Notes under the pieces: model-generated
The model's database searches: none
What the model saw: only the letters and a program-made list of their open reading frames with translations
What the model was told of the DNA's origin: nothing
Program-made: the position numbers and the translations under genes
From: Anaerolineae bacterium
Lineage (GTDB): Bacteria > Chloroflexota > Anaerolineae > Aggregatilineales > Phototrophicaceae
Assembly (NCBI GenBank): GCA_022822545.1
Contig: JAJEBE010000043.1
Location: forward strand, 1 to 64,000
Direction of reading: 5' to 3'
Length of the DNA: 64,000 bases
In this document: one piece after another, positions 1 through 64,000 of the stretch
How the letters are laid out: every line of letters starts with the position of its first letter
How positions within the stretch are numbered: the stretch's first letter is position 1

Positions 1-7
1 CCACTCT

Positions 8-79
8 GCGGGCATAGTTCAGCGGTAGAACATTTCCTTGCCAAGGAAAAGGTCACGGGTTCGAATCCCGTTGCCCGCT
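8..79 (+). tRNA. tRNA-Gly (anticodon GCC)
   Basis: A complete cloverleaf can be read: acceptor arms GCGGGCA/TGCCCGC, D arm GTTC..GAAC, anticodon stem TTTCC/GGAAA around loop TTGCCAA (anticodon GCC), and T arm ACGGG-TTCGAAT-CCCGT. The discriminator base is T and no CCA is encoded. The promoter lies outside the window. A terminator hairpin follows 5 nt downstream. Confidence 0.97.
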
Positions 80-84
80 ATGTG

Positions 85-110
85 AAACCAATCGTCTGCA
101 TTGGTTTTTT
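85..110 (+). terminator. Rho-independent terminator of tRNA-Gly
   Basis: The perfect 8-bp stem AAACCAAT/ATTGGTTT (85-92 and 100-107) with a 7-nt loop runs into a T-rich tail directly after the tRNA. Confidence 0.8.
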
Positions 111-224
111 GTTTGAATCAGACTGGATAGCAATCAGGTAAGAATCGCGCTTGTCGCGCTGTCCGCAAGGATGCGCGCCTTCAAAATTGGCCGGGCGCGG
201 ATAGAAAGATCAGGAGTGTGTCGC

Positions 225-617
225 GTGGAAAGCACTGCCAAAACCGCCGAGATAAGAGATGACGCGCAGCTGGTGATTGAGGTTATCAGCGAGAAGGAAG
301 ACATCCAGTTGGATTATACGGCAGCGTCGATTTCCTGGCTGGATACCTATATCGATGAACACCGCGCCGAACTGGACACGCGGGAAAAAGCACTTTTGCA
401 GGAGAAATTTGGCGCCTATCTGGGTGAATCAATCCGGCGCAATTTCGGCGGCGAGTGGGTGCGCGAGGACGAAGATCGCTGGTTGATCGCGTTCGGCGAA
501 ACCGCCCGGACGTCGCCATATGAAATCATCGGCGAACATCTCGATCATCACATTCCGCTGTCAAGCATATTCGAGCATATCCCCGATCAGTTCAATCGCC
601 GCGCCGCGCAGAACTAG
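225..617 (+). CDS. Small hypothetical protein, DUF3806-like
   Basis: The ORF track starts at the ATG at 171, but an AGGAG at 212-216 sits 8 nt before an in-frame GTG at 225, so I prefer that start and a 130-aa product. The protein is acidic and soluble with no signal peptide or membrane segment. A central stretch (LDTYIDEHR, then GAYLGESIRRNFGGEWV, then a short DRWLIAFG strand) resembles the layout of DUF3806-type proteins, where a helix pair is followed by a GG-W turn. That family placement is from memory of its pattern and is tentative. The gene stands alone between tRNA-Gly and the convergent STAND gene, so context gives no function. Confidence 0.7.
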   Translation: MESTAKTAEIRDDAQLVIEVISEKEDIQLDYTAASISWLDTYIDEHRAELDTREKALLQEKFGAYLGESIRRNFGGEWVREDEDRWLIAFGETARTSPYEIIGEHLDHHIPLSSIFEHIPDQFNRRAAQN

Positions 618-715
618 ACGGCGCGCGGTCAGCAATCGCGAGCGAAGAGTGTCACAAATGTGGCGCCCCTTTTTTGTCCTAATGCAATTGGAATTGTGAC
701 TGGGAAAGCATCGCG

Positions 716-3445
716 TCAATTGTAGTTATAGGCGTTGGCGGCGTATTCCTTGGCAGTGCCCGCCACCACCGCCAGCGTCATGCCCCGTTCAGCCGCCTGC
801 TTCTTGGCGGAATCCACCTCGCTCTTGAGCCGGAGCAATTCACGGTCATCGGCATCGTAGGTTAACCCGTCATTGACCAGCAATTCAGCGATTGAAGACA
901 AGAGCGTGTTGCGCATCATCAGGCCGACCAAATCGCTGATGACGGCGACGATATCTTTTGCATGCTCTGCTTCATAGGCAACGTGCAACGCTTGCCGATA
1001 GCGGGTCAACGCTTCCGGCAGGCGATTGGCTGCGGTCAAGACCTGGCCCAGCAGGCGCAATTGCTGCGCTTCGGCCGCTCGGTCATGGATTTCCCGCGCA
1101 ATATACAGCGCCGATGTATGAAAGTTGACCGCTTCGCTCCAGCGCTCCATTTGCACATGGACGGCGCCGAGGCCGCGCAATACCTGGCCTTCCATCGCCC
1201 GATTGGATTGCCGCTTGAAGTGATCGTTGGCGCTTTCCAGCATGGTAATCGCCTGCCGCGGGTCGCCGATATCGAGCTGCGCCAAGCCCAGCTTGAAGAG
1301 TATTTGCGCTTCGTTCTGCTGATCATCGCGGTTGCGCGCAATCGTCAACGCCATTTCCAGCGCCTCGACGGCAGTGACGGATTCGCCCAATTCAAGGTGG
1401 GCATCGCCGCGATTGATTTGCAGGAACATTGCCGCTTCCTGATCGCCCAGGTCGGCCGCCAGATGCAAGCCCCGCTGAATGTGGTTGAGCGCGGTCACCG
1501 CGGCGCCTGTCCGCACCAGCAACCCCGCCAGCATATCGAGGCTGGAGAGAATGCCGGCTTTGTCGTCGGTGTCTTCGTGGATTTGCAGGACTTCATTGAA
1601 TGTCGCTACGGCTTCGTCTTCGCGATCGCGATCAATCTGGATTTTGCCGATCGCCTCCAGGATTTCCAGCACGCGCGGCGTATCGTCATGCTGTCGCGCC
1701 AAACTGAGCGCCGTTCGCAATTCGACGCCTTCGATGGCGTTGGGCGGGCTCTCGCTGCTGATGAACAAGCCGGCGAGCAAATCCAGCGTTTCCAGCACGC
1801 CATCTTTGTCGGCTTCGCTTTCGTAGATGTCCAGGACTTCGCCATAAGTGGCGATGGCGTCACCTTCGCGGCCTTGCTTGATCTGCAGCTTGGCGATCGC
1901 TTTGAGGATCTGTAACTGGCGCGCGATTTCGTTGTTTTCGCTCGCTACGTTCAGAGCCGTGCGCAACTGGTCGATGCTGACGGACTGCAATTCGTCATCG
2001 TCGACGGGCATGAAGGTCGCGTCGTCAATTGCGGTGTCCACCGGCTGCGCGATTTCAGTTTCTTGGTCCTCTTCGTCCAGACGGTCAGCCACTGCGACAG
2101 CTTCCGCCTCGGGATCTTCGCCGCCGGCGTCGGGAATGGCTTCCTCGTCGGCTGCGCTTGGCGTCTCGTCGGTTGAGTCTTCAACCTCGTCGAATTCGAG
2201 TGTATCTCCCGCGGCCAGCGCTTGCAGCAGCGCCAGTTCGTAGGCATAGCCGGTTTCAATGACCAGCGCGTCATTTGACGACAAGACCGCTGCGATATCG
2301 ACGGCCAGGGTTGCATCGCCACCCTCCGCTGCCGCAGCGGCGGTCGCCACGATATCGTCCATCTCGATGACCAAGCGCTCCTCGGCGTTGGGTCCGTCGA
2401 GCAAGTCGTTCAAGTGCGCCAGCGTCGCGCTTCCGATCTTTTCTCTCAGCGCATCCAGCTGCTCATTCTCTCGCGCATACGCTTGCAAGTAGTCTTGCAC
2501 GATCGGATGCAGGCGATAGACATCGTGGTCAGCGCGCTGAAAGCCATCGACCAGAAACAAACGCGACAGCACAGTCATGGACTTGTTGACTGCCGCCATG
2601 GGCAGATCTGTGAGTTGGCTCAGAAACGCGCCGGACGCTTCCCCGCGCGCGGTGGCGCCCAGCGTGACCAGCAAGTCTTGCAAGCGGGGATTGAGCGCGC
2701 GGAATCCCGCGTTCAAGGCGGCCGCGCTTCCGTTGCCATCCGCTTCGTCGAACAGCTCCTCCAAGGCGGCGTCGAATTCAGCCGGGGATTGCTGGGCGAC
2801 AATCATGCTGCGAGCCGCCACCACCAGCGGCAAGGCTTCGCCCTCGAAGCGGCCGACGATCGCGTCTATAGCGTCATCGGTCTCGTCGTCCGCTAGGCCC
2901 GCCTTCTGTTTGAAGAGCAGGAGCGCATCTTCAGCCGACAAATTGCCGATGCCTTGATTGCGCCAATCGCCTCCGCCCAAAGCGCGGTCACTGGTCACCA
3001 CCAGCGAGATACCCTGGCAGCAGCGCTCATAGAGTTGGGTCAATACGGATTCCTCGATCGCGCCATCGAGTATGAGCAGCGGATTGCGCCGGCGCAGCAA
3101 TTCGGCGACCGCCGCTGCCTTGCTTAATGGGTTGGCGGCGTTGCAGATATCCTTGTCGCCGTAGGCTCGCCCGATGCGCGCCAGCAGCTCGACCAGCGTG
3201 GGCTGCCGCGCCCCCAGCCACAAGACCGATTGCTCGCCGCGCTGCAGGATGACGTTGGCGATGGTGGCGGCGATGGTGGTCTTGCCGATGCCCGAGACGC
3301 CGTGCAGCACCAGGGGCTGGCTTTGCCGCAAACGAAGCAGCAGCGCCCGCAGGGTGTCGTCCCGCCCGACCGGCCGCCCGAAGCGGCGCAAGGGCAAATC
3401 AGACATCGCGGTGACGGCAGCTTCGAGGGGTTTACGCTCTGCCAT
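716..3445 (-). CDS. STAND-type NTPase with C-terminal TPR repeats
   Basis: A 909-aa protein. The N-terminus has a P-loop GVSGIGKTT at about residues 49-57 and a Walker B-like LLILDGA about 75 residues later, followed by a helical region ending in a winged-helix-like part (LHPIVQDYLQAYA). This is the NB-ARC/STAND layout. An acidic linker rich in D and E (about 410-480) separates it from a C-terminal half of repeated helix pairs typical of tetratricopeptide repeats (for example ALEMALTIARNRDDQQNEA and LGLAQLDIGDPRQAI). STAND proteins act as ligand-triggered switches in signalling, transcription control or phage defence. No effector domain (nuclease, TIR, protease) or DNA-binding domain is visible, so the output is unknown. 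GGGGGAG lies 4 nt before the ATG. It is divergent from tRNA-Lys and looks monocistronic. Confidence 0.85.
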   Translation of the reverse strand: MAERKPLEAAVTAMSDLPLRRFGRPVGRDDTLRALLLRLRQSQPLVLHGVSGIGKTTIAATIANVILQRGEQSVLWLGARQPTLVELLARIGRAYGDKDICNAANPLSKAAAVAELLRRRNPLLILDGAIEESVLTQLYERCCQGISLVVTSDRALGGGDWRNQGIGNLSAEDALLLFKQKAGLADDETDDAIDAIVGRFEGEALPLVVAARSMIVAQQSPAEFDAALEELFDEADGNGSAAALNAGFRALNPRLQDLLVTLGATARGEASGAFLSQLTDLPMAAVNKSMTVLSRLFLVDGFQRADHDVYRLHPIVQDYLQAYARENEQLDALREKIGSATLAHLNDLLDGPNAEERLVIEMDDIVATAAAAAEGGDATLAVDIAAVLSSNDALVIETGYAYELALLQALAAGDTLEFDEVEDSTDETPSAADEEAIPDAGGEDPEAEAVAVADRLDEEDQETEIAQPVDTAIDDATFMPVDDDELQSVSIDQLRTALNVASENNEIARQLQILKAIAKLQIKQGREGDAIATYGEVLDIYESEADKDGVLETLDLLAGLFISSESPPNAIEGVELRTALSLARQHDDTPRVLEILEAIGKIQIDRDREDEAVATFNEVLQIHEDTDDKAGILSSLDMLAGLLVRTGAAVTALNHIQRGLHLAADLGDQEAAMFLQINRGDAHLELGESVTAVEALEMALTIARNRDDQQNEAQILFKLGLAQLDIGDPRQAITMLESANDHFKRQSNRAMEGQVLRGLGAVHVQMERWSEAVNFHTSALYIAREIHDRAAEAQQLRLLGQVLTAANRLPEALTRYRQALHVAYEAEHAKDIVAVISDLVGLMMRNTLLSSIAELLVNDGLTYDADDRELLRLKSEVDSAKKQAAERGMTLAVVAGTAKEYAANAYNYN

Positions 3446-3622
3446 GTCTCCCCCAGGGTGTGGAATATCGCGTCAACGAGCAAGTTCAGCAATAGTATAG
3501 CATTGACGTCAAAATTAGGACAATTGAGCGGGGGCGGTATATTCGCCGCTAACAGCCGTCGCCAATCCCGGTAGCGCGCTTGATTGGGCGCAACGATTCT
3601 GGGCGCGCGAGCCAGCTTTGGC

Positions 3623-3651
3623 TTGAAGAATCGCGCTCCCTTGACTATACT
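3623..3651 (+). promoter_or_regulatory. Sigma70-type promoter of tRNA-Lys
   Basis: TTGAAG (3623-3628), a 17-nt spacer and TATACT (3646-3651) lie 12 nt upstream of the tRNA 5' end, the expected geometry for a stable-RNA promoter. Confidence 0.75.
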
Positions 3652-3663
3652 GCGTGGCTGTTT

Positions 3664-3735
3664 GGGCGCGTGGCGCAATGGCAGCGCAGTTGACTTTTAA
3701 TCAATTGGTTGCAGGTTCGAATCCTGCCGCGCTCA
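3664..3735 (+). tRNA. tRNA-Lys (anticodon TTT)
   Basis: Acceptor arms GGGCGCG/CGCGCTC (one G-U pair), D arm GCGC..GCGC, anticodon stem GTTGA/TCAAT with loop CTTTTAA (anticodon TTT), and T arm GCAGG-TTCGAAT-CCTGC. The discriminator is A and no CCA is encoded. It follows its own promoter. Confidence 0.97.
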
Positions 3736-3808
3736 CTGCCAGATCTGTTCCGTCTCTCGCAATAGCCAGCCTCAGTGCAGCAGGCGTGCGCCGCGTTATA
3801 TAATGGCG

Positions 3809-5488
3809 CTACAGCATGTCCGGGATCCAAGCCAACGGCGCGATGCCCGCGACATCGGTCTTCACATCGATTACGGCCGGACGACCGGCGGCGAAAGCCT
3901 GCTCCAGCGCGGACCCGATCTCGCTCGACTTGCGCACGGTGACGCCGAGGCAGCCCATCGACTCCGCAATCGGCGCGAAGTCCGTATCCTCAAATAGCCA
4001 TAGCTCATCCGAACCAGTTGTCCTTCCGCCATAAACCGCTTCCACACCCGCCTGCTCTTGATTGAGCGAGTGGTTGTTATTGACTACAGTTACCGTATTG
4101 ATGCCACAGCGAAGGGCCGTCTCTAGTTCCGCCAGGTGGTACCAAATGCCGCCATCGCCGGTGAAACAAAGCACAGGGCGGTCCGGCCCCGCGCACTTGG
4201 CGCCAATCGCAGCCGGCAGTCCCCAGCCGAGCGAGCCGGAGCAGCGGATGAATGACTGCTCAGGATGCCGCAAATCAAGCATGGCGCCGGTCCAAATACC
4301 GGAGTGCCCGGTATCGGATACGAGGATCGCGTCCGCTGGCAAATGCTCGCTCAAGGCCTTGCAGAGGCGCTCGGGGCGGATAGGCTCTGCCTCCGAGTTG
4401 TAATGCCTGCCGACATCTTCCCGCCAGGCGCCTATCCGCTCGCCTACCCGCTCAATCCAATCCGTTCGGGCAGGCGCAGTTTTCGCGCTATCCAGCATCT
4501 GCCGCAGCGTGGCGCGCGCGTCCCCCTGCAAACCGACTTCGACCGGATAGTTGCGGCCGATTTCTGCCGGATTGATATCGAGTTGAATGGCGCGGACGCC
4601 CGGCGGCGGAATGGTGTAATTGTTGGTGAGCTGCCCACCAGTATGACTGCCGATATAGAAAACCAAATCCGCTTCACAAAGGATCTGATTGGCGCAAGCG
4701 CGCGAGTAGGAGCCGGGCAAGCCTACGGCCAGCGGATGATCCGCCGGAAACATGGCTTTGGCATTGAGCGCGGTCGCCACCGGAATCGATAATTTTTCCG
4801 CCAGCGCGATAAGCTCGTCGCGGGCATCAGACGTGGTTACGCCGCCGCCGGCGATGATCACCGGGCGCTGCGCTGATTCCAATAGACAAAGTGCAGCAAC
4901 GACTGATTCTTGATCGGCAACCGGACGGAAGGGCGGCAAATTGGCAAATTGGCCTTCGACGATGACCTCCAGGTCCGCCTCGACATCCACCACACGCCCG
5001 CCATCGATGCCCTCCAAGTCCAGGTGCGTCGGCTGTGGCGTGCCGGTGGTGGCGGCGCGAAACGCCTGCCGCAGGTGATGCGACAACTCTTCCGCTTTGG
5101 CGACGTAAGCGCTGTATTTTGTGACCGCGGAGAAGGGAGCATGATGATCCACTTCCTGGTAAGCATGGCGCAATTGACGCGGCTGCTGCTCTCGGCCGGT
5201 GATCGCGACCACCGGCGAGCAAGACAGCCAAGCGTCTTGCAAACCGGCCGCGAGATTGACTGCGCCGACCGACTGCGCCATACACAAACTCGGAGCGCGC
5301 TTGACGCGAGCGTAGGCATCGGCCATGTAAGCGGCGGCTTTCTCGCCGTGCGTCTGCACCCGTTTGATGCCGAGCTTCTCCATCTCCATCAGCGCGCGCG
5401 GAGCAATGTAGGGCATGAAGAATACATGCGATATGCCATAGCCATATACAGTTTCGGCCAGCAGCCTGGCGCCTGTCATCCTGGGCAT
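3809..5488 (-). CDS. Thiamine-pyrophosphate enzyme, acetolactate-synthase-like
   Basis: The start is moved to the internal ATG at 5488 because GGAGG lies 7 nt upstream; the ORF-track start adds 32 unlikely residues. The 559-aa product has the three-domain POX/ALS layout: an N-terminal Pyr domain with the conserved glutamate in THGEKAAAYMADAYAR, a central domain with the GGGV turn, and a C-terminal PP domain with GDGG...NNN, the GDG-x(~27)-NN motif that binds the Mg-TPP diphosphate. Such enzymes decarboxylate 2-oxo acids or join them to aldehydes. The substrate cannot be told from the sequence, and no small regulatory subunit (ilvN) is nearby, which argues against the branched-chain amino acid role. 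It is divergent from the sugar ABC operon and shares a 308-bp intergenic region with it, so a carboligase or lyase in sugar catabolism is plausible (inference). Confidence 0.85.
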   Translation of the reverse strand: MPRMTGARLLAETVYGYGISHVFFMPYIAPRALMEMEKLGIKRVQTHGEKAAAYMADAYARVKRAPSLCMAQSVGAVNLAAGLQDAWLSCSPVVAITGREQQPRQLRHAYQEVDHHAPFSAVTKYSAYVAKAEELSHHLRQAFRAATTGTPQPTHLDLEGIDGGRVVDVEADLEVIVEGQFANLPPFRPVADQESVVAALCLLESAQRPVIIAGGGVTTSDARDELIALAEKLSIPVATALNAKAMFPADHPLAVGLPGSYSRACANQILCEADLVFYIGSHTGGQLTNNYTIPPPGVRAIQLDINPAEIGRNYPVEVGLQGDARATLRQMLDSAKTAPARTDWIERVGERIGAWREDVGRHYNSEAEPIRPERLCKALSEHLPADAILVSDTGHSGIWTGAMLDLRHPEQSFIRCSGSLGWGLPAAIGAKCAGPDRPVLCFTGDGGIWYHLAELETALRCGINTVTVVNNNHSLNQEQAGVEAVYGGRTTGSDELWLFEDTDFAPIAESMGCLGVTVRKSSEIGSALEQAFAAGRPAVIDVKTDVAGIAPLAWIPDML

Positions 5489-5615
5489 ATTGTCTTCCTC
5501 CGCCTGAAACAGAACCGCGCAGAGCATAACGCCTGTAGTAGGCAATTGCCAGGTATCGAATCGGGCGCGCTTTGCGGAAATCATGACCGCTATGCTACAA
5601 TGCTAATCAAATTGC

Positions 5616-5644
5616 TTGACAAATTCGTCCTGCTGCGGTAAAGT
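5616..5644 (+). promoter_or_regulatory. Sigma70-type promoter of sugar ABC operon 1
   Basis: TTGACA (5616-5621), a 17-nt spacer and TAAAGT (5639-5644). It lies in the 308-bp gap between the divergent TPP enzyme and binding-protein genes and points at the latter. An operator-like repeat starts 6 nt after the -10 box. Confidence 0.75.
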
Positions 5645-5650
5645 TGCGCA

Positions 5651-5670
5651 AATCGGGTTAATCGGTTAAC
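5651..5670 (+). promoter_or_regulatory. Operator-like repeat downstream of promoter 1
   Basis: AATCGGGTTAATCGGTTAAC holds two copies of an ATCGG(G)TTAA half-site immediately after the -10 box. It resembles the elements at 24036, 24247 and 32473 but has shorter spacing between halves. The position is what a LacI-family repressor would use. Confidence 0.5.
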
Positions 5671-5796
5671 AGAGTACGCCAATTGTGCTTGATTTAGACG
5701 GCGTTTTCGGTGCTGGCGCAGGCAATTGAGGAGGTGCGCGCGACAAGAGAGAAGTGCTGCATTCGAGTAATTAGTTCATGTCTTGAGGAGAAAACA

Positions 5797-7176
5797 ATGT
5801 CTGAAAAAGAAAAACTTGGAAGAGAACAGATCAGCCGGCGCGACCTGCTGAAGATGCTCGGTAGCAGCGCTGCTGGCGTGAGCCTCGCCAAAGTTGCCGG
5901 ACTCAGCGGCGCGGCGACTGCCTTGTTGCAAGGCATGCCGGCTGGCGCGCAGAGCAAAGTCGAAATCTGGACCGGTTTCGGCCAGGGACGTATGGCTGAC
6001 GCTATGACGAGCGCCATCGAACAATTCGCTGCCGAAAATCCCGGCTTTGCGCCCGAGCATATCATCGTACCCTGGGGCGAGATCACCGATCGCGTGCTCG
6101 CCGCCACCGCCGCTGGCTCCCCGCCCGATGTGCACCGCGGTTGGTCCGGGACCGTTGGCAATGCCGCTATCGGCGCGCTGACCAATTTGCAGCCTTATGT
6201 TGATGCCCAGAATGTCGATCTAGATGATTTCTGGCCCGCTACTCTCAGCCAAATGAAGCACAATGGCGATGTGCACGCGATGAGTATTTCGACGATTGTG
6301 CAGTTCTTGTACTACAACAAAGATCGCATGAGAGAAGCCGGCTTGGATCCCGATAGCCCGCCGAGCACCATTGCCGAATTGGATGAACAAGGCGCGGCGC
6401 TTAACGATGTGGCTGATGACGGAACAATCAATCGGCTTGGGTTCTCCCCGACGGTGCCGGGTCTGCAAATCTGGGACTGGGGCGCTGCTTTCGGCAGCCA
6501 ATACTGGGATGAGTCCGAGGGCAATATCGCCATCGATGAAGAAGCCATGATCGCCTTGTTTGAGTGGTACAAGTCCTACTCCGATGAGTTTGGCGCCGAG
6601 AATTTGCAGGCTTACGCCAGCACCTACGGCGGCAACAACTTCGGTCGCAATACCCCTCAAGGCATCTATTACACCGGCTTGATCACTTTCTGGGTTCTGG
6701 GCAGTTGGTCCTATAACGATATGGGCGAATATGGTCCGGATGTAGATTTCGATGTCGTTCCGATCCCGCAGTTGGAGAGCGCTGATGACTCGACGCCGGG
6801 CACGTCCAACGGCAACATGTACCTGGTGCCGGCCAATTGCGCCAATCCTGATGGCGGCTTTGCCTTCGCCAACTTCATGAGTTCGTCGCCCTTCGTGGCG
6901 ATCAACAAGGCGCTGCCCGACAGTGTCATGCCTTCAAGACGCTCCCTGGCGAACCTGCCGGAAGTGGACGAAAAAGAAGGCGGTTGGACGATCCTGGCGC
7001 GCGACGAAATCCTGCCGAATACCCTGCAACGCCCCAGCTTCGGCGGCAATGGCTTCTTCGGCCGCGCGCTGAGCGAAGGGGCAGAAAATGTCATGTTCCA
7101 CGGCGCTGACCCAGCCACTGTGCTGGCAGACGCTGTCGACCGCTCCCGCCGCGAGGTGGAACGCTTGAGGGGTTAA
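5797..7176 (+). CDS. Sugar ABC transporter substrate-binding protein, TAT-exported
   Basis: The start is set at the ATG at 5797, preceded by GAGGAG, rather than the ORF-track start at 5710. The 459-aa product opens with a twin-arginine signal (SRRDLLKMLG followed by a small/hydrophobic stretch and an AQS cleavage-like site). No lipobox cysteine is present, so it may be released or held otherwise. The mature part is a family-1 (MalE/UgpB-like) extracellular solute-binding protein: an initial beta strand KVEIWTGFG, a YYNKDRMREAGLDPDSPP hinge-region motif, and a WVLGSWSYNDM segment near the C-terminal lobe. It is the first gene of an operon with two permeases. No ATPase gene is nearby, so an MsmX-type shared ATPase is expected elsewhere. 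Confidence 0.92.
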   Translation: MSEKEKLGREQISRRDLLKMLGSSAAGVSLAKVAGLSGAATALLQGMPAGAQSKVEIWTGFGQGRMADAMTSAIEQFAAENPGFAPEHIIVPWGEITDRVLAATAAGSPPDVHRGWSGTVGNAAIGALTNLQPYVDAQNVDLDDFWPATLSQMKHNGDVHAMSISTIVQFLYYNKDRMREAGLDPDSPPSTIAELDEQGAALNDVADDGTINRLGFSPTVPGLQIWDWGAAFGSQYWDESEGNIAIDEEAMIALFEWYKSYSDEFGAENLQAYASTYGGNNFGRNTPQGIYYTGLITFWVLGSWSYNDMGEYGPDVDFDVVPIPQLESADDSTPGTSNGNMYLVPANCANPDGGFAFANFMSSSPFVAINKALPDSVMPSRRSLANLPEVDEKEGGWTILARDEILPNTLQRPSFGGNGFFGRALSEGAENVMFHGADPATVLADAVDRSRREVERLRG

Positions 7177-7193
7177 TCCCCGGAATTGTATGT

Positions 7194-7265
7194 GTAGGGG
7201 CGACTCTGTGAGTCGCCCCTACTTCAATGTTTCGTCATGACCAACGGGCGAGACAAGTCTCGCCC
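7194..7265. repeat. Two adjacent palindromes of a GTAGGGGCGA-type element
   Basis: A 13-bp perfect stem GTAGGGGCGACTC/GAGTCGCCCCTAC (7194-7206, 7210-7222) with a 3-nt loop is followed by GGGCGAGAC-AA-GTCTCGCCC (7246-7265) and CTAC. The two hairpins share the GGGCGA/TCGCCC core. They sit in the 173-bp gap between the binding-protein and permease genes, where a hairpin can stabilise the upstream mRNA or reduce read-through into the permeases. They look like a REP/MITE-type dispersed repeat. Confidence 0.75.
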
Positions 7266-7349
7266 CTACAAGCGTCTACTGCGGTCAGATTGGACAGGCG
7301 CATTGTTGAGCCGGCCGACGCCAAGAACGTTTCGCGTTGAGATGAATCC

Positions 7350-8270
7350 ATGTTCAAACTGAAACGAAATCCTGCCAGCCAACCTAACAGTTGGCGCACC
7401 GACAACCTCCCGGCCTGGGGTCTGTTCTTCGTCATGCCCTGGATCATCGGCTTTCTCGCCTTCACGGTTTATCCCTTCTTCGCCTCCTTATATTTCAGCT
7501 TCACCAACTTCAATATCATCAATTTCAGCCCACGCTGGGTGGGCTTGGACAATTATGTCGAGCTTTTCACCTACGATCCGCTCTTTTGGATTTCCATCGG
7601 CAATTCCATCAAATACGCGGCGCTGCTGCTGGTCTTTGCCACCGTATTCGATATTTTTATCGCCTACCTGCTCAGCTTGAATGTTAAGTTTCTATCGATC
7701 TATCGCACCGTTTTCTTCTTTCCCGTATTGGTGCCAGTGGTGGCGGCCAGCCTGACCTGGATTTGGATCCTCAATCCGCGCTTTGGATTGATCAACGGCT
7801 TGCTGGATTTGATTGGCGTCAAAGGCCCGAATTGGTTGGCATCGCCGGACACCGCGATGTTATCCCTTATTTTCATTGCCGTTTGGGGTAGCGGCCGTCA
7901 GGTGATCGTCTATCTCTCCGGCTTCAATGACATTCCGCGATCCCTGTATGAAGCGGCCGATATTGATGGCGCGTCGGGCTTACAGAAGTTTCGCCGCATC
8001 ACCCTGCCGCTGCTGACCCCGCAGATCTTTTTTAATGTGGTCACGCTCATCATCTTCTCGCTGCAGTCGTTCAGCGAAGTCTACATCATGACAGGCGGCG
8101 GACCCGCCAACTCCACCCTGCTCTACGCCGTAAATCTCTACAACCGCGCCTTTCACGATTTCGCCATGGGCTACGCCTCGGCGCTGGCTTGGATCATGTT
8201 TCTGCTGATTTTGGGTCTGACACTTATCATCTTCAAATTCCTCAGCGGCAAAGTCATCTATGAACGTTAG
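7350..8270 (+). CDS. Sugar ABC transporter permease (MalF/UgpA-like)
   Basis: A 306-aa integral membrane protein with about six hydrophobic segments and the binding-protein-dependent permease signature EAADIDGASGLQKFRRITLP (EAA loop, about residues 203-222) that docks on the ATPase. The first segment begins WGLFFVMPWIIGFLAF. It is separated from the binding-protein gene by 173 bp carrying two palindromes and lies 14 bp before the second permease. It supplies one half of the translocation channel. Confidence 0.92.
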   Translation: MFKLKRNPASQPNSWRTDNLPAWGLFFVMPWIIGFLAFTVYPFFASLYFSFTNFNIINFSPRWVGLDNYVELFTYDPLFWISIGNSIKYAALLLVFATVFDIFIAYLLSLNVKFLSIYRTVFFFPVLVPVVAASLTWIWILNPRFGLINGLLDLIGVKGPNWLASPDTAMLSLIFIAVWGSGRQVIVYLSGFNDIPRSLYEAADIDGASGLQKFRRITLPLLTPQIFFNVVTLIIFSLQSFSEVYIMTGGGPANSTLLYAVNLYNRAFHDFAMGYASALAWIMFLLILGLTLIIFKFLSGKVIYER

Positions 8271-8284
8271 GACGAGACAATAAT

Positions 8285-9175
8285 ATGGCAGTTTTACGAC
8301 CTGCTCTCGCCAACGGACGTACCCTCAGCGATGAAGAGCGAAAGTACTTTCTCGTTCGGCGAGCGAAAACCATCCTCACTCACTCGGTTCTGATCATATT
8401 CGGCATCACCTTCATGCTGCCCTTCGTATGGATGGTCAGCAGTTCGCTCAAGCCCAATGTCGATATCTTCGAGTTGCCGGTGCGCTTGATACCCAAAACC
8501 TATCGCCTCGAGAATTACGTTGACGCCACCAACGCCATCCCCTTCTGGCAATATCTTTGGAATTCCACCTATTACACCGTATTCGCCACCATCGGCTCGG
8601 TGCTTTCCAATACCTTTATCGCCTACGGTTTTTCGCGCGTTCGCTGGCGCGGGCGGAACGTGCTCTTCATTATCGTGATCGCGACGATGATGCTGCCCTT
8701 CCAGGTGCGCATGATCCCGCTCTACGTGCTCTTCGCCAAGCTGGGCTGGCTGAATTCATTCCTGCCGCTGATCGTGCCGAACTTCTTCGGCAACGCCTTC
8801 TATATTTTCCTCATGCGACAGTTCATGATGACCCTTCCGCGAGAGCTTGACGATGCCGCTCGCATTGACGGCGCAAGCGAATGGGGCATCTTCTGGCGCA
8901 TCGCCGTGCCGCTCTCCAAACCCGCAATCCTGACCGTCGCCATCTTCGAGATCATCCACACCTGGCACGACTTCGTCGGTCCGCTGGTCTACTTGCGCCA
9001 CCCGACCAAGTACACCCTGTCCATCGGTTTGCGGCTCTACTTCACGCAGTACGGCGCCGAATGGGGCCTGCTGATGGCGGCGGCAGCCATGTTCACGATA
9101 CCGATGGTGATCTTCTTCTTCTTTGCTCAGCGCTCTTTCATCGAAGGCATTACCCTGACAGGCCTCAAAGGTTAG
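8285..9175 (+). CDS. Sugar ABC transporter permease (MalG/UgpE-like)
   Basis: 296 aa. A cytoplasmic N-tail is followed by a membrane segment (ILTHSVLIIFGITFMLPFVWM), the periplasmic SSLKP motif usual in MalG-type permeases, and the EAA-type loop ELDDAARIDGASEWGIFWRI (about residues 186-205). About six membrane segments are visible. It ends FIEGITLTGLKG, the normal C-terminal GL(K)G of this family. Its stop is only 4 nt from the start of the GroEL-like gene, so the two are probably translated in a coupled way. Confidence 0.92.
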   Translation: MAVLRPALANGRTLSDEERKYFLVRRAKTILTHSVLIIFGITFMLPFVWMVSSSLKPNVDIFELPVRLIPKTYRLENYVDATNAIPFWQYLWNSTYYTVFATIGSVLSNTFIAYGFSRVRWRGRNVLFIIVIATMMLPFQVRMIPLYVLFAKLGWLNSFLPLIVPNFFGNAFYIFLMRQFMMTLPRELDDAARIDGASEWGIFWRIAVPLSKPAILTVAIFEIIHTWHDFVGPLVYLRHPTKYTLSIGLRLYFTQYGAEWGLLMAAAAMFTIPMVIFFFFAQRSFIEGITLTGLKG

Positions 9176-9179
9176 CTGC

Positions 9180-10835
9180 ATGAGTCGCATCCTGCTGCAG
9201 CCGCATACGCGAGAAGCGCTCAAATCCGGTATCGACACGTTGGCCGCGGCGATAACGCCGACCCTGGGACCGCTGACCGGGCCGGTGGCGCTGGATGATG
9301 CCATGCGAAAAGGCTCTCCCGAACTGCTTGATGACGGCGGCGCGATCGCTCGGCGAGTTCTCCAGTTGGAAGACCGGGACGCCGATGTCGGCGCGATGCT
9401 GTTGCGCGAAACGCTCTGGCAGCAGCGAGAGCGCCATGGCGATGCGACGGCGACCGCCGCCGTCTTGTATCAGACCGTATTCGCCGAGGGACATAGATTC
9501 ATCAGCGCGGGCGGCGATGCCATGTCGCTGCGGCGTCACCTGGATACCGGGATGAAGTTAATCCTGCGCTCGCTGCAGGAGCAGGTCCATCAAATCCTGG
9601 GCACTGAAGCGATTGAGCAGTTGGCGCTGTCAATCAGCGGCGACGGCGATGTGGCGGCAGCCCTGGCGGACATTTTTGATGTGCTCAGCCCGCACAGTCC
9701 GGTTGAAGTGCGTGACGGCGGGCGTGACCTGCAGCATGAATTTTTCCTCGGCTCGTTTTGGGAGAGCAAAGTCCCCTCCAACATCGTCTTTGAGGGAATC
9801 GTCGGCAATCGGCTCGAGCTGATTAATACAGCTTGGCTGATTAGTGATTTTGAATTGAACGATGTGCAAGCCTTGGTCGCCTTGGTGACCGATGTCTACG
9901 AGGCCGGGTACGACTCGCTGGCGATCGTGGCGAAGTCGTTTTCCGAACAAGTTGTCGCGGCTCAAGGCGCCAACGGGCGCATGGAAGATTTCACCCTGGT
10001 CTACTTGGAGCCGACCGGGCTGGTCGATGAGCAGGAAGCGGCGCTTGAAGATTTGGCCCTGCTCACCGGTGGCCAAGTCCTGCGCGCGATCGCCGGTCAC
10101 AAGCTTGAAGACTTAGATCGCGGGTCCCTCGGCAAGTCCGAACTGGCGTGGCTGGACCGCAATCGCTTTGGGATCATCTCGGGAGGCGCCGGCGACGCTG
10201 ATGCCATAGGGCGTGAAATAACTGCGCTGGAGAGGCGCTTTGAAATCACCGACGATGAACGGCGGCAAGATCTGCTGGGGGCTCGTATCGGACGGCTGCG
10301 CGGTGGCTCGGCTGTGATCTATTGCGGCGGCAGCAGCGAAAGCGAGATGCGCTATCGGCAAGAACGGGTCAATCGGGCGATCACCACCTTGCGCGCTGCT
10401 CTGCTTAAGGGCATATTGCCGGGCGGCGGAACCGCGTTAATACGCTGTATCAAGTCACTGCAGGCTGCTCACGATATGAGCGACGACTTTCACGAACGCG
10501 CAGCCTACAAGATTCTGATGACCGTCGCACAGGCGCCTTGCCGCCGACTGCTGGAAAACGCGGGCCACGAATATCCCGGTGTCGTCATCAATGATATTGT
10601 GCGCAGCGGCAATGGCTACGGCCTTGCTTTGAGCGCAGACGGCGCGGCAGAAATTCATCAGAGCGGCATCGTGGATTCGGCGGCGGCCTTGATGGCGGCG
10701 GTGCGAAACGGTATCGGCGGCGCGGCGCTGGCGCTGACGGTCGATACAATTGTGCATCGGGTGAATCCACCGTTGGCGATTGAGCCCGGTGGACTGCCCG
10801 CCTCAGCCAAAATGGGAAATATTGAATTGAAATAG
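9180..10835 (+). CDS. Divergent GroEL/Cpn60-like protein
   Basis: 551 aa, colinear with GroEL over its whole length. Recognisable blocks are ITPTLGP near residue 25, the DDGGAIAR counterpart of the KDGV loop, HGDATATAAVL where GroEL has GDGTTTATVL, and GGSSESEMRYRQERVNRA...LPGGGTALIR matching the GAATEVEMKEKKARVEDA...AGGGVALIR region. By that alignment the aspartate essential for ATP hydrolysis in E. coli GroEL (Asp398, in RVEDA) is an arginine here (RVNRA). The GGM-rich C-terminal tail is missing and no groES is adjacent. It starts 4 nt after the permease stop, hence the same transcript as the sugar transporter, and a PhyH dioxygenase follows 30 nt later. Folding by a normal cycle looks unlikely; a holdase, scaffold or new role is inferred. 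This is not the housekeeping chaperonin. Confidence 0.85.
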   Translation: MSRILLQPHTREALKSGIDTLAAAITPTLGPLTGPVALDDAMRKGSPELLDDGGAIARRVLQLEDRDADVGAMLLRETLWQQRERHGDATATAAVLYQTVFAEGHRFISAGGDAMSLRRHLDTGMKLILRSLQEQVHQILGTEAIEQLALSISGDGDVAAALADIFDVLSPHSPVEVRDGGRDLQHEFFLGSFWESKVPSNIVFEGIVGNRLELINTAWLISDFELNDVQALVALVTDVYEAGYDSLAIVAKSFSEQVVAAQGANGRMEDFTLVYLEPTGLVDEQEAALEDLALLTGGQVLRAIAGHKLEDLDRGSLGKSELAWLDRNRFGIISGGAGDADAIGREITALERRFEITDDERRQDLLGARIGRLRGGSAVIYCGGSSESEMRYRQERVNRAITTLRAALLKGILPGGGTALIRCIKSLQAAHDMSDDFHERAAYKILMTVAQAPCRRLLENAGHEYPGVVINDIVRSGNGYGLALSADGAAEIHQSGIVDSAAALMAAVRNGIGGAALALTVDTIVHRVNPPLAIEPGGLPASAKMGNIELK

Positions 10836-10865
10836 TGGACAACTGCTGAAGAAAGGCAATGCGAA

Positions 10866-11720
10866 ATGGCTTGGCAACCAACTACGGAACAAAAGCGAAA
10901 TTACGAAGAGCGCGGCTATTTCACCGTCGAGAATGTGATTCCTCGGCAGACAGCGACCGAGATGCTCGGCGTGATTAAGAACGCGATTCTGACGCCGGAG
11001 ACGGGTGACATCCGCGCCGATGCCGATCCGATGGATCCAATGAACGATGACACACCCGAGGCGCGTTCCGTACGTTTCCGCAAGCTCAGCAAATTCAATC
11101 AAAGAAACCCGCTGATCTGGCATAACGCCCACTGCGGCAAGCCCGTCCTCGATATCGCCCGCTACTTCCTCGGCGATGACATCCTGCTCAAATATGACAG
11201 TTGCTTCCTCAAACCTGCGCGTTCCGGCAGCGCCACGCCCTGGCATCAGGACAACGGCTTATGGCGCGATGGCGATACAGAACCGTTCAACTTTTGGATG
11301 GCGCTTGATCCGGCGACAATCGAGAACGGCTGCCTGCAGATGATCCCCGGCAGCTACAAGACCGAGATTGTGCCGCATGTCCTGTATGAAGACAGCGTTC
11401 ACGGCGAACTGCCGCGGGAACGCGTCGAAGAGATGATCGATACCTACGGCGTCGAGCATATCGAGTTGGAGCCGGGCAGCGTCGTCGTTTGGCATAGCAA
11501 CGCCTGGCATTACAGCCCGCCAAACACGAGCGACATGGGCCGTATTGCGATTGCCGGTGTATTCAGCAGCCCGGAAATCGTAGAGACCGGCAGAAGCGGC
11601 GATGTCGGTTACAAGTGGCTGATGAGAAACGGCGAGGTCATGACCGACTTCCCGGCGCCAGAATACCAGATGCAGCGGCAGAGGTTCTATAAGGCCGAGC
11701 CTTGGAAGAAAGTCAGTTAG
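10866..11720 (+). CDS. PhyH-family Fe(II)/2-oxoglutarate dioxygenase
   Basis: 284 aa. The iron-binding HxD is seen in TPWHQDNGLW (about residues 126-135), the distal histidine lies in VVWHSNAWHYSPPN, and an arginine for 2-oxoglutarate follows in MGRIAIAGVF. The double-stranded beta-helix between them includes ENGCLQMIPGS, the usual PhyH block. These enzymes hydroxylate small molecules, and PhyH itself hydroxylates phytanoyl-CoA, but most bacterial members have other, unknown substrates. It lies 30 nt downstream of the GroEL-like gene on the same strand, so probably the last gene of the ABC operon. Its 3' end overlaps the convergent LacI gene by 8 nt. Confidence 0.9.
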   Translation: MAWQPTTEQKRNYEERGYFTVENVIPRQTATEMLGVIKNAILTPETGDIRADADPMDPMNDDTPEARSVRFRKLSKFNQRNPLIWHNAHCGKPVLDIARYFLGDDILLKYDSCFLKPARSGSATPWHQDNGLWRDGDTEPFNFWMALDPATIENGCLQMIPGSYKTEIVPHVLYEDSVHGELPRERVEEMIDTYGVEHIELEPGSVVVWHSNAWHYSPPNTSDMGRIAIAGVFSSPEIVETGRSGDVGYKWLMRNGEVMTDFPAPEYQMQRQRFYKAEPWKKVS

Positions 11721-12762
11721 GCGCCGCGCTGACCAGCGTTGCGCTTGAGTCCCGTATAATCAGTTGCGACGGCATGATGACACGTTGAACCGGCATATCC
11801 GGTTCGGCGATGCGTTGGAGCATTAGCTTGGCCGCCTGCGCGCCGAGCGCCGTCGGATCGGTCGCGACAGTCGTCAGGCTGGGCTGCCAGAGCGAGGCTT
11901 CAACGACATTGTCAAAGCCGACTACGGCGAAGTCCTTGCCCGCTTCAATGCCGGCGGCGCGCAAGCCCAGCATGACTCCAAAGGCATTCACATCACAATA
12001 GCAAAAGGCGGCCGTGGGCGGCTCCGCCGTGTTTATAATCTGTGACACGGCGTTGAAGCCACCTCGGCGCGTGACGCTGGTCTCCCTACAAATCGCAGGG
12101 TCAAAAGCAATGCCATACTTTTCCAGCACCCGGCGATAACCGCGCAATCGACTTTGACGCGAGGGGCTTTCCACTGGGCCGCCGACGAAAGCGATCCGTT
12201 TGTGCCCCTGCTGCACTAGGTGTTCGACAGCGCGCGCCGTCCCGTTCTCGTTGTCCATGTCCACGCTGTCGAGTTCTAAGTCGCGGTAATGTTGCGTGGT
12301 CAGAACAAGCGGACAAAAATCGGCGATTTTCTGCAGCGTGTTCGGCTCCGTGCCGGTGACCGGCGATAAAATCAAGCCGTCCACGTCACGCTCCAGCATG
12401 GTCTTGACCACGCGCAACTGCTTATCGTAGTCATGAGTCGCGGTGCCCAAGAGCAGGCCGAAGTCCTCCAACGCCAACTGCGCTTCGGCGCCGGCAGTTA
12501 GTTCAGCGTTAAAGGGATTTGCCAGATCATTGATGATGAAAGCGACCGTATAGGAGCGCTGCGTGCGCAGGCTGGCAGCACGTCGGTTGTAGACGTAACC
12601 GAGTAACTCGACGGTAGCCAGAACGCGCCGGCGGGTGGGTTCCGAAATGCGCGGATTGCCCTGCAAGGCCAATGAGGCAGTGGCAATGGAAACAGATGCG
12701 GCGTCAGCGACATCTTGCAATGTGACTTTGCTGCGTCGTCTCTTATTCTCCTTCCGCGCCAT
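11713..12762 (-). CDS. LacI-family transcriptional regulator (1)
   Basis: 349 aa. The N-terminal helix-turn-helix KVTLQDVADAASVSIATASLAL (about residues 13-34) is followed by the hinge helix (RRAASLRTQRS) and a periplasmic-binding-protein-like effector domain (VAFIINDLANPFNAELTAGA...VVGFDNVVEASLWQPSLTTV). It will bind DNA as a dimer and respond to a sugar or sugar derivative. It is convergent with the PhyH gene and divergent from gnd, with 208 bp between the two starts. I see no copy of the AATCGGTT-type operator in that gap, so this regulator probably reads a different site from the 23-kb LacI. Confidence 0.93.
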   Translation of the reverse strand: MARKENKRRRSKVTLQDVADAASVSIATASLALQGNPRISEPTRRRVLATVELLGYVYNRRAASLRTQRSYTVAFIINDLANPFNAELTAGAEAQLALEDFGLLLGTATHDYDKQLRVVKTMLERDVDGLILSPVTGTEPNTLQKIADFCPLVLTTQHYRDLELDSVDMDNENGTARAVEHLVQQGHKRIAFVGGPVESPSRQSRLRGYRRVLEKYGIAFDPAICRETSVTRRGGFNAVSQIINTAEPPTAAFCYCDVNAFGVMLGLRAAGIEAGKDFAVVGFDNVVEASLWQPSLTTVATDPTALGAQAAKLMLQRIAEPDMPVQRVIMPSQLIIRDSSATLVSAAPN

Positions 12763-12970
12763 GATTCGCTTCGACTTTCATTTGGCGCCCGTCAAGATAT
12801 CATGTCATGGCGGGTATATCGAATGAAAACTTGTAACGAGAGTTTATCATAAAGACGCGCAAACAAACATGATGACCGGCGCGAGGCGTCTGCGGCTGGA
12901 AGCTCCAACCTGTCAAAGCGCGACCCTGCTGCTAAAATTGTCCCCGCGACAACACTGGAGGGATGCAAAC

Positions 12971-14425
12971 ATGGAGAATCTAGCGGATATCGGTCTGGTT
13001 GGCTTGGCAGTGATGGGGCAGAACCTCGCCTTGAACATCAACGACCATGGCTATCGCGTCGCCGTCTTCAACCGCACGACATCAAAGGTCGGACGCTTTC
13101 TCAAGAACGAAGCGGCAGGCACAAACATCATCGGAACTTATTCGCCGGAAGAATTCGTCAAGAGCATCAAGCGGCCGCGCAAGCTGATCCTGATGATTCA
13201 GGCGGGCGAAGCGGTCGACAAATCCATCGCCCAGCTAACGCCTTTGCTGGACGATGGCGATATCATCATCGACGGCGGCAATTCCAACTTCAACGACAGC
13301 ATTCGCCGCACGCGCGAAGTCGAGGCGCTGGGTAAATACTTCATCGGCGCCGGCATCAGCGGCGGCGAAGAAGGCGCGCGTCACGGACCGTCAATCATGC
13401 CCGGCGGATCAGTTGTGGCTTGGGAAGCGGTCAAGCCGATCCTGCAGGCGGTGGCGGCCAAAGTCCCTGACGGGACGCCTTGCTGCGATTGGGTCGGCGA
13501 AGATGGCGCCGGTCATTTCGTCAAGATGGTGCACAACGGCATCGAATACGCCGATATGCAACTCATCTGCGAAGCCTATCATCTGATGTCCGCCGCGCTG
13601 GGCATGAATGAAGCGGAGATCAGCGCGGTCTTCGCCGGCTGGAACGCGGGCAAGCTGGAATCCTTCCTGATTGAGATCACCGGCGAAATCCTGGCCTACC
13701 AAGACGAGGACGGGCAGCCGCTGCTGCGCAAAATCCTCGATGTCGCCAGCCAGAAAGGCACGGGCAAATGGACTGCGATCACCGCGCTGGAAGAAGGCAC
13801 GCCGCTAACCCTGATCGGCGAGGCGGTATTCGCGCGCTTTTTGTCCGCGATCAAAGACCAGCGCCTGGCCGCGTCAAAAGTGTTGCCTGGTCCCTCAGCC
13901 GAGTTCACGGGCGACAAGGCGCAATTCATTCGCGATCTTGAGGGGGCAGTCTACGCGGCGAAAATCATCAGCTATACGCAGGGTTATATGCTCATGCAGG
14001 ACGCCGCCCGCAGTTATAACTGGAATCTCAACTACGGTGGCGTGGCGCTGATGTGGCGCGAGGGCTGCATCATCCGCTCGGCTTTCCTGGGCGAGATCCA
14101 GAAGGCCTACGCCAAGAATTCAGCATTGGCGAATCTGCTGCTGGACGACTACTTCAGCGCGGCCGTGATTGAGGCGCAGCGGTCCTGGCGCGAGGTTGTG
14201 GCGACCGGCATCAAGCACGGCATACCATTGCCGATCATGAGCGGGGCGCTAGCCTTTTATGACGGCTATCGTTCGGCAACCCTGCCGGCCAATCTCTTGC
14301 AGGCGCAGCGGGATTACTTCGGCGCGCATACCTACGAGCGGGTCGACCGTCCGCGCGGCGAGCATTTCCACACCAATTGGACGGGCACGGGCGGGGATGT
14401 GACGGCTGGGAGTTATGATGCTTGA
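12971..14425 (+). CDS. gnd: 6-phosphogluconate dehydrogenase (decarboxylating)
   Basis: The start is the ATG at 12971 with GGAGGG 8 nt upstream; the ORF track extends 34 codons too far. The 484-aa length fits the long-form family. The NADP fold starts GLVGLAVMGQNLALNINDHG. The family signature GISGGEEGARHGPSIMPGG (about residues 126-144) and the catalytic HFVKMVHNGIEYADMQ with Lys and His/Asn are intact, and the C-terminal tail ends HTNWTG..G..T. It oxidises 6-phosphogluconate to ribulose 5-phosphate and CO2 with NADPH formation in the pentose phosphate pathway. It is divergent from LacI-1. A GCCAG/CTGGC hairpin overlaps its 3' end before the convergent orphan gene. Confidence 0.95.
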   Translation: MENLADIGLVGLAVMGQNLALNINDHGYRVAVFNRTTSKVGRFLKNEAAGTNIIGTYSPEEFVKSIKRPRKLILMIQAGEAVDKSIAQLTPLLDDGDIIIDGGNSNFNDSIRRTREVEALGKYFIGAGISGGEEGARHGPSIMPGGSVVAWEAVKPILQAVAAKVPDGTPCCDWVGEDGAGHFVKMVHNGIEYADMQLICEAYHLMSAALGMNEAEISAVFAGWNAGKLESFLIEITGEILAYQDEDGQPLLRKILDVASQKGTGKWTAITALEEGTPLTLIGEAVFARFLSAIKDQRLAASKVLPGPSAEFTGDKAQFIRDLEGAVYAAKIISYTQGYMLMQDAARSYNWNLNYGGVALMWREGCIIRSAFLGEIQKAYAKNSALANLLLDDYFSAAVIEAQRSWREVVATGIKHGIPLPIMSGALAFYDGYRSATLPANLLQAQRDYFGAHTYERVDRPRGEHFHTNWTGTGGDVTAGSYDA

Positions 14426-14433
14426 GGCCAGGC

Positions 14434-15549
14434 CTAGGGGCTGGCGTCACCTTCAGCATCCAGGGATGCCGCGTTGACCAGCATAACATAACCATCGTGT
14501 TCACTAATGCTGACGTTGCCGTCGCCGTCATAGGCTTCCCACTCGGCGAAAGTTGGCAGACACATTGACTTCAATTCCTGCTCGAAGCCTTCCAGCCGCT
14601 GGTAGTTCTCGATTAGGATTTCCGCCCTAGGGAGAGCAGTTTCGTAAAAGGGCGACTCATCAAGACGAGAACCTATGCCCCCAGTATGTAGGCGTTTGAT
14701 GGCTTCGCCATCCCAAAAGCTGTGACGATAGGCTTGAACAATTTCGGGTAAAACGACGCGCTTGCCGCGCAACCATCGTTCAACATTGAGGTAGCGCTCG
14801 AAATATTCATCGCTTACGGACTCGTGAAAAAAGAGCGCCCGAAGGTTTCCCAACTGTGCGCGCACATAGAGCCGCACACGCTCGCGATGTCCGCGTAGGA
14901 TACCGCCTAGCCACTTAAGCGCTAAGTCCTTTTCGCCGATTTCAAGCCAAGAACGAACAATTAAGATTGCGGCTTGCATCGATAGAATTTGAAAACGCAG
15001 CGCCTGTTCAGCATTTTCATCGTTCATCTCGCCATTCAGCAATTCGAGGGACTCTTCGCGCAAATGCTCTCGCGCTTCGAGCAGACGGTCGGTTACTTGC
15101 CCTGCCATGAGTCGCTTATACGACACGTCTTTTACGGCTGAAAGATTGCGTCCGATCTTTAGCGCCGTGACAAGATTCGCCAGCCTGTCCTGCCAGAATT
15201 CTTCTTCCAGGCGATCGTAGATTAGCTCCATGTCCTGTCGATGCTTGTCGATTTGACCTATGATCTCTAACAGTAGGTAGCCGGCCAACGCTATGTCCAG
15301 TATAGGAAATACGGAGCCGAGGATTGCGCCAACTCCTTTCGCTGTGATCCCGCCTGCACGGAGAACATCATCCAGCAAGCCCGGCTTAAGCAAGAGATCA
15401 TCTGCAAGTTGGCCGCCCTCGCGCAGCCACGCAACAATTTGCTTATTGTCGCTATGCCGAATCACTCCGCCGACGCGCTCCATTGAGCCGTCTACCAGCC
15501 CCGCTTCGATAAATTGCGGCACTTCCAGATGAACTTGTATAACTGACAT
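14434..15549 (-). CDS. Orphan protein with central hydrophobic hairpin
   Basis: 371 aa, not recognised. The first 60 residues (MSVIQVHLEVPQFIEAG...ERVGGVIRHSDNKQIVAWLREGG) form a compact beta-rich-looking module. A glycine-rich hydrophobic segment follows (about 70-100, VGAILGSVFPILDIALAGYLLLEIIGQI) that could be a membrane hairpin or an insertable helix pair, and then a long helical domain (about 105-330) with many Glu/Arg/Leu. No enzyme motif is visible. The reading frame is lower in G+C and uses more A/T-ending codons than its neighbours, suggesting transfer. It is convergent with gnd (8-nt gap) and lies upstream of nothing co-transcribed. The arrangement of a module followed by a membrane-active segment recalls cell-targeting effectors, but that is a guess. 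Confidence 0.75.
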   Translation of the reverse strand: MSVIQVHLEVPQFIEAGLVDGSMERVGGVIRHSDNKQIVAWLREGGQLADDLLLKPGLLDDVLRAGGITAKGVGAILGSVFPILDIALAGYLLLEIIGQIDKHRQDMELIYDRLEEEFWQDRLANLVTALKIGRNLSAVKDVSYKRLMAGQVTDRLLEAREHLREESLELLNGEMNDENAEQALRFQILSMQAAILIVRSWLEIGEKDLALKWLGGILRGHRERVRLYVRAQLGNLRALFFHESVSDEYFERYLNVERWLRGKRVVLPEIVQAYRHSFWDGEAIKRLHTGGIGSRLDESPFYETALPRAEILIENYQRLEGFEQELKSMCLPTFAEWEAYDGDGNVSISEHDGYVMLVNAASLDAEGDASP

Positions 15550-15678
15550 GAATTGATCCTTCGCAGCAGAAAGAATATAGACAGCGCATCACCGATAGCC
15601 AATTCTGTCAGCCTCGATGTTATGCCGTTACCAGAGTACAGTATATTCGCTGCGAAATAAATTACAGTGCAAAAACCT

Positions 15679-16677
15679 TCAAGGCAAGTCAGGCACGAAC
15701 ATATACCCCGGCTCGCCACGCTGACGCCGCAGAATCGGAATAATCTGCCGCCAGGTCCCGACCACCCCGCGCGTCGGCTCGGGCGTATTTCCCTTCACCA
15801 AGTCATGCAATTCCGCCAGATGATAGAAGGGCACAGCCGCGTACATGTGGTGCTCGATGTGATAATTCATCTGCCAATAGAGAAAGCCCAAAACCGGATT
15901 CAACAAGATCGTGCGCGTGTTCAGCCGATAATCACTCACTTCATCCGACAAGCCGATGTGCTGCGCCTCGTTGAGCAGAAACTGAAAACCGCCGCCGTAG
16001 AAGGGCGCCAGTGTCACGAGCACGGGCAGCATCCACCAGCCCAGATACAGCGAGACGGCAACGATGAATCCGTGCCCGACGAGCAGCAGGCGCGCCCAGT
16101 TGAAGAGCGCGCGGCGTCCCGCGGTCGCTTCCGGCGGGAAGAGCGCCCGCTCCCACTCGTTATCGATGTGACCGAAGCTGAGGCGAATCACCGACTTAAG
16201 CCGCAGCAGCAATCCGCGCGGATTGACGATGGCAAAGCCGAGGTAGGAGCGCAGCGTCAACTCCCGCGGCAAGACCACCTCCAGGTCATCGGGCGGGTGC
16301 AGCGTATAACGATGATGCGCTTGATGGCTCGCCCAAAACGAGATGTGGTTGTACCAACCCAGAAAGCTGTAGAGGTTGCGAAACAGGATGTTCATCGCCT
16401 GTGTCTTGAAGACCGTCTTGTGACAGAGTTCGTGGAAGCCGTTGACCAGGAAGGCATACAGCGCGCCATGCAAATAGATCAAGGCGAGCGCGATGAGCGG
16501 GTGGGCCCGACCGACGGCGACCCAGGCGATGCCGCCGCTGCACAATAGCACAGCGAGAAAACCCAGCGTCTGCAGCATGCCTTTCCGGTCGCTGCGCTGG
16601 TTCAGCCGCGCCAAGTCTTCCGCGGGGATCGGACTACGATACCATTTGATTCGCGGTTTGGCTGGCGCGTGGCTCAT
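15679..16677 (-). CDS. Membrane fatty acid desaturase
   Basis: The start is set at the ATG at 16677 (MSHAPAKP), preceded by GAGGAC, 16 nt after the zinc dehydrogenase stop. The product is 332 aa. Three histidine boxes of the di-iron membrane desaturase/hydroxylase family are present: HELCH (with HGALYAFLVNGF before it), HQAHH, and HIEHH near the C-terminus, plus an NEAQH extra histidine. Hydrophobic stretches flank them (LGFLAVLLCSGGIAWV; LLLVGHGFIVAVSLYLGWW). It introduces a double bond or hydroxyl into an acyl chain or carotenoid-like substrate at the membrane. The exact substrate is not readable. It is probably co-transcribed with the dehydrogenase upstream. Confidence 0.9.
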   Translation of the reverse strand: MSHAPAKPRIKWYRSPIPAEDLARLNQRSDRKGMLQTLGFLAVLLCSGGIAWVAVGRAHPLIALALIYLHGALYAFLVNGFHELCHKTVFKTQAMNILFRNLYSFLGWYNHISFWASHQAHHRYTLHPPDDLEVVLPRELTLRSYLGFAIVNPRGLLLRLKSVIRLSFGHIDNEWERALFPPEATAGRRALFNWARLLLVGHGFIVAVSLYLGWWMLPVLVTLAPFYGGGFQFLLNEAQHIGLSDEVSDYRLNTRTILLNPVLGFLYWQMNYHIEHHMYAAVPFYHLAELHDLVKGNTPEPTRGVVGTWRQIIPILRRQRGEPGYMFVPDLP

Positions 16678-16693
16678 TGACTCAAGTCCTCGT

Positions 16694-17719
16694 CTAGTCG
16701 AAGCTGAGCATGGCTTTGATGACGCCATTGGCCGGGTCAAGCCAAGTCGGGAAATCAGACACGATGGTCTCCGGCGCCGCCCGATGGGTAATCCAGGGCG
16801 CCAAGTTTATGCCGCCGGCGCGCAGACTCTCGATGACCCAATGAAAGTCGGCCGGAGTGGCGTTGCGGCTGGCAATCAGCGTCAGCTCATGCGAATGGAA
16901 ATGGGGATCGCTGAACCTGAGATCGCCTTTGATATGCCCCACGAGTACTAGCGAGCCGCCATGCGCGACAAAATCGAAGGCGGCATGCATTGACCTCGCG
17001 CTGCCAGTGCAGTCGAAGACCAGCGTGGGCAGCTCTCCGCCGAGCAGTTGCTTGATCTGCCCGATCGCGTCATGGCGCCCGTCGATCAGACGGTCGACGC
17101 CAAGAACGTCGGCGCAGAAATCCAGCCGCCCCTGGTTGACTTCCATCACCATCACCTCAGCACCGACGACCTGGGCAAATTGCGCCGTGGCTAAGCCGAT
17201 CGGTCCGGCGCCGATGACAAGCGCGTTCTCGCCGGCTGCTACCCGAGCCCGCTTGGCCGCATGAGCGCCGATACAGAGCATCTCCACCAGCGCCAGTTCT
17301 TCAACCGCGATGCCTTCCGCCAGCAGCAGCTTGTCGACCGGTAGCGTGAAATGCTCGCGCATCCCGCCGTCGATATGCACGCCCAGGACCTGCATCTGCA
17401 CACAGCAATTGCTCTTGCCCCGCCGACAGGCGATGCAATTTCCGCAATTCAAATAGGGGACGACGCAGCATTGATCGCCGGCGCGGTAAGGCAGATCCTG
17501 CTCGGACGGTCCGATATCAAGAACCTCAACCGCCAGTTCATGTCCTATGATGCGCGGGTAGCTGAAGAAATTCTGGTTGCCGCCATAGGCATGCAGGTCC
17601 GTGCCGCAGATGCCGACCCGCCGGACGCGCACAAGCGCTTCGTCTCGGCCGACCTGCGTCGGCGCTGCCATATCCCGCAGTTTTAGCTGACCCGGTTGCT
17701 CCAGCACGATAGCTTTCAC
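16694..17719 (-). CDS. Zinc-dependent alcohol/polyol dehydrogenase (MDR)
   Basis: I use the GTG at 17719, which has AGGAG 7 nt upstream and gives a normal 341-aa MDR length, rather than the ORF-track start 22 codons earlier. Catalytic zinc ligands are in GICGTDLHAYGG and IIGHE, and the structural zinc cysteines in NCGNCIACRRGKSNCC. The nucleotide-binding fold reads GAGPIGLATAQFAQVVGAEV. Family members oxidise polyols or sugar acids (sorbitol, threonine, L-galactonate types). With fuconolactonase- and fucosidase-like genes upstream on the same strand, a role in deoxy-sugar oxidation is inferred. The gap to the upstream hydrolase is 226 bp, so it may have its own promoter. Confidence 0.9.
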   Translation of the reverse strand: MKAIVLEQPGQLKLRDMAAPTQVGRDEALVRVRRVGICGTDLHAYGGNQNFFSYPRIIGHELAVEVLDIGPSEQDLPYRAGDQCCVVPYLNCGNCIACRRGKSNCCVQMQVLGVHIDGGMREHFTLPVDKLLLAEGIAVEELALVEMLCIGAHAAKRARVAAGENALVIGAGPIGLATAQFAQVVGAEVMVMEVNQGRLDFCADVLGVDRLIDGRHDAIGQIKQLLGGELPTLVFDCTGSARSMHAAFDFVAHGGSLVLVGHIKGDLRFSDPHFHSHELTLIASRNATPADFHWVIESLRAGGINLAPWITHRAAPETIVSDFPTWLDPANGVIKAMLSFD

Positions 17720-17945
17720 AGATGCTGCTCCTATACCGTTCAGATATCTAAGACGGGCGCGGACGTTGTCGCCTTTGATCGCCAAACGTCAAATCGCGGA
17801 AGCCGCGGCGTCGCTACAGGCCGGCACAGCCGCACGCACACATTCATTGTAAATGGCGTCGTCGCCGAGACGAATCGCCAACTTCGAGCGACAGCCGCGC
17901 CAGAGTCTGTCTGTCTTGCCCTAACCTGCCAGGTTGACCGCTCTA

Positions 17946-18917
17946 CTAATGGCTCTGGAGCCAGGCCAGGCTATACGCCAACGCTTCGTCTATCACCGCA
18001 GTGACATCTCCAACCAAGACATCGAAGACATGGTCGCCATCTAGCACCACCAGCGCTTCCTCGCCCTCATGATAATCGAGGAAGACCTGACCGGCCTGCG
18101 GCTGCGGCGTAACGGTGTCATCCCGTGAGCCGGTGATGGCCAGCAGTGGCCCGCCGAAACTGGCGATTTCGGCCACCGGGTCCACTAGGAAGATATCCTC
18201 GAAGAATGGACCTTTGAGCGAGGTCTCGGCGCCCCAGGGCAAGGTGATGGTCAGCGCCTCATCGCCGGCCGACGCGCCGCTCAACAAGGTGTCATAACCC
18301 AGCAGAATGCCGTAGCTCATGACCGGGTTCGACACCGCCGACCAGAGCACGAGGTTGCTGACGCGCGCATCGCGCCCGGCTGTCCCCGCGCCAACCAGAC
18401 CGCCCTGGCTCAAGCCGATGATGCTGATGCTGCCGCTATCGACGCCCTCCAGCATTTCCAGATAATCCAGCGCCGCCATGGCATCCGAGATCTGACCGTT
18501 GAAGGTGGTGTCCTCCCAGGCGCCTTCGCTCTCGCCGGAGCCGCGGAAGTCGATGCGCAGCGTGGCAAGGCCGCGTTCCCCCAGCCAGCGAGCCGCACGG
18601 CTGAACATCGTGTCTTCAGTGCCAATAACCGGCAATTCGTGCCGCATGCCGGTGAAGCCATGCAGCAGCAAGACTGCCGGGAATGGGCCGTCGCCGTCCG
18701 GCATGGCTAGCGTGCCAATGATCGTCTGGCCCTCGTTGCTGAAACTGATATCGCTCTCGCTGACACTGTACTCAGCCATAGAGTCAGCGGCCGCGGCGGC
18801 CGCTTCAGCCAGTTCGTCATGCGCCATCACTGGCGCCGCAACAAGCGCCAGGCACAATAGCAACGCGACGAAGCACAGGGTTACGGTGACGCTTTTGGAA
18901 TTCTTTTTGGGAAACAT
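17946..18917 (-). CDS. Exported alpha/beta hydrolase
   Basis: 323 aa with a Sec signal peptide (KSVTVTLCFVALLLCLALVAAPVMAHD, cleavage near residue 32). The alpha/beta-hydrolase core shows LLLHGFTGMRHE for the oxyanion region, the nucleophile elbow GLSQGG, the acid in ITGSRDDTVTP and the histidine in LDGDHVF. An SF/EGQTIIGTLAMP strand before the core is typical of the S9-like/dienelactone-hydrolase-like group that acts on small esters or peptides. As an exported esterase beside glycan genes it could remove acetyl or feruloyl groups from polysaccharide (inference). It is 84 bp downstream of the fuconolactonase-like gene, same strand. Confidence 0.88.
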   Translation of the reverse strand: MFPKKNSKSVTVTLCFVALLLCLALVAAPVMAHDELAEAAAAAADSMAEYSVSESDISFSNEGQTIIGTLAMPDGDGPFPAVLLLHGFTGMRHELPVIGTEDTMFSRAARWLGERGLATLRIDFRGSGESEGAWEDTTFNGQISDAMAALDYLEMLEGVDSGSISIIGLSQGGLVGAGTAGRDARVSNLVLWSAVSNPVMSYGILLGYDTLLSGASAGDEALTITLPWGAETSLKGPFFEDIFLVDPVAEIASFGGPLLAITGSRDDTVTPQPQAGQVFLDYHEGEEALVVLDGDHVFDVLVGDVTAVIDEALAYSLAWLQSH

Positions 18918-19001
18918 AAGGTGCTCCAGTCAATGCCTTATTTGAGCCGGTGATTCTGGCACAGCCTGCGCTCCCCCGCAACCTTTGCCGATTGTCCGCG
19001 C

Positions 19002-19838
19002 TCAAGGAAGCTGATAAAAGCTGACGGCGTTGCCGCCCATCACCGCCGCCTGCTCATCAGCGGAAAGCGCGGCGATATACGTTTCCACGATGCCGACTAC
19101 CTCGCTGTAATTGCCGGCAAGCGTGCAGACCGGCCAATCGCTGCCGAACATAATCCGCTCGGCGCCGAAGCAATCAAAGACCACATCAAGGTAAGGCCTG
19201 TAATCATCCTGACGCCAGGCCTTCCAGGCCGCTTCGGTCACCATACCGGAAACCTTGCACCAGACATTGTCAAAAGCCGCCAGCCGCCTGATCTCGCTCG
19301 CCCAGGGTTCCAGTATGCCATCTTTGATGAAAGGCTTGGCAATATGATCCAGGACAAAGCGCTGCCCCGGAAATCGCCTGACCACATCAATGGCGATAGG
19401 CAGATGCCGTGGAAAGAGCAGCAGATCATAACTGAGATCGAAAGCTTTAAGCTTCGTCAATCCACGCAAGAAATTACCGCCTAGCATGAAGCGATCATCG
19501 GCTTCGTCATGCACAATGTGGCGTATCCCCACCATGCGCGGCTGCGCGGCATATCGCTCCAGTTGCGCCTCTACATCGTCCGCGCGCATATCCACCCAGC
19601 CAACGACGCCGCGAATGAAATCAAACTGATCGGCAAGCTCAAGCAGGTAATCGGTCTCGATCTGAATTTGCCGCGCTTGCACCGCCACCGTGCCATCCAT
19701 GCCGGATGCCGTCATCAGCGGCTGCAAGTCAGGCGGTAGGTAATCGACCTTCAGCGCCCCGCGCGACTCATCCATCCAGGGATAGTCGTCGCGGTTGTAA
19801 TGCCAAAAGTGCTGATGTGAATCGATACGCGCGCTCAT
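19002..19838 (-). CDS. Amidohydrolase, L-fuconolactonase-like
   Basis: 278 aa, a COG3618-type TIM barrel. The metal/catalytic motifs are the N-terminal RIDSHQHFWHYNRDDYPWM, a mid-protein HIVHDE, FVLDHIAKP with its conserved His, and the terminal MFGSDWPVC aspartate. This set is characteristic of L-fuconolactone/L-rhamnono-lactone hydrolases and relatives. The reaction would be opening of the 1,4-lactone formed when an L-sugar is oxidised by a dehydrogenase. It lies 55 bp downstream of two fucosidase genes on the same strand, which supports L-fucose as the substrate, although specificity cannot be proven from the sequence. Confidence 0.9.
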   Translation of the reverse strand: MSARIDSHQHFWHYNRDDYPWMDESRGALKVDYLPPDLQPLMTASGMDGTVAVQARQIQIETDYLLELADQFDFIRGVVGWVDMRADDVEAQLERYAAQPRMVGIRHIVHDEADDRFMLGGNFLRGLTKLKAFDLSYDLLLFPRHLPIAIDVVRRFPGQRFVLDHIAKPFIKDGILEPWASEIRRLAAFDNVWCKVSGMVTEAAWKAWRQDDYRPYLDVVFDCFGAERIMFGSDWPVCTLAGNYSEVVGIVETYIAALSADEQAAVMGGNAVSFYQLP

Positions 19839-19893
19839 ACGACTTTCCCCCTTGTTCTATTGGCGCGGCGACCTAATCCCGAACCGCCGCCGA

Positions 19894-21348
19894 TTACAGG
19901 CTGGTATTGCGTGTGATCTTGAAGACGCAGGCGTGTTCGCAGGGCTTGTGATCGGGGCGTTCGATTTTGATGCCGTCAGCCGTCATCTGCCAGGGCAGCT
20001 CGCCTTCGACACCCAGCATCTCCACCGAGCGCACTTCGCCGGGATAGAGGACATGCGTCGACTCGATCACGAATTCCTTTTGGGGCCAGCCGAGCGTGAT
20101 GGCGTAGAGCACATTCCCGCGCACGGTGAAGCGAATGTCGCGCGCGGTGAAATTCAGCTTCTCTTTGAGTTCGCTGAAACCGCCGACATGGGTCATTTGC
20201 GTCGGTCCCTCGCCGTAGGTATTCCAGGGCACGGTATCGTAGATCGCCTCGCCATTCAGCCGGAGCCACGCGCCCATGCCCTCGAGGGTCGCCTTTGCTT
20301 CGTCCGGAATCGTGCCATCCGGTTTCGGTCCTACATTGAGCAGCATGAAGCCGTTCTTGCTGACGTTATCCGCCAGGTAATGCACCATCTCGGTGACGGT
20401 CTTGTACTCCGCCTCCTTGACATAGCCCCAGCCTTTTCCATCATCGACGGTGGTATCAGTGATCCATTCATAATGCGTCAACTCCGCCGTCTTGCCCAAT
20501 TCAAAGTCGAGCAAGGCGGCGCCAGGCGGGATATCGTGCCACTTGTAAGTGGCGACAACTTCCCGTCCCCATTCGGCTTCTTTGTTGTAATAGTAAGCTA
20601 GGAAATCTTGCTTGTACTGATCGTGGATGAAGCGCAGGCCTAAATCGAACCAGATATAATCCGGCTGGTAGCGTTCGACGACTTCGATCAATCGATTCTT
20701 CCAGCGATCAAGAAAGGCGAGGCTGGGCTTGTCTTGAGCGCGCCATTCCGCGAAATCAAGCCCCGGCTCGTAGGCATCAAAATCAAAATCGAGATTGTGC
20801 GGCTCGCCATAAAGCCCGGCGTAACGCGGATCGGATGTGTCGTACTCCGGCTTCCAATGCGGGAAGAACCACCAATGCTCCGCGTGGTGCATGGCGACCA
20901 TGAAGCGCATGTCTTGGGCGCGGATCGCTTTCTCGAGCTCGCCAACGACATCGCGCTTCGGTCCCATCTTGCCAGCGCACCAATCAGTATCGCTCGCGTC
21001 CCACATCGGGAAGCCATCGTGATGCTCACCGACTGGACCGGCGAACTTGGCGCCCGCGCGCTTGAACAGCTCCGCCCATTCATCAGCGTCAAAACGCTCG
21101 GCGGTGAACATCGGGATGAAGTCCTTGTAACCGAAGACAGAGGGATGCCCGTAGGTCTTGCAGTGATATTCGTACTGCGGATTACCCTCGCGGTACATGT
21201 TGTAGGGATACCAAGTGGCATTCGGTCCCTTCGCCGGCACGCAATAGATGCCCCAATGCGTATAGATGCCGAACTTCGCCTTGCGCATCCATTCGGCGGT
21301 CGGATGCGTCTTCAGCGACGCCCAGGTCGCCTCGTAGCGCTTTGTCAT
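19894..21348 (-). CDS. Alpha-L-fucosidase, GH29 (copy 1)
   Basis: 484 aa. GH29 landmarks are the N-terminal AEWMRKAKFGIYTHWGIYC, the conserved GAKFAGPVGEHHDGF (substrate-contacting His-His), and the nucleophile region YQPDYIWFDLGLRF (Asp of WFD), followed by NVSKNGFMLLNVGPKPDG. It cleaves terminal alpha-L-fucose with retention. There is no signal peptide, so it works in the cytoplasm on imported oligosaccharides. A GGAGG lies about 8 nt before the ATG. It is the downstream member of a tandem pair with copy 2, 74 bp apart, and the fuconolactonase-like gene follows. Differences from copy 2 are scattered substitutions, with more clustered in the C-terminal beta domain. Confidence 0.95.
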   Translation of the reverse strand: MTKRYEATWASLKTHPTAEWMRKAKFGIYTHWGIYCVPAKGPNATWYPYNMYREGNPQYEYHCKTYGHPSVFGYKDFIPMFTAERFDADEWAELFKRAGAKFAGPVGEHHDGFPMWDASDTDWCAGKMGPKRDVVGELEKAIRAQDMRFMVAMHHAEHWWFFPHWKPEYDTSDPRYAGLYGEPHNLDFDFDAYEPGLDFAEWRAQDKPSLAFLDRWKNRLIEVVERYQPDYIWFDLGLRFIHDQYKQDFLAYYYNKEAEWGREVVATYKWHDIPPGAALLDFELGKTAELTHYEWITDTTVDDGKGWGYVKEAEYKTVTEMVHYLADNVSKNGFMLLNVGPKPDGTIPDEAKATLEGMGAWLRLNGEAIYDTVPWNTYGEGPTQMTHVGGFSELKEKLNFTARDIRFTVRGNVLYAITLGWPQKEFVIESTHVLYPGEVRSVEMLGVEGELPWQMTADGIKIERPDHKPCEHACVFKITRNTSL

Positions 21349-21422
21349 GTCGATTCGCCTCCAGAAGCTTGGTCAAAAGACATTGAAAACGATTCCGTTA
21401 AGGGCGAGGCAACAGGTCACTC

Positions 21423-22877
21423 CTACATGCTCGTATTCCGCGTGATCTTGAAGACACAGGCGTGTTCGCAGGGCTTGCGATCGGGGCGTTGGATTTTGAG
21501 GCCGTCAGCCGTCATCTGCCAGGGCAGCTCGCCATCGACGCCGAGCAACTCCACCGAGCGCACCTCGCCGGGATACAGCGCGTGCGTCGATTCGATGACG
21601 AATTCCTTCTCGGGCCATCCAAGCGTGATGGCATAAAGCACATTGCCACGGACAGTGAAGCGAATGTCTTTAGCCGTAAATTGCAGCTTCTCCTTTGTAT
21701 CGCTGAAGGCGCCGACATGGGTCATTTGCGTCGGACCCTCGCCGTAGGTATTCCAGGGCACGGTATCATAGATCGCCTCGCCGTTTAGACGCAGCCACTC
21801 GCCCATGCCCTCGAGGATGGCCTTCGACTCGTCCGGAATGGTCCCGTCCGGCTTGGGACCGACATTGAGCAGCATGAAGCCGTTCTTACTGACGTTATCG
21901 GCCAGGTAATGCACCATCTCCGTGACAGTCTTGTACTCCGTTTCCTTGATATAGCCCCAACCCTGACCGTCATCCACGGTCGTATCGGTGATCCACTCAT
22001 AGTGAGTAAGCTCGGCGGTCTTGCCCAACTCGAAATCGAGCAGGGCGGCGCCGGGCGGGATATCATGCCACTTGTAGGTGGCGACCACCTCGCGTCCCCA
22101 CTCGGCTTCCTTGTTGTAGTAATAGGCGAGGAAGTCTTGCTTGTACTGATCGTGCACGAATCGCAGGCCAAAATCGAACCAGATGTAGTCTGGTTCATAG
22201 CGCTCAACCACTTCCACCAACCGGTTCTTCCAGCGCTCAAGAAAGGCTTTGCTCGGTTTGTCTTGCGCCCGCCATTCGGCGTGATCGTGCCCGCGGCCGT
22301 AGCCATCAAATGCAAAATCGAGATTATGCGGCTCGCCATAAAGCCCGGCGTAGCGCGGATCGGAAGTGTCGTACTCCGACTTCCAATGCGGGAAGAACCA
22401 CCAATTCTCCGCGTGGTGCATCGCCACCATGAAGCGCATGTCCTGGGCGCGGATCGCTTTCTCCAATTCGCCGACGACATCGCGCTTCGGTCCCATCTTG
22501 CCGGCGCACCAATCGGTATCGCTGGCATCCCACATCGGGAAGCCATCGTGATGCTCGGCGACCGGACCGGCAAAGCGCGCGCCCGCTCGCTTGAAAAGCT
22601 CCGCCCATTCATCCGCGTCAAAATGCTCGGCGCTGAACATCGGGATGAAGTCCTTGTATCCAAACTTGGAAGGATGCCCATAGGTCCTGCAATGGTATTC
22701 ATATTGCGGTGTGCCTTCGCGATACATATTGTAGGGATACCAGGTGACGTTTGGTCCGGTAGCCGGCACACAGTAGATGCCCCAATGCGTGTAAATGCCG
22801 AACTTTGCCCGGCGCATCCATTCGGCGGTGGGGTGGGTCTTCAGCGAGGCCCAACTCGCTTCGTATGTTTTTGGCAT
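21423..22877 (-). CDS. Alpha-L-fucosidase, GH29 (copy 2)
   Basis: 484 aa, the same length as copy 1 and identical to it at most positions by eye. The motifs AEWMRRAKFGIYTHWG, GPVAEHHDGFPMWDAS and YEPDYIWFDFGLRF are all present, so the active site looks intact. It also lacks a signal peptide. It is the first gene of the minus-strand fucose cluster, 142 bp downstream of LacI-2. The leader sequences of the two copies differ, so the duplication covers the coding part only. Divergence sits near residues 140-160 (HNLDFAFDGYGRGHDHAE versus DFDFDAYEPGLDFAE), close to where substrate loops lie in GH29, which may mean different linkage preferences. Confidence 0.95.
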   Translation of the reverse strand: MPKTYEASWASLKTHPTAEWMRRAKFGIYTHWGIYCVPATGPNVTWYPYNMYREGTPQYEYHCRTYGHPSKFGYKDFIPMFSAEHFDADEWAELFKRAGARFAGPVAEHHDGFPMWDASDTDWCAGKMGPKRDVVGELEKAIRAQDMRFMVAMHHAENWWFFPHWKSEYDTSDPRYAGLYGEPHNLDFAFDGYGRGHDHAEWRAQDKPSKAFLERWKNRLVEVVERYEPDYIWFDFGLRFVHDQYKQDFLAYYYNKEAEWGREVVATYKWHDIPPGAALLDFELGKTAELTHYEWITDTTVDDGQGWGYIKETEYKTVTEMVHYLADNVSKNGFMLLNVGPKPDGTIPDESKAILEGMGEWLRLNGEAIYDTVPWNTYGEGPTQMTHVGAFSDTKEKLQFTAKDIRFTVRGNVLYAITLGWPEKEFVIESTHALYPGEVRSVELLGVDGELPWQMTADGLKIQRPDRKPCEHACVFKITRNTSM

Positions 22878-23019
22878 GTTGTTCTCTCAAGTCTCGGTGA
22901 ATTCGATTTGGTCACATAATCGGGCGACTCACAGAAACATGTGGACACCCACTAGGCCGTCAGTCCCCCTACAGATTCTCACAGTTGAGTCTGAGTTAGT
23001 CGCAAGCGGTCCCGCGCCT

Positions 23020-24015
23020 TCAGGTCGAATGCCGCGCGACAAGTTGGCAACTAAAGAGCGCCGACGGAATCTCGCTATCGCCGTCGTTGAGCGCCTTCAG
23101 CACTTTGTGGGCCGCCGTCTCCCCGATGGCGAAGGTCGGCTGCCGCAAAACTGTCAGCGGCGGATTCGAGACCTGCGCCCAGGGATGGTCGTCAAAGCCA
23201 ACAATGGCGACATCATCGGGGCAATTCAGGCCCATCTCCTGTAAACCCATCAGCGCGCCCAGGCTGAGCAGATTGTTGCAGATGAAGACCGCCCGCGGCC
23301 GCTCCGCCTGCCCCATCAACCGCTGCATGGCGTGTTTGCCATCTTCGATAGTCAAGGGGCTGCTGACGCTCCATTCAGGGCGTATCGGCAAGTTCGCCTC
23401 CCGCAACACCTCTTCATAACCCGCCAGACGCTCGCGCATGGTCGAAAGGCGCTGAAAGCCCGACAGTATGCCGATCTCAAGATAGCCGCGCTCCACCAGG
23501 TGCCGCGTCCCGAGCGCGGCGCTGTCGTGATTATTGACGCCGACGTAAGGCGACTTGGCATCGTCGAAGGTGCGGTCAAGCATGACGATGGGGATATTGA
23601 GTTTCGCCGCTTCGTTGAGAACATCCCAATTCTGGCTGGTGGCGGCGGCGATGATCCCGTCCACCCCCTGGCGCAATAGGATATCTATATAATACTCTTC
23701 GCGCTCCAGCACCTCATTGGTATTGCAAAGCATCAAGCTGTAGTTGTTGGCGATCAAGACATCTTCAATCCCGCGCATGATCTCGCCGAAGAAGGTGTTG
23801 GTAACATCGGAAACGATCAGCCCGATAATGCGCGTGCGCTGAGTCGTGAGGCTGCGCGCCGCCACATTGGGGCGGTAGCCGAGGGCGCGGATGGCATCGC
23901 GGACACGCGCCTTGGTGGCCTCCTCAACGAAGCGCGTCTCATTGATGACATGCGAGACCGTGGCTTTGGAGACGCCCGCTTGCTCTGCGACATCGCGCAT
24001 GGTGATTCGTTTCAT
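23020..24015 (-). CDS. LacI-family transcriptional regulator (2)
   Basis: The start is the ATG at 24015 (MKRITMRDVAEQAGVSKATVSHVIN), where the helix-turn-helix must begin and GGAGAC lies upstream; the ORF-track start adds 20 residues that overlap the promoter. The product is 331 aa: HTH (residues 4-25), hinge helix (RPNVAARSLTTQRT), and an effector domain starting IIGLIVSDVTNTFFGEI and ending VGFDDHPWAQVSNPPLTVLRQP. Its own promoter carries an operator-like element, and the same element occurs before the oxidoreductase operon and ABC operon 2. The simplest reading is an autoregulated local repressor of sugar uptake and oxidation, released by an imported sugar or intermediate (inference). Confidence 0.94.
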   Translation of the reverse strand: MKRITMRDVAEQAGVSKATVSHVINETRFVEEATKARVRDAIRALGYRPNVAARSLTTQRTRIIGLIVSDVTNTFFGEIMRGIEDVLIANNYSLMLCNTNEVLEREEYYIDILLRQGVDGIIAAATSQNWDVLNEAAKLNIPIVMLDRTFDDAKSPYVGVNNHDSAALGTRHLVERGYLEIGILSGFQRLSTMRERLAGYEEVLREANLPIRPEWSVSSPLTIEDGKHAMQRLMGQAERPRAVFICNNLLSLGALMGLQEMGLNCPDDVAIVGFDDHPWAQVSNPPLTVLRQPTFAIGETAAHKVLKALNDGDSEIPSALFSCQLVARHST

Positions 24016-24035
24016 TGATGCCTGTCTCCGATCAT

Positions 24036-24057
24036 GTAACCTGTTACGCAACCGATT
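24036..24057 (-). promoter_or_regulatory. Operator-like site at the lacI-2 promoter
   Basis: Read on the minus strand, AATCGGTTGCGTAACAGGTTAC lies just after the -10 box and about 20 bp before the LacI-2 start. From CGG onward it matches the site at 32473-32494 at 18 of 22 positions. It includes the inverted repeat GTAAC-CT-GTTAC. Position and likeness suggest autoregulation. Confidence 0.6.
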
Positions 24058-24063
24058 CATCAA

Positions 24064-24092
24064 AGTGTAGTCCATCGGCCGACATTCGTCAA
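24064..24092 (-). promoter_or_regulatory. Sigma70-type promoter of lacI-2
   Basis: On the minus strand TTGACG (24087-24092), a 17-nt spacer and TACACT (24064-24069) direct transcription to the regulator gene. The operator-like element begins a few bases downstream. Confidence 0.65.
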
Positions 24093-24202
24093 ATCAAGGC
24101 GGCTCAGCCTCCTTTTTCAAGCCGCCGATTGGGTAGCCGAACTGCTTCAATATTTTGCCCGAGCGCGGCAGCTATTATCGCCGGTTACGCGCCCTACGGC
24201 TG

Positions 24203-24231
24203 TTGCGGCGTATTTTAGGCTGTGTTATAGT
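24203..24231 (+). promoter_or_regulatory. Sigma70-type promoter of the oxidoreductase operon
   Basis: TTGCGG (24203-24208), a 17-nt spacer and TATAGT (24226-24231). It lies 58 bp upstream of the ATG of the first operon gene, back to back with the lacI-2 promoter. Confidence 0.65.
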
Positions 24232-24246
24232 CCCTCGTCATGTCAG

Positions 24247-24266
24247 AAAACCGATTGCTTGACCGG
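24247..24266 (+). promoter_or_regulatory. Operator-like site before the oxidoreductase operon
   Basis: AAAACCGATTGCTTGACCGG shares the 10-mer AACCGATTGC and the following ACCG with the site at 32473-32494. It lies 16 nt after the -10 box and 23 nt before the start codon, a position suited to repression. Confidence 0.5.
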
Positions 24267-24289
24267 GGCATTTGTCCGCTGGAGCGTCC

Positions 24290-25324
24290 ATGAAACAAGT
24301 TTCAGTCACTGGCAAAAGGCGGGCGGGCATTGAAACTACCCCACGGCCGAGCGCTCGCGACAACTGGGTTGTCGTCAAGGTGCAAGTCGCGCCGATGTGC
24401 ACCGAATATAAAGCCTTCGCCGAAGGTGTTAACCACCCCGTTTTCGGGCATGAAGCGGCCGGCGAAGTCGTCGAAGTCGCCCAGCCCGGCCGTGTGAAAG
24501 CCGGCGACCGCGTGGTGGTGATGCCCTTGAACACCTGCGGGAAATGCGCCCTCTGCCTCCGAGGCGACTATATTCATTGCCAAGACGGCCTCGATTACAT
24601 CGCTTTGCACGGCAGCCAGACGGGGCGCGGCACGATGGCCCAATACCTGCTCAAGCAAGACTGGATGCTGCTGCCCATTCCGGCGGGCATGAGTTACGAA
24701 CATGCCTCAATGGCTTGCTGCGGCTTGGGGCCCGCCTTCGGCGCCTTTCAGACGCTGGGCGTCGATGCACACGATACCGTGCTCATCACCGGCTTGGGAC
24801 CGGTCGGCTTGGGCGGTGTCATCAACGCGCGCTATCGGGGGGCGCGCGTGATCGGCGTCGATTCCAATGCCTACCGGGCTAACTTGGCGCGTGAGTTGGG
24901 GGCGGAAGCGGTGATCGATCCTTCCTCCGATGACGCCTTGGGCCGGATTATCCGGCTGACAGCCGGCGAACGCGGCGTCGACAAGGCGGTCGATTGCTCG
25001 GGCGTGGTCGCGGCGCATCGCCTCTGCATTGACGCGACGCGGCGTAAAGGGCAAATCGCCTTCGTCGGCGAATGCAACGATGATACCCCGCTGCGCATCA
25101 GTCCGGATATGATCCGCAAAGGGCTGACCCTGACGGGCAGTTGGCATTACAATCTGGCGGATTCACCGCGCATGCTGAAAATGATCGCCGACACCGGCGG
25201 GCAATTGGACAAGCTAATCACGCACCGATTTTCGATTGCTGATATTCAGAGCGCCTGGGAGACTCAGCTATCCGGGCAATGTGGCAAAGTGATTTTACAG
25301 CCTTGGGAGGGAAGCGATGTATAA
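24290..25324 (+). CDS. Zinc-dependent dehydrogenase (MDR family)
   Basis: The start is the ATG at 24290 with GGAG 5 nt upstream. The product is 344 aa. The structural-zinc cysteines are clear (NTCGKCALCLRGDYIHC), GHE carries the catalytic-zinc His/Glu, and the NAD fold reads GLGPVGLGGVINARYRGARVIGVD. The first catalytic cysteine sits in MCTEYKAF instead of the usual CGTD, a variation seen in some MDR subfamilies. It is the first of five tightly spaced genes, and its stop overlaps the next start by 8 nt (ATGTATAA), so the two are translationally coupled. It probably oxidises a sugar or polyol hydroxyl group. The substrate is unknown. Confidence 0.9.
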   Translation: MKQVSVTGKRRAGIETTPRPSARDNWVVVKVQVAPMCTEYKAFAEGVNHPVFGHEAAGEVVEVAQPGRVKAGDRVVVMPLNTCGKCALCLRGDYIHCQDGLDYIALHGSQTGRGTMAQYLLKQDWMLLPIPAGMSYEHASMACCGLGPAFGAFQTLGVDAHDTVLITGLGPVGLGGVINARYRGARVIGVDSNAYRANLARELGAEAVIDPSSDDALGRIIRLTAGERGVDKAVDCSGVVAAHRLCIDATRRKGQIAFVGECNDDTPLRISPDMIRKGLTLTGSWHYNLADSPRMLKMIADTGGQLDKLITHRFSIADIQSAWETQLSGQCGKVILQPWEGSDV

Positions 25325-26339
25325 ATCGGTCATCATCGGCGTCGGCGGCGGGCGGGCGCATGGGCACGCGGATGCCTACCAGCATGTCAAACGCGGCCGC
25401 GTGGTGGCGGTCTGCGATATACGGCAAGAACCGCTGGACGAGTTCGGCGACAAGTTTGATGTGAGCGCGCGCTATACCGATTACCGCGAGATGTTCGAGA
25501 AAGAAAAGCCCGATCTGGTTCAAGTGAGCACACCGCCGGATACCCGCCTCGAAATCATTCTGGCGGCGGAAGAAGCCGGCGTGCCCGCTATCATCGTCGA
25601 GAAACCGCTAGCGATTCAAGGCGAGGATTATCAAGCGATCCGTGACTTCGCCGCGGGGAAGCCTCGCATCAAAGTCGCTATCAATCATCAACTGCAATTT
25701 CATCCGCGGCGACGGCAGTTGCAACAATTGGCGCTGGATGGCGCTATCGGAGATATCCGCTTCATTGAGGCAAGTTCCGGCATGAATTTGGCCTACCAAG
25801 GCACCCATTCGCTGCAAGCCATCGGCGCATTTAACCCAGCGAGACCGACGACCGTCTTCGGGCAAGTCGCCGGCGCGGACGGATTGCAGCCCAATATACG
25901 CGAGCATTACGCGCCCGACCAAAGCCTGGCGGCGGTTGAATACGAAAATGGCGTGCAAGCGACCTTGCGCTGCGGCGAAAACGCGCCACGCGTGCCACGC
26001 GGCGACGCCATCTATCAACACAAACGCATCGCCGTTTATGGCATGAGCGGATACCTGCACTGGACCATGTGGGGCTGGGAGACATTCATCAAAGGCGTGT
26101 ACGAGAGCGGCGAGCATGAGTATCCCGCGGAGGATGTCCTGGGGCAGGCCGCGATGTGCGAGGCGATGTTCGACTGGCTGGAAGATGACAGCGCTGTGCA
26201 TCCGCTGAATCTGGATCGCGCCCTGGTCGACTTCAATGTGATACTGGCGCTTTACGCCAGCGCACTGAACCATCAGGTCATTGAGCTGCCCTACGAGCCA
26301 GAAGCGAAATTGGTGAAGAAATTGCGGGACGCTCTCTAA
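25317..26339 (+). CDS. Gfo/Idh/MocA-family oxidoreductase
   Basis: 340 aa. The N-terminal Rossmann fold reads SVIIGVGGGRAHGHADAYQHV, with the family EKP motif in IIVEKPLAIQGED (about residue 95) and a lysine/His-containing IKVAINHQLQFHPRRRQ region that lines the active site. These NAD(P)-dependent enzymes interconvert hydroxyl and keto groups on sugars, inositols or their acids. It overlaps the upstream dehydrogenase gene by 8 nt and is followed 3 nt later by a hydroxyacid dehydrogenase, so all are made together. Confidence 0.92.
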   Translation: MYKSVIIGVGGGRAHGHADAYQHVKRGRVVAVCDIRQEPLDEFGDKFDVSARYTDYREMFEKEKPDLVQVSTPPDTRLEIILAAEEAGVPAIIVEKPLAIQGEDYQAIRDFAAGKPRIKVAINHQLQFHPRRRQLQQLALDGAIGDIRFIEASSGMNLAYQGTHSLQAIGAFNPARPTTVFGQVAGADGLQPNIREHYAPDQSLAAVEYENGVQATLRCGENAPRVPRGDAIYQHKRIAVYGMSGYLHWTMWGWETFIKGVYESGEHEYPAEDVLGQAAMCEAMFDWLEDDSAVHPLNLDRALVDFNVILALYASALNHQVIELPYEPEAKLVKKLRDAL

Positions 26340-26342
26340 ACC

Positions 26343-27359
26343 ATGGAAACAGAGAGTCGAACGACACGCATTCTGGTCGCGATTCGTCCGAGCTTGTACA
26401 GAGTCCTTTTCAACGCTGAAGCGGAAAATCAACTGGCATCGCTGGGCAAAATAACCTGCCAAAGCAGTGACGACATTCTCACATCAAGCGATCTGGCGAA
26501 CCTGGTCCCCGGGCAGGACATCGTCATCACCGGCTGGGGCACACCCGTCTTCAACGCGGAGGTGCTGGCAGCCGCCGATCGCCTCCGGCTAATCGCCCAT
26601 ACGGCCGGCACGATAAAGCGAATGCTGCCGCCTCCTGTCTTCACCGACAGCCGACGCGTCACACATGCCGCCGCCGCTATGGCTACGACCGTCGCCGAGA
26701 CAACCCTGCTCCTCATCATGCTCGTTCTGCGGCAATTTCACAAGATCGACCGTGTTTTCCATGAACATGGCTGGGCAGCAGCCAAGTCGATAGCCATCGG
26801 CAATGAAATAGCGGCAAAACGCATCGGGGTCATCGGCGCCGGTCATACCGGGCGGGCAGTCATAAAGCGACTGAAGGCCGTGGAAGCCGAGATCTGGCTG
26901 TACGATCCATATATGAGCGAGGCGGCCGCGACCCAACTCGGCACGCGAAAAGTGGCGCTAGAGCCATTAATGCGGGGCTGCTCAATCATTACATTGCAAG
27001 CGCCATCGACGGCTGAAACCTACCGCATGATCGGCGCTGAGCAACTGCGTTGGCTGCAAGACGGCGCGGTTTTCATCAACACGGCGCGGACACATCTCGT
27101 CGATGAGGCAGCGTTGCTGGCGGAATTGCAGTCGGGGCGGATTCAAGCGGCATTGGATGTTTTTGAGCATGAGCCACTGCCGGATGACAGCCTCTTTCGC
27201 GGGTTGGGCAACGTCATCCTCACGCCACATGTCGCCTCACATACGCTGGAGACGCGCCTGCGCCAAGGGCAAATCGTGACCGATGAAGTGGCGGACTTCC
27301 TGCGCGCGGGCAGACTGCGCTACGAAGTCACGCATGATATGCTCGACATGATGGCATGA
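26343..27359 (+). CDS. D-isomer-specific 2-hydroxyacid dehydrogenase
   Basis: 338 aa. The NAD-binding motif is GVIGAGHTGRAVIKRLKAVEAEIWLYDPY (about residues 161-189). The catalytic Arg lies in FINTARTHLVDEAALLAELQ, the Glu in DVFEHEPLPDDSLF and the His in LTPHVASHT. It is in the SerA/GhrA superfamily but lacks the ACT or serine-feedback domain of biosynthetic phosphoglycerate dehydrogenase, so it is more likely a catabolic reductase of a 2-oxo acid. It starts 3 nt after the preceding stop, within the five-gene operon. Confidence 0.9.
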   Translation: METESRTTRILVAIRPSLYRVLFNAEAENQLASLGKITCQSSDDILTSSDLANLVPGQDIVITGWGTPVFNAEVLAAADRLRLIAHTAGTIKRMLPPPVFTDSRRVTHAAAAMATTVAETTLLLIMLVLRQFHKIDRVFHEHGWAAAKSIAIGNEIAAKRIGVIGAGHTGRAVIKRLKAVEAEIWLYDPYMSEAAATQLGTRKVALEPLMRGCSIITLQAPSTAETYRMIGAEQLRWLQDGAVFINTARTHLVDEAALLAELQSGRIQAALDVFEHEPLPDDSLFRGLGNVILTPHVASHTLETRLRQGQIVTDEVADFLRAGRLRYEVTHDMLDMMA

Positions 27360-27377
27360 TAAATTGAGGAGCTAAAA

Positions 27378-28106
27378 ATGGGAGACCTCTCCGGCAAAAC
27401 AATCATCGTGACCGGCGCGAGCAGCGGCTTCGGCGAGGCGATCGCCATTGCCAGCGCTGAAGCAGGCGCGAATGTCAGCCTGGTCGCGCGGCGCAAGGAC
27501 GCGCTGGAGGCAGTGGCGCGAGCGGCGGAAGCGCGGGGCGGCAAGACGCTGGTCTGCCCGGCCGATGTCAGTGATGACGCGCAGATTTACGCCGCCCTGG
27601 AAAAGACGCGCGCGGGCTTCGGTCCTATTGATGTCTTGGTGAACAACGCCGGCACAAATATTACCCAGCGCTCGATAATCGATACCACCGCCGAGCAATG
27701 GCGCGAGCTACTGGAAATCAACTTGTCGAGCGCCTTTGTCTTCACCAAAGCGGTATTGCCGGAGATGAAAGCGCGCGGCGATGGCTTGATCGTCAATATC
27801 GCATCGCGCGCCGGCATGTTCCCGAGCTTGTTGGCCGGCGTCGGTTACAGCACATCGAAGATCGGCATGGAAGCACTCAACACCGTCACCAATGAAGAAG
27901 GCAATCCCTTCGGCGTCCGTGCCTGTCTCTTTAATCCGGGTGCGGGCAACACGCCGATAATAGACCGTCGGCCGGTTAAGTTCAGCCAGGAAGCGAAAAT
28001 GAAAATGATTCAACCTGAGGACATCGCCGCGACTGTCGTCTTCCTCGCCTGCTTGCCGCCGCGCGTCAACATTGATCTCATCTCCATGATGCCCACCAAG
28101 AGCTAA
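27378..28106 (+). CDS. Short-chain dehydrogenase/reductase
   Basis: 242 aa. Classical SDR motifs are present: TGASSGFGEAIA for the cofactor, NNAGTN, the catalytic Ser in NIASRAG and Tyr-Lys in YSTSKIG. The end, NPGAGNTPI...IAATVVFLACLPPRVNIDLISMMPT, is normal for the family. SGAGG-like GAGGAG precedes the ATG by about 7 nt. L-fucose dehydrogenases and 2-keto-3-deoxy-fuconate dehydrogenases belong to this superfamily, so either step would fit the local theme, but the sequence does not decide it. Confidence 0.92.
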   Translation: MGDLSGKTIIVTGASSGFGEAIAIASAEAGANVSLVARRKDALEAVARAAEARGGKTLVCPADVSDDAQIYAALEKTRAGFGPIDVLVNNAGTNITQRSIIDTTAEQWRELLEINLSSAFVFTKAVLPEMKARGDGLIVNIASRAGMFPSLLAGVGYSTSKIGMEALNTVTNEEGNPFGVRACLFNPGAGNTPIIDRRPVKFSQEAKMKMIQPEDIAATVVFLACLPPRVNIDLISMMPTKS

Positions 28107-28122
28107 AGAAGTGGAGCCAGCC

Positions 28123-28917
28123 ATGAATAAATTGGCGCTATTCGTCAAACCCTGGAAGACGCTGAGCCTGCCGCAACTGGCGCGGCATGTCAGGTCCCTG
28201 GGCTTTGATCTGATCGAATTGCCCATCCGCCCCGGCTTTCAAGTTGAGCCGGCTGAAATCGAAAGAGCTTTGCCCGCCGCCGTCAAGCTTCTGGCGGACG
28301 AAGGTATCCGCGTCCTCAATGTGACGGCGGATATCGCGCTCGACGATGAACGCTTGTACAGCGCTTGCGCCTCCGCCGGCACGAAAATGAATCGCGTCAT
28401 GTTCTGGCAAGGCCAGGACGACTACTGGACCGCCGAAGCCACTGCCCGTCGCCAATTGGATGCTGCCCTGCCCTTCTGCGAGCGATACGGCATTCAGATC
28501 GGCATACAGAATCACTCGCGCCGCTTCGTGCCCGTGAATGAAATGGGCGCCCATAATCTGCTCAAAGATTATGATCCGCGCCATATCGCCTTGGTCTGGG
28601 ATCCGGCGCATAATTCGCTTGAAGGTATGGATAGCGACGCCGCGCTCGATATCGTAGCGCCTTATCTTTGTGTGGTGAACTTAAAGAATGCCTACTGGCG
28701 GCGGATCAGCGGGCCGGAAGCGAACATCGCCGAGTGGAGCATCTACTGGACATCCGGCGCGCAGGGACGGGCCTCCTGGGCCCGCGTCATCGCCAAACTG
28801 AAAGCGATCAACTACAGCGGTCCGATCTGCTTCTCGGCCGAATATACGGATGAGGAGCGGGTGGATGAGTTGATCGTGAGAGACTTGGCTTTTGCGCGAA
28901 ACTTGTTGGAAGCATGA
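28123..28917 (+). CDS. Sugar phosphate isomerase/epimerase (TIM barrel)
   Basis: 264 aa from the ATG at 28123 (GGAG upstream); the ORF track begins 4 codons earlier at a GTG that overlaps the ribosome site. The AP-endonuclease-2/xylose-isomerase-like barrel shows the pattern LGFDLIELPIRPG, IQIGIQNHSRRFVP, IALVWDPAHNSLEG, VNLKNAYWRR and GPICFSAEY, where the conserved acidic and histidine residues coordinate the metal. Members isomerise or epimerise sugars, inosose or hydroxypyruvate. It is the last gene of the five-gene operon. A convergent terminator lies 90-130 bp downstream. Confidence 0.88.
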   Translation: MNKLALFVKPWKTLSLPQLARHVRSLGFDLIELPIRPGFQVEPAEIERALPAAVKLLADEGIRVLNVTADIALDDERLYSACASAGTKMNRVMFWQGQDDYWTAEATARRQLDAALPFCERYGIQIGIQNHSRRFVPVNEMGAHNLLKDYDPRHIALVWDPAHNSLEGMDSDAALDIVAPYLCVVNLKNAYWRRISGPEANIAEWSIYWTSGAQGRASWARVIAKLKAINYSGPICFSAEYTDEERVDELIVRDLAFARNLLEA

Positions 28918-29006
28918 ATCTGCCCAGCGAGACATCGTAGCCCGCAAACTCATTAAATGCGAGAAACGGGCAACCCAAGAGTCCTCCCCTACATTTAACT
29001 GTGGTC

Positions 29007-29048
29007 AAGAAAAAAACATACGGGCAAGCCTGAGACCTGCCCGAATGT
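29007..29048 (-). terminator. Rho-independent terminator of ABC operon 2
   Basis: On the minus strand ACATTCGGGCA-loop-TGCCCGTATGT is followed by seven T residues. It lies 30 nt past the stop of the binding-protein gene, which closes the permease-permease-binding protein operon. Confidence 0.8.
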
Positions 29049-29079
29049 CAAATCTTACTATGTCGCTAGTGCGCTACAA

Positions 29080-30426
29080 CTAGCCGCCCAGCAGTTCGTT
29101 GGTCTGGTCGTGCGCGCGTTGCACGACGACTGAGGCGTCGCGTTCCTCGCCCGTCCAGAGCAGGTCCATATTGGCCACCCAAACGGAGGACTCCCATTCC
29201 AGGTATTTCGAATGGTAGGGCGGGTGGACGCCATCGCGCGCGCCGATGACCGAGAAGACCTCATGATAGGCATCGGCGTAGGGGGCGTCATCGGGTGCGG
29301 CGCAGTTATGGAACTCGGACTGGCTGACTAGTGCCGCGCCCATGGCGGCGGTGCGGCAGAGGTGATCCGGGTTCGCCAGCGTGAAGCGAATCAACTCATA
29401 AGACAGATCGGGATGCGCCGCCGAAGTCGGGATCGAGAAAGCCGAACCGCCGATGAAGTTGTAACGTCCGGCCGGACCGGTCGGCGTCGGCACGACCGTC
29501 CAATTGAAGCTGTCGCCGGCCAACTCCCACATGCGGGAAGCGGCGTCGTTCAGCGCGTAGTGCATAGCAACGTTGCCGTTGGCGAAGAGGAATTCGGTCG
29601 TGAAACCGGAAGCGGCGATGCTTTCAGCCGTCGGGTGCGCGCCCGAATCCCAGAGCAGGTCGGCCATCCATTGCAGGGCGGCGGTCGTCTCCGGCGAATT
29701 CATCACCGATGAGGTGATCTCTTCGTTGAACAACTCGCCGCCGAAGCTCTTGATGATCCAGTAAGCGCCGCCGGCGCCGCGGCCGACGCTGACCAGATTG
29801 CTGATGCCCCAGATATCGGTATCGCCATCATCGTCGGTATCCTGCGTGAGGGCGATCGCCAACTCGGTGAACTCTTCGAAGCTGGTATGCTCGCCAGGCG
29901 GCTCCAAGCCGGCTTCCTCAAAGAGATCGAGATTGATATAGAGACCACCCGGCGCCAAGTCATAAGGAATGGCGTACTGGCTGCCCTGGTAGTTGAAGGC
30001 GTCGACTTGGGAAGCGACGAACTTATCGGGCCAGCCGGGGATGGGGCAGGATTCCAGGTAACTGTCGAGGTTCAGCGCCCAGCCGTTGGCGGCGAAGGTA
30101 TCGTTGCGGGTGTCATGCATCCAGGCCATATCAATCTCGGCGCCGCCAGCCAACTGCGCCGGCAGGGTCGTCCAATAATCGCCCCAGTTTACGCCCGTGT
30201 TGAGGATCTGTTCCACGTTGGGATAGTATTCGCCGAAGAATTCGTCGAAAGCCAGCAAGAACTTGTCGACCTCGCCGGGACCTTCCCAGCCGGTGATGGT
30301 GATGGCGCCCGCCATGTCACCATCGACGGTGCCGCAGGTCCAGTCGGTCATGTCCTGCGCCGAGGCCGCAAAGCCGAAGCTGAGCAGCGCCAGGATGGTC
30401 ATTAGAAATGCGATTTTGCGAATCAT
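29080..30426 (-). CDS. Sugar ABC transporter substrate-binding protein (Sec-exported)
   Basis: 448 aa with a Sec signal peptide (IRKIAFLMTILALLSFGFAASAQD, cleaved near residue 24 after ASA) and no lipobox cysteine. The mature part is a family-1 solute-binding protein: AITITGWEGPG, the NLDLFEEAGLEPPGEHTS hinge-like motif and the FIGGSAFSIPTSAAHPDLSYE segment. An insert DTDDDGDTDIWGISN looks like a calcium-binding loop, as seen in several glycan-binding members. It is the last gene of the minus-strand operon, after both permeases, an order opposite to ABC operon 1. It is not closely similar to the 5.8-kb binding protein, so a different glycan is likely. Confidence 0.92.
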   Translation of the reverse strand: MIRKIAFLMTILALLSFGFAASAQDMTDWTCGTVDGDMAGAITITGWEGPGEVDKFLLAFDEFFGEYYPNVEQILNTGVNWGDYWTTLPAQLAGGAEIDMAWMHDTRNDTFAANGWALNLDSYLESCPIPGWPDKFVASQVDAFNYQGSQYAIPYDLAPGGLYINLDLFEEAGLEPPGEHTSFEEFTELAIALTQDTDDDGDTDIWGISNLVSVGRGAGGAYWIIKSFGGELFNEEITSSVMNSPETTAALQWMADLLWDSGAHPTAESIAASGFTTEFLFANGNVAMHYALNDAASRMWELAGDSFNWTVVPTPTGPAGRYNFIGGSAFSIPTSAAHPDLSYELIRFTLANPDHLCRTAAMGAALVSQSEFHNCAAPDDAPYADAYHEVFSVIGARDGVHPPYHSKYLEWESSVWVANMDLLWTGEERDASVVVQRAHDQTNELLGG

Positions 30427-30482
30427 CTGATTGTCCTTTCACATTTGGCAATTATTTCCGAAGCGAAGCATAAGGTCGGTCG

Positions 30483-31361
30483 CTAGCCACCTCCTTTGAT
30501 GCCGCTGGTGACAATGCCGCGGACATAATACTTTTGCCCCAATACAAAAGCCATGAGCACGGGAATGACAACAAAAGTGGCCGCCGCCATGATGAGGTGC
30601 CATGGCGTCCTCATGCCGGACTGATTCTGCAAGGATGCGAGAATCAGCGGCAAAGTCTTGACCTTGGGCTTGCCCAGAATAATCAGGGGCCACAGGAACA
30701 TATTCCAGGTATTGACGAAGGTGAAGATAGCCAGCGTGGCCAGCGCCGGCTTGGTCAAGGGCAGGATGATGAGCCAATAGGTGCGAAAGAAGCCACAGCC
30801 ATCGATGCGCGCCGCGTCCTCCAACTCGCGCGGAATCGTGACCATGAATTGGCGCATCATGAAGGTGCCCCAAGGCGTGAACAAGAAGGGGATGATTACC
30901 GCCTGCAATGTGCTGACCCAGCCGAAGGCGCGCATCTGCACATAGAGCGGGATCATCAAAACTATGAAGGGCAGCATCATCAGCGAGATGTAGAGCAGGA
31001 AGATCTTGTCCCGTCCGGGGAAACGCAGCCGCGCGAAAGCATAACCAGCCAGGCTGGCGGTGAATAACTGCCCCAACACCACCGCCGCCGCCACAATGGC
31101 GCTGTTGAGGAAGCCGAGATCGAAATAGGTCATCGTCCAGGCTTCGACATAATTCTCCGGCTGCCAAACTTCGGGGATGAATGTGGGCGGGTAGGTGTAT
31201 ATGCCGCGGATATCCTTAAATGAATTGGCGACCATCCAGGCGAAGGGCAGGATGAAGATGATGCCCACGACCGACAAGACCACGTAAAGGACTAGGTCCG
31301 TCAGAATCTTGGTCTGCTTCTGGCCGAAGAGGCTGCCTTTTCTCGCGCTCGCGGTAGCCAT
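30483..31361 (-). CDS. Sugar ABC transporter permease (MalG-like)
   Basis: 292 aa with six hydrophobic segments, beginning VLYVVLSVVGIIFILPFAWMVANSFKD. The EAA-type loop is ELEDAARIDGCGFFRTYWLI (about residues 179-198), and the C-terminal end YYVRGIVTSGIKG is family-typical. It pairs with the upstream permease, 24 bp away, to form the membrane channel. Confidence 0.92.
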   Translation of the reverse strand: MATASARKGSLFGQKQTKILTDLVLYVVLSVVGIIFILPFAWMVANSFKDIRGIYTYPPTFIPEVWQPENYVEAWTMTYFDLGFLNSAIVAAAVVLGQLFTASLAGYAFARLRFPGRDKIFLLYISLMMLPFIVLMIPLYVQMRAFGWVSTLQAVIIPFLFTPWGTFMMRQFMVTIPRELEDAARIDGCGFFRTYWLIILPLTKPALATLAIFTFVNTWNMFLWPLIILGKPKVKTLPLILASLQNQSGMRTPWHLIMAAATFVVIPVLMAFVLGQKYYVRGIVTSGIKGGG

Positions 31362-31385
31362 CGCTTTTATCCTGTTCCGCCGCCC

Positions 31386-32363
31386 TTATTCATCTTCCTC
31401 AAATCCAAACACCCAGCGCCGCGCCAATTGCCATTGAATGATGGTGATGATGAGAATGATCACGAATAACACTGCCGCCAGCGCCGCGCCATAACCCATT
31501 TTGAAAAAGCTAAAGGCATTCTGGAATATGTACAAGGTGAGCGGCGTGGTCGCGTGGGCTGGTCCACCCTCGGTCAACACATAGAATTGATCGAAAGATT
31601 GGAAGGCTCCGATCAGCGAGGTGACGACCACAAAGAAAATCGCTGGCGAGAGCATCGGCAAGGTCACGTAGCGCATGCGTTGCCAGCCGCTGGCGCCATC
31701 AATGGAAGCGGCTTCATAGTACTCTTCCGGGATGCCTTGCAAGCCCGCCAGCAAAATAAGCATGGCGAAGCCGATGCCCTGCCAGTTGCTCATGATGATG
31801 ACGCTCGGCATAGCCCATTTTGTATCGTGAATCCATTTGGGCCCGTCGATGCCGAATATCTCCAGAATGTGGTTGATCATGCCGATTTCCGGCTGGTAGA
31901 TCCAGCGCCAGATAGTCGCCGCCGCCACCGTCAGCGTGATCTGCGGCAAGAAATAGACGGTGCGGAAGAAGATGATCCCGCGCATCTTGCGGTTGAGCGC
32001 CAGCGCCAGCCAGAAGGCGATGAAGATGCCGGTCGGCACGGCGACGAAGGTGTAATAGAAGCTATTGCCCAGCGATTTCCAAAAGAGCCGGTCATTGACC
32101 ATCGTTTCGAAGTTCTTTAAGCCGACGAATTCGGGCGCTTTCGCCAGGCTCCAATCGGTGAGCATGATGTAGAAAGCGAATAATATTGGGAAAAGCATGA
32201 ATACGATGAAGCCGACCAAGTTTGGCAGCAGGAAAAGATAACCCGCGATGGTCTCTTCTCGGCGCAAGCCGGTGAAGGCGTGTCTGAGTTGGGCGATGGC
32301 GCCCGGTTTTTGTGGCGCGCGCTTGGGCGCGACGGCGGACTCAGCAGCCACTCGAGCCTCCAA
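31386..32363 (-). CDS. Sugar ABC transporter permease (MalF-like)
   Basis: 325 aa. A 35-residue cytoplasmic tail precedes the first segment (IAGYLFLLPNLVGFIVFMLFPILFAF). The EAA loop reads YYEAASIDGASGWQRMRYVTLP (about residues 215-236). It is the first gene of ABC operon 2, about 110 bp downstream of the operator-like site. No ATPase subunit is encoded in the operon. Confidence 0.92.
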   Translation of the reverse strand: MEARVAAESAVAPKRAPQKPGAIAQLRHAFTGLRREETIAGYLFLLPNLVGFIVFMLFPILFAFYIMLTDWSLAKAPEFVGLKNFETMVNDRLFWKSLGNSFYYTFVAVPTGIFIAFWLALALNRKMRGIIFFRTVYFLPQITLTVAAATIWRWIYQPEIGMINHILEIFGIDGPKWIHDTKWAMPSVIIMSNWQGIGFAMLILLAGLQGIPEEYYEAASIDGASGWQRMRYVTLPMLSPAIFFVVVTSLIGAFQSFDQFYVLTEGGPAHATTPLTLYIFQNAFSFFKMGYGAALAAVLFVIILIITIIQWQLARRWVFGFEEDE

Positions 32364-32472
32364 GCCTGGCAGCCAGCGCGCGGCGGCGAGTATATTCGGG
32401 AGAAGGCGCAGGTGTAGTCATAGAAGAATCAGAGACTTGTCTAAGCCACTATATTTGGCTGTCGCAGGTCAT

Positions 32473-32494
32473 ATAACCGATTGCGCAACCGAAA
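32473..32494 (-). promoter_or_regulatory. Operator-like site at ABC operon 2 promoter
   Basis: On the minus strand TTTCGGTTGCGCAATCGGTTAT begins 5 nt past the -10 box. It contains the palindromic core TTGCGCAA and two CGGTT half-sites, and matches the lacI-2 site at 18 of 22 positions from CGG onward. Confidence 0.6.
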
Positions 32495-32498
32495 CACC

Positions 32499-32527
32499 AC
32501 TCTAGCACGGCGCGCAGAAGTTGTCAA
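32499..32527 (-). promoter_or_regulatory. Sigma70-type promoter of ABC operon 2
   Basis: On the minus strand TTGACA (32522-32527), a 17-nt spacer and TAGAGT (32499-32504), located in the 226-bp gap upstream of the first permease gene. Confidence 0.75.
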
Positions 32528-32589
32528 ATAATCGGCGCAAAGGCTGTGGATATTTCCGTGGACTTAAAGGCTCCGCCAATAAAACCGCG

Positions 32590-34206
32590 TCAATCGCGCG
32601 AAATGGTGATCAGCGTATTAGGCGCGAGCCCACTCACCTCGCTGTGAGCGCCATCGCCCCAGCGTATGCTCAGGCGCTGCGGCTCTTCGTCGGCGGGAAA
32701 GCCGAAATGAACCCGGCTGCTGTCGCCGGAGAGGTAGCCGCTCAAGGCGGTCACCGCGCGCTGATATATGCCTTCATCAGTCTCCAAGCTTAGCTGCGCG
32801 CCGATGGCTGTGCCCTCGTTCCAACGCAAGTCCACTTCGACCGCAGCGCCGGCGCAGAGCCGATTCTCGAAGACTTTCGCCGGTGTCAGCAGGTTGTTGA
32901 CCACCACATCCAGATCGCCATCGTTGTCCAGGTCCGCGAGAGACATGCCGCGCCCGCTTGCCCGGTCATTCAAGCCCCAGCCCGGCTGCCGCTCGAAGCG
33001 CTCGCCGGCAAAGTTGCGATAAGCCAGGTTCTCTTCAACCAGCTCGTTGTTGGGCAGATGCGAGAATAGCTCAACCGAGATCATGCCGTTGACAACATAG
33101 AGGTCTTGATAGCCATCGTTGTCCAAGTCGCCGAATTTCGCCGACCAACTCCAGCCGGTGCCATCCAGCCGCAGGTCACGCGCGATATTTGCCGCGCCGC
33201 CGCGCCCGCTGTAGAGCACATTTTCCATGATTTGTGGATCGCCATCGACATGGGGCATAGCCATCATCATGTCCATCACCGGCTGCCACTGCGCCATGGT
33301 AGTCGCGTCATCGGCATAAGGTTTCATATCGACAGCGAAGATTTCAGGCAAGCCGTCATTATCCAGGTCGGCGGCATCGTAGCTCATGGTGCTGTGCGGC
33401 ATGACCTCAAGCGGCGCCAATTCTTGCCAGTCGCCATCGACAAAGCGAAAGCTGCGGTCCGGCACGGCGAAGTCGTTACCGATGGTGATCTCCGGCTCGC
33501 CCTCTTGGTTCAGGCGCGTCAGAATCGCCAGCGTATTGGAACGGTCGGCGAGGCGGCGCGCGCGGAAGCTGCCTCCACGATTTTCATAATAAATGACGCC
33601 TGAACGCGGCGCCGTCTGCCCCAGCAATTTTTCGTTCTCAACATCATAAGAGCCCGTCACCAGGTCGAGGTCGCCATCGCCATCGGCATCAAGCCAGTTC
33701 ATGGCGTAGCCAATATAGGTGACGCCGCTGAGCACTTGCGCGGCGAAGGTCTCGTCGCCGCGGTTGCGCCAGTAGATTGGCGCCGCCGCTTGCTGCGTGA
33801 AGACGATATCCAGCCAGCCATCGCCATCGACATCAACCGTTGCGGCTGCGCGCGCCGGAGTACGCGATGGCAGCGCCAAACGCTCAAAGCGCAAATCGCC
33901 GCGATTCCAGAATACATGACTGTCGCCCGCCAGATTGGCCAAGACTATATCCAGCCAGCCGTCCCGGTTGAGGTCGCCAACCGCGAGACCAGCGCCGTTG
34001 CTGTCGTAATAGCCGACCGGCTCCGCGCTTGCAGTCGTGATGTGGTCAAGCTCATGCCCGATGAAGCCTCCGCTGCAGGCGGCGCGGGCGCGCAGGGACT
34101 GAGTGTCCACCGCGACCGGCGCATGCAGGCGGAGCGCGTGAGCGGCCGAGGCGACAAGAAGCAAGCAGAAAATAGCAGTTAGGCGTATAGGTCGGGTACG
34201 GCGCAT
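32590..34206 (-). CDS. Exported FG-GAP/ASPIC-UnbV repeat protein
   Basis: The start is taken at the ATG at 34206 (MRRTRPIRL), preceded by GAGG, which puts the signal peptide at the terminus (LTAIFCLLLVASAAHA). The 538-aa product contains serial FG-GAP/VCBS-type repeats with calcium loops such as DLNRDGWLDIVLANL, DVDGDGWLDIVFTQQ, DADGDGDLDLVTGSYD and DLDNDGYQDLYVVNG, forming a beta-propeller. The C-terminal 70 residues end SSRVHFGFPADEEPQRLSIRWGDG, an ASPIC/UnbV domain as in CRTAC1. Such proteins are secreted or surface bound and probably bind ligands or carbohydrate; no catalytic site is known. It lies downstream of the molybdoenzyme gene on the same strand with 178 bp and a weak hairpin between. 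Confidence 0.88.
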   Translation of the reverse strand: MRRTRPIRLTAIFCLLLVASAAHALRLHAPVAVDTQSLRARAACSGGFIGHELDHITTASAEPVGYYDSNGAGLAVGDLNRDGWLDIVLANLAGDSHVFWNRGDLRFERLALPSRTPARAAATVDVDGDGWLDIVFTQQAAAPIYWRNRGDETFAAQVLSGVTYIGYAMNWLDADGDGDLDLVTGSYDVENEKLLGQTAPRSGVIYYENRGGSFRARRLADRSNTLAILTRLNQEGEPEITIGNDFAVPDRSFRFVDGDWQELAPLEVMPHSTMSYDAADLDNDGLPEIFAVDMKPYADDATTMAQWQPVMDMMMAMPHVDGDPQIMENVLYSGRGGAANIARDLRLDGTGWSWSAKFGDLDNDGYQDLYVVNGMISVELFSHLPNNELVEENLAYRNFAGERFERQPGWGLNDRASGRGMSLADLDNDGDLDVVVNNLLTPAKVFENRLCAGAAVEVDLRWNEGTAIGAQLSLETDEGIYQRAVTALSGYLSGDSSRVHFGFPADEEPQRLSIRWGDGAHSEVSGLAPNTLITISRD

Positions 34207-34293
34207 GGCGTTGCCTCGGTCATTGGCCACAATGCCAAGACGATACCATCAGTCAGTGGCGTTCGCAATTCGCGCGCCTTTGATCGCGACGCA

Positions 34294-34317
34294 AAAGAAA
34301 ACGCCCCTTGATGGGAC
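34294..34317 (-). terminator. Weak terminator after the molybdoenzyme gene
   Basis: On the minus strand GTCCC-ATCAA-GGGGC (5-bp stem) is followed by GTTTTCTTTT. The stem is short, so partial read-through to the FG-GAP gene is possible. Confidence 0.4.
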
Positions 34318-34383
34318 ATCTTCTTCGCTTCTTGTTTTGGTCCACAGTGTTGTCTAACCCGCAGTGGAGAGCAAAGACCTCGA

Positions 34384-36075
34384 TTACTCCGACTCGGTTT
34401 CCGACTCGGGCGGATTTTCCAGGTCTGCTAATGTCGGCATTGACGCCTTGCGCGAGTGAACGCCGGTGGCGCCATCCGGACGCGTACCGCGGCTTTCCAG
34501 GCTTTGCAGCTGCCCATCGCCGTCATAAGCGCGGACCTCAAAGGTGTATTCGCCTTCCTGGAAGCGCCAGTCATAACGCCAGATGACCCAGGTCAATTCC
34601 GAGAGCGGCTGCCGCAATTGCGCCTGCTCCCATTCGCCGCTGTTGACGCTGACTTCGACGCGCGAGATTTCTTTGGCGCCGCTATAGGCGATGCCGCCGA
34701 CCGGCACGATGTAGCCGTCATCGTCCTTGAGGATGGCATCAGTGGCGACTGTATCCACCACCGAGGTGGTATTGACAATCGCGTCTCGGCTCCAGCCGCG
34801 CCGCACCCAGTAGCCTTCCGCCCAGGCATCCACAAACTCGATGCTCTTGATCCACTTGGGCTGCTTCATACCGTAGTGGTCCGGCAGGTAGATGCGCAGC
34901 GGGAAGCCATGCTTCTGCTTCAAGGGCTGATCATCCCATTCATAAGCGAACATGATGCGCTCGTCCGAGCGGATGAGATCCAGCATGACATATTCATCGA
35001 AGTTGTCGGCGCCCGTGATCTTCAAGGCGACCGCGTTTTCTTGCGGCTGCACCAGCTCGAGGAAGTCTTTGACCAGGAAGCCAGACCATTTGGTCGTGCT
35101 GATTAGCGTGCCGCCGATGCGGTTGCTGATGCAAGACAAGGTGATGAAGCGATCGACGCGGTCGAACTTGTCATAGAGTTCTTGCAGCGATAGGCTGACC
35201 GGATTATCGACCAGACCGGTGACCTCAAGCCGCCATTCGTTAGAATCGATCACCGGCGGGCGCGAACTAATATCAATGCGATAGTGGTCATCAAGCGGCG
35301 TATACTCCGGGCGCGTCCCCGGCGCCGGCTGCATATTGTCGTTGATGTTCGGCAAGTTGCCCTCCGCCGCGCCCGCGGGCAATTCGTCCACCACTTTGCC
35401 CTCGCCCGGTTTACCGCCGACCAGAGCGCCCAAACCAGCGCCGATGACAGTCAAGACCGCGCTCGCGCCGCCAATGCGCACCATGAATTGCCGCCGGTCC
35501 AGCGCCTCGACCGTGATCGTCTCGCCGGTCTCCTCATCAATCTTGGTCTTGACATCGCTATGCGCCAGGACGTTGTAAATCCAGTTGGCGGCAACGCCCC
35601 AAAGCTGGAAGGCGAGCAGCACCCAAACCAACTGGACATACTCATTAGCGGTAGCGGTCAGGTTGACCTGTGCCGAAACCAGCATCATCACCGCGCCCAG
35701 CGCCAGGCCGAGCATCAGACCGGGATATAAACTGCGGCCCCCCCCTTTGCTGCGATTGAGCGCGCCGAAGAGCAGCGCGATCACCACTATGCCCAGCAGC
35801 AGGAAGGCGCCCAAGCCCATCACCTGCTCGGCGGTTTTTGCCGCAGCGGACGTTTCGCCCAGGTCAAAGGCGATGATCATTTCCACCATCGCGTCTATGC
35901 CGAAAGTGAGCAGCGGTCCTGGCAATTGCCGCGAAACGAAATCGAAGACATCAAAGGGGATAAAGGGCAGACCTGCTAACATGTCGGCCAGAAAGAGCAA
36001 TGACGTCAGCGTCATAGTCAGCAGAGCGCCGACCAGCGCGCCAAGCCAAATGGATGGTTTTCGTATCGTATCCAT
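34384..36075 (-). CDS. Membrane-anchored sulfite-oxidase-like molybdopterin enzyme
   Basis: 563 aa. The N-terminal 165 residues hold four hydrophobic segments (WLGALVGALLTMTLTSLLFL; LGAFLLLGIVVIALLFGAL; LYPGLMLGLALGAVMMLVSA; VQLVWVLLAFQLWGVAANWI). A twin-arginine-like stretch follows, DRRQFMVRIGGASAVLTVIGAGLGAL (about 195-220), as if a TAT signal had been fused behind a membrane module. The rest is an Oxidored_molyb domain: WRLEVTGLVDNPVSLSLQEL, the molybdenum-ligand cysteine in ITLSCISNRIGG, GFPLRIYLPDHYGMKQPKWIKSIEF, and a C-terminal dimer/Ig-like domain from about residue 460. It should place a Mo-cofactor oxidoreductase at the outer face of the membrane. The substrate is unknown. Confidence 0.9.
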   Translation of the reverse strand: MDTIRKPSIWLGALVGALLTMTLTSLLFLADMLAGLPFIPFDVFDFVSRQLPGPLLTFGIDAMVEMIIAFDLGETSAAAKTAEQVMGLGAFLLLGIVVIALLFGALNRSKGGGRSLYPGLMLGLALGAVMMLVSAQVNLTATANEYVQLVWVLLAFQLWGVAANWIYNVLAHSDVKTKIDEETGETITVEALDRRQFMVRIGGASAVLTVIGAGLGALVGGKPGEGKVVDELPAGAAEGNLPNINDNMQPAPGTRPEYTPLDDHYRIDISSRPPVIDSNEWRLEVTGLVDNPVSLSLQELYDKFDRVDRFITLSCISNRIGGTLISTTKWSGFLVKDFLELVQPQENAVALKITGADNFDEYVMLDLIRSDERIMFAYEWDDQPLKQKHGFPLRIYLPDHYGMKQPKWIKSIEFVDAWAEGYWVRRGWSRDAIVNTTSVVDTVATDAILKDDDGYIVPVGGIAYSGAKEISRVEVSVNSGEWEQAQLRQPLSELTWVIWRYDWRFQEGEYTFEVRAYDGDGQLQSLESRGTRPDGATGVHSRKASMPTLADLENPPESETESE

Positions 36076-36248
36076 GATCTTGTACGTTCTCCGTCAAACT
36101 CCGATGCTGTTATTATAATCGAGCTTCACTTGCATTTCTATTTCGATCAGATTACAGGCGGATTACAGTTGATGTCTCCAGACTGCTTCGACCGGCGCGA
36201 ATGCGTCCCTCCCCGCCTGAAGCTGTCGCTGAGAGGATGATATCAGCA

Positions 36249-37658
36249 ATGACAAAAGAGACCACCCTTTGGAATCGGCTAAGCGCTGAGCAAGACAAAG
36301 ACGCCGCCTATCGCCTTGCGTTGGGCTTCGGCTGCCAATATCTGCAAACTCTGCCTGACCGGCCCGTATTCCCCGCTGCCGAGGCTTTGGCTGCGCTGGC
36401 AGCCTTCGACGAAGCCCTGCCCGAGCGCTCATTGCCGGCGCGGACGGTCCTGTCACAGCTTCACGAGTTGGGCTCGCCAGCGACAACGGCGCAGGGCGGC
36501 GGCCGTTATTTTGGCTTCGTCAACGGCGGCGCGCTGCCGGCCGCGATGGCCGCGCGTCTCCTCGCCGATTTTTGGGATCAAAACGCCGCGCTCGAAGTCA
36601 TGTCGCCCATCGCCGCCAAGCTGGAAGCGGTCTGCGAAGGCTGGCTGGTCGATCTCTTCGCTCTGCCGGCCGGGAGCGCCGCCGGCTTGGTCAGCGGCAC
36701 ATCAACCGCCACACTCTGCGCTTTGCTGGCGGGCCGCAACACGCTGCTGCGCCGCAACGGCTGGGATGTCAACGAGAGAGGAATCTTCGGCGCGCCGAGG
36801 CTGCGCGTAGTGATGAGCGATGCCGCCCATGTCACCGTGCGCAAGGCATTGGCGGTCATCGGCATCGGCGCGGAGCAACTCATAATCGTTCCGGCCGACG
36901 AGCAAGGCCGCTTTGATCCGGGTCAATTGCCCGCCTTGGACGAACGGACCCTGTTGATCTTGCAGGCGGGAAATGTGAACAGCGGCGCATTTGATCCTTT
37001 CGCGCCCCTTTGCGAGGCGGCGCGCTCCGCCGGCGCCTGGGTCCATATCGACGGCGCCTTTGGCTTGTGGGCCCGCGCCTGCCAATCCACAGCGCATCTG
37101 ACCGCCGGCATCGAGGCGGCCGATTCCTGGTCGGTTGACGCCCACAAAACGCTGAACAGCCTCTACGACTGCGGCATCATGCTCTGTCGCGACCGCGGCG
37201 CCTTGGTCAGCGCTCTGCAAGCGAGCGATGCTTATATTCAATTTGGCGACGGGCGCGATGGCATGCTTTACACTTTGGAGATGTCGCGGCGGGCGCGCAG
37301 CGTCGAACTTTGGGCGGCGCTGAAGTCCCTCGGTCGGGCCGGCATTGACGAACTGATCGCGCAACTCTGTCAACGAGCGCGGCAATTCGCGACCGAACTC
37401 CGTGAGCATAACTTTCGCATACTTAACGATGTCACCTTCAATCAAGTACTCGTCGCTTGCGAATCGCCCGAGCAAACCGAAAGCGCGCTTGCCCAGATTC
37501 AAGCCAGCGGCGAGTGCTGGTGCGGCGGCTCGCAGTGGCAAGGCAAGCCGGTCATCCGCATCAGCGTCTGCTCCTGGGCCACCACCGCTGACGACATCAG
37601 TCGATCGGCCGCCACTTTCGTTGCGGCTCGAGATCATGCCCGCGCTTCGCTGGCTTAG
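36249..37658 (+). CDS. Group II PLP-dependent decarboxylase
   Basis: 469 aa if read from the ATG at 36249; ATGs at 36237 and 36201 are possible, but GAGAGG abuts the former and no site precedes the latter. Features are GGRYFGFVNGGALPAAMAA near the N-terminus, GTSTATLCALLAGR for cofactor phosphate contact, HIDGAFGLW with the PLP-stacking/aspartate region, and SVDAHKTLNSLYDCG with the Schiff-base lysine. This is the aromatic-L-amino-acid/glutamate decarboxylase fold type I. The specific amino acid is not decided by visible residues. Its stop overlaps the stop of the convergent DUF4037 gene. Confidence 0.88.
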   Translation: MTKETTLWNRLSAEQDKDAAYRLALGFGCQYLQTLPDRPVFPAAEALAALAAFDEALPERSLPARTVLSQLHELGSPATTAQGGGRYFGFVNGGALPAAMAARLLADFWDQNAALEVMSPIAAKLEAVCEGWLVDLFALPAGSAAGLVSGTSTATLCALLAGRNTLLRRNGWDVNERGIFGAPRLRVVMSDAAHVTVRKALAVIGIGAEQLIIVPADEQGRFDPGQLPALDERTLLILQAGNVNSGAFDPFAPLCEAARSAGAWVHIDGAFGLWARACQSTAHLTAGIEAADSWSVDAHKTLNSLYDCGIMLCRDRGALVSALQASDAYIQFGDGRDGMLYTLEMSRRARSVELWAALKSLGRAGIDELIAQLCQRARQFATELREHNFRILNDVTFNQVLVACESPEQTESALAQIQASGECWCGGSQWQGKPVIRISVCSWATTADDISRSAATFVAARDHARASLA

Positions 37659-38776
37659 GACGCATAGAAGTTCGCGATTCTGCCGCGTAGCCGCGCCGCC
37701 TCGCGCAGATCGGTATTGTCGCTGAACAGATCAATACTGCCGATCAGCGAGCCTTCGGAAATTGCCTTCACTTCAGGGTCGACGATCTTCGCCAAAAGCG
37801 GCTCGATATAGCGCCAGGCATTGCTCACGAGAAAGCCGCGCCCATGGAAATCTTGTGTCGCCGGCTGGATTGGCGGGGTCAAGCGCCCCCCGTTGTGCAG
37901 CCTGTTGAGCGCTTCGTATGCCCGGCCGAGGCTCCGCTCCCGTTCGCGCCAGTTCCGTCCGCGCAGGGCGGCATGCAGCATCGGCGCGAGCTCGGCGGCG
38001 CAATTCAGCTCGGCAAAAGCGCTGCCCAGCCACTTGGGATAGGGCGCATATCGCTTCTCATACAAAAAGCAGAGCAGCATGATGGAACGCGCCAATCGAC
38101 CGGCGATCACAGCCGAGCCGAGTTCATCGCCGCGAGCGCCGGCGCGCGGCGCCAGATGCTCATCCTGCCCGATGCGGCTCCAGCCGCAAGCGAGCAAGTA
38201 CAGCCAGATATCGCGCGGATAATAGCGGAATCGGTCGCGGAGCAACCCCAGCCCAACCTCATCGCGGAAGACACCGCCGCCCGTGAAGCCCAGGAGCTTC
38301 TGCTGCGGCAAGCTCAACCAATCCGCCGCGGTAAGCTCTTGCTCAGCTGAGAGTCCCAGTGTGTCCTGCAAGTAGCCGTCAAGCGTCAGAATTTCGACGC
38401 GATGATTAACCGCCCCGGCGCTGATATCCTGCATGAGTTGTGTGCCCTGGTCGCCGTCGCCGGTCTTCGGCGCGCTGAAGTTGGTCGAGTAGCCCATGAA
38501 ACGATAAGGCAATTCCGTCGCGAGAGCCTCGTGCAGCTCCTTAGCCAGCCGATGGTGATCCGCCGGCGCGAGGAAGAGCATGGCGCGCGGACCCCAGTGA
38601 TGGTCAGCCGACACGGCGTCATCATAACCCAGGACTTCCGAGCCGCTGCCGATTAAAGCGGCGCTATAGGGCAAGCCGGGCCAGCGCCGCGCGATGATGG
38701 GCCGCACCGCCTCGTGAAAGAATGCGCGCGCCAATTCCAAGCCGGTTACATTCTGAGGCGCTTCATACTCCTGCAT
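37655..38776 (-). CDS. DUF4037-containing nucleotidyltransferase-like protein
   Basis: The start is the ATG at 38776, preceded by a perfect AGGAGG 5 nt upstream; the ORF-track version has 53 extra residues. The 373-aa product begins with an NTase-like motif, LIGSGSEVLGYDDAVSADHHWGPR (about residues 30-53), in which GSxSE and two acidic residues resemble the Pol-beta-type nucleotidyltransferase active site. DUF4037 covers the middle (DIWLYLLACGWSRIGQDEHLAPRAGARGDELGSAVIAGRLAR). The reaction is not known for the family. The gene is convergent with the decarboxylase, with overlapping stops, and its upstream region is the 740-bp gene-free stretch. Confidence 0.82.
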   Translation of the reverse strand: MQEYEAPQNVTGLELARAFFHEAVRPIIARRWPGLPYSAALIGSGSEVLGYDDAVSADHHWGPRAMLFLAPADHHRLAKELHEALATELPYRFMGYSTNFSAPKTGDGDQGTQLMQDISAGAVNHRVEILTLDGYLQDTLGLSAEQELTAADWLSLPQQKLLGFTGGGVFRDEVGLGLLRDRFRYYPRDIWLYLLACGWSRIGQDEHLAPRAGARGDELGSAVIAGRLARSIMLLCFLYEKRYAPYPKWLGSAFAELNCAAELAPMLHAALRGRNWRERERSLGRAYEALNRLHNGGRLTPPIQPATQDFHGRGFLVSNAWRYIEPLLAKIVDPEVKAISEGSLIGSIDLFSDNTDLREAARLRGRIANFYAS

Positions 38777-39517
38777 GGTTCCTCCTGCGCTCGTTGCAGC
38801 GCCAGTGGTCCCGCCATTAGGACGCCCGCCTTCAAGATAGGGGTCGGGCGCGGCGGACGTGGTGAATTTCAAGGATACAGGACATGTTCTTAATTCCATG
38901 CCGGGGGGAATCGCCACTGCCGTCTTTGTTGGCATTGTGGCAGTCTTTGCGGGCGGCTTGGGAGTCTGTCGGCGGTTGCATGGAGGGATCGGAAGTAAGC
39001 GTGAGATTATCTCGTAGTTTATGATTGGTTAGGATTTTGTCCGACATTGTCCGTTTGTCGGACAAAGAAAAATCTTTTTCGGACAAAGTTGCTATTTGCC
39101 GGCCGGGCAGATTTCTGCGCCAGCGGGGAAGGGTATGCCTGCAAGCAGGCGGACGGCGAAACTGTCGTCATGGATATCGACAGGTCCATGGCGTGGCGTT
39201 TTTCACGGTCTGAGAAGTATCTGGTTTTGGGCATGGCGGTTCTCAGTTGGTTAGGATTGAAGCTATTGTAGCACAGGTGTTCTGAAATACAAGGGCTGAA
39301 AGAGGCGATTTTGGAGGCGCCGCGAAAATCGTGGATATGTCGCTCGTTTCCTCCGCCCCCTGCCGCCATCTGCGCCAATTCGCCCCGGCGCCAAGGTCAG
39401 TCGAGCTTCGCAGTTTCGACCGCGGCGCCTGCGCATAAATCTGACCATGCCTTTTGGCAATAGCCGTGTATAATACGTCTCATCAAGATTTTAGTGTCAA
39501 AGGGGAGTATACAGGCC
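38777..39517. other. Gene-free stretch with short repeats
   Basis: No convincing gene is seen in these 741 bases; the short ORFs on both strands lack ribosome sites and family features. The 5' part is the DUF4037 leader. The middle (39024-39260) holds the TTGTCCG repeat cluster, a GCCTGC-AA-GCAGGC hairpin (39137-39150) and a 12-bp direct repeat. A TATAAT at 39469-39474 lies 44 bp before the DAHP synthase start and could be its -10 box, without a good -35. Confidence 0.6.
39025..39259. repeat. TTGTCCG repeat cluster flanked by 12-bp direct repeats
   Basis: TTTGTCCGAC (39036-39045) and GTCGGACAAA (39057-39066) form a 10-bp inverted repeat around 11 nt that itself contains another TTGTCCG. A further CGGACAA follows at 39080-39086 after GAAAAA-TC-TTTTTC. 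TTGGTTAGGATT occurs at 39025-39036 and again at 39248-39259, bounding the segment like a target duplication. Confidence 0.6.
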
Positions 39518-40612
39518 GTGTCCGCACCAAGTCGACTAAAAGAATTGCGTGACCAGATAGACCCGATCAACCTGCAAATCCTGGAGCTGCTGAACAAGCG
39601 CGCCACGATTGCGCGGGAAATCGGCCAAGTCTTGCAACAGGTGGGCACGCGATTTTATGACCCGCAGCGGGAAGCGGAAATGCTCACCGCGCTGCAAATG
39701 GCCAACGAAGGTCCCTTCAGCAACGAAGCCATCAACAAAATCTTCAGCGAGATTTTCCACGCCACGCTCAACCTCGAGGAGCGGGACGCGCGGCAGACGA
39801 TCCTTGTCCAGCGGAAACAACCGGACCAGCACACCATCATCGAATTCCGCAATGGCTTGCGCCTGGGCAACGATAGCTTCGAGATCATCGCCGGTCCCTG
39901 CGCGGTGGAAAGCTACGAGCAGATGGACAGGGTCGGCGCAGTCCTGGCCGAGCGCGGCGTCAAGATGATCCGCGGCATGGGCTACAAACCACGCACCTCC
40001 CCTTACGACTTCCAGGGCATGGGCGAAGAGGGTTTGAAAATCGCGCGACAGGTCGCCAACAAATACGGTCTGGCGGTCATCAGTGAAGTGCTTGATATGT
40101 CCCTGATTCCCATGATGGACGAGTATGTCGACGCCTTCTGGGTGGGGGCGCGCAATATGCAGAACAGCTTCTTGCTGCGCGCGCTGGGCAAGCAGAGCAA
40201 ACCCGTCTTGCTCAAGCGCGGCTTCGGCGCCACCCTCAAGGAGTTCATCTACGCCGCCGAATACATCATGGCCAGCGGCAATCAGCAAGTCATCCTGATG
40301 GAGCGCGGCATCCGCACCTTTAGCGAATGGACGCGCAATACGCTCGATATCAGCGCTGTGCCCCTGCTCAAGCAGGAGACGCATCTGCCAATCATTGTTG
40401 ATATCTCCCATTCGGCGGGCCGGCGCGATATCGCCAATCCGCTCGGTCGCGTCGCGCGGGTCAGCGGCGCCGATGGCTTGATGGTCGAGGTCCACCCGAA
40501 TCCGGATGTGGCCATGTCCGATGCCAAACAGCAACTCAACCTGGAGCAGTTCAATCAGTTGATGGACGATATCGAATCCGTCAGCGACCGCTATCAGCAG
40601 CCGGCTGAATGA
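39518..40612 (+). CDS. Bifunctional chorismate mutase / DAHP synthase
   Basis: I choose the GTG at 39518, 10 nt after GGGGAG; the GTG at 39494 has no ribosome site. The product is 364 aa. Residues 5-85 are an AroQ-type chorismate mutase (LKELRDQIDPINLQILELLNKRATIAREIGQVLQ, then FYDPQREAEML). After a linker, residues 120-350 are a type I 3-deoxy-7-phosphoheptulonate synthase of the beta subtype: FEIIAGPCAVES, RGMGYKPRTSPYDFQGMGEEGL, WVGARNMQN, KPVLLKRGFGATLKEFI, ILMERGIRTF, IVDISHSAGRR, VEVHPNPDVAMSDAKQQL. It starts the shikimate pathway, and the fused mutase domain commonly also acts as the allosteric prephenate/chorismate sensor. A terminator follows 30 nt past the stop. Confidence 0.95.
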   Translation: MSAPSRLKELRDQIDPINLQILELLNKRATIAREIGQVLQQVGTRFYDPQREAEMLTALQMANEGPFSNEAINKIFSEIFHATLNLEERDARQTILVQRKQPDQHTIIEFRNGLRLGNDSFEIIAGPCAVESYEQMDRVGAVLAERGVKMIRGMGYKPRTSPYDFQGMGEEGLKIARQVANKYGLAVISEVLDMSLIPMMDEYVDAFWVGARNMQNSFLLRALGKQSKPVLLKRGFGATLKEFIYAAEYIMASGNQQVILMERGIRTFSEWTRNTLDISAVPLLKQETHLPIIVDISHSAGRRDIANPLGRVARVSGADGLMVEVHPNPDVAMSDAKQQLNLEQFNQLMDDIESVSDRYQQPAE

Positions 40613-40642
40613 GAAACTGACGGACTCAGGTGAAGACCGCGG

Positions 40643-40681
40643 AAGCGCCTCACTCTCCAACGAGATCGGGGCGCTTTCTTT
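40643..40681 (+). terminator. Rho-independent terminator of the DAHP synthase gene
   Basis: AAGCGCCTC (40643-40651) pairs with GGGGCGCTT (40668-40676; one T-G pair), followed by TCTTT. It lies 31 nt past the stop codon. Confidence 0.7.
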
Positions 40682-40760
40682 ATGATCGGGCTCTTGTCGG
40701 CGCGAAGCGTATTCCACCGCTAAACTGAGCATTGTCAAGCTATCAATCATATATGGATTT

Positions 40761-42134
40761 ATGAGCAGCTGGGTGAATCAACACAAGTTCGGCCTGGTCG
40801 TCGCCAGCGCAATCCTCGCCCGGCTCATCATCCTCCTCGCCTTCCCCGATATCTTCGCCTTTACCGAACTAGCTGTGGAAACTCACGGCTCGGTCGCCTA
40901 CGACGAATACGCCTTGAACCTGCTGGAGACCGGCGTCTACGGCCGTGAGCCGAGCGTCCCCGACGCCGGTTTGCCGCCGCTGTACAGCACTCTGCTGGCT
41001 CTGACTTATAGCATATTCGGACGCCACTACATCGCGGTCGCCGCGGCGCATATCCTCTTTGATACGCTGTCCGTCGCGCTGCTTTATGACATTTGCCGAC
41101 GCCTGTTTATCGAATCCGGCGACACGATCGGCGCGCTGGCCGGATTGTTCTTCGCCCTCTATCCATACCTGATATTCCAGAATCTGACGCTCAACGATAC
41201 CGCCCTGTGGATTCTGCTGCTGCACCTTTTCGTCTGGCTGTTAATCCGCTTGCGCGAGCGCGAAACTCTCGACCGGCATACCCTGTTGATCGCGCTATCA
41301 GCGGGCGCAGTGCTGGGGCTATCCGCCTTGGCGCGGGCATTGCTGCCGCCACTGGCGCTGCTGGCGGTGGTCTGGTTTCGGCTGCACCTGAACTGGCGCG
41401 AGACCCTGCTGCGTCTGTTGCCTGTCGCGGCCGTGAGCATCCTCGTTCTCCTACCATGGGTCGCGCGGGGGCAGCGCATTTACGGCGGCTTCGTGCCCAT
41501 CGCCCTCAACAGCGGCGAAAATATCTATCAGGGCAACAACCCTTGGACGGTCGCGGTCTTTCGCGCCGGTTACGATGCACAGTGGCTGCCGCCGCCTGAA
41601 GCCGCTCCCCTCGATGATCCGCTGGCGCGCAATGCTGCGCTGGCCCAAACCGGCTGGACCTATCTGCGCGAGCACCCGGAGCGCATAGCCGAACTGCTCT
41701 GGGTCAAGCTGGGCGTGTATTGGAATGTAAACGTCACGCCAATCAACAACCTGCGCCAAGGCGAAAAGCTCGCCATCGATGACAATGGCGCGGTCGTCAT
41801 CGTCAGCGGCGAAGGCTCGCACATCGGCGTGACCGCCGCCAACGCCGCCTACCAGGACAACAGCCTATTTAACGTGGTCGGACGTCGCGTCCACGTCGTA
41901 TACTTCGGCGGCTTGTGGCTTCTCGCAGTCGCGGGCGCCTGGTTGAGCCGGCGGCAGTGGCGCGCCTTGAGCTTGCTGGTCTTCGTGCAACTGAGCCAGA
42001 CGGCGATGTACCTGCTCTTCCACCCGTCGACGCGGTACAGGTCGCCGACCGATCCGTTGCTCTTCGTGTTCTCGGCGGTTGCGGTGCTGTGGTTGTTGAG
42101 GTGGTGGCGGGGGCGGCGAAGTCAAACCCTATGA
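40761..42134 (+). CDS. Membrane glycosyltransferase, GT39/ArnT-like
   Basis: 457 aa with about ten hydrophobic segments. After the first segment (FGLVVASAILARLIILLAFP) a non-cytoplasmic loop carries an acidic DEYALNLLETGVYG motif, as in PMT_2/ArnT-type lipid-linked sugar transferases, where the acidic residue is catalytic. PPLYSTLLALTYSIFG and NLTLNDTALWILLLHLFVWLL follow the family pattern. A soluble insertion (about 255-355) holds LNSGENIYQGNNPW. It would move a sugar from a polyprenyl-phosphate donor to a lipid or protein outside the membrane. The acceptor is unknown. It stands alone behind the DAHP synthase terminator. Confidence 0.85.
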   Translation: MSSWVNQHKFGLVVASAILARLIILLAFPDIFAFTELAVETHGSVAYDEYALNLLETGVYGREPSVPDAGLPPLYSTLLALTYSIFGRHYIAVAAAHILFDTLSVALLYDICRRLFIESGDTIGALAGLFFALYPYLIFQNLTLNDTALWILLLHLFVWLLIRLRERETLDRHTLLIALSAGAVLGLSALARALLPPLALLAVVWFRLHLNWRETLLRLLPVAAVSILVLLPWVARGQRIYGGFVPIALNSGENIYQGNNPWTVAVFRAGYDAQWLPPPEAAPLDDPLARNAALAQTGWTYLREHPERIAELLWVKLGVYWNVNVTPINNLRQGEKLAIDDNGAVVIVSGEGSHIGVTAANAAYQDNSLFNVVGRRVHVVYFGGLWLLAVAGAWLSRRQWRALSLLVFVQLSQTAMYLLFHPSTRYRSPTDPLLFVFSAVAVLWLLRWWRGRRSQTL

Positions 42135-42201
42135 GCGTCGCTTGTCAGCCATACAGATTCACAATAAACGCAGTTGCATGGATAGCACTTGTGTTCTAAC
42201 A

Positions 42202-42237
42202 TGACATTCAAGTGGACATTAGGATGGACATTTGCGG
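42202..42237 (+). repeat. Three 12-bp iterons upstream of the DUF5131 gene
   Basis: GACATT occurs at 42203, 42215 and 42227, exactly 12 bp apart, in the context TGACATTCAAG / TGGACATTAGGA / TGGACATTTGCG. The last copy ends 11 nt before the preferred start codon. A 12-bp spacing places sites roughly on the same DNA face. Confidence 0.6.
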
Positions 42238-42242
42238 CGAAT

Positions 42243-43049
42243 ATGAACAGACAGAAGCCACCCAAAGGAATCGAATGGACGCGAATACGCCGGGCTGACG
42301 GCACTGAATTGCCCGGCTACACCTGGAATCCCACGGGTGGTTGCTTCCACGGCTGCACCTGGCAGATGCCCGACGGATCTGTAACCGAGTGCTACGCCAA
42401 GACAATCGCCGAGCGTTTCACTAGTGGCTACCCGAAGGGTTTCGAGCATCACTATTGGAGGCCGCACAGTCTGGACGCGCCGCGAAAGCTGAAAACACCG
42501 GCCGGCATCTTCGTCGGCAGCATGGCTGATCTTTTTGGTCACTGGGTGCCAGAAGAGCAGATTCAGCAAGTGTTGGATGTGATGGAAGAGGCGCACTGGC
42601 ACATATTTCAGACGCTGAGCAAGTTCCCCATCCGGCTGCCAGAATTTAATCCGTTTCCCGAAAATGTGTGGGTGGGTGTGAGTCTGCCGGCCGGGCATCT
42701 GATGAGCGAGACTGGCGGCGCGCGGGCATTGGGCGCTTACCTGCGTCACATGAGGAATATTGAGGCGGAAATCCGCTTTATGAGTATTGAGCCGCTCTGG
42801 TTTGATGTGGCGCCGGTGTTTGAGCAGTGGTTGGAGACTGAGGGCGAGTTGCCGTTTGAGTGGGCGATTATTGGCGCGGCGTCGAATGGACGGCAGATCT
42901 TTCAACCCAAAACGGAATGGACAATATCTTTGCTTGAACTCCTCGAGACTCACGATGTACCGATTTTCTTCAAAGGAAATATGGATCGCGTGATATGGAC
43001 TAGTTGGCGCGATGATTTCCCTATCGCCTCAAACGGATTTCACAACTAG
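42243..43049 (+). CDS. DUF5131 protein (phage Gp37/Gp68-like, three-Cys motif)
   Basis: I prefer the ATG at 42243 (MNRQKPPKGIEWTRIRR), as family members begin close to IEWT; ATGs at 42201 and 42189 would translate through the iterons. No strong ribosome site separates them. The 268-aa product has YTWNPTGGCFHGCTWQMPDGSVTECYAKTIAERF, three cysteines in the C-x3-C-x11-C form of the Gp37/Gp68 family, then IFVGSMADLFGHWVP, HIFQTLSKFP, NVWVGVSLP, FMSIEPLW and WAIIGAASNGR. The cysteines resemble a radical-SAM-like Fe-S site, but chemistry is unproven for the family. The partner gene tcmP is convergent, with the two stop codons sharing CTAG. G+C is lower than in the neighbours, suggesting transfer. 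Confidence 0.85.
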   Translation: MNRQKPPKGIEWTRIRRADGTELPGYTWNPTGGCFHGCTWQMPDGSVTECYAKTIAERFTSGYPKGFEHHYWRPHSLDAPRKLKTPAGIFVGSMADLFGHWVPEEQIQQVLDVMEEAHWHIFQTLSKFPIRLPEFNPFPENVWVGVSLPAGHLMSETGGARALGAYLRHMRNIEAEIRFMSIEPLWFDVAPVFEQWLETEGELPFEWAIIGAASNGRQIFQPKTEWTISLLELLETHDVPIFFKGNMDRVIWTSWRDDFPIASNGFHN

Positions 43050-43906
43050 AGAAGCGGCGGCTGCCGAACCTCTTTAACTGCCCCATTCCAGAACTTTATT
43101 CCCAAGTCATGTTTGCTAGCAAATATCATAGTGTAGACCTGAACATTGCGCTGGTTCCTGAATGGTTTCTCCTGCCTTTCAGTCTGAACGTAACCCATGT
43201 CATTCAAACGACCTAGATAAAAGTCAATCAACTTACGCCTAACCGATGAAGCTCCATCGACGCGAAACCGTTCATACACTGATCGCCACTCGCGAGTGCC
43301 AAAGAATCGGTCAACTACCGTGTCACCTTCATCGCGTGCCGCCATCCCAGCATTGCGTGTGATTCCGCTCGTAGAGAAGTTTACGACAAGATCCATACGG
43401 TTCAGGCTAGCAAGTTTCTCAACCGTCTTCCATTCGACTTCTAAGCCTTCCGGATCTAGAAACGCCAGATTGAGACTAGACCACTTACCAGGCAGGAATT
43501 CTTTGTCCACCTGTTCGATACGCTCAACGATGTTGTCAACGGCAACATTGCAGTCTTTATGAAATAGGTGGGTCCTTGATCCAAGACCACTTTCGAGGGC
43601 TCGTTTCTCAAGCGCGTCAAACTCCGCATCGCCCATCTCAACCAAAAAAACGTTGTGAAACGGAAAGCGCGTAGTCAACGCTAGTAATGGCGACCCTAGC
43701 ATAATATCGCCGCTCGGACTGAACTCATTCTTTCCAGGACCCGCCTGCAAGTCGATATAATTCAGTGTACGCCACTTCTTATCTTTCATTGCTGTTGTGA
43801 ATCGAGCCATGTATCCCTTAAGAATCGTCAACTTGTCCTTCGCATAATCTTGGCTGTCACGCATCGGTAGGCCGTCATGTTCCGGTTTGAGATAACTCGG
43901 CACCAT
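43046..43906 (-). CDS. tcmP: Three-Cys-motif partner protein TcmP
   Basis: 286 aa. The N-terminus LTILKGYMARFTTAM...LNYIDLQAGPGKNEF holds a methyltransferase-like motif I (DLxAGPG) followed by MLGSPLLAL. A second conserved block NLAFLDPEGLEVEWKTVEKLA has the DPxG of the family, and MDLVVNFSTSGITRN follows. A C-terminal segment GYVQTERQEKPFRNQRNVQVYTMIFASKHDLGIKFW completes the usual layout. TcmP proteins are known as regular neighbours of DUF5131 proteins, but their role is not established. AAAGGA lies about 8 nt before the ATG. It is AT-richer than the flanking genes. Here it faces its partner rather than being in the usual same-strand arrangement. Confidence 0.87.
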   Translation of the reverse strand: MVPSYLKPEHDGLPMRDSQDYAKDKLTILKGYMARFTTAMKDKKWRTLNYIDLQAGPGKNEFSPSGDIMLGSPLLALTTRFPFHNVFLVEMGDAEFDALEKRALESGLGSRTHLFHKDCNVAVDNIVERIEQVDKEFLPGKWSSLNLAFLDPEGLEVEWKTVEKLASLNRMDLVVNFSTSGITRNAGMAARDEGDTVVDRFFGTREWRSVYERFRVDGASSVRRKLIDFYLGRLNDMGYVQTERQEKPFRNQRNVQVYTMIFASKHDLGIKFWNGAVKEVRQPPLL

Positions 43907-43964
43907 TCAACATCCTTTCGTTTCAGAAGCGAGTATAGCACACTAATTCTATGCCTGCAATCTC

Positions 43965-46421
43965 CTACTCCCGATCCGGCGCGAGCAACTCCCAGAACCG
44001 CGAGAGCAGGTAGCGATACTTCAAGCCATGCGACGTCAACACCAGCGTCAACAAGAACAGCGCCGGAATCGCCGCGATCATCAACGAGCCGCGCCCGCCA
44101 TCCCAAACCGGCGGCTTGAACTCGAAGATCGCCCCCTCAAATACCGGATCCACATACATCACCAGGATCGTCAGCGCCGTCAACAGGCTGCTCAGCAGCA
44201 GAATCCGCCGATGCGCCCAGAAGGTGCGCGGCTGATAAATGTCAATGCCCTGCACATGCCAGGTGATCAGCATCCCGTAGAGCGCGACCATGATCGTCAC
44301 CGACGAGCGCGTCATCATGAGGTCGCCGCCGCTGCCGAACCAGGTGATCAGATAGAGCAGCGTAATGCAGACCGCGCCGATGAAACCCATCGTGAATATG
44401 TAATCGACCACATCGCGCCGGAATCGCGACATGAACTGCGGCCGCAGCCAGCCGAAGGCGATCAGAGTGGCGGGCAGGTTGACCGTGCCGAAGGTCGCCC
44501 AGCTGATCTGCACCGGCGTGATCGGAAAGGGCAGCGCCATGAAGGCGATGAAAATGAAGAAGGCGATGCCATAAAAGTTCCGCACCAGGAACATCTTCAT
44601 CGTGCCGAAGATCGTCTGCGTGGTCTCCTTGCCCTCGCGGAAGGCGCGCGGCAGCGTCGACATAGCATTGTTCAGCAAGACGATATCGGCCACGTCCTTG
44701 CTAATCTGCGTGCCGTCATTCATCACGATCGCCAGGTTCGCCGCCTTCAGCGCGGGCACATCGTTGACGCCATCGCCCACCATCGCCACATACTCGCCTT
44801 GCCGCCGCAGCGAATCGACTATCCGCTGTTTGGTATCCGGCTCAATGCGGGCGAAGACATGGCTGTCGCGCACGGCGCTGTCAAATTCGCCCTCGCCCAT
44901 CGCATCCAACTCGGCGCCGGTGTAAGCGCGGCTGCCGATATCCATGCCAGCGCTCTGCGCGATCGCGCGGACCGTCTCCAGGTTGTCGCCCGAGATGACC
45001 TTGAGCGTCAAGTCTTCTTCGCGGAAGGCATCCAGCGTCTCCTGAATATCTACGCGGATCTCATCGCTCATGACGATAAGCGCCAAAGGCTGCGCATCGT
45101 AGGAGACAACGCCCGCGTCCATATCCGGGTCGCCGCTCATCCGCGCGAAAGCCAGCACCCGCATGCCATCTCGCGCCAGCGTTTCCGCATCGTGATACCA
45201 GGCATGATCCGGCGGCAGCAAGCGCTCGGGCGCGCCCAGCAGCAGCGTCCTATCCGCCAGGCAGACGGCCGACCACTTCCGCCCCGAGGTGAAGGGAATC
45301 TCGCGCAGTTTCTGCGGATAGGTCTCGTCGACCACGATGCGGTCGATATAACGCTCAATGGCCTGTGCCGTGTTGTTCAAATGCGCCAGGTTCTTGAGGT
45401 AAATATGAAGCTCGCTGTGAATCTCATCGCTGCCCGTCTCGGCAATTTCGATGATCTCGCGCACGGCCAGCTTGTTCTGCGTCAGCGTGCCAGTCTTGTC
45501 AAAACAGAGCACGGTCGCATTCGCCAGCGATTCGACCGCATTAACGCGCTGAATGAGCGTCTGCTGCATGCTGATTTTGACCGCGCCGATGGTCAGCGAC
45601 AAGATCGCAACCAGCACCAGCCCCTGCGGCACGAGGCTCGTCGTGAATACCACCGCATTACGCACGATCTCGAGGAAGGCATTGTCCAAAAAGAAGCCGG
45701 TCACGAAGATCATCGGCACGAAGACCAACATGATCAGCACCGTGATTTCAACCGTGATGTCGATCTTGATCTGCGTCGGCGTCTTGACCACCTTGTATTG
45801 CTTGGCGAGGACGGACAGTTGATTGATGTGACTGTCCGCGCCGACGGCGGTGGCGCGCATGATGCCGCTGCCAGCGACGCAGAAGGAACCGGACAAGACC
45901 TTGTCATCGGTCGATTTGCTGACCGCGTCCGATTCGCCCGTCAGGTGTGATTCATCCAGCTCCAGCGAATCCGCGCGCGCGACCAGGCCATCGACCACCA
46001 GCCGATCGCCCGGATTGAGGCGGATAATCTCGTCTTTGACCACCTCGCGCATCGGCACGTCGATCCATTGGCCATCGCGCAGGCAAGTCACCGACTGCTC
46101 GGATAGCGCCGCCAGCCGGTCCAGTTGCCGCTTGGCGTTGAATTCCTGGATCATGCCGAAGAAGGTATTGGACACCACGCTGAAACCGGCGAAGAAGGCG
46201 GTGGCGTAATCGCCCAGGGCGATAACGATAATCAGCATGCTGCCCAGCACGATGTTGAAGAGGTTCAGCACATTTTCGCGGAAGATCTGCCAATAGCTGC
46301 GGCCGACGCGGGCTTCGAAGTCATTGCCCTGGCCGCGGCGCTGCCGATCGAGGACTTCCGCCCGGGTCAGTCCAGCGATACGCTCAGTCTGTTCCTGCTG
46401 TCTTGCGATGGCGCTCTGCAT
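43965..46421 (-). CDS. Cation-transporting P-type ATPase
   Basis: 818 aa. The actuator motif LTGESDAVSKS, the phosphorylation site CFDKTGTLTQNKL and the hinge MVGDGVNDVPALKAANLAIVMND are all intact. About ten membrane segments are seen: two pairs before phosphorylation (FRENVLNLFNIVLGSMLIIVIAL; ITVEITVLIMLVFVPMIFVTGFFL with VPQGLVLVA) and a C-terminal six. The M4 motif VPQGL and the lack of an N-terminal CxxC metal-binding domain rule out a copper/zinc P1B pump and fit a P2/P3-like group similar to mycobacterial CtpE. The ion is not certain (Ca2+ is possible). It is monocistronic, divergent from the mannonate dehydratase gene. Confidence 0.92.
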   Translation of the reverse strand: MQSAIARQQEQTERIAGLTRAEVLDRQRRGQGNDFEARVGRSYWQIFRENVLNLFNIVLGSMLIIVIALGDYATAFFAGFSVVSNTFFGMIQEFNAKRQLDRLAALSEQSVTCLRDGQWIDVPMREVVKDEIIRLNPGDRLVVDGLVARADSLELDESHLTGESDAVSKSTDDKVLSGSFCVAGSGIMRATAVGADSHINQLSVLAKQYKVVKTPTQIKIDITVEITVLIMLVFVPMIFVTGFFLDNAFLEIVRNAVVFTTSLVPQGLVLVAILSLTIGAVKISMQQTLIQRVNAVESLANATVLCFDKTGTLTQNKLAVREIIEIAETGSDEIHSELHIYLKNLAHLNNTAQAIERYIDRIVVDETYPQKLREIPFTSGRKWSAVCLADRTLLLGAPERLLPPDHAWYHDAETLARDGMRVLAFARMSGDPDMDAGVVSYDAQPLALIVMSDEIRVDIQETLDAFREEDLTLKVISGDNLETVRAIAQSAGMDIGSRAYTGAELDAMGEGEFDSAVRDSHVFARIEPDTKQRIVDSLRRQGEYVAMVGDGVNDVPALKAANLAIVMNDGTQISKDVADIVLLNNAMSTLPRAFREGKETTQTIFGTMKMFLVRNFYGIAFFIFIAFMALPFPITPVQISWATFGTVNLPATLIAFGWLRPQFMSRFRRDVVDYIFTMGFIGAVCITLLYLITWFGSGGDLMMTRSSVTIMVALYGMLITWHVQGIDIYQPRTFWAHRRILLLSSLLTALTILVMYVDPVFEGAIFEFKPPVWDGGRGSLMIAAIPALFLLTLVLTSHGLKYRYLLSRFWELLAPDRE

Positions 46422-46628
46422 GTCCGCTTCGTTCTGTTTATTGGAAAGCGTTTAGCACGTATACGAAACAATCGGTCAAAAGATGTATCTTCGCCGGCAA
46501 AAGCCGCCCGCTATTTTAACAGCGAGCGCGCCTTCGCCAAGCCTTCGCAATCGCCGCGGGTGGGAGCGATGCACGGCAAACTCTGGTATGCTCCCCCCAA
46601 ACACGGATCCCCCAGTTGAGGACGACCC

Positions 46629-47600
46629 ATGATTCAAATTGCAGAAATGCTCCCGCCAGTTTATTCGCCGCTATGGGATCTGGTGGCCCAATGCGGCGTC
46701 AACAAAGTCGTCGGCGCGCTCGATCTGGAACATCGGCTTGGCGACGAAGCGCCTTGGTCCTATGCCTCGCTCCTGCGCGTCAAGAAAGCTTATGAAGCGC
46801 GCGGCTTCGAGCTTGCCGTCATCGAAAGCCGTCCGCCGCTGACCAAAGCCAAGCTCGGCCTGGACGGTCGCGATGAAGAGATCGCTACCGTTTGCGAATT
46901 GCTGGAAAGCATGGGCAAGTTGGGCATCCCCGTCTGGTGTTACGAGTGGATGCCGGTCATGAACTGGCTGCGTACCTCCACAACAATTCCGTCGCGCGGC
47001 GGGGCGCTGGTCACCGGTTACGACCACAGTCAAATGCGGGACGCGCCCATGACCGAATATGGGGAAGTCAGCGAAGCGCAGCTCTGGGACAATCTGCGTT
47101 ACTTCCTGGAGCGCGTGCTGCCTGCCGCCGAGGCGGCGGGGGTTAAGCTAGCGATGCACCCCGATGACCCGCCTCTGTCGCCGATTCGCGGCTTGGGGCG
47201 CATCATGCGCAGCATCGAGAACTTTCAGCGCCTGCTCAATCTTGTCCCGAGCGAGATGAACGGCATCGCTCTCTGCCAAGGCAATTTCGCGCTGATGACG
47301 GACGATCTACCCCAAGTCATTCGGCAATTCGGCGATAAGATATTCTTCGTGCATATGCGCGATGTGGCGGGCACACGGGAGAAATTCGAGGAGACTTTCC
47401 ACGACGCCGGCCAGACCGACATGGTCGCCTGCATGCGCGCCTATCGCGATATCGGCTTCTCCGGCGTGCTGCGCCCCGATCACGTCCCGACGATGGCTGG
47501 CGATGATAACGATCATGCCGGCTACTCTTCTATCGGACGGCTCTTCGCCATCGGTTATATCAAGGGAATCCGAGAAGTTGTATACGGCGCGAACGATTGA
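46629..47600 (+). CDS. uxuA: Mannonate dehydratase
   Basis: 323 aa, shorter than the roughly 390-aa E. coli enzyme but with the metal-site residues in place: His in [15 protein letters not shown], Cys in [11 protein letters not shown], His in [12 protein letters not shown] and Asp-His in LRPDHVPTM. The fold is a TIM barrel. It dehydrates D-mannonate to 2-keto-3-deoxygluconate in hexuronate breakdown. GAGG is 8 nt before the ATG. It is 6 nt from the stop of the convergent MFS gene. The rest of the uronate pathway (uxaC, uxuB, kdgK) is not in the window. Confidence 0.92.
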
Positions 47601-47606
47601 GGCAGT

Positions 47607-49211
47607 CTAGACGGGAACAGCGACCTCTTCCCGGTCATCATCGTCTTCGACATCCTCGCCTTTCTTCTGTTTCAATTCACTGTCACTGATCACGAACAGG
47701 GCGACCACCGCGCAAATCGCGCAGGCGGCGGCGCCAATCCACATCAGGATGCTGAAAGTCGCGGCAAAGGACTGCTTGATGACCTGACGCACATTTTCCT
47801 GCTCTTCAAGCGTCAGCGATTCGGGAATGCTCGTCTCAACCAGGTCGCCCGCGTCCGCCGCCAATGCCAACTGCGCTTCGGCCGGCAGCGTCTTTATATA
47901 CGGGTCATTTATCAGCAGTTGACCAAACCAGGTGATGGCGAGCCCGCCCAGTATGCCGACGACCAGCACTTGTCCGACGCGAACCATGGTGCTGTTGACG
48001 CCAGAAGCGATACCCGCGTTGTTGGCAGGCGCCGATGCCATTGCCGCCATGGTTAAGGGCGCAAATGTCAGGCCGAAGCCGAAGCCGAAGAGAACAACTG
48101 GCAAAAAGAATGAACTCAGATACTCCGATTCTCCGCCGGTCACACCAACGTTGGCGAAGGCGACGAAGCCGATGGCGACAAAGACCAAGCCTATCGCCAT
48201 CGGCAGGCGCGGTCCGCGGCGATCCAGCAGGGGACCAACAAGCGAAGAACCCAAAGTCGCGACTACGATTAAGGGAATGATCGAGAGCCCGGTGAAAGTG
48301 GCGCTGTAGCCTTGCACCTGAATCATGTTGAGCGGCAAGTACAAGAGCGCCGGCTGGATCACGCCATGAAATACCAGGGAAATCAGGTTGGATGCTGTGA
48401 ACGTACGCGACCTAAACAGCCATAGCGGCAGAATGGAGTATCTGCCTTCTTTTTCGTGAAGCAAGAACACAACGAGCGCAAGCAAGCCGCCAAAAACAGT
48501 TACGATGAATGCCGGACTGCCGAAACCGATTGACGAACTTTCGATGAATCCGTATGTGATTCCGGCCAGGCCAATGATCACAAGTATCGCGCCAATAAAA
48601 CTCATTCGATTTGGCGCGTTTCGATTGAAGCTTTCGGGTACAAAACGGATTATCAGGTATGCGGCGAAAATGCCCAAGGGAATATGAATGAAGAAGACGA
48701 ACCGCCACAAGCCAAGATCCGTGAGAATGCCCGCGAAAAACGGCGCTATCCCCGCGCCAAATACCGTAAAGGCCGACCAGATGCCAATGGCCCAGCCTTG
48801 ACCTTTGCGGCTGAAGTACGCCGACACGATCGCCAGGCTATTCGGCACGATCATTGAACTGCCGACGCCTTGCGCCAGGCGCCCAGCGATAATGATGTTG
48901 GTGGTCGTCGCAAATCCGCAGATTATTGAGGCCAGCCCAAACAGCAGAATCCCCCACAGGCACACCCGATTGCGCCCGTAATGATCGCCCATCGACCCGG
49001 TCACGACAATGAGCGAGGCCTGGACCATCACATAAGCGTTGGGAATCCAGATAAGGTCGGCCCCGCGCGCCCCCAATTCGACCTGGATGGCGGGCAGCGC
49101 GACATTGAGTGACGAACTGGCGACAAAGGCCATACTCGCCGCGCATATCGTTGAGACAAGCACAAAAAAGCCGATTGCTCGGCCGCTGTCTTGCCGCGCA
49201 ACTGCAATCAC
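47607..49211 (-). CDS. MFS exporter, DHA2 family (14 TM), copy A
   Basis: 534 aa; the start appears to be a GTG at 49211, with GAGG unusually close. Fourteen hydrophobic segments are visible. Motif A is GSMGDHYGRNRVCLWG and motif C-like AGIAPFFAGILTDLG. The N-terminal block VASSSLNVALPAIQVELGARGADLIWIPNAYVM is the signature seen in EmrB/QacA-type proton-driven multidrug exporters. A C-terminal acidic tail (GEDVEDDDDREEVAVPV) is unusual. It is a clear paralog of the next upstream gene. Confidence 0.9.
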   Translation of the reverse strand: MIAVARQDSGRAIGFFVLVSTICAASMAFVASSSLNVALPAIQVELGARGADLIWIPNAYVMVQASLIVVTGSMGDHYGRNRVCLWGILLFGLASIICGFATTTNIIIAGRLAQGVGSSMIVPNSLAIVSAYFSRKGQGWAIGIWSAFTVFGAGIAPFFAGILTDLGLWRFVFFIHIPLGIFAAYLIIRFVPESFNRNAPNRMSFIGAILVIIGLAGITYGFIESSSIGFGSPAFIVTVFGGLLALVVFLLHEKEGRYSILPLWLFRSRTFTASNLISLVFHGVIQPALLYLPLNMIQVQGYSATFTGLSIIPLIVVATLGSSLVGPLLDRRGPRLPMAIGLVFVAIGFVAFANVGVTGGESEYLSSFFLPVVLFGFGFGLTFAPLTMAAMASAPANNAGIASGVNSTMVRVGQVLVVGILGGLAITWFGQLLINDPYIKTLPAEAQLALAADAGDLVETSIPESLTLEEQENVRQVIKQSFAATFSILMWIGAAACAICAVVALFVISDSELKQKKGEDVEDDDDREEVAVPV

Positions 49212-49367
49212 TGCCTCATCCTGAACTTCGAGAAATCTATCAACTCATTCCTCCAGCGTATCACACCGAACGCGATTAGATGCTGAAAACAACTAAGATA
49301 CTACGCATTACAAATATTCGCGATAGCCTCTTAAGAGCGCCTAGGCAAGTGACGCGCGCGCCCGGAC

Positions 49368-51017
49368 TTATTCTGGAGGCAGTTCCCTTTCGATGACCAA
49401 AGCCGCCAGTAAACCACAAAAGAACAGCGTCCCGGCCGCGATCCACATAATGACGCTGATCGAATCAGCAAAAGACCTGTTGATCAAGCTCCGCAAGTAA
49501 TTTCTCGTTTGCGGCGCCAGACCGACCGGCAAGCTGGTTTCCGCCAGCTTTACCGATTCCTGGTCCAGCAAGGCGCGCGCCTCAGCGGGCAAGGCGGCTA
49601 CAGTTGGGTCTCTCAAGAGCGCATCTCTGAAGAGCAGAAGCACAATCCCGCCCATGACAGCCAGAGCCAATACTTGCGCCGAACGCGATACGGTATTGTT
49701 CAAGCCGGACGCCATGCCGGCATGATGCTCATCAACCGATGCCATAACCGCTGTCGTCAAAGGCGAAAGCGTGATGCCCATGCCAATTCCAAACAGGCAA
49801 ACCGGCAGAAAGAGCGTCCGCCAATAGGTATCCTGGCCGCTCGATGAATCCAGCATTGCCAACAGGACACAAGCCGCGCCGATTAAGACCGGGCCAATGA
49901 TAAGAGGCGGCCGCGGACCAAAGCGATCGATTATGCGGCTCATAAGCAATGAGAAGCCAACTAAAAATACAGTCATCGGCAGCAGGGCTATGCCTACAGC
50001 CGAGGCGGTATAACCCTGCACTTGAATCAAGCTGAGCGGCAAAAAGAAGAGCACACTGTTCATCGCGCCATACAGCAGGAGCGTCAATGTATTCGCGCCG
50101 GTAAACGTGCGAGAGCGAAACAGATTCAGAGGCATCATCGGATGATCACTGTGCCCTTCGATCCAGATGAAGACAGGCAATATAGCGATAGCGGAAAGAC
50201 CTGCGAGCAAAACTATCGGATCATCAAAACCGCGTCGCGGGCCCTCGATGCAGAAAAAACCGCTGAGCAAAAGCGCCAAGGTGCTCAAAACGGTGCCAGA
50301 TATGTCCAACTCTTTTGGCGCGTCTTCATCGAAACTCTCGGGCACAAATCGGATCAAGATCAAAATCGCCAGCAAGCTCAACGGAATGTTGATCACGAAG
50401 ATCAGCCGCCACAACCCGACCTCGGTGAAAAGCCCGCCCAATACGGGACCGGCGCCCGAGAATAGCAGTGTGAAGGCGGACCAGACCCCGATGGACCAAC
50501 TGCGGCGATGGTGGGCGAAGAAGGCGCCCACAAGCGCCAGACTGCAAGTGATCATCATGCCGCTGCCGGCGCCTTGCAGCGCGCGCGCCAAAATAAGCGC
50601 CTGGGCAGAATCTGTTGTGCCACAAACGAGCGACGCGAAAGCGAATAAAATAATGCCGACAATATAACTCCGCTTGCGTCCATAATGGTCGCCAAATGAG
50701 CCGCTGAGGAAGATAAAAGCCGCTTGCGATAGCGTGTAGGCGTTGACGATCCAGATGAGGTCGGTGCCGCTGGCGTCAAAGTCACGCTGGATCGCCGGCA
50801 GCGCCACGTTCAGCGCCGTGCTGACCATGAATACCATGCTGGGTCCCAGAATGGTAGCGAGCAACACCCAGATGTCCAATCGCCATGTGTCGCTCAATCG
50901 CTCGCCCGCATTCAAGGTGCTTATAAGATTTTCCTCAAGAACTTGACTGGTTGGCGGAAAGGCGAGGCGCAGGCGCAACCGAGGCCACCAACTCAAAGCG
51001 CAAATACGCGCGGGCAT
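49368..51017 (-). CDS. MFS exporter, DHA2 family (14 TM), copy B
   Basis: 549 aa as read; the first 30-40 residues are basic and unlike the family, so the true start may be a downstream non-ATG codon. GAGGAAA lies at about residue 28, but no clean start follows it. The fold matches copy A: STALNVALPAIQRDFDASGTDLIWIVNAYTLS, GSFGDHYGRKRSYIVG (motif A), GAGPVLGGLFTEVGLWR and fourteen membrane segments. It lies 156 bp upstream of copy A on the same strand, so the pair probably arose by duplication. Likely substrates are hydrophobic drugs or metabolites. Confidence 0.87.
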   Translation of the reverse strand: MPARICALSWWPRLRLRLAFPPTSQVLEENLISTLNAGERLSDTWRLDIWVLLATILGPSMVFMVSTALNVALPAIQRDFDASGTDLIWIVNAYTLSQAAFIFLSGSFGDHYGRKRSYIVGIILFAFASLVCGTTDSAQALILARALQGAGSGMMITCSLALVGAFFAHHRRSWSIGVWSAFTLLFSGAGPVLGGLFTEVGLWRLIFVINIPLSLLAILILIRFVPESFDEDAPKELDISGTVLSTLALLLSGFFCIEGPRRGFDDPIVLLAGLSAIAILPVFIWIEGHSDHPMMPLNLFRSRTFTGANTLTLLLYGAMNSVLFFLPLSLIQVQGYTASAVGIALLPMTVFLVGFSLLMSRIIDRFGPRPPLIIGPVLIGAACVLLAMLDSSSGQDTYWRTLFLPVCLFGIGMGITLSPLTTAVMASVDEHHAGMASGLNNTVSRSAQVLALAVMGGIVLLLFRDALLRDPTVAALPAEARALLDQESVKLAETSLPVGLAPQTRNYLRSLINRSFADSISVIMWIAAGTLFFCGLLAALVIERELPPE

Positions 51018-51156
51018 CCGACGGCGCCAAGCTTCCCTTCGTCCCGCTAGATGGAGTTCGGATATTCAGACGCAAATGCTGACGCTGTTCGGGCCTGTCC
51101 CGGTTCCGGCGCATGATTTACGAATGGGACCGCCAAAGGCAAGACAGACTTAGCAA

Positions 51157-51366
51157 TTATAGTTTATTTGAACTCTTTCCCAAATCCGCCAGTTCTTGTT
51201 CCAATTCAGAACGCCGTTCCGCGCTCGCCTTGCGGCCGGCGGCCAGCGCGCGTTCGTAATGTGATCGCCACTCATCGGAAGTCAATGGAGAAAAGAAAGC
51301 GACAAGCAAGGCGCCAATTGCCGCGCCTATGCCCAGACCAAAAAGCATACTCAAGAATTTACGCAC
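51157..51366 (-). CDS. Small YtxH-like membrane protein
   Basis: 69 aa from a GTG start. One membrane segment (FLSMLFGLGIGAAIGALLVAFFSPL) with a glycine-rich GxGxGAAIGAL pattern and the FxPxTSDEWR end, typical of YtxH-type proteins, is followed by a charged coiled-coil-like tail (ERALAAGRKASAERRSELEQELADL). The function is unknown; some family members are stress-related. Confidence 0.75.
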   Translation of the reverse strand: MRKFLSMLFGLGIGAAIGALLVAFFSPLTSDEWRSHYERALAAGRKASAERRSELEQELADLGKSSNKL

Positions 51367-51436
51367 GATAATAGCCTAAATTGTTAGCGCCTCTATTCAT
51401 TGCTATGAATTCCATCCCAATTGCCGTCAGAATGAA

Positions 51437-51709
51437 TCATAGAAAAACTATCAGCGGCGGCGCAGCGACAATTATGCCAAAAGCCCCCATGCCGTAGGGC
51501 AGTTTCAGGAATAGCAGGCAGCCCGTCGCAAAGCATATCAAACCCGCATCGCGACAAAACCGCTCCCATTTCCGCGTGGAGGCACTGCCGAAGGACTTGC
51601 GAAACCAGGGAATCTGATCGACCGTCGCCCAGACCACCGCTTCACGAAAGAGCAAATGAATCCCGATATACCACCAAAACGAAGCGATACAGATTTGGAT
51701 GATCCACAT
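51437..51709 (-). CDS. Small hypothetical membrane protein
   Basis: 90 aa from the ATG at 51709 (GGAG upstream). Two or three hydrophobic segments (MWIIQICIASFWWYIGIHLLF; DAGLICFATGCLLFLKLPYG; MGAFGIIVAAPPLIVFL) flank a basic loop. I do not recognise the family. It lies 76 bp downstream of priA on the same strand. Confidence 0.6.
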   Translation of the reverse strand: MWIIQICIASFWWYIGIHLLFREAVVWATVDQIPWFRKSFGSASTRKWERFCRDAGLICFATGCLLFLKLPYGMGAFGIIVAAPPLIVFL

Positions 51710-51784
51710 AACTCCATCTCTTTCGCCGTCTTCAGCCACATTGTAACGTGGATTATACAAGCGTCAACACAGGCCGCTTGCCCG

Positions 51785-54544
51785 CTAGAGAATATCCAGT
51801 GGATCGACATTGATCTGCCAGCCCGGCTCCGGCTTCAGCGCCCGAATTGCAGCGCGCGGATCGGGCCCGCGCAGGAGCAACTGCCAGCGGTACTGCCGGT
51901 CAATCCGGCTGAAGAAGCAAGGCGCCGGGCCGATGATGCTTGTGCCAGATAGATCTCGCTCCCGCACAATCTCGCGCAGGTTTCCCGCGGCGCTTTCCGC
52001 CTGCTGCCGGGCGCGGTCGGGAGTCGTCGCGCTGAAGACGATGCGCGCCAAGCGACGAAAAGGCGGGTAACCCAGCTCCCGTCGGAAGCTGAGTTCCTGC
52101 TCCGAAAAGCCGACATAATCGTGCTTCACCGCCGCCTGAATGACGTAGTGCTCCGGCTGATATGTCTGCAAGATGACCCGGCCGCCCAATACACCACGAC
52201 CGGCCCGTCCCGCCACCTGCGTCAGGATCTGAAAGACGCGCTCGCCGGCGCGGTAGTCGGGCAAAGCCAGACCAAGGTCCGCGCTAACCACCCCGACCAG
52301 CGTCACCAGCGGCAAGTCCAGCCCTTTGGCGATCATCTGCGTGCCGATAAGCACATCCGCCCGGCGATCGATGAACTGCTCCAGGATATCGAAATGCATC
52401 TTTGGCGATCGGGCGGTATCGATATCCCAACGCAGGGTCTTGGCGGCAGGAAACATCTCTTGCAGCGCCGATTCCACCTGCTGCGTGCCGGCGCCGAAAT
52501 ATCTTATCCGGCTTGACCCGCAATCCGGGCAGGACGTCGGCTGCGGCTGGCTCCCGCCACAGTGATGGCAGCGCAAGCTGCGATCAAAGCGATGATACGT
52601 CAATGGACTGTCGCAGCGTTCGCATTCCAGGACGTAGCCGCAATCTCGGCAGAAGACATAGGTCGCCTGCCCACGGCGATTCAGCAAGAGCATCGCCTGC
52701 TCTCCGCGCGCCAATACCTCCGCGAGCGCCCTTTTTAATTCCAGGCTGAACATGCTGGTATTGCCGCCGCGCAGTTCCGCCCGCATGTCGATAAGGCTGA
52801 CGCTTGGCAACTCGATCGTGAGCGCGTCTTCTGTTTCATTTCGATAAGCCGTCTCCCGGCCCAGCCGGTCGGCCTGCTGCTGAATGCGCTGACGATGCCC
52901 CATAATGCGTTTGGGCAATTGTAACGCCGTAAATTGTCCCTTCTGCGCCCGTTGCCAACTGCCCAAGTCCGGCGTTGCGCTTCCCAATATAAGCGCGGCG
53001 TCATGCCGCTCCGCCAAATACATCGCCGCCTCGCGCGCATGATAATGCGGCTCCGTCATCCACGGCGCCTGCTTGTAGCTGGCGTCATGCTCCTCGTCCA
53101 GGACGATCAGACCGATATCCGGCATCGGCGTAAACAGCGCCGACCGTGTGCCCACTATCACCCTGATGTCGCCGGCCCGCGCTCGCTGCCAACTGTCGTA
53201 ACGCTCGCCCATGGGTAAACTGCCGTGCATGAGCGCCACTTGGCCGGGAAAACGTTCCCACACACGCCGAACCGTCTGAGCGGTCAAGGCTATCTCGGGC
53301 ACCAGGAAGATCGCGCTGCGCCCCTGTGCCAGCGCTTCGCCAATGCCGCGCAAATAGATCTCGGTTTTGCCGCTTCCAGTCACGCCATGCAAGAGAAACT
53401 GCTCACCCTTCTTCCGCTCCAATTGAGGGCGAATCCGCTCCCAGACCGCGCGCTGATCCGGCGTCAGCTTTGGCGCGCTGCTCGGCACGAAGTCAAAATC
53501 TTGCAGCGAATCCCGCCAAACTCGCTCCTCGCGCAGATCGAGCAAACCGGCTCGGGTAAGTTGCTTGATACGATGCTCGGTTGCGCTGGTCTCACGAATA
53601 GCCTCTGGCAAAGTGGGCGGATCGGGCATCTCGGCAATCTGACGCAAGATCTGTTCGGTGAAGGCCTTGCCGCGCCAAATCCCCAACATTTCCTCGACTC
53701 GCTCCGGCGCCGCATCCAGGATGATCAGGTCTTGCTCTCCTCGCTCTGTCGGCTCAATGAAGACAAGCCCCTCGTCAATCAGCCGCCTCAGCGGCGCGCG
53801 CGACTTCGCGCCGACCAGCGCCAGCGCATCACGCACCCCGATAGCATCTTCGTCTCTTTCCGCGATGGCCTGCAGCAAATCGGCATGCCTGACGCGTCTC
53901 GACAAGCGCTCGACCAGCGCCGGTATCTCTTCCAGGCGATAAAGCGGATACAGGCGTTTCACCGTCTTCTTACGCGCTGATGGCGGCGCCAACACCGACT
54001 CCCCAACGACCGCGCCAGCGGCGACCAGCCGCTCCAACTCCGCCTCGACCGGCTGCTTGGGAAACGTTCGCTTCAATTGGCTCAACCGGCGGGGGCCTCG
54101 CTCCCGCAGATGGATCAGCAGTCTGTCCGGCAGGGGCAAGCTGGCTTTGGGGTCAGCGCCGGGCAGGATCATCTGCTTCGGTTCGTCGCTATCCATATCG
54201 CCGAGGTAACGAAAGGATCGGTCGGACTTGCCGGCAAAGCCAGGCGGCAGCATCAACCAGACGCAAGCGCCGATCGGGGAAAGCGTCGTCTCGCTCAGCC
54301 ATTTCGCCAGGTCGAGATATACATCGGACAATACCGGCTCTGGATCCAGCAGTTCCATAATCGGCTTGGTTTGCGGAATGGCAGTCTCGTCGTGCAGGGC
54401 GAGGACCACGGCCGGCTGCATCGCCACGCCGAACTCCACCCGTACCAGGCATGCCGGCTTCAGGCTGCCCGCCAACACATCCGGAATGTGGTAGGTGAAG
54501 GTCTTGCGCACCGGCACATTAAGCGCGACTTCTGCGTAGCGCAT
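51785..54544 (-). CDS. priA: Primosomal replication protein PriA (helicase)
   Basis: 919 aa, longer than the 732 of E. coli, mainly through the N-terminal half. The 3'-DNA-binding domain starts YAEVALNVPVRKTFTYHIPD. Helicase motifs are GVTGSGKTEIYLRGI (Walker A), VLDEEHDASYKQ (DEEH) and GTQMIAKGLDLPLVTLVGVVSADLGL with TQVAGRAGR. Between them two zinc fingers read CRDCGYVLECERCDSPL and RCHHCGGSQPQPTSCPDC. It restarts stalled forks by loading the replicative helicase. It is divergent from the N-acetyltransferase gene. Confidence 0.96.
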   Translation of the reverse strand: MRYAEVALNVPVRKTFTYHIPDVLAGSLKPACLVRVEFGVAMQPAVVLALHDETAIPQTKPIMELLDPEPVLSDVYLDLAKWLSETTLSPIGACVWLMLPPGFAGKSDRSFRYLGDMDSDEPKQMILPGADPKASLPLPDRLLIHLRERGPRRLSQLKRTFPKQPVEAELERLVAAGAVVGESVLAPPSARKKTVKRLYPLYRLEEIPALVERLSRRVRHADLLQAIAERDEDAIGVRDALALVGAKSRAPLRRLIDEGLVFIEPTERGEQDLIILDAAPERVEEMLGIWRGKAFTEQILRQIAEMPDPPTLPEAIRETSATEHRIKQLTRAGLLDLREERVWRDSLQDFDFVPSSAPKLTPDQRAVWERIRPQLERKKGEQFLLHGVTGSGKTEIYLRGIGEALAQGRSAIFLVPEIALTAQTVRRVWERFPGQVALMHGSLPMGERYDSWQRARAGDIRVIVGTRSALFTPMPDIGLIVLDEEHDASYKQAPWMTEPHYHAREAAMYLAERHDAALILGSATPDLGSWQRAQKGQFTALQLPKRIMGHRQRIQQQADRLGRETAYRNETEDALTIELPSVSLIDMRAELRGGNTSMFSLELKRALAEVLARGEQAMLLLNRRGQATYVFCRDCGYVLECERCDSPLTYHRFDRSLRCHHCGGSQPQPTSCPDCGSSRIRYFGAGTQQVESALQEMFPAAKTLRWDIDTARSPKMHFDILEQFIDRRADVLIGTQMIAKGLDLPLVTLVGVVSADLGLALPDYRAGERVFQILTQVAGRAGRGVLGGRVILQTYQPEHYVIQAAVKHDYVGFSEQELSFRRELGYPPFRRLARIVFSATTPDRARQQAESAAGNLREIVRERDLSGTSIIGPAPCFFSRIDRQYRWQLLLRGPDPRAAIRALKPEPGWQINVDPLDIL

Positions 54545-54697
54545 GGGGCGAAATCCTGGAACGTGTCTTTCATTAAAGGTACGAATTTATGGTATATCAT
54601 GGTACACGCCAACAATCGCTTGTGACAGGTGGCGGCGACTGTCATGACGCGGAAGAATCAATTATGATCAGGTAACGGCATACAGAGAGGCTCCTTC

Positions 54698-55528
54698 ATG
54701 AGCGATACTGCGCCAATCTCGAAAGCGCTGTCACAGCGGATTCTGCGGCATTTTGCTTTGCCCGCAAACCCGCCGCCGAATCTTGACACGCTGCGCCAAC
54801 TGGTCGAGCGCTATACGACAACTGTGCCTTGGGAGAGCGCCTCGCGCATCGTTCGCCGCGCAGGTCACGCAAAGTCGGCCGATTGCATCCTTCTGGGCGA
54901 GGCATTCTGGGAGAGTCACTTCGCCCACGGCGCCGGGGGCACCTGCTACGAAAGCAATTATGCCTTCTTCGCGCTATTGCAGCGGCTGGGATACGATGGC
55001 TACCTGACGATCAATGATATGGGCAGTTCAATCGGCTGCCACAGCGCAATTGTTGTGCTGCTGGAAGAATGCAAGTATTTGGTCGATGTTGGCTTTCCGC
55101 TCTATGTCATTGTGCCGGTGCTTAGCAATCGGGAGACGAGCGCAGCCTGCCCAATCATGAACTACAGTCTCATCCCCAATGGCGACAACCAGTTCCAGCT
55201 TCGGCGAGAACTCGGCACGCGCGTTCACAGCTTCCTGCTGCACGACAAGCCTGTCGCTGACACCGACTATCGCGCCATCGGCATCCACGACTACCGACAT
55301 GATGGCGGACAGTTTCTCAATGAAATAGTCATCCACAGGGTCGTCGATAAGCAGTTGTGGCGTTTTCACAGCGATGAGCGTCCCTTTTGCTTGCAGCAAT
55401 TTGTCGATAAAGAGCGACGAGATCACCTACTGGGCGGAGACGTAGCCGGCCATGTTGCGACGAAGTTTGGCATGTCGCGCAATATCTTGGCGGAAGCAAT
55501 GGAAATACTAGATCTAGCCCAAGATTGA
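54698..55528 (+). CDS. Arylamine N-acetyltransferase
   Basis: 276 aa, typical of the family. The cysteine nucleophile is in AGGTCYESNYAF (RGGxCxExN pattern with A for R), the histidine in IGCHSAIVVL and the aspartate in KYLVDVGFPLYV, which completes the Cys-His-Asp triad. FERY-like LVERYTTTVPWESASRI stands in the N-terminal domain. It transfers acetyl from acetyl-CoA to aromatic amines or hydrazines. The N-terminal Arg of the signature is replaced, a departure that could shift acyl-donor choice. Single gene, divergent from priA. Confidence 0.87.
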   Translation: MSDTAPISKALSQRILRHFALPANPPPNLDTLRQLVERYTTTVPWESASRIVRRAGHAKSADCILLGEAFWESHFAHGAGGTCYESNYAFFALLQRLGYDGYLTINDMGSSIGCHSAIVVLLEECKYLVDVGFPLYVIVPVLSNRETSAACPIMNYSLIPNGDNQFQLRRELGTRVHSFLLHDKPVADTDYRAIGIHDYRHDGGQFLNEIVIHRVVDKQLWRFHSDERPFCLQQFVDKERRDHLLGGDVAGHVATKFGMSRNILAEAMEILDLAQD

Positions 55529-55583
55529 CAAGAGCGAACGCTTCGTGAGGTCGCCCGACGACTGTCTAATCGGATTCCGGCAG

Positions 55584-56675
55584 CTAGGCGATTGTCACGC
55601 TATCATCCAGATAGACATCCTGAATCGCATTCAGCAACCGCGCCCCCTCGTCCATAGGTCGCTGGAAGGCTTTCCGCCCGCTGATCAAGCCCATGCCGCC
55701 GGCGCGCTTGTTGATCACCGCCGTCTTCACCGCTTCAGCGAAATCATTCGCGCCGCTTGCGCCACCCGAGCTGATCAAGCCTACCTTGCCCATATAACCA
55801 TTGGCGACCTGATAACGCGTCAAATCAATCGGATGGTCGCTGGATAGCTCGCTGTAGATCCGTTTGTCCAGCTTGCCGTAGGAGGAGTCGCCGCTGTTCA
55901 GCGCCGTGTAGCCCCCGGTATGCGTCGGCAGCTTCTGCTTGACGATATCAGCGCTCAGCGTCACGCCGAGGTGGTTGGCTTGGCCGGTGAGATCGGCGCT
56001 GGACTCATGATTGACGCCGTTCACCGTGAAGGCCGAATTGCGCATGTAACACCAAAGGATCGTCGCCAGGCCCAATTCGTGAGCGTATTGAAATGCTTCC
56101 GCCACCTCGACCATCTGCCGATTCGAATCCTCCGAGCCGAAATACACCGTCGCGCCGATAGCGACCGCGCCCATATCCCAAGCCTGCTTGATCGTCCCGA
56201 ACATGATCTGCCGGTGCGAATTGGGATAGGTCACCAACTCATTGTGATTCACCTTGACGATGAAAGGTATGCGATGGGCGTAGCGTCTCGCCGTCATGCC
56301 CAGCACGCCAAAGGTCGATGCCACCGCGTTGCAGCCGCCTTCCAGCGCCAACTCGATGATATTGGCGGGGTCGAAGTAGGCCGGGTTCGGCGCGAAGGAG
56401 GCGCCGGCCGAATGCTCAATGCCTTGATCGACCGGCAATATCGAGACATATCCCGTCCCGCCGAGGCGCCCGCCGTCGTAGATCTGCTGTAAGCTGCGGA
56501 TGACCTGCGGGTTGCGGTCACTATCCAGCCAGACGCGCTCGGCGAAGTCCGGTCCCGGCAGCGCAAGCTGCGACTGCGGGATGCTGCGCGAGACGTGATT
56601 CAACAGATAACCCGCTTCGTCGCCGAGATAATCGGCTATTCGGTCATTAGTAATGTCAGGCGTCATTAATGTCAT
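55584..56675 (-). CDS. fbaB: Class I fructose-bisphosphate aldolase (FbaB/DhnA type)
   Basis: 363 aa. The DhnA/FbaB barrel shows [20 protein letters not shown] near residue 80, [39 protein letters not shown] and [15 protein letters not shown] near the end. The Schiff-base lysine should be the one at the end of a beta strand around [10 protein letters not shown]. It interconverts fructose 1,6-bisphosphate with DHAP and glyceraldehyde 3-phosphate. AAAGGAA lies 8 nt before the ATG. A monocistronic housekeeping gene. Confidence 0.93.
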
Positions 56676-56776
56676 TGTGGTTTCCTTTGGCTGGTCAGGC
56701 TCATCAGAACAGATTATAGCAGGAAGCTACGCATTGCTCTGTACCCTCTGCGCCCTCTGTGGTTAAAATTAAGTTC

Positions 56777-57370
56777 ATGAGCGCGACGAAAGAATCTAAC
56801 ACCGAGACACTGCAACAACTGCGACAAGCCGCCGAAGCGCGCGATCCTGAACGCTGCCAATTCCTGCTCAAGTCGCTATTTATGGAGATGGACTTTTATC
56901 CCGCCCTCGCCGTCGTTATCGAACGGGCGCAGTCCTTCCTTGATACCTTCGAGCTTTATTACCCCGATGGCCCATTCGCCCGGCAGATCCTGATGCAAAT
57001 GGTGAATACCGGCACGGCACCCGCTCGCCTGCCGCCGGAAGCCATACGAGACTTTCAATCTCCCGGCGCGGCAAACTATATGAAAGCGCTGGCGGACCTG
57101 GCGCGCGCGCTGCAGCAAGGTCCCCTGCCGCCGCGCATCGGCTACCTCGTCAGCGCAACCGTCAACGCGATCATGGCCGAACTGGTCGAACACTATTATG
57201 GATGCCGGCCGGAGGCCTGGTCCCGCGTTCGGGAAGCGCCTGAGGACAGCCTGTCGACGCAGATCGCCTATGAATTCTGGACGGACGAGGAAGTCGCCTT
57301 GCTCGATACCGACCACTGGCTGCAAGTCGCCGATAGCATCGAACGGCACTGGCAGCGTCAATACCGCTAG
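56777..57370 (+). CDS. Hypothetical helical protein
   Basis: 197 aa from the ATG at 56777; a GTG at 56759 is possible and neither has a clear ribosome site. The product is all-helical, soluble and without a signal peptide. No motif is recognised; the arrangement of HYYGCRPEAWSRVREAP and EFWTDEEVALLDTDHWLQVADSIERHW is distinctive. It is 45 bp upstream of a PhyH-type dioxygenase in the same direction, and then a small membrane protein, so these three may be one transcript. Confidence 0.7.
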   Translation: MSATKESNTETLQQLRQAAEARDPERCQFLLKSLFMEMDFYPALAVVIERAQSFLDTFELYYPDGPFARQILMQMVNTGTAPARLPPEAIRDFQSPGAANYMKALADLARALQQGPLPPRIGYLVSATVNAIMAELVEHYYGCRPEAWSRVREAPEDSLSTQIAYEFWTDEEVALLDTDHWLQVADSIERHWQRQYR

Positions 57371-57415
57371 CAGGCAGCGCATGTTAAACTATCGCCAACA
57401 AATGGAGCGCGTCAC

Positions 57416-58258
57416 ATGAGCCTGGACAAATACGGCATCGAAGCGCCACCGGCCCACCTCTACCAATTCAGCCAACAGATTACGGCGGGCATAAGCGGCT
57501 TCCCCGCCGTCACCGATGCCGATATCAGCAACTTTGAAGCGCTGGGATTCATGGTCATCCACAACGCCATTGACCGCGCCGCCATTGAATCTGCTCGTGC
57601 CGGCCTCCGCGATCTGATGTTGCGGCGCGATACGGACAATATCATGTTCGAGTCCGCGGTTGGGCAAGCTTATGCCGACTTGCCCGATGAAGAACGCCTC
57701 GACAGCGTCCGCAAGATGATGCCGATCATTCCCTACGACAACCGGTTACAAGCAGCGGCGGAGAACGCCGAGCTGCTCGCCGTCATCGAGCGTATCATGG
57801 GCGAAACGCCCGTCCTCTCCCAAGACATGGCTTTGCTCAAACCCCCGCGAATCGGCCGCGAAAAGCCCTGGCATCAGGACATGGCTTACTTCGACTTTCC
57901 GGCCGACGCCGCCATCGTCGGCGCCTGGATTGCCCTTGATGAGGCGATACCGGAAAACGGCTGCATGATGGTCATACCGGGCAGCCACCACAGCGGTCCA
58001 ACGCTGCATTGGACTCGGCGCGACTGGCAAATCTGCGATACCGAGGTGCAGGTGGGGCGGAGTGTGGCCGTTCCCTTGCCGCCCGGCGGCTGCTTGCTCT
58101 TCCACTGCCTGCTGCATCACGGCACGCCGCCGTCTCGCTCGACCCGACGGCGCTGGGCGTTGCAATTCCACTACCGTCCGGGCAGCGTGACGCCCTTGCC
58201 CAATAGCGATTACCGTATGAGCATCTTCGGCACAGACGGCAAAGACGCTGCCTGCTAG
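57416..58258 (+). CDS. PhyH-family Fe(II)/2-oxoglutarate dioxygenase (2)
   Basis: 280 aa. HxD is seen in KPWHQDMAYFDFP (about residues 146-158), the distal His in FHCLLHHGTPPSRSTRRRWALQFHY with an arginine for 2-oxoglutarate, and ENGCMMVIPGSHHSG in the core. It is not closely related to the 10.9-kb PhyH protein, sharing only the family blocks. It is likely a hydroxylase of an unknown small molecule. It stands between two genes of unknown function on the same strand. Confidence 0.88.
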   Translation: MSLDKYGIEAPPAHLYQFSQQITAGISGFPAVTDADISNFEALGFMVIHNAIDRAAIESARAGLRDLMLRRDTDNIMFESAVGQAYADLPDEERLDSVRKMMPIIPYDNRLQAAAENAELLAVIERIMGETPVLSQDMALLKPPRIGREKPWHQDMAYFDFPADAAIVGAWIALDEAIPENGCMMVIPGSHHSGPTLHWTRRDWQICDTEVQVGRSVAVPLPPGGCLLFHCLLHHGTPPSRSTRRRWALQFHYRPGSVTPLPNSDYRMSIFGTDGKDAAC

Positions 58259-58275
58259 CGCCGGCTCGGAGCACT

Positions 58276-58557
58276 ATGACCATCCTCGTTTTCTTCATCT
58301 TTAATCTGCTGTTGATGGGCGCCGTCTTTGTCTACGGCATGTATCAATTTATGCAGGTGGAGGAGAAACGCAAGCGCCGGGATCTGCTGGCTCAGGTAGA
58401 CCTGGACGAGGCCGAGCTATCCGCGCTTTTGCAGGCGCAGCGATACGATGAGGCCCTCTCAAGGCTCATGCAACAGGCGGATGTCGACCGCTTCACTGCC
58501 CAGTCTGCCCTTGAACAATGGACGAACGCCGCTGAAGCCGCTCCCGCTACTGACTAG
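58276..58557 (+). CDS. Small single-span membrane protein
   Basis: 93 aa. One N-terminal membrane segment (ILVFFIFNLLLMGAVFVYGMYQFM) is followed by a basic stretch (EEKRKRR) and a helical cytoplasmic tail with a DLDEAELSALLQAQRYDEALSRLMQQADVD repeat-like helix pair. Not recognised. It begins 17 nt after the dioxygenase stop, so probably co-transcribed. Confidence 0.68.
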   Translation: MTILVFFIFNLLLMGAVFVYGMYQFMQVEEKRKRRDLLAQVDLDEAELSALLQAQRYDEALSRLMQQADVDRFTAQSALEQWTNAAEAAPATD

Positions 58558-58588
58558 ATTTAGGGCCGCCCGCGGGTCGCCTAATCTC

Positions 58589-59782
58589 TCAAGCCGAACG
58601 AATATGCCCCAGTATCTTCTTCGCGCGGGCCTCCCAAGTATAATGCGCCAGCGCCCGTTCGCGGGCCCGCTTGCCCAACTGCCCCCGCAAATCCGAATCA
58701 TCACGGAGCCGCTCAATTGCTTTTGCCCAGGCTAGGCTGTCTTCCGGCGGCACGAGCAGCGCCGTTTCGCCATCGCTGACCACATCCGACCAGGCGGGCA
58801 AATCCGAGGCGACGATTGCCCGGCCCGCTGCCATATACTCGAAGAGCTTGAGCGGCGACGTATAGTAGGCGAACTGTGTCGCAGCGGGATGCGGCAGCAG
58901 GCAGACATCCGTCATCAGCAAATGCTCCGGGACAGTCGGCGGCCTCACCTGACCGGCATAAATGAAGCGGTCGGCTGGCAATCCCAATTCCAGCCAGCGG
59001 CTCCGCAGATGCGCCACCATCTCATCCGGTCCCCCAACCAAAAGCAGATGCGCGCCCGAGACCGCCGCCAGCGCCTCGACAACACCGCCAAGGCCTTTGT
59101 CCAGGCCAATCATTTGCAGATGTCCGAGATAACCGACAACAAATGCGTCCTCGGGAGCGGCGCTCTTGCGGCGCGCTTCAGCTTGCGAGGGCAGTTCGTC
59201 AAAGCGCTCGCGGCGGATCCCGTCATGAGCGACGATCGCCCGGGCCGGATCCCCCCCGCGTTCGGCTATCAGATCCTCGCGCAATCGCTCGGTGATGGCG
59301 ATCACGCTGCCGGCTCGCGAGGCGACGTAACGTTGCAGCGCCGCGCCGCGCCCGCTTGGCGGAAACAGATGCGCCTCGTAGACGATCTTACGCTTCGCTT
59401 TCATCCGCGTGAGCAGCGCCAGGATGAATTCGTCGCGGCTGTAGTAGATATCCGCCCGCGTGAAGAGCAGCAGGAAAGCGCTCACAAAAGCATAAGACAG
59501 AAGGAGCAAATAGAATGCCAGGCGCGCGCCAAAGCTATCGGGCGGGAAGAGCGGGAATATGTCGATACAGGGGATGCGGTGAATGGTGAACGTCGGCCGC
59601 AAACCATAATAAGCGAAGGGGTCGCGGACTCTCCGCAACTCAGGCCTATTCCAGCGTCGCGCCACCCAGAGTGTCACCTCGCAGCCGGCCGCGGCGAAAG
59701 CATCACAATTCTCCATGATTTGCAGGCCGTGCGCCTTCTCGGTCGGCAGGCGCATCAGAGAGATGTAGAGCAATTTGGGCAT
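58589..59782 (-). CDS. Glycosyltransferase family 4-like (GT-B)
   Basis: 397 aa. The N-terminal domain opens LLYISLMRLPTEKAHGLQIMENCDAFAAAGCEVTLWV. The C-terminal GT1-type donor domain has VGYLGHL, HLLLVGGPDEM, and the nucleotide-sugar-binding block SPLKLFEYMAAGRAIVASDLPAWSDVV with its ExxAxGxP pattern. A hydrophobic stretch (LAFYLLLLSYAFVSAFLLLF) suggests membrane association. It builds a polysaccharide or glycolipid. The gene is 11 nt downstream of the MFS gene stop on the same strand. Confidence 0.9.
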   Translation of the reverse strand: MPKLLYISLMRLPTEKAHGLQIMENCDAFAAAGCEVTLWVARRWNRPELRRVRDPFAYYGLRPTFTIHRIPCIDIFPLFPPDSFGARLAFYLLLLSYAFVSAFLLLFTRADIYYSRDEFILALLTRMKAKRKIVYEAHLFPPSGRGAALQRYVASRAGSVIAITERLREDLIAERGGDPARAIVAHDGIRRERFDELPSQAEARRKSAAPEDAFVVGYLGHLQMIGLDKGLGGVVEALAAVSGAHLLLVGGPDEMVAHLRSRWLELGLPADRFIYAGQVRPPTVPEHLLMTDVCLLPHPAATQFAYYTSPLKLFEYMAAGRAIVASDLPAWSDVVSDGETALLVPPEDSLAWAKAIERLRDDSDLRGQLGKRARERALAHYTWEARAKKILGHIRSA

Positions 59783-59793
59783 GTGGCTTCGCC

Positions 59794-61029
59794 CTAGGCT
59801 TTCGCCTGCCGCGGCAGCAGCAAGCTGAGCAAGCCCGCCGCCGCGATGATCACAGCGACAATCTCAAACGTCGCCCCCAAGCCGATCTGATCCGAAATCG
59901 CGCCGATCGCCAGCGAGCCGATCGCGCCGGTGCCGAAGATAAAACCCAGAATCGCGCCCGAGGCGAAGCCCTTGCGCAGCGGGATCAAATCTTGCGCCAT
60001 GACAACGATGAGGCTGTGCGCGCCGCCAGACAAACCACCGGCCGCCATCGCCAGGAAAAAGGCGAATGCGCCCTCATGCGCCGGCAGCAGGAAGAAAGCC
60101 GGCGCCGAAAGTATCATGCTCAGCATCATCACCTTGCGGCGGTCGAAATGGTCGGCCAGACGCCCGAAGATCAATCCAGATATACCGGAGGCGATCCAGT
60201 ACGAACTGGTGATGATGCCGTAAGCGGCCGGGCTCCAGCCCTTCTGCTGGAAGAGCAGCGGTACAAAAGCCACCGATCCCTGTTGACCCAGGCCGCGCAG
60301 CACCACAATCAAACCGAGGATGACAAAAGCCAGCAGCGGGAAGTGCTGTTTCGCACCGTTTTCGCGCTGGGACTTGCGCTCGTCTTGCGCCGCGTGATGC
60401 TCGTGGTGCCTGGGAATGCTCGTCCACATGAGCGCGATGCCCGGGATCGATATCAGCGATAGCAAGAGTATCGGCGTCACATCGCCTTGGATGCCGAAAT
60501 GCGAGATGCCAACCAACTCGCCCATGCGACCAAGCAGATTGGGATTGGCTTGGTCGAGCAGGATGCCGGCGATGGCGGGTCCCAGCGCCAAACCCGTCTG
60601 CCCCATCAAGAAGAAGATCGCCATGTGAAAGGCCGAGCGGCGCGGCACGGATTCGGCGGCGTGCAGGGCGCCAACCGGATGCAAGGCCGCGCTGCCGATG
60701 GGGGCGATGACCAAGGGGAAGAACATCAGCCAGTATTGGCGTGTCAACGCCGCGAGCGCGACCGCAAGCGTGAACAAGCCGACATGGAGCAGCAGACCGA
60801 ACGAGCCGAGGCGGCGACCGCCGCTGCGATCGGCGCGCAGGCCAAAGAAGGGCTGTGGCAAAGCGTTGAGTAGCTGGGCGATGCCAACTGTCAAGCCGAT
60901 CTGTATATTGCTCATCGGCAAGATGCCGGCCGCGAGGAAGGTCAGCAGGACCGGCGTCATCGATGCGAAGATGTCATTGGTCAGGTGCCCGATGCAGACT
61001 GACCACAAAAGCCGATAGCGGCGCGGCAT
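59794..61029 (-). CDS. MFS transporter, fosmidomycin-resistance (Fsr)-like
   Basis: I use the ATG at 61029 with AGGGG 7 nt upstream, giving 411 aa. The opening WSVCIGHLTNDIFASMTPVLLTFLAAG and QLLNALPQPFFGLRADRSGGRRLGSFG (motif A position) match the Fsr-type drug exporters. Twelve hydrophobic segments are visible, with a soluble central loop (HHEHHAAQDERKSQRENGAKQ). GAGTSG-like GGAHSLIVVMAQDLIPLRKGFASGAILGFIFG is in the second half. It is followed by a glycosyltransferase. The exported compound is unknown. Confidence 0.87.
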   Translation of the reverse strand: MPRRYRLLWSVCIGHLTNDIFASMTPVLLTFLAAGILPMSNIQIGLTVGIAQLLNALPQPFFGLRADRSGGRRLGSFGLLLHVGLFTLAVALAALTRQYWLMFFPLVIAPIGSAALHPVGALHAAESVPRRSAFHMAIFFLMGQTGLALGPAIAGILLDQANPNLLGRMGELVGISHFGIQGDVTPILLLSLISIPGIALMWTSIPRHHEHHAAQDERKSQRENGAKQHFPLLAFVILGLIVVLRGLGQQGSVAFVPLLFQQKGWSPAAYGIITSSYWIASGISGLIFGRLADHFDRRKVMMLSMILSAPAFFLLPAHEGAFAFFLAMAAGGLSGGAHSLIVVMAQDLIPLRKGFASGAILGFIFGTGAIGSLAIGAISDQIGLGATFEIVAVIIAAAGLLSLLLPRQAKA

Positions 61030-61138
61030 AAGTTGCCCCTCTCGCGATAATGGCGGCAATGATAATGCTTGCGGCGGCGGATGAGAATGTGGATTGCAGG
61101 AAAAAGTGATGACGCTTGGGGCTGCTCAGGCAATCGTC

Positions 61139-61474
61139 CTAAACATTAATATCCCTTAGTATTCTCCTGAGTTCGCTTGGGCTTGTCCCGGCTTTGTCCG
61201 ACTTCGAATAAATGTGAATGAACAACAAGGTATCATCATCTTGGCGCACATATAGGACGCGAAAGCCGCCACTTTTGCCACGCTGTGCAGATCTGCTTCT
61301 TACTCTAACTTTGTACACCTCATAACCGGTATGGGAGACACGGGCGCCACGATAGCCCATTTCCGACATTTCAGCGATTAAGTCGCGCAGGTCTTCGCCG
61401 ATGCGCCTGAATCTCTTATTCAATTGTTTGACTTCTTGATCAAAGTCCGCGGTGGTTTCTACTTTGAGAGGCAT
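61139..61474 (-). CDS. RelE-family toxin of a type II TA pair
   Basis: 111 aa. The strand pattern LKVETTADFDQEVKQLNKRFRRIGEDLRDLI, then YEVYKVRVRSRSAQRGKSGGFRVLYVRQDDDTLLFIHIYSKSDKAGTSPSELRRIL, fits the RelE/HigB-like fold with the basic residues and terminal YSKSDK used for mRNA cleavage on the ribosome. It lies 12 nt downstream of the antitoxin gene, the usual order for antitoxin-first RelE pairs. It reads at lower G+C than its neighbours, which supports acquisition by transfer. Confidence 0.85.
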   Translation of the reverse strand: MPLKVETTADFDQEVKQLNKRFRRIGEDLRDLIAEMSEMGYRGARVSHTGYEVYKVRVRSRSAQRGKSGGFRVLYVRQDDDTLLFIHIYSKSDKAGTSPSELRRILRDINV

Positions 61475-61486
61475 CTTAGGAACTGG

Positions 61487-61837
61487 CTAACAGTCACTTA
61501 GTTCGTCAAACAATTCCTCTATGGGTCTGGTTTCCCCAGCCAGAGCTTGCAAATAGCCCTGCTTGATGCCTTGCAGAATCTCCTTCCTGGTAGGCGTTCG
61601 ATAGGGCTTGTCGTCATCATCTTGATCCGAGACGTCTTGACCTGGTTGGTACAAACCGGCATCAAATTCAGCTCGCGCCTCTCTTAGGACCGCCGCTATC
61701 TCTTCGTCGCTCGGCTCGCCAAAGATCGCCTCAAAGACCTCTGGGGCCTGAAGCGCCTCGACTATCTCCTCAGCGGTCTCGCCAAGCTGGCGGATATCAG
61801 TTAGCTCAGGCGTGGTGTTTTTCGTTGTCTCTTTCAT
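61487..61837 (-). CDS. Putative antitoxin of the RelE-type pair
   Basis: The start is at the ATG at 61837, which has AAGGAG 6-7 nt upstream. The 116-aa product is acidic. The N-terminal 65 residues (DIRQLGETAEEIVEALQAPEVFEAIFGEPSDEEIAAVLREARAEFDAG) are not a classical ribbon-helix-helix or Phd domain. The C-terminal end RKEILQGIKQGYLQALAGETRPIEELFDELSD has the xGxTRPIEEL pattern common to RelE-type antitoxin neutralising tails. It sits 12 nt before the toxin gene. The family of the N-terminal part is not recognised, and it is longer than the usual 70-90 residues. Confidence 0.75.
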   Translation of the reverse strand: MKETTKNTTPELTDIRQLGETAEEIVEALQAPEVFEAIFGEPSDEEIAAVLREARAEFDAGLYQPGQDVSDQDDDDKPYRTPTRKEILQGIKQGYLQALAGETRPIEELFDELSDC

Positions 61838-61983
61838 GCTTGTCTCCTTATCGGGTGGCTGCAATATCTACCACCCGCGCGCAGCCTATTGTATCATGCG
61901 CCCGACCGTTAAGCACAGTTCCCGCAACCGGGATTATCTGTCCCTTACGACCATATCCGGACTAAAGCTATTGAGGATGCGAT

Positions 61984-62793
61984 ATGCCAGTTGACTACGA
62001 CAAGCTCCAGCCAGCGCCAAAGCGCGACGAGCCCTACCATATCGTGGTGACCGCCGCCCATCATGACGACATCGAATTCGGCGCCGCCGGCAGCGTGGCG
62101 CGTTGGATCCGCGACGAGGGCGCCACCGTCACCTACGTTATCATCACCGATGGCGGCTCGGGCAGCAATGACCCGACGCTGTCTCGCGCCGAGCTCGTGG
62201 CGCTGCGCCGCGAAGAGCAACTGAAAGCGGCGGCCATAGCTGGCGTCCATGATGTGCGCTTCCTCGATTATCCCGATGGCGCCTTGCAAGCCTCGCTTGA
62301 ACTGCGGCGGGACTTGACGCGCATCATCCGCGAGACGAAGCCCTACCGCGTCGTCTGCCAGGACCCGACCACGGTATTCGTGCGCAGCCAGTACATCAAC
62401 CACCCGGATCACCGGGCAGCCGGCGAGGCGACGCTTTATGCCGCCTTCCCCAGCGCCGAGACGCGGCCCATCTTCCCCGAACTGCTGGCGGAAGGCTACG
62501 AGCCGCACAAGATCGGCGAGCTATACATGGACTTGACACAAGAGGCGACGCATTTCGTCGATATCAGCAGCACGGTCGAGCTGAAGATGGCGGCGCTGGG
62601 CGCGCATATCTCGCAGATCGGCGCGGGCGAAGACTTTGAGAACGGCGCGAAGAAATGGATCACCGAAGCCAACCTTGAGGGCGGCAAGCGCGTCGGCGTC
62701 GACTACGCCGAATACTTCCGCGTGATGAAATTCGACGAAGAACGCAAGAGCCTTTTTGACGAGGAGCGGGAGCGTCTGGGCGCGCAGGGCTGA
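61984..62793 (+). CDS. PIG-L-family deacetylase
   Basis: 269 aa. The zinc site is usually AHPDD but here reads VTAAHHDDIEFGAAGS (about residues 24-39). The third metal ligand lies in SQYINHPDHRAAG. GAGGATG sits 8 nt before the ATG. The family removes acetyl from N-acetylglucosamine in glycolipids, mycothiol or bacillithiol precursors and related compounds. The first His and both Asp are kept, and replacement of the Pro in AHPDD should be tolerated. It is convergent with nothing and stands alone, with a 594-bp gene-free gap downstream. Confidence 0.88.
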   Translation: MPVDYDKLQPAPKRDEPYHIVVTAAHHDDIEFGAAGSVARWIRDEGATVTYVIITDGGSGSNDPTLSRAELVALRREEQLKAAAIAGVHDVRFLDYPDGALQASLELRRDLTRIIRETKPYRVVCQDPTTVFVRSQYINHPDHRAAGEATLYAAFPSAETRPIFPELLAEGYEPHKIGELYMDLTQEATHFVDISSTVELKMAALGAHISQIGAGEDFENGAKKWITEANLEGGKRVGVDYAEYFRVMKFDEERKSLFDEERERLGAQG

Positions 62794-63387
62794 TTCATCG
62801 GGTCTTCAATCAAAAGTTATTTGCTCAGATTTGCGTGGAGCGCGCTAAAAGCAAGCCAGCATAATTTCTAGTGAGATAGGCAACTGTATGTTCGCGCGCC
62901 AAGGGCTTGTCCGGCGCTCGGTCAAAGCCATCGTTCGCGTCGCTCGTCGGCTCCCGGCGGGCAGTTTGGCGCTCCTTCAATGTCGGAAACAGCCCGCAGT
63001 CATCTACCCTACAGCGCCGCTAAAATCGCTGAAAACGCGGGGAAATGCAGGGAAATTCGCATCTGTATCGATACCGTATAGATATAGTGAGGTAGTATCG
63101 GGGGGGTATGGTAGCGTAGCGCTTGTACGTGAGCGACATGGCATGCTTGGGGAATAGATGCTCAATGGGCGAAATGGCGTTCATGACAGTCAGTATAGCA
63201 CAAACAGGCATGGCATAGGCGACCAAATGTTCGCATATTGAAGCGAGGCGGGAAAGCGAACTTGACACGGGATTTCCAGTAGCGGACAAGTCATTAAGCA
63301 TCGATTCAGCATTAGACGGCAATTGCCGCGCATCGCCATGAAAGGGTAGAATGAGCGCCGATTCAAATACTGGCGAAAAGGACAATC
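62794..63387. other. Gene-free stretch before the FAH-family gene
   Basis: No supportable gene is seen. The 89-aa plus-strand and 121-aa minus-strand ORFs have neither ribosome sites nor family features. A GTATCGATAC palindrome at 63065-63074 and a GGGGAAATGCAGGGAAATTC near-repeat (about 63040-63057) are the only structures noticed. AAAGGA at about 63377 is the ribosome site of the following gene. Confidence 0.5.
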
Positions 63388-64000
63388 ATGATTCTGACAA
63401 GCTATCATACCGACGCTGGCATCAAGCTGGGTATCAAGACAGGGCGCGGGATTCTGGATGTAGCGGCGGCGGCAGCGGCGACCGGATTGAAATGCCCAGC
63501 GAGCCCGGACGAAGTCTACGCGCAGGGGAACGAAGCTCTCGCGGCGCTCTTAGCACTCGCGGACGCGGCGGACGATGCGGCCCTCTATCTAAATGAAGCG
63601 GATCTGAGCTACGCGCCTGCCGTGCCGAACCCGGGCAAGATCCTCTGCGTCGGCTTGAATTATCAAAAACATGCGGCCGAGTCCGGCATGGCGCCGCCCG
63701 CGGAGCCGGTGCTCTTCAGCAAGTTCAACAACACAATCGCCGCGCCAAACGAAGACATCCCGCTGCAAGCCGATTGGAAGACGGTGGACTACGAATCGGA
63801 ATTGGGCGTGGTCATGGGAGCGCGGGCGCGCAATGTCTCGGTGGACGAGGCGCTGGATGCTGTTTTCGGTTATTGCAACATGAATGACCTCAGCGAGCGC
63901 GATTTGCAGATGCGCAGCGGGCAGTGGTTGCTGGGCAAAACGCTGGACAAATTCCTGCCCTTGGGACCTTACGTGGTCACGGCGGACGAGATCCCCGATC
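63388..64000 (+). CDS. Fumarylacetoacetate hydrolase family protein (partial)
   Basis: This gene is not in the ORF track because it runs off the window. The ATG at 63388 follows AAAGGA. The frame is open for 204 codons to the end. After an N-terminal domain the catalytic domain begins GKILCVGLNYQKHAAESG. Metal-binding glutamates lie in VDYESELGVVMGARARN, and YCNMNDLSERDLQ and GKTLDKFLPLGPYVV follow, all standard FAH-family blocks. Members cleave C-C bonds of 2,4-diketo or acylpyruvate-like compounds, including 2,4-diketo-3-deoxy-L-fuconate in oxidative fucose breakdown. The C-terminus and neighbours beyond 64000 are unseen. Confidence 0.9.
   Translation, partial: MILTSYHTDAGIKLGIKTGRGILDVAAAAAATGLKCPASPDEVYAQGNEALAALLALADAADDAALYLNEADLSYAPAVPNPGKILCVGLNYQKHAAESGMAPPAEPVLFSKFNNTIAAPNEDIPLQADWKTVDYESELGVVMGARARNVSVDEALDAVFGYCNMNDLSERDLQMRSGQWLLGKTLDKFLPLGPYVVTADEIPD

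Follow-up and report, generated by a model that had tools for sequence, protein, structure and literature searches.

The gene for a DUF5131 protein (phage Gp37/Gp68 family) is kept at a fixed slot in many genomes of one genus of Anaerolineae, while the gene that meets it tail to tail, coding for a three-Cys-motif partner (TcmP), has been replaced repeatedly by remote types of the same family. We found this pair in a stretch of 64,000 nucleotides from an Anaerolineae bacterium, called the window throughout. On balance we favor, with some reserve, the reading that the two genes form an exchangeable nucleic-acid-modifying module of the PDC-M41/M30 kind, with a constant DUF5131 and a variable TcmP, which would act against phages or other mobile elements; this reading is built on sequence comparison and predicted structures. 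PADLOC already lists such a pair as an unvalidated defence candidate. What is new, to our knowledge within the literature searched, is the clade-specific cysteine motif and the exchange of a variable beside a constant gene at fixed slots. DUF5131 and TcmP occur widely, in bacteria as well as on plasmids and in phages, and the retention of DUF5131 during the swap of remote TcmP types tells the general half of the pair from the specific half. The features discussed are collected in Table 1.

Table 1. Positions of the DUF5131/TcmP pair, its motifs and the genes bordering the slot in the window.
Feature	Position	Strand	Remarks and evidence
PMT_2-type glycosyltransferase (GT) gene, left border of slot	40761..42134	+	PF13231; kept at slot in related genomes
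DUF5131 (phage Gp37/Gp68 family) gene	42243..43049	+	268 aa; PF07505, PADLOC PDC-M41B, AlphaFold2 model
Three-Cys motif C34-x3-C38-x11-C50	42342..42392	+	Rearranged spacing typical of clade; aligned relatives
CTAG common to both TAG stops, 4-bp convergent overlap	43046..43049	.	Sequence
TcmP (three-Cys-motif partner) gene, type A1	43046..43906	-	286 aa; TIGR04474, PADLOC PDC-M41A
TcmP motif IV, D151-P-E-G	43445..43456	-	D151 invariant, P152 and G154 nearly invariant
TcmP SAM-binding motif I, D52-LQAGPG	43733..43753	-	D52, G56, G58 invariant in 31 TcmP
P-type (E1-E2) ATPase gene, right border of slot	43965..46421	-	PF00122; blastn breakpoints

A Convergent Pair of AT-Rich Genes

Both proteins score well above the cut-offs of their families, DUF5131 against PF07505 (E=4.5e-32, 111.9 bits, gathering cut-off 28.9) and TcmP against TIGR04474 (E=1.4e-44, 153 bits, curated cut-off 53); the definitions of these families carry no function. 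No further match to either family was found genome-wide. The DUF5131 reading frame opens with TTG at 42189; the conserved start is the ATG at 42243 (MNRQK...), and the stop is the TAG at 43047-43049. TcmP runs on the minus strand from an ATG at 43906 to a TAG at 43046-43048. These coordinates confirm the original prediction of a convergent pair with both stops inside one CTAG. The same prediction held both genes to be AT-richer than their flanks, and indeed the GC content is 54.8% in DUF5131 and 48.4% in TcmP compared to 56-64% in the neighboring genes. GC3 follows the same order (0.65 and 0.52, neighbors 0.68-0.82), and TcmP is lowest by both measures. Mean GC3 values were 0.49 for TcmP, 0.67 for DUF5131 and 0.80 for the ATPase. 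A scan for promoters found none, and a scan for terminators gave 7 where 2.0 were expected, none of them at the DUF5131/TcmP junction.

TcmP Is Exchanged Beside a Constant DUF5131

The gene order GT, DUF5131, convergent TcmP, P-type ATPase, uxuA and MFS is common to many genomes of the genus. DUF5131 proteins encoded at this slot are 67-90% identical. The TcmP proteins belong to five types, namely A1 (window, L062, L071, L074, L077), A2 (L073), B1 (L063, L064, L065, L068), B2 (L066, L067, L069, L070) and C (L075, L076). Identity is 49-90% within the types and between them mostly 19-30% or not alignable, with A1 and A2 at 47-49%. DUF5131 does not co-diverge with TcmP, and sister genomes can carry unlike TcmP types (A2 in L073 and C in L075; B2 in L070 and A1 in L071). 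When the slot content was placed on a tree of the ATPase and GT, at least 12 changes were counted among 21 genomes, or 7 if TcmP types alone are considered. The slot alleles are thus natural partner swaps, and a constant DUF5131 with swapped TcmP argues against a simple protein-binding antitoxin.

In the three breakpoint contrasts (L073 versus L075, L070 versus L071 and the window versus L065), blastn homology ends about 25-70 bp ahead of the DUF5131 stop. There is none in TcmP, and it starts again at the 3' end or stop codon of the ATPase gene. L067 and L069 are 89% identical at the nucleotide level in TcmP, compared to 79% in DUF5131 and 76% in GT, and therefore TcmP has moved apart from its neighbors. 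The sequences come mostly from metagenome-assembled genomes. A second slot (L080, L082, L085), where flanks are 81-94% and DUF5131 88-93% identical and TcmP only 21-27%, is an independent replicate of the swap and consequently makes assembly error unlikely.

TcmP types are not the only occupants of the slot. An FRG-domain gene (PF08867; PADLOC candidate PDC-S15) takes the place of the pair in three sister genomes (G283, G273, G289). The ATPase of G283 is 95% identical to that of the window, with the FRG gene in the slot, and G289 retains a remnant of 24 residues of the DUF5131 start. In L095 and G279, DUF5131 is broken and TcmP is missing. Hence, candidate defence genes and decayed remains take turns in the slot. 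A mobile two-gene module had been proposed for the pair; the content of the slot is indeed exchanged, as a whole only occasionally, but within the genus DUF5131 is fixed at the slot and it is mainly TcmP that is exchanged. Several slot loci also encode probable secreted repeat proteins between GT and DUF5131, with a repeat like DNCCQxxRxCxxxxxWxxGWxDYxxGQC (L068:5643-6713 and 7086-7763; L069:5650-6384 and 6494-7750; L064:4403-5203). The one repeat protein searched against Pfam (L068:7086-7760) had no match.

Predicted Folds of DUF5131 and TcmP

The window DUF5131 carries Cys34, Cys38 and Cys50. The motif segment has three cysteines, no more and no fewer, in 70/70 aligned relatives, so that the cysteines noted in the original prediction are conserved, and their loss in relatives, which would have refuted it, was not found. 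The spacing is C-x3-C-x11-C in 44 of these relatives, C-x6-C-x2-C in 25 and C-x3-C-x6-C in one. Canonical DUF5131 has the C-x6-C-x2-C form; the curated PF07505 definition does not include the spacing, and the 3/11 form of the window clade is a variant. The 3/11 form makes up one side of a branch with SH-aLRT 98 in a quick tree from which the motif columns were left out, and this clade is mainly found in Chloroflexota. An AlphaFold2 model (pLDDT 93.9) gave spore photoproduct lyase (SPL) as its closest PDB match in Foldseek, with a probability of 1.00, a modest E of 1.8e-3 and a TM of about 0.5. Both proteins have a three-Cys motif, but they share 7-9% identity and differ in cysteine spacing, and a sequence-profile search gave no SPL match for DUF5131. 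The model and the cysteines are consistent with a radical-SAM-type TIM barrel enzyme, which would coordinate a 4Fe-4S cluster and bind SAM; the motif that does so in the radical SAM superfamily is CX3CX2C or a variant of it. No useful match came from PDB searches with single protein sequences.

DUF5131 has weak similarity (E 1.2e-8) to Radical SAM mobile pair A, of the TIGR04471/TIGR04470 pair. We rejected this identity, as the score is 34.7 bits against an equivalog cut-off of 355 and the gene beside DUF5131 does not code for another radical SAM protein. A C-terminal tail of DUF5131 that co-varies with the TcmP type was considered as well; there was no clear match, and each of the two tail forms is found with A1 as well as with B1.

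The AlphaFold2 model of TcmP (pLDDT 92.6) has the 23S rRNA A2030 N6-methyltransferase RlmJ as its closest PDB match (E 4.7e-7, probability 1.00), and Trm1 also scores high. RlmJ likewise tops a profile-sequence search with TcmP, weakly (E 0.028). A pattern search found motif I (DxxAGxG) in 15/16 slot TcmP, and motif IV (DPxG) likewise in 15/16. A predicted Rossmann-like fold together with the glycine-rich motif I puts TcmP among the class I SAM methyltransferase-like proteins, with a predicted RlmJ-like fold. Motif IV of N6-adenine methyltransferases is DPPY, or (D/N)PP(Y/F/W). TcmP differs from RlmJ in having DPxG at this place, DPEG in the window, and by an identity of about 12%. Since TcmP lacks the classical catalytic motif of N6-adenine enzymes, its catalysis is not assured; we do not claim TcmP as an m6A enzyme. 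The nucleic-acid-modifying role first suggested for the pair fits the predicted SPL-like and RlmJ-like folds, which hint at the modified nucleosides that may be involved.

A Proposed Module of a Constant Enzyme and Exchangeable Partners

The TcmP partners of one DUF5131 lineage are highly divergent, and a finely matched protein-protein interface therefore seems unlikely. If so, the target of DUF5131 is probably a chemical entity that these partners have in common, either a mark made by TcmP or the substrate of TcmP. We suppose that the constant radical-SAM-type DUF5131 and the exchangeable class I methyltransferase-like TcmP act on the same nucleic acid, with RNA more likely than DNA judging from the RlmJ/Trm1-like predicted fold. 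TcmP would select the target, and DUF5131 would supply the chemistry that all TcmP types have in common; this chemistry may either remove the mark set by TcmP or modify it further. The pair would protect against phages. A bolder version of this module is put forward tentatively: a single SPL-like radical-SAM enzyme might serve many unrelated methyltransferase-like partners through their common chemical product. Recombination at the tail-to-tail junction would swap the partner in cassette form, and phages that have only the constant enzyme might use it as an antidote or to modify themselves.

Linkage and Occurrence of the Two Families

Class-wide, TcmP was found in 33 of 249 genomes and DUF5131 adjoins it in 29/33, which exceeds chance. 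A scan of genome contigs using the family alignment gave 80 loci. In viral contigs, DUF5131 adjoins TcmP in 74/76 loci (48 convergent), and the remaining two lie near contig ends. Thus the expectation that the families recur together, and with it conserved linkage in other genomes, was borne out across bacteria and viral contigs. One genome (G216) even encodes a natural DUF5131-TcmP fusion of 534 aa (L033:634-2238, minus strand). DUF5131 does occur alone. Nine viral contigs (L142-L150) have a DUF5131 of the window clade and no recognizable TcmP, and two chromosomal solo genes (L091:7986-11160; L108:7887-8771) have surroundings that look prophage-like, the former adjoined by DnaB-like, helicase and DNA methyltransferase genes.

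Since TcmP is hardly ever alone and viruses carry DUF5131 alone, an eraser or antidote version is worth considering. TcmP would here put a damaging methyl mark on essential RNA or DNA, being freed or triggered by infection, and the SPL-like DUF5131 would reverse or neutralize the mark. DUF5131 would act on the product and not on TcmP, so that one DUF5131 could serve many unrelated TcmP types, in agreement with the absence of co-divergence. The nearest structural match, SPL, works by direct reversal (PMC3742179). Among annotated phages 121 records match DUF5131 and 5 match TcmP, as expected if DUF5131 were the safe half or a possible phage antidote, but these counts come from single-sequence tblastn, which is less sensitive for the fast-evolving TcmP. 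Moreover, the two loci that lost TcmP and have a broken DUF5131 are equally expected of any two-part system. We regard a toxin and antidote of this type as unlikely.

Context and Candidate Defence Systems

The defence reading starts from PADLOC, where DUF5131 matches PDC-M41B (2e-34) and TcmP matches PDC-M41A (1.6e-23); PDC-M41A/M41B rank best and PDC-M30A/M30B second. The two systems are related, and both consist of an adjacent TcmP-like A and DUF5131-like B component, and both window genes match. The window clade differs from them by its rearranged cysteine motif and its fixed convergent layout, and the exchange of M41-like and M30-like TcmP types beside one DUF5131 lineage makes the border between these PADLOC classes less sharp. 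PDC systems are putative, and most of them are unvalidated (PMC12988326). A literature search on the function of DUF5131 or TcmP gave only passing mentions and found no phage, toxicity or enzyme assay.

On pSymA of Sinorhizobium meliloti 1021 (L278), a TcmP gene adjoins the Hna defence gene, with a second TcmP and DUF5131 close by. The TcmP SMa2243 is raised by NolR, as is hna (PMC12445080). Within L278, positions 3394-9055 hold a large gene (hna by position) and a short TcmP gene, converging on a long TcmP gene and DUF5131; two TcmP types thus stand beside one DUF5131.

The immediate neighbors of the window pair are housekeeping genes. Elsewhere in the Chloroflexota clade, about 5/102 proteins encoded by the two genes on each side of the pair match PADLOC at 1e-10 (a raw count), and other phyla have somewhat more such matches among the neighbors, again in raw counts. 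The evidence for a defence-island context in Chloroflexota is therefore weak. The defensive role given in the original prediction agrees with the PADLOC candidate listing, the slot swap with the FRG candidate and the Hna neighbor in S. meliloti, but the housekeeping neighbors of the window pair and the few PADLOC neighbors in Chloroflexota count against it.

The housekeeping neighborhood of the window and the RlmJ-like fold of TcmP would also suit a housekeeping or stress-related pair for modification of tRNA or rRNA, in which variation at the slot would be an adaptation of RNA modification and not defence. Some phage annotations, moreover, label DUF5131 an RNA methyltransferase; we set aside such labels from mycobacteriophages, for which the basis of the annotation is unstated. 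Against a housekeeping function speaks the patchy presence of the families (33 class genomes for TcmP and 54 for DUF5131, out of 249), as do the repeated replacement at a slot common to the FRG candidate defence gene, the low GC of TcmP and the presence on phages and plasmids. We consider this reading improbable and retain the exchangeable anti-phage module as the preferred one.

The Tail-to-Tail Junction

Across the class, 20 of the 29 adjoining pairs have the order TcmP>DUF5131, 7 are convergent and 2 are DUF5131>TcmP. A comparison of orientation across genomes had been suggested. Within the clade of the window the layout is convergent in 43/43 loci with a visible partner, 32 of them overlapping (-4 to -59 bp) and 11 gapped (2-39 bp), but all three arrangements are found in loci outside it (L112-L141; 13 DUF5131>TcmP, 8 convergent, 4 TcmP>DUF5131).

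The overlap itself is not special to the pair. Two of the 8 convergent junctions in the window, by a simple gene call, overlap by exactly 4 bp, the other being the TTAG at 37655-37658 between a Pyridoxal_deC (pyridoxal-dependent decarboxylase) and a DUF4037 gene about 5 kb away. On related contigs, excluding the DUF5131/TcmP pair, 27/60 convergent junctions overlap and 10/60 do so by exactly 4 bp. The CTAG overlap is ordinary background in this clade. Antisense control, in which overlapping 3' ends would let both transcripts regulate each other, had been proposed from the tail-to-tail layout; despite the strict convergence in the window clade we dismiss it as highly implausible, because 4-bp convergent overlaps are common there, the junction in relatives may overlap by as much as 59 bp or leave a gap of up to 39 bp, and outside the clade the genes are often co-directional. 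We prefer to see in the convergent layout the border of a cassette, where recombination between DUF5131 and the ATPase gene, both conserved, would change TcmP alone.

One locus (L094:4568-7506) has a tandem of two unlike TcmP genes, of 296 and 380 aa, after a single DUF5131 gene, and each of the two is convergent to it.
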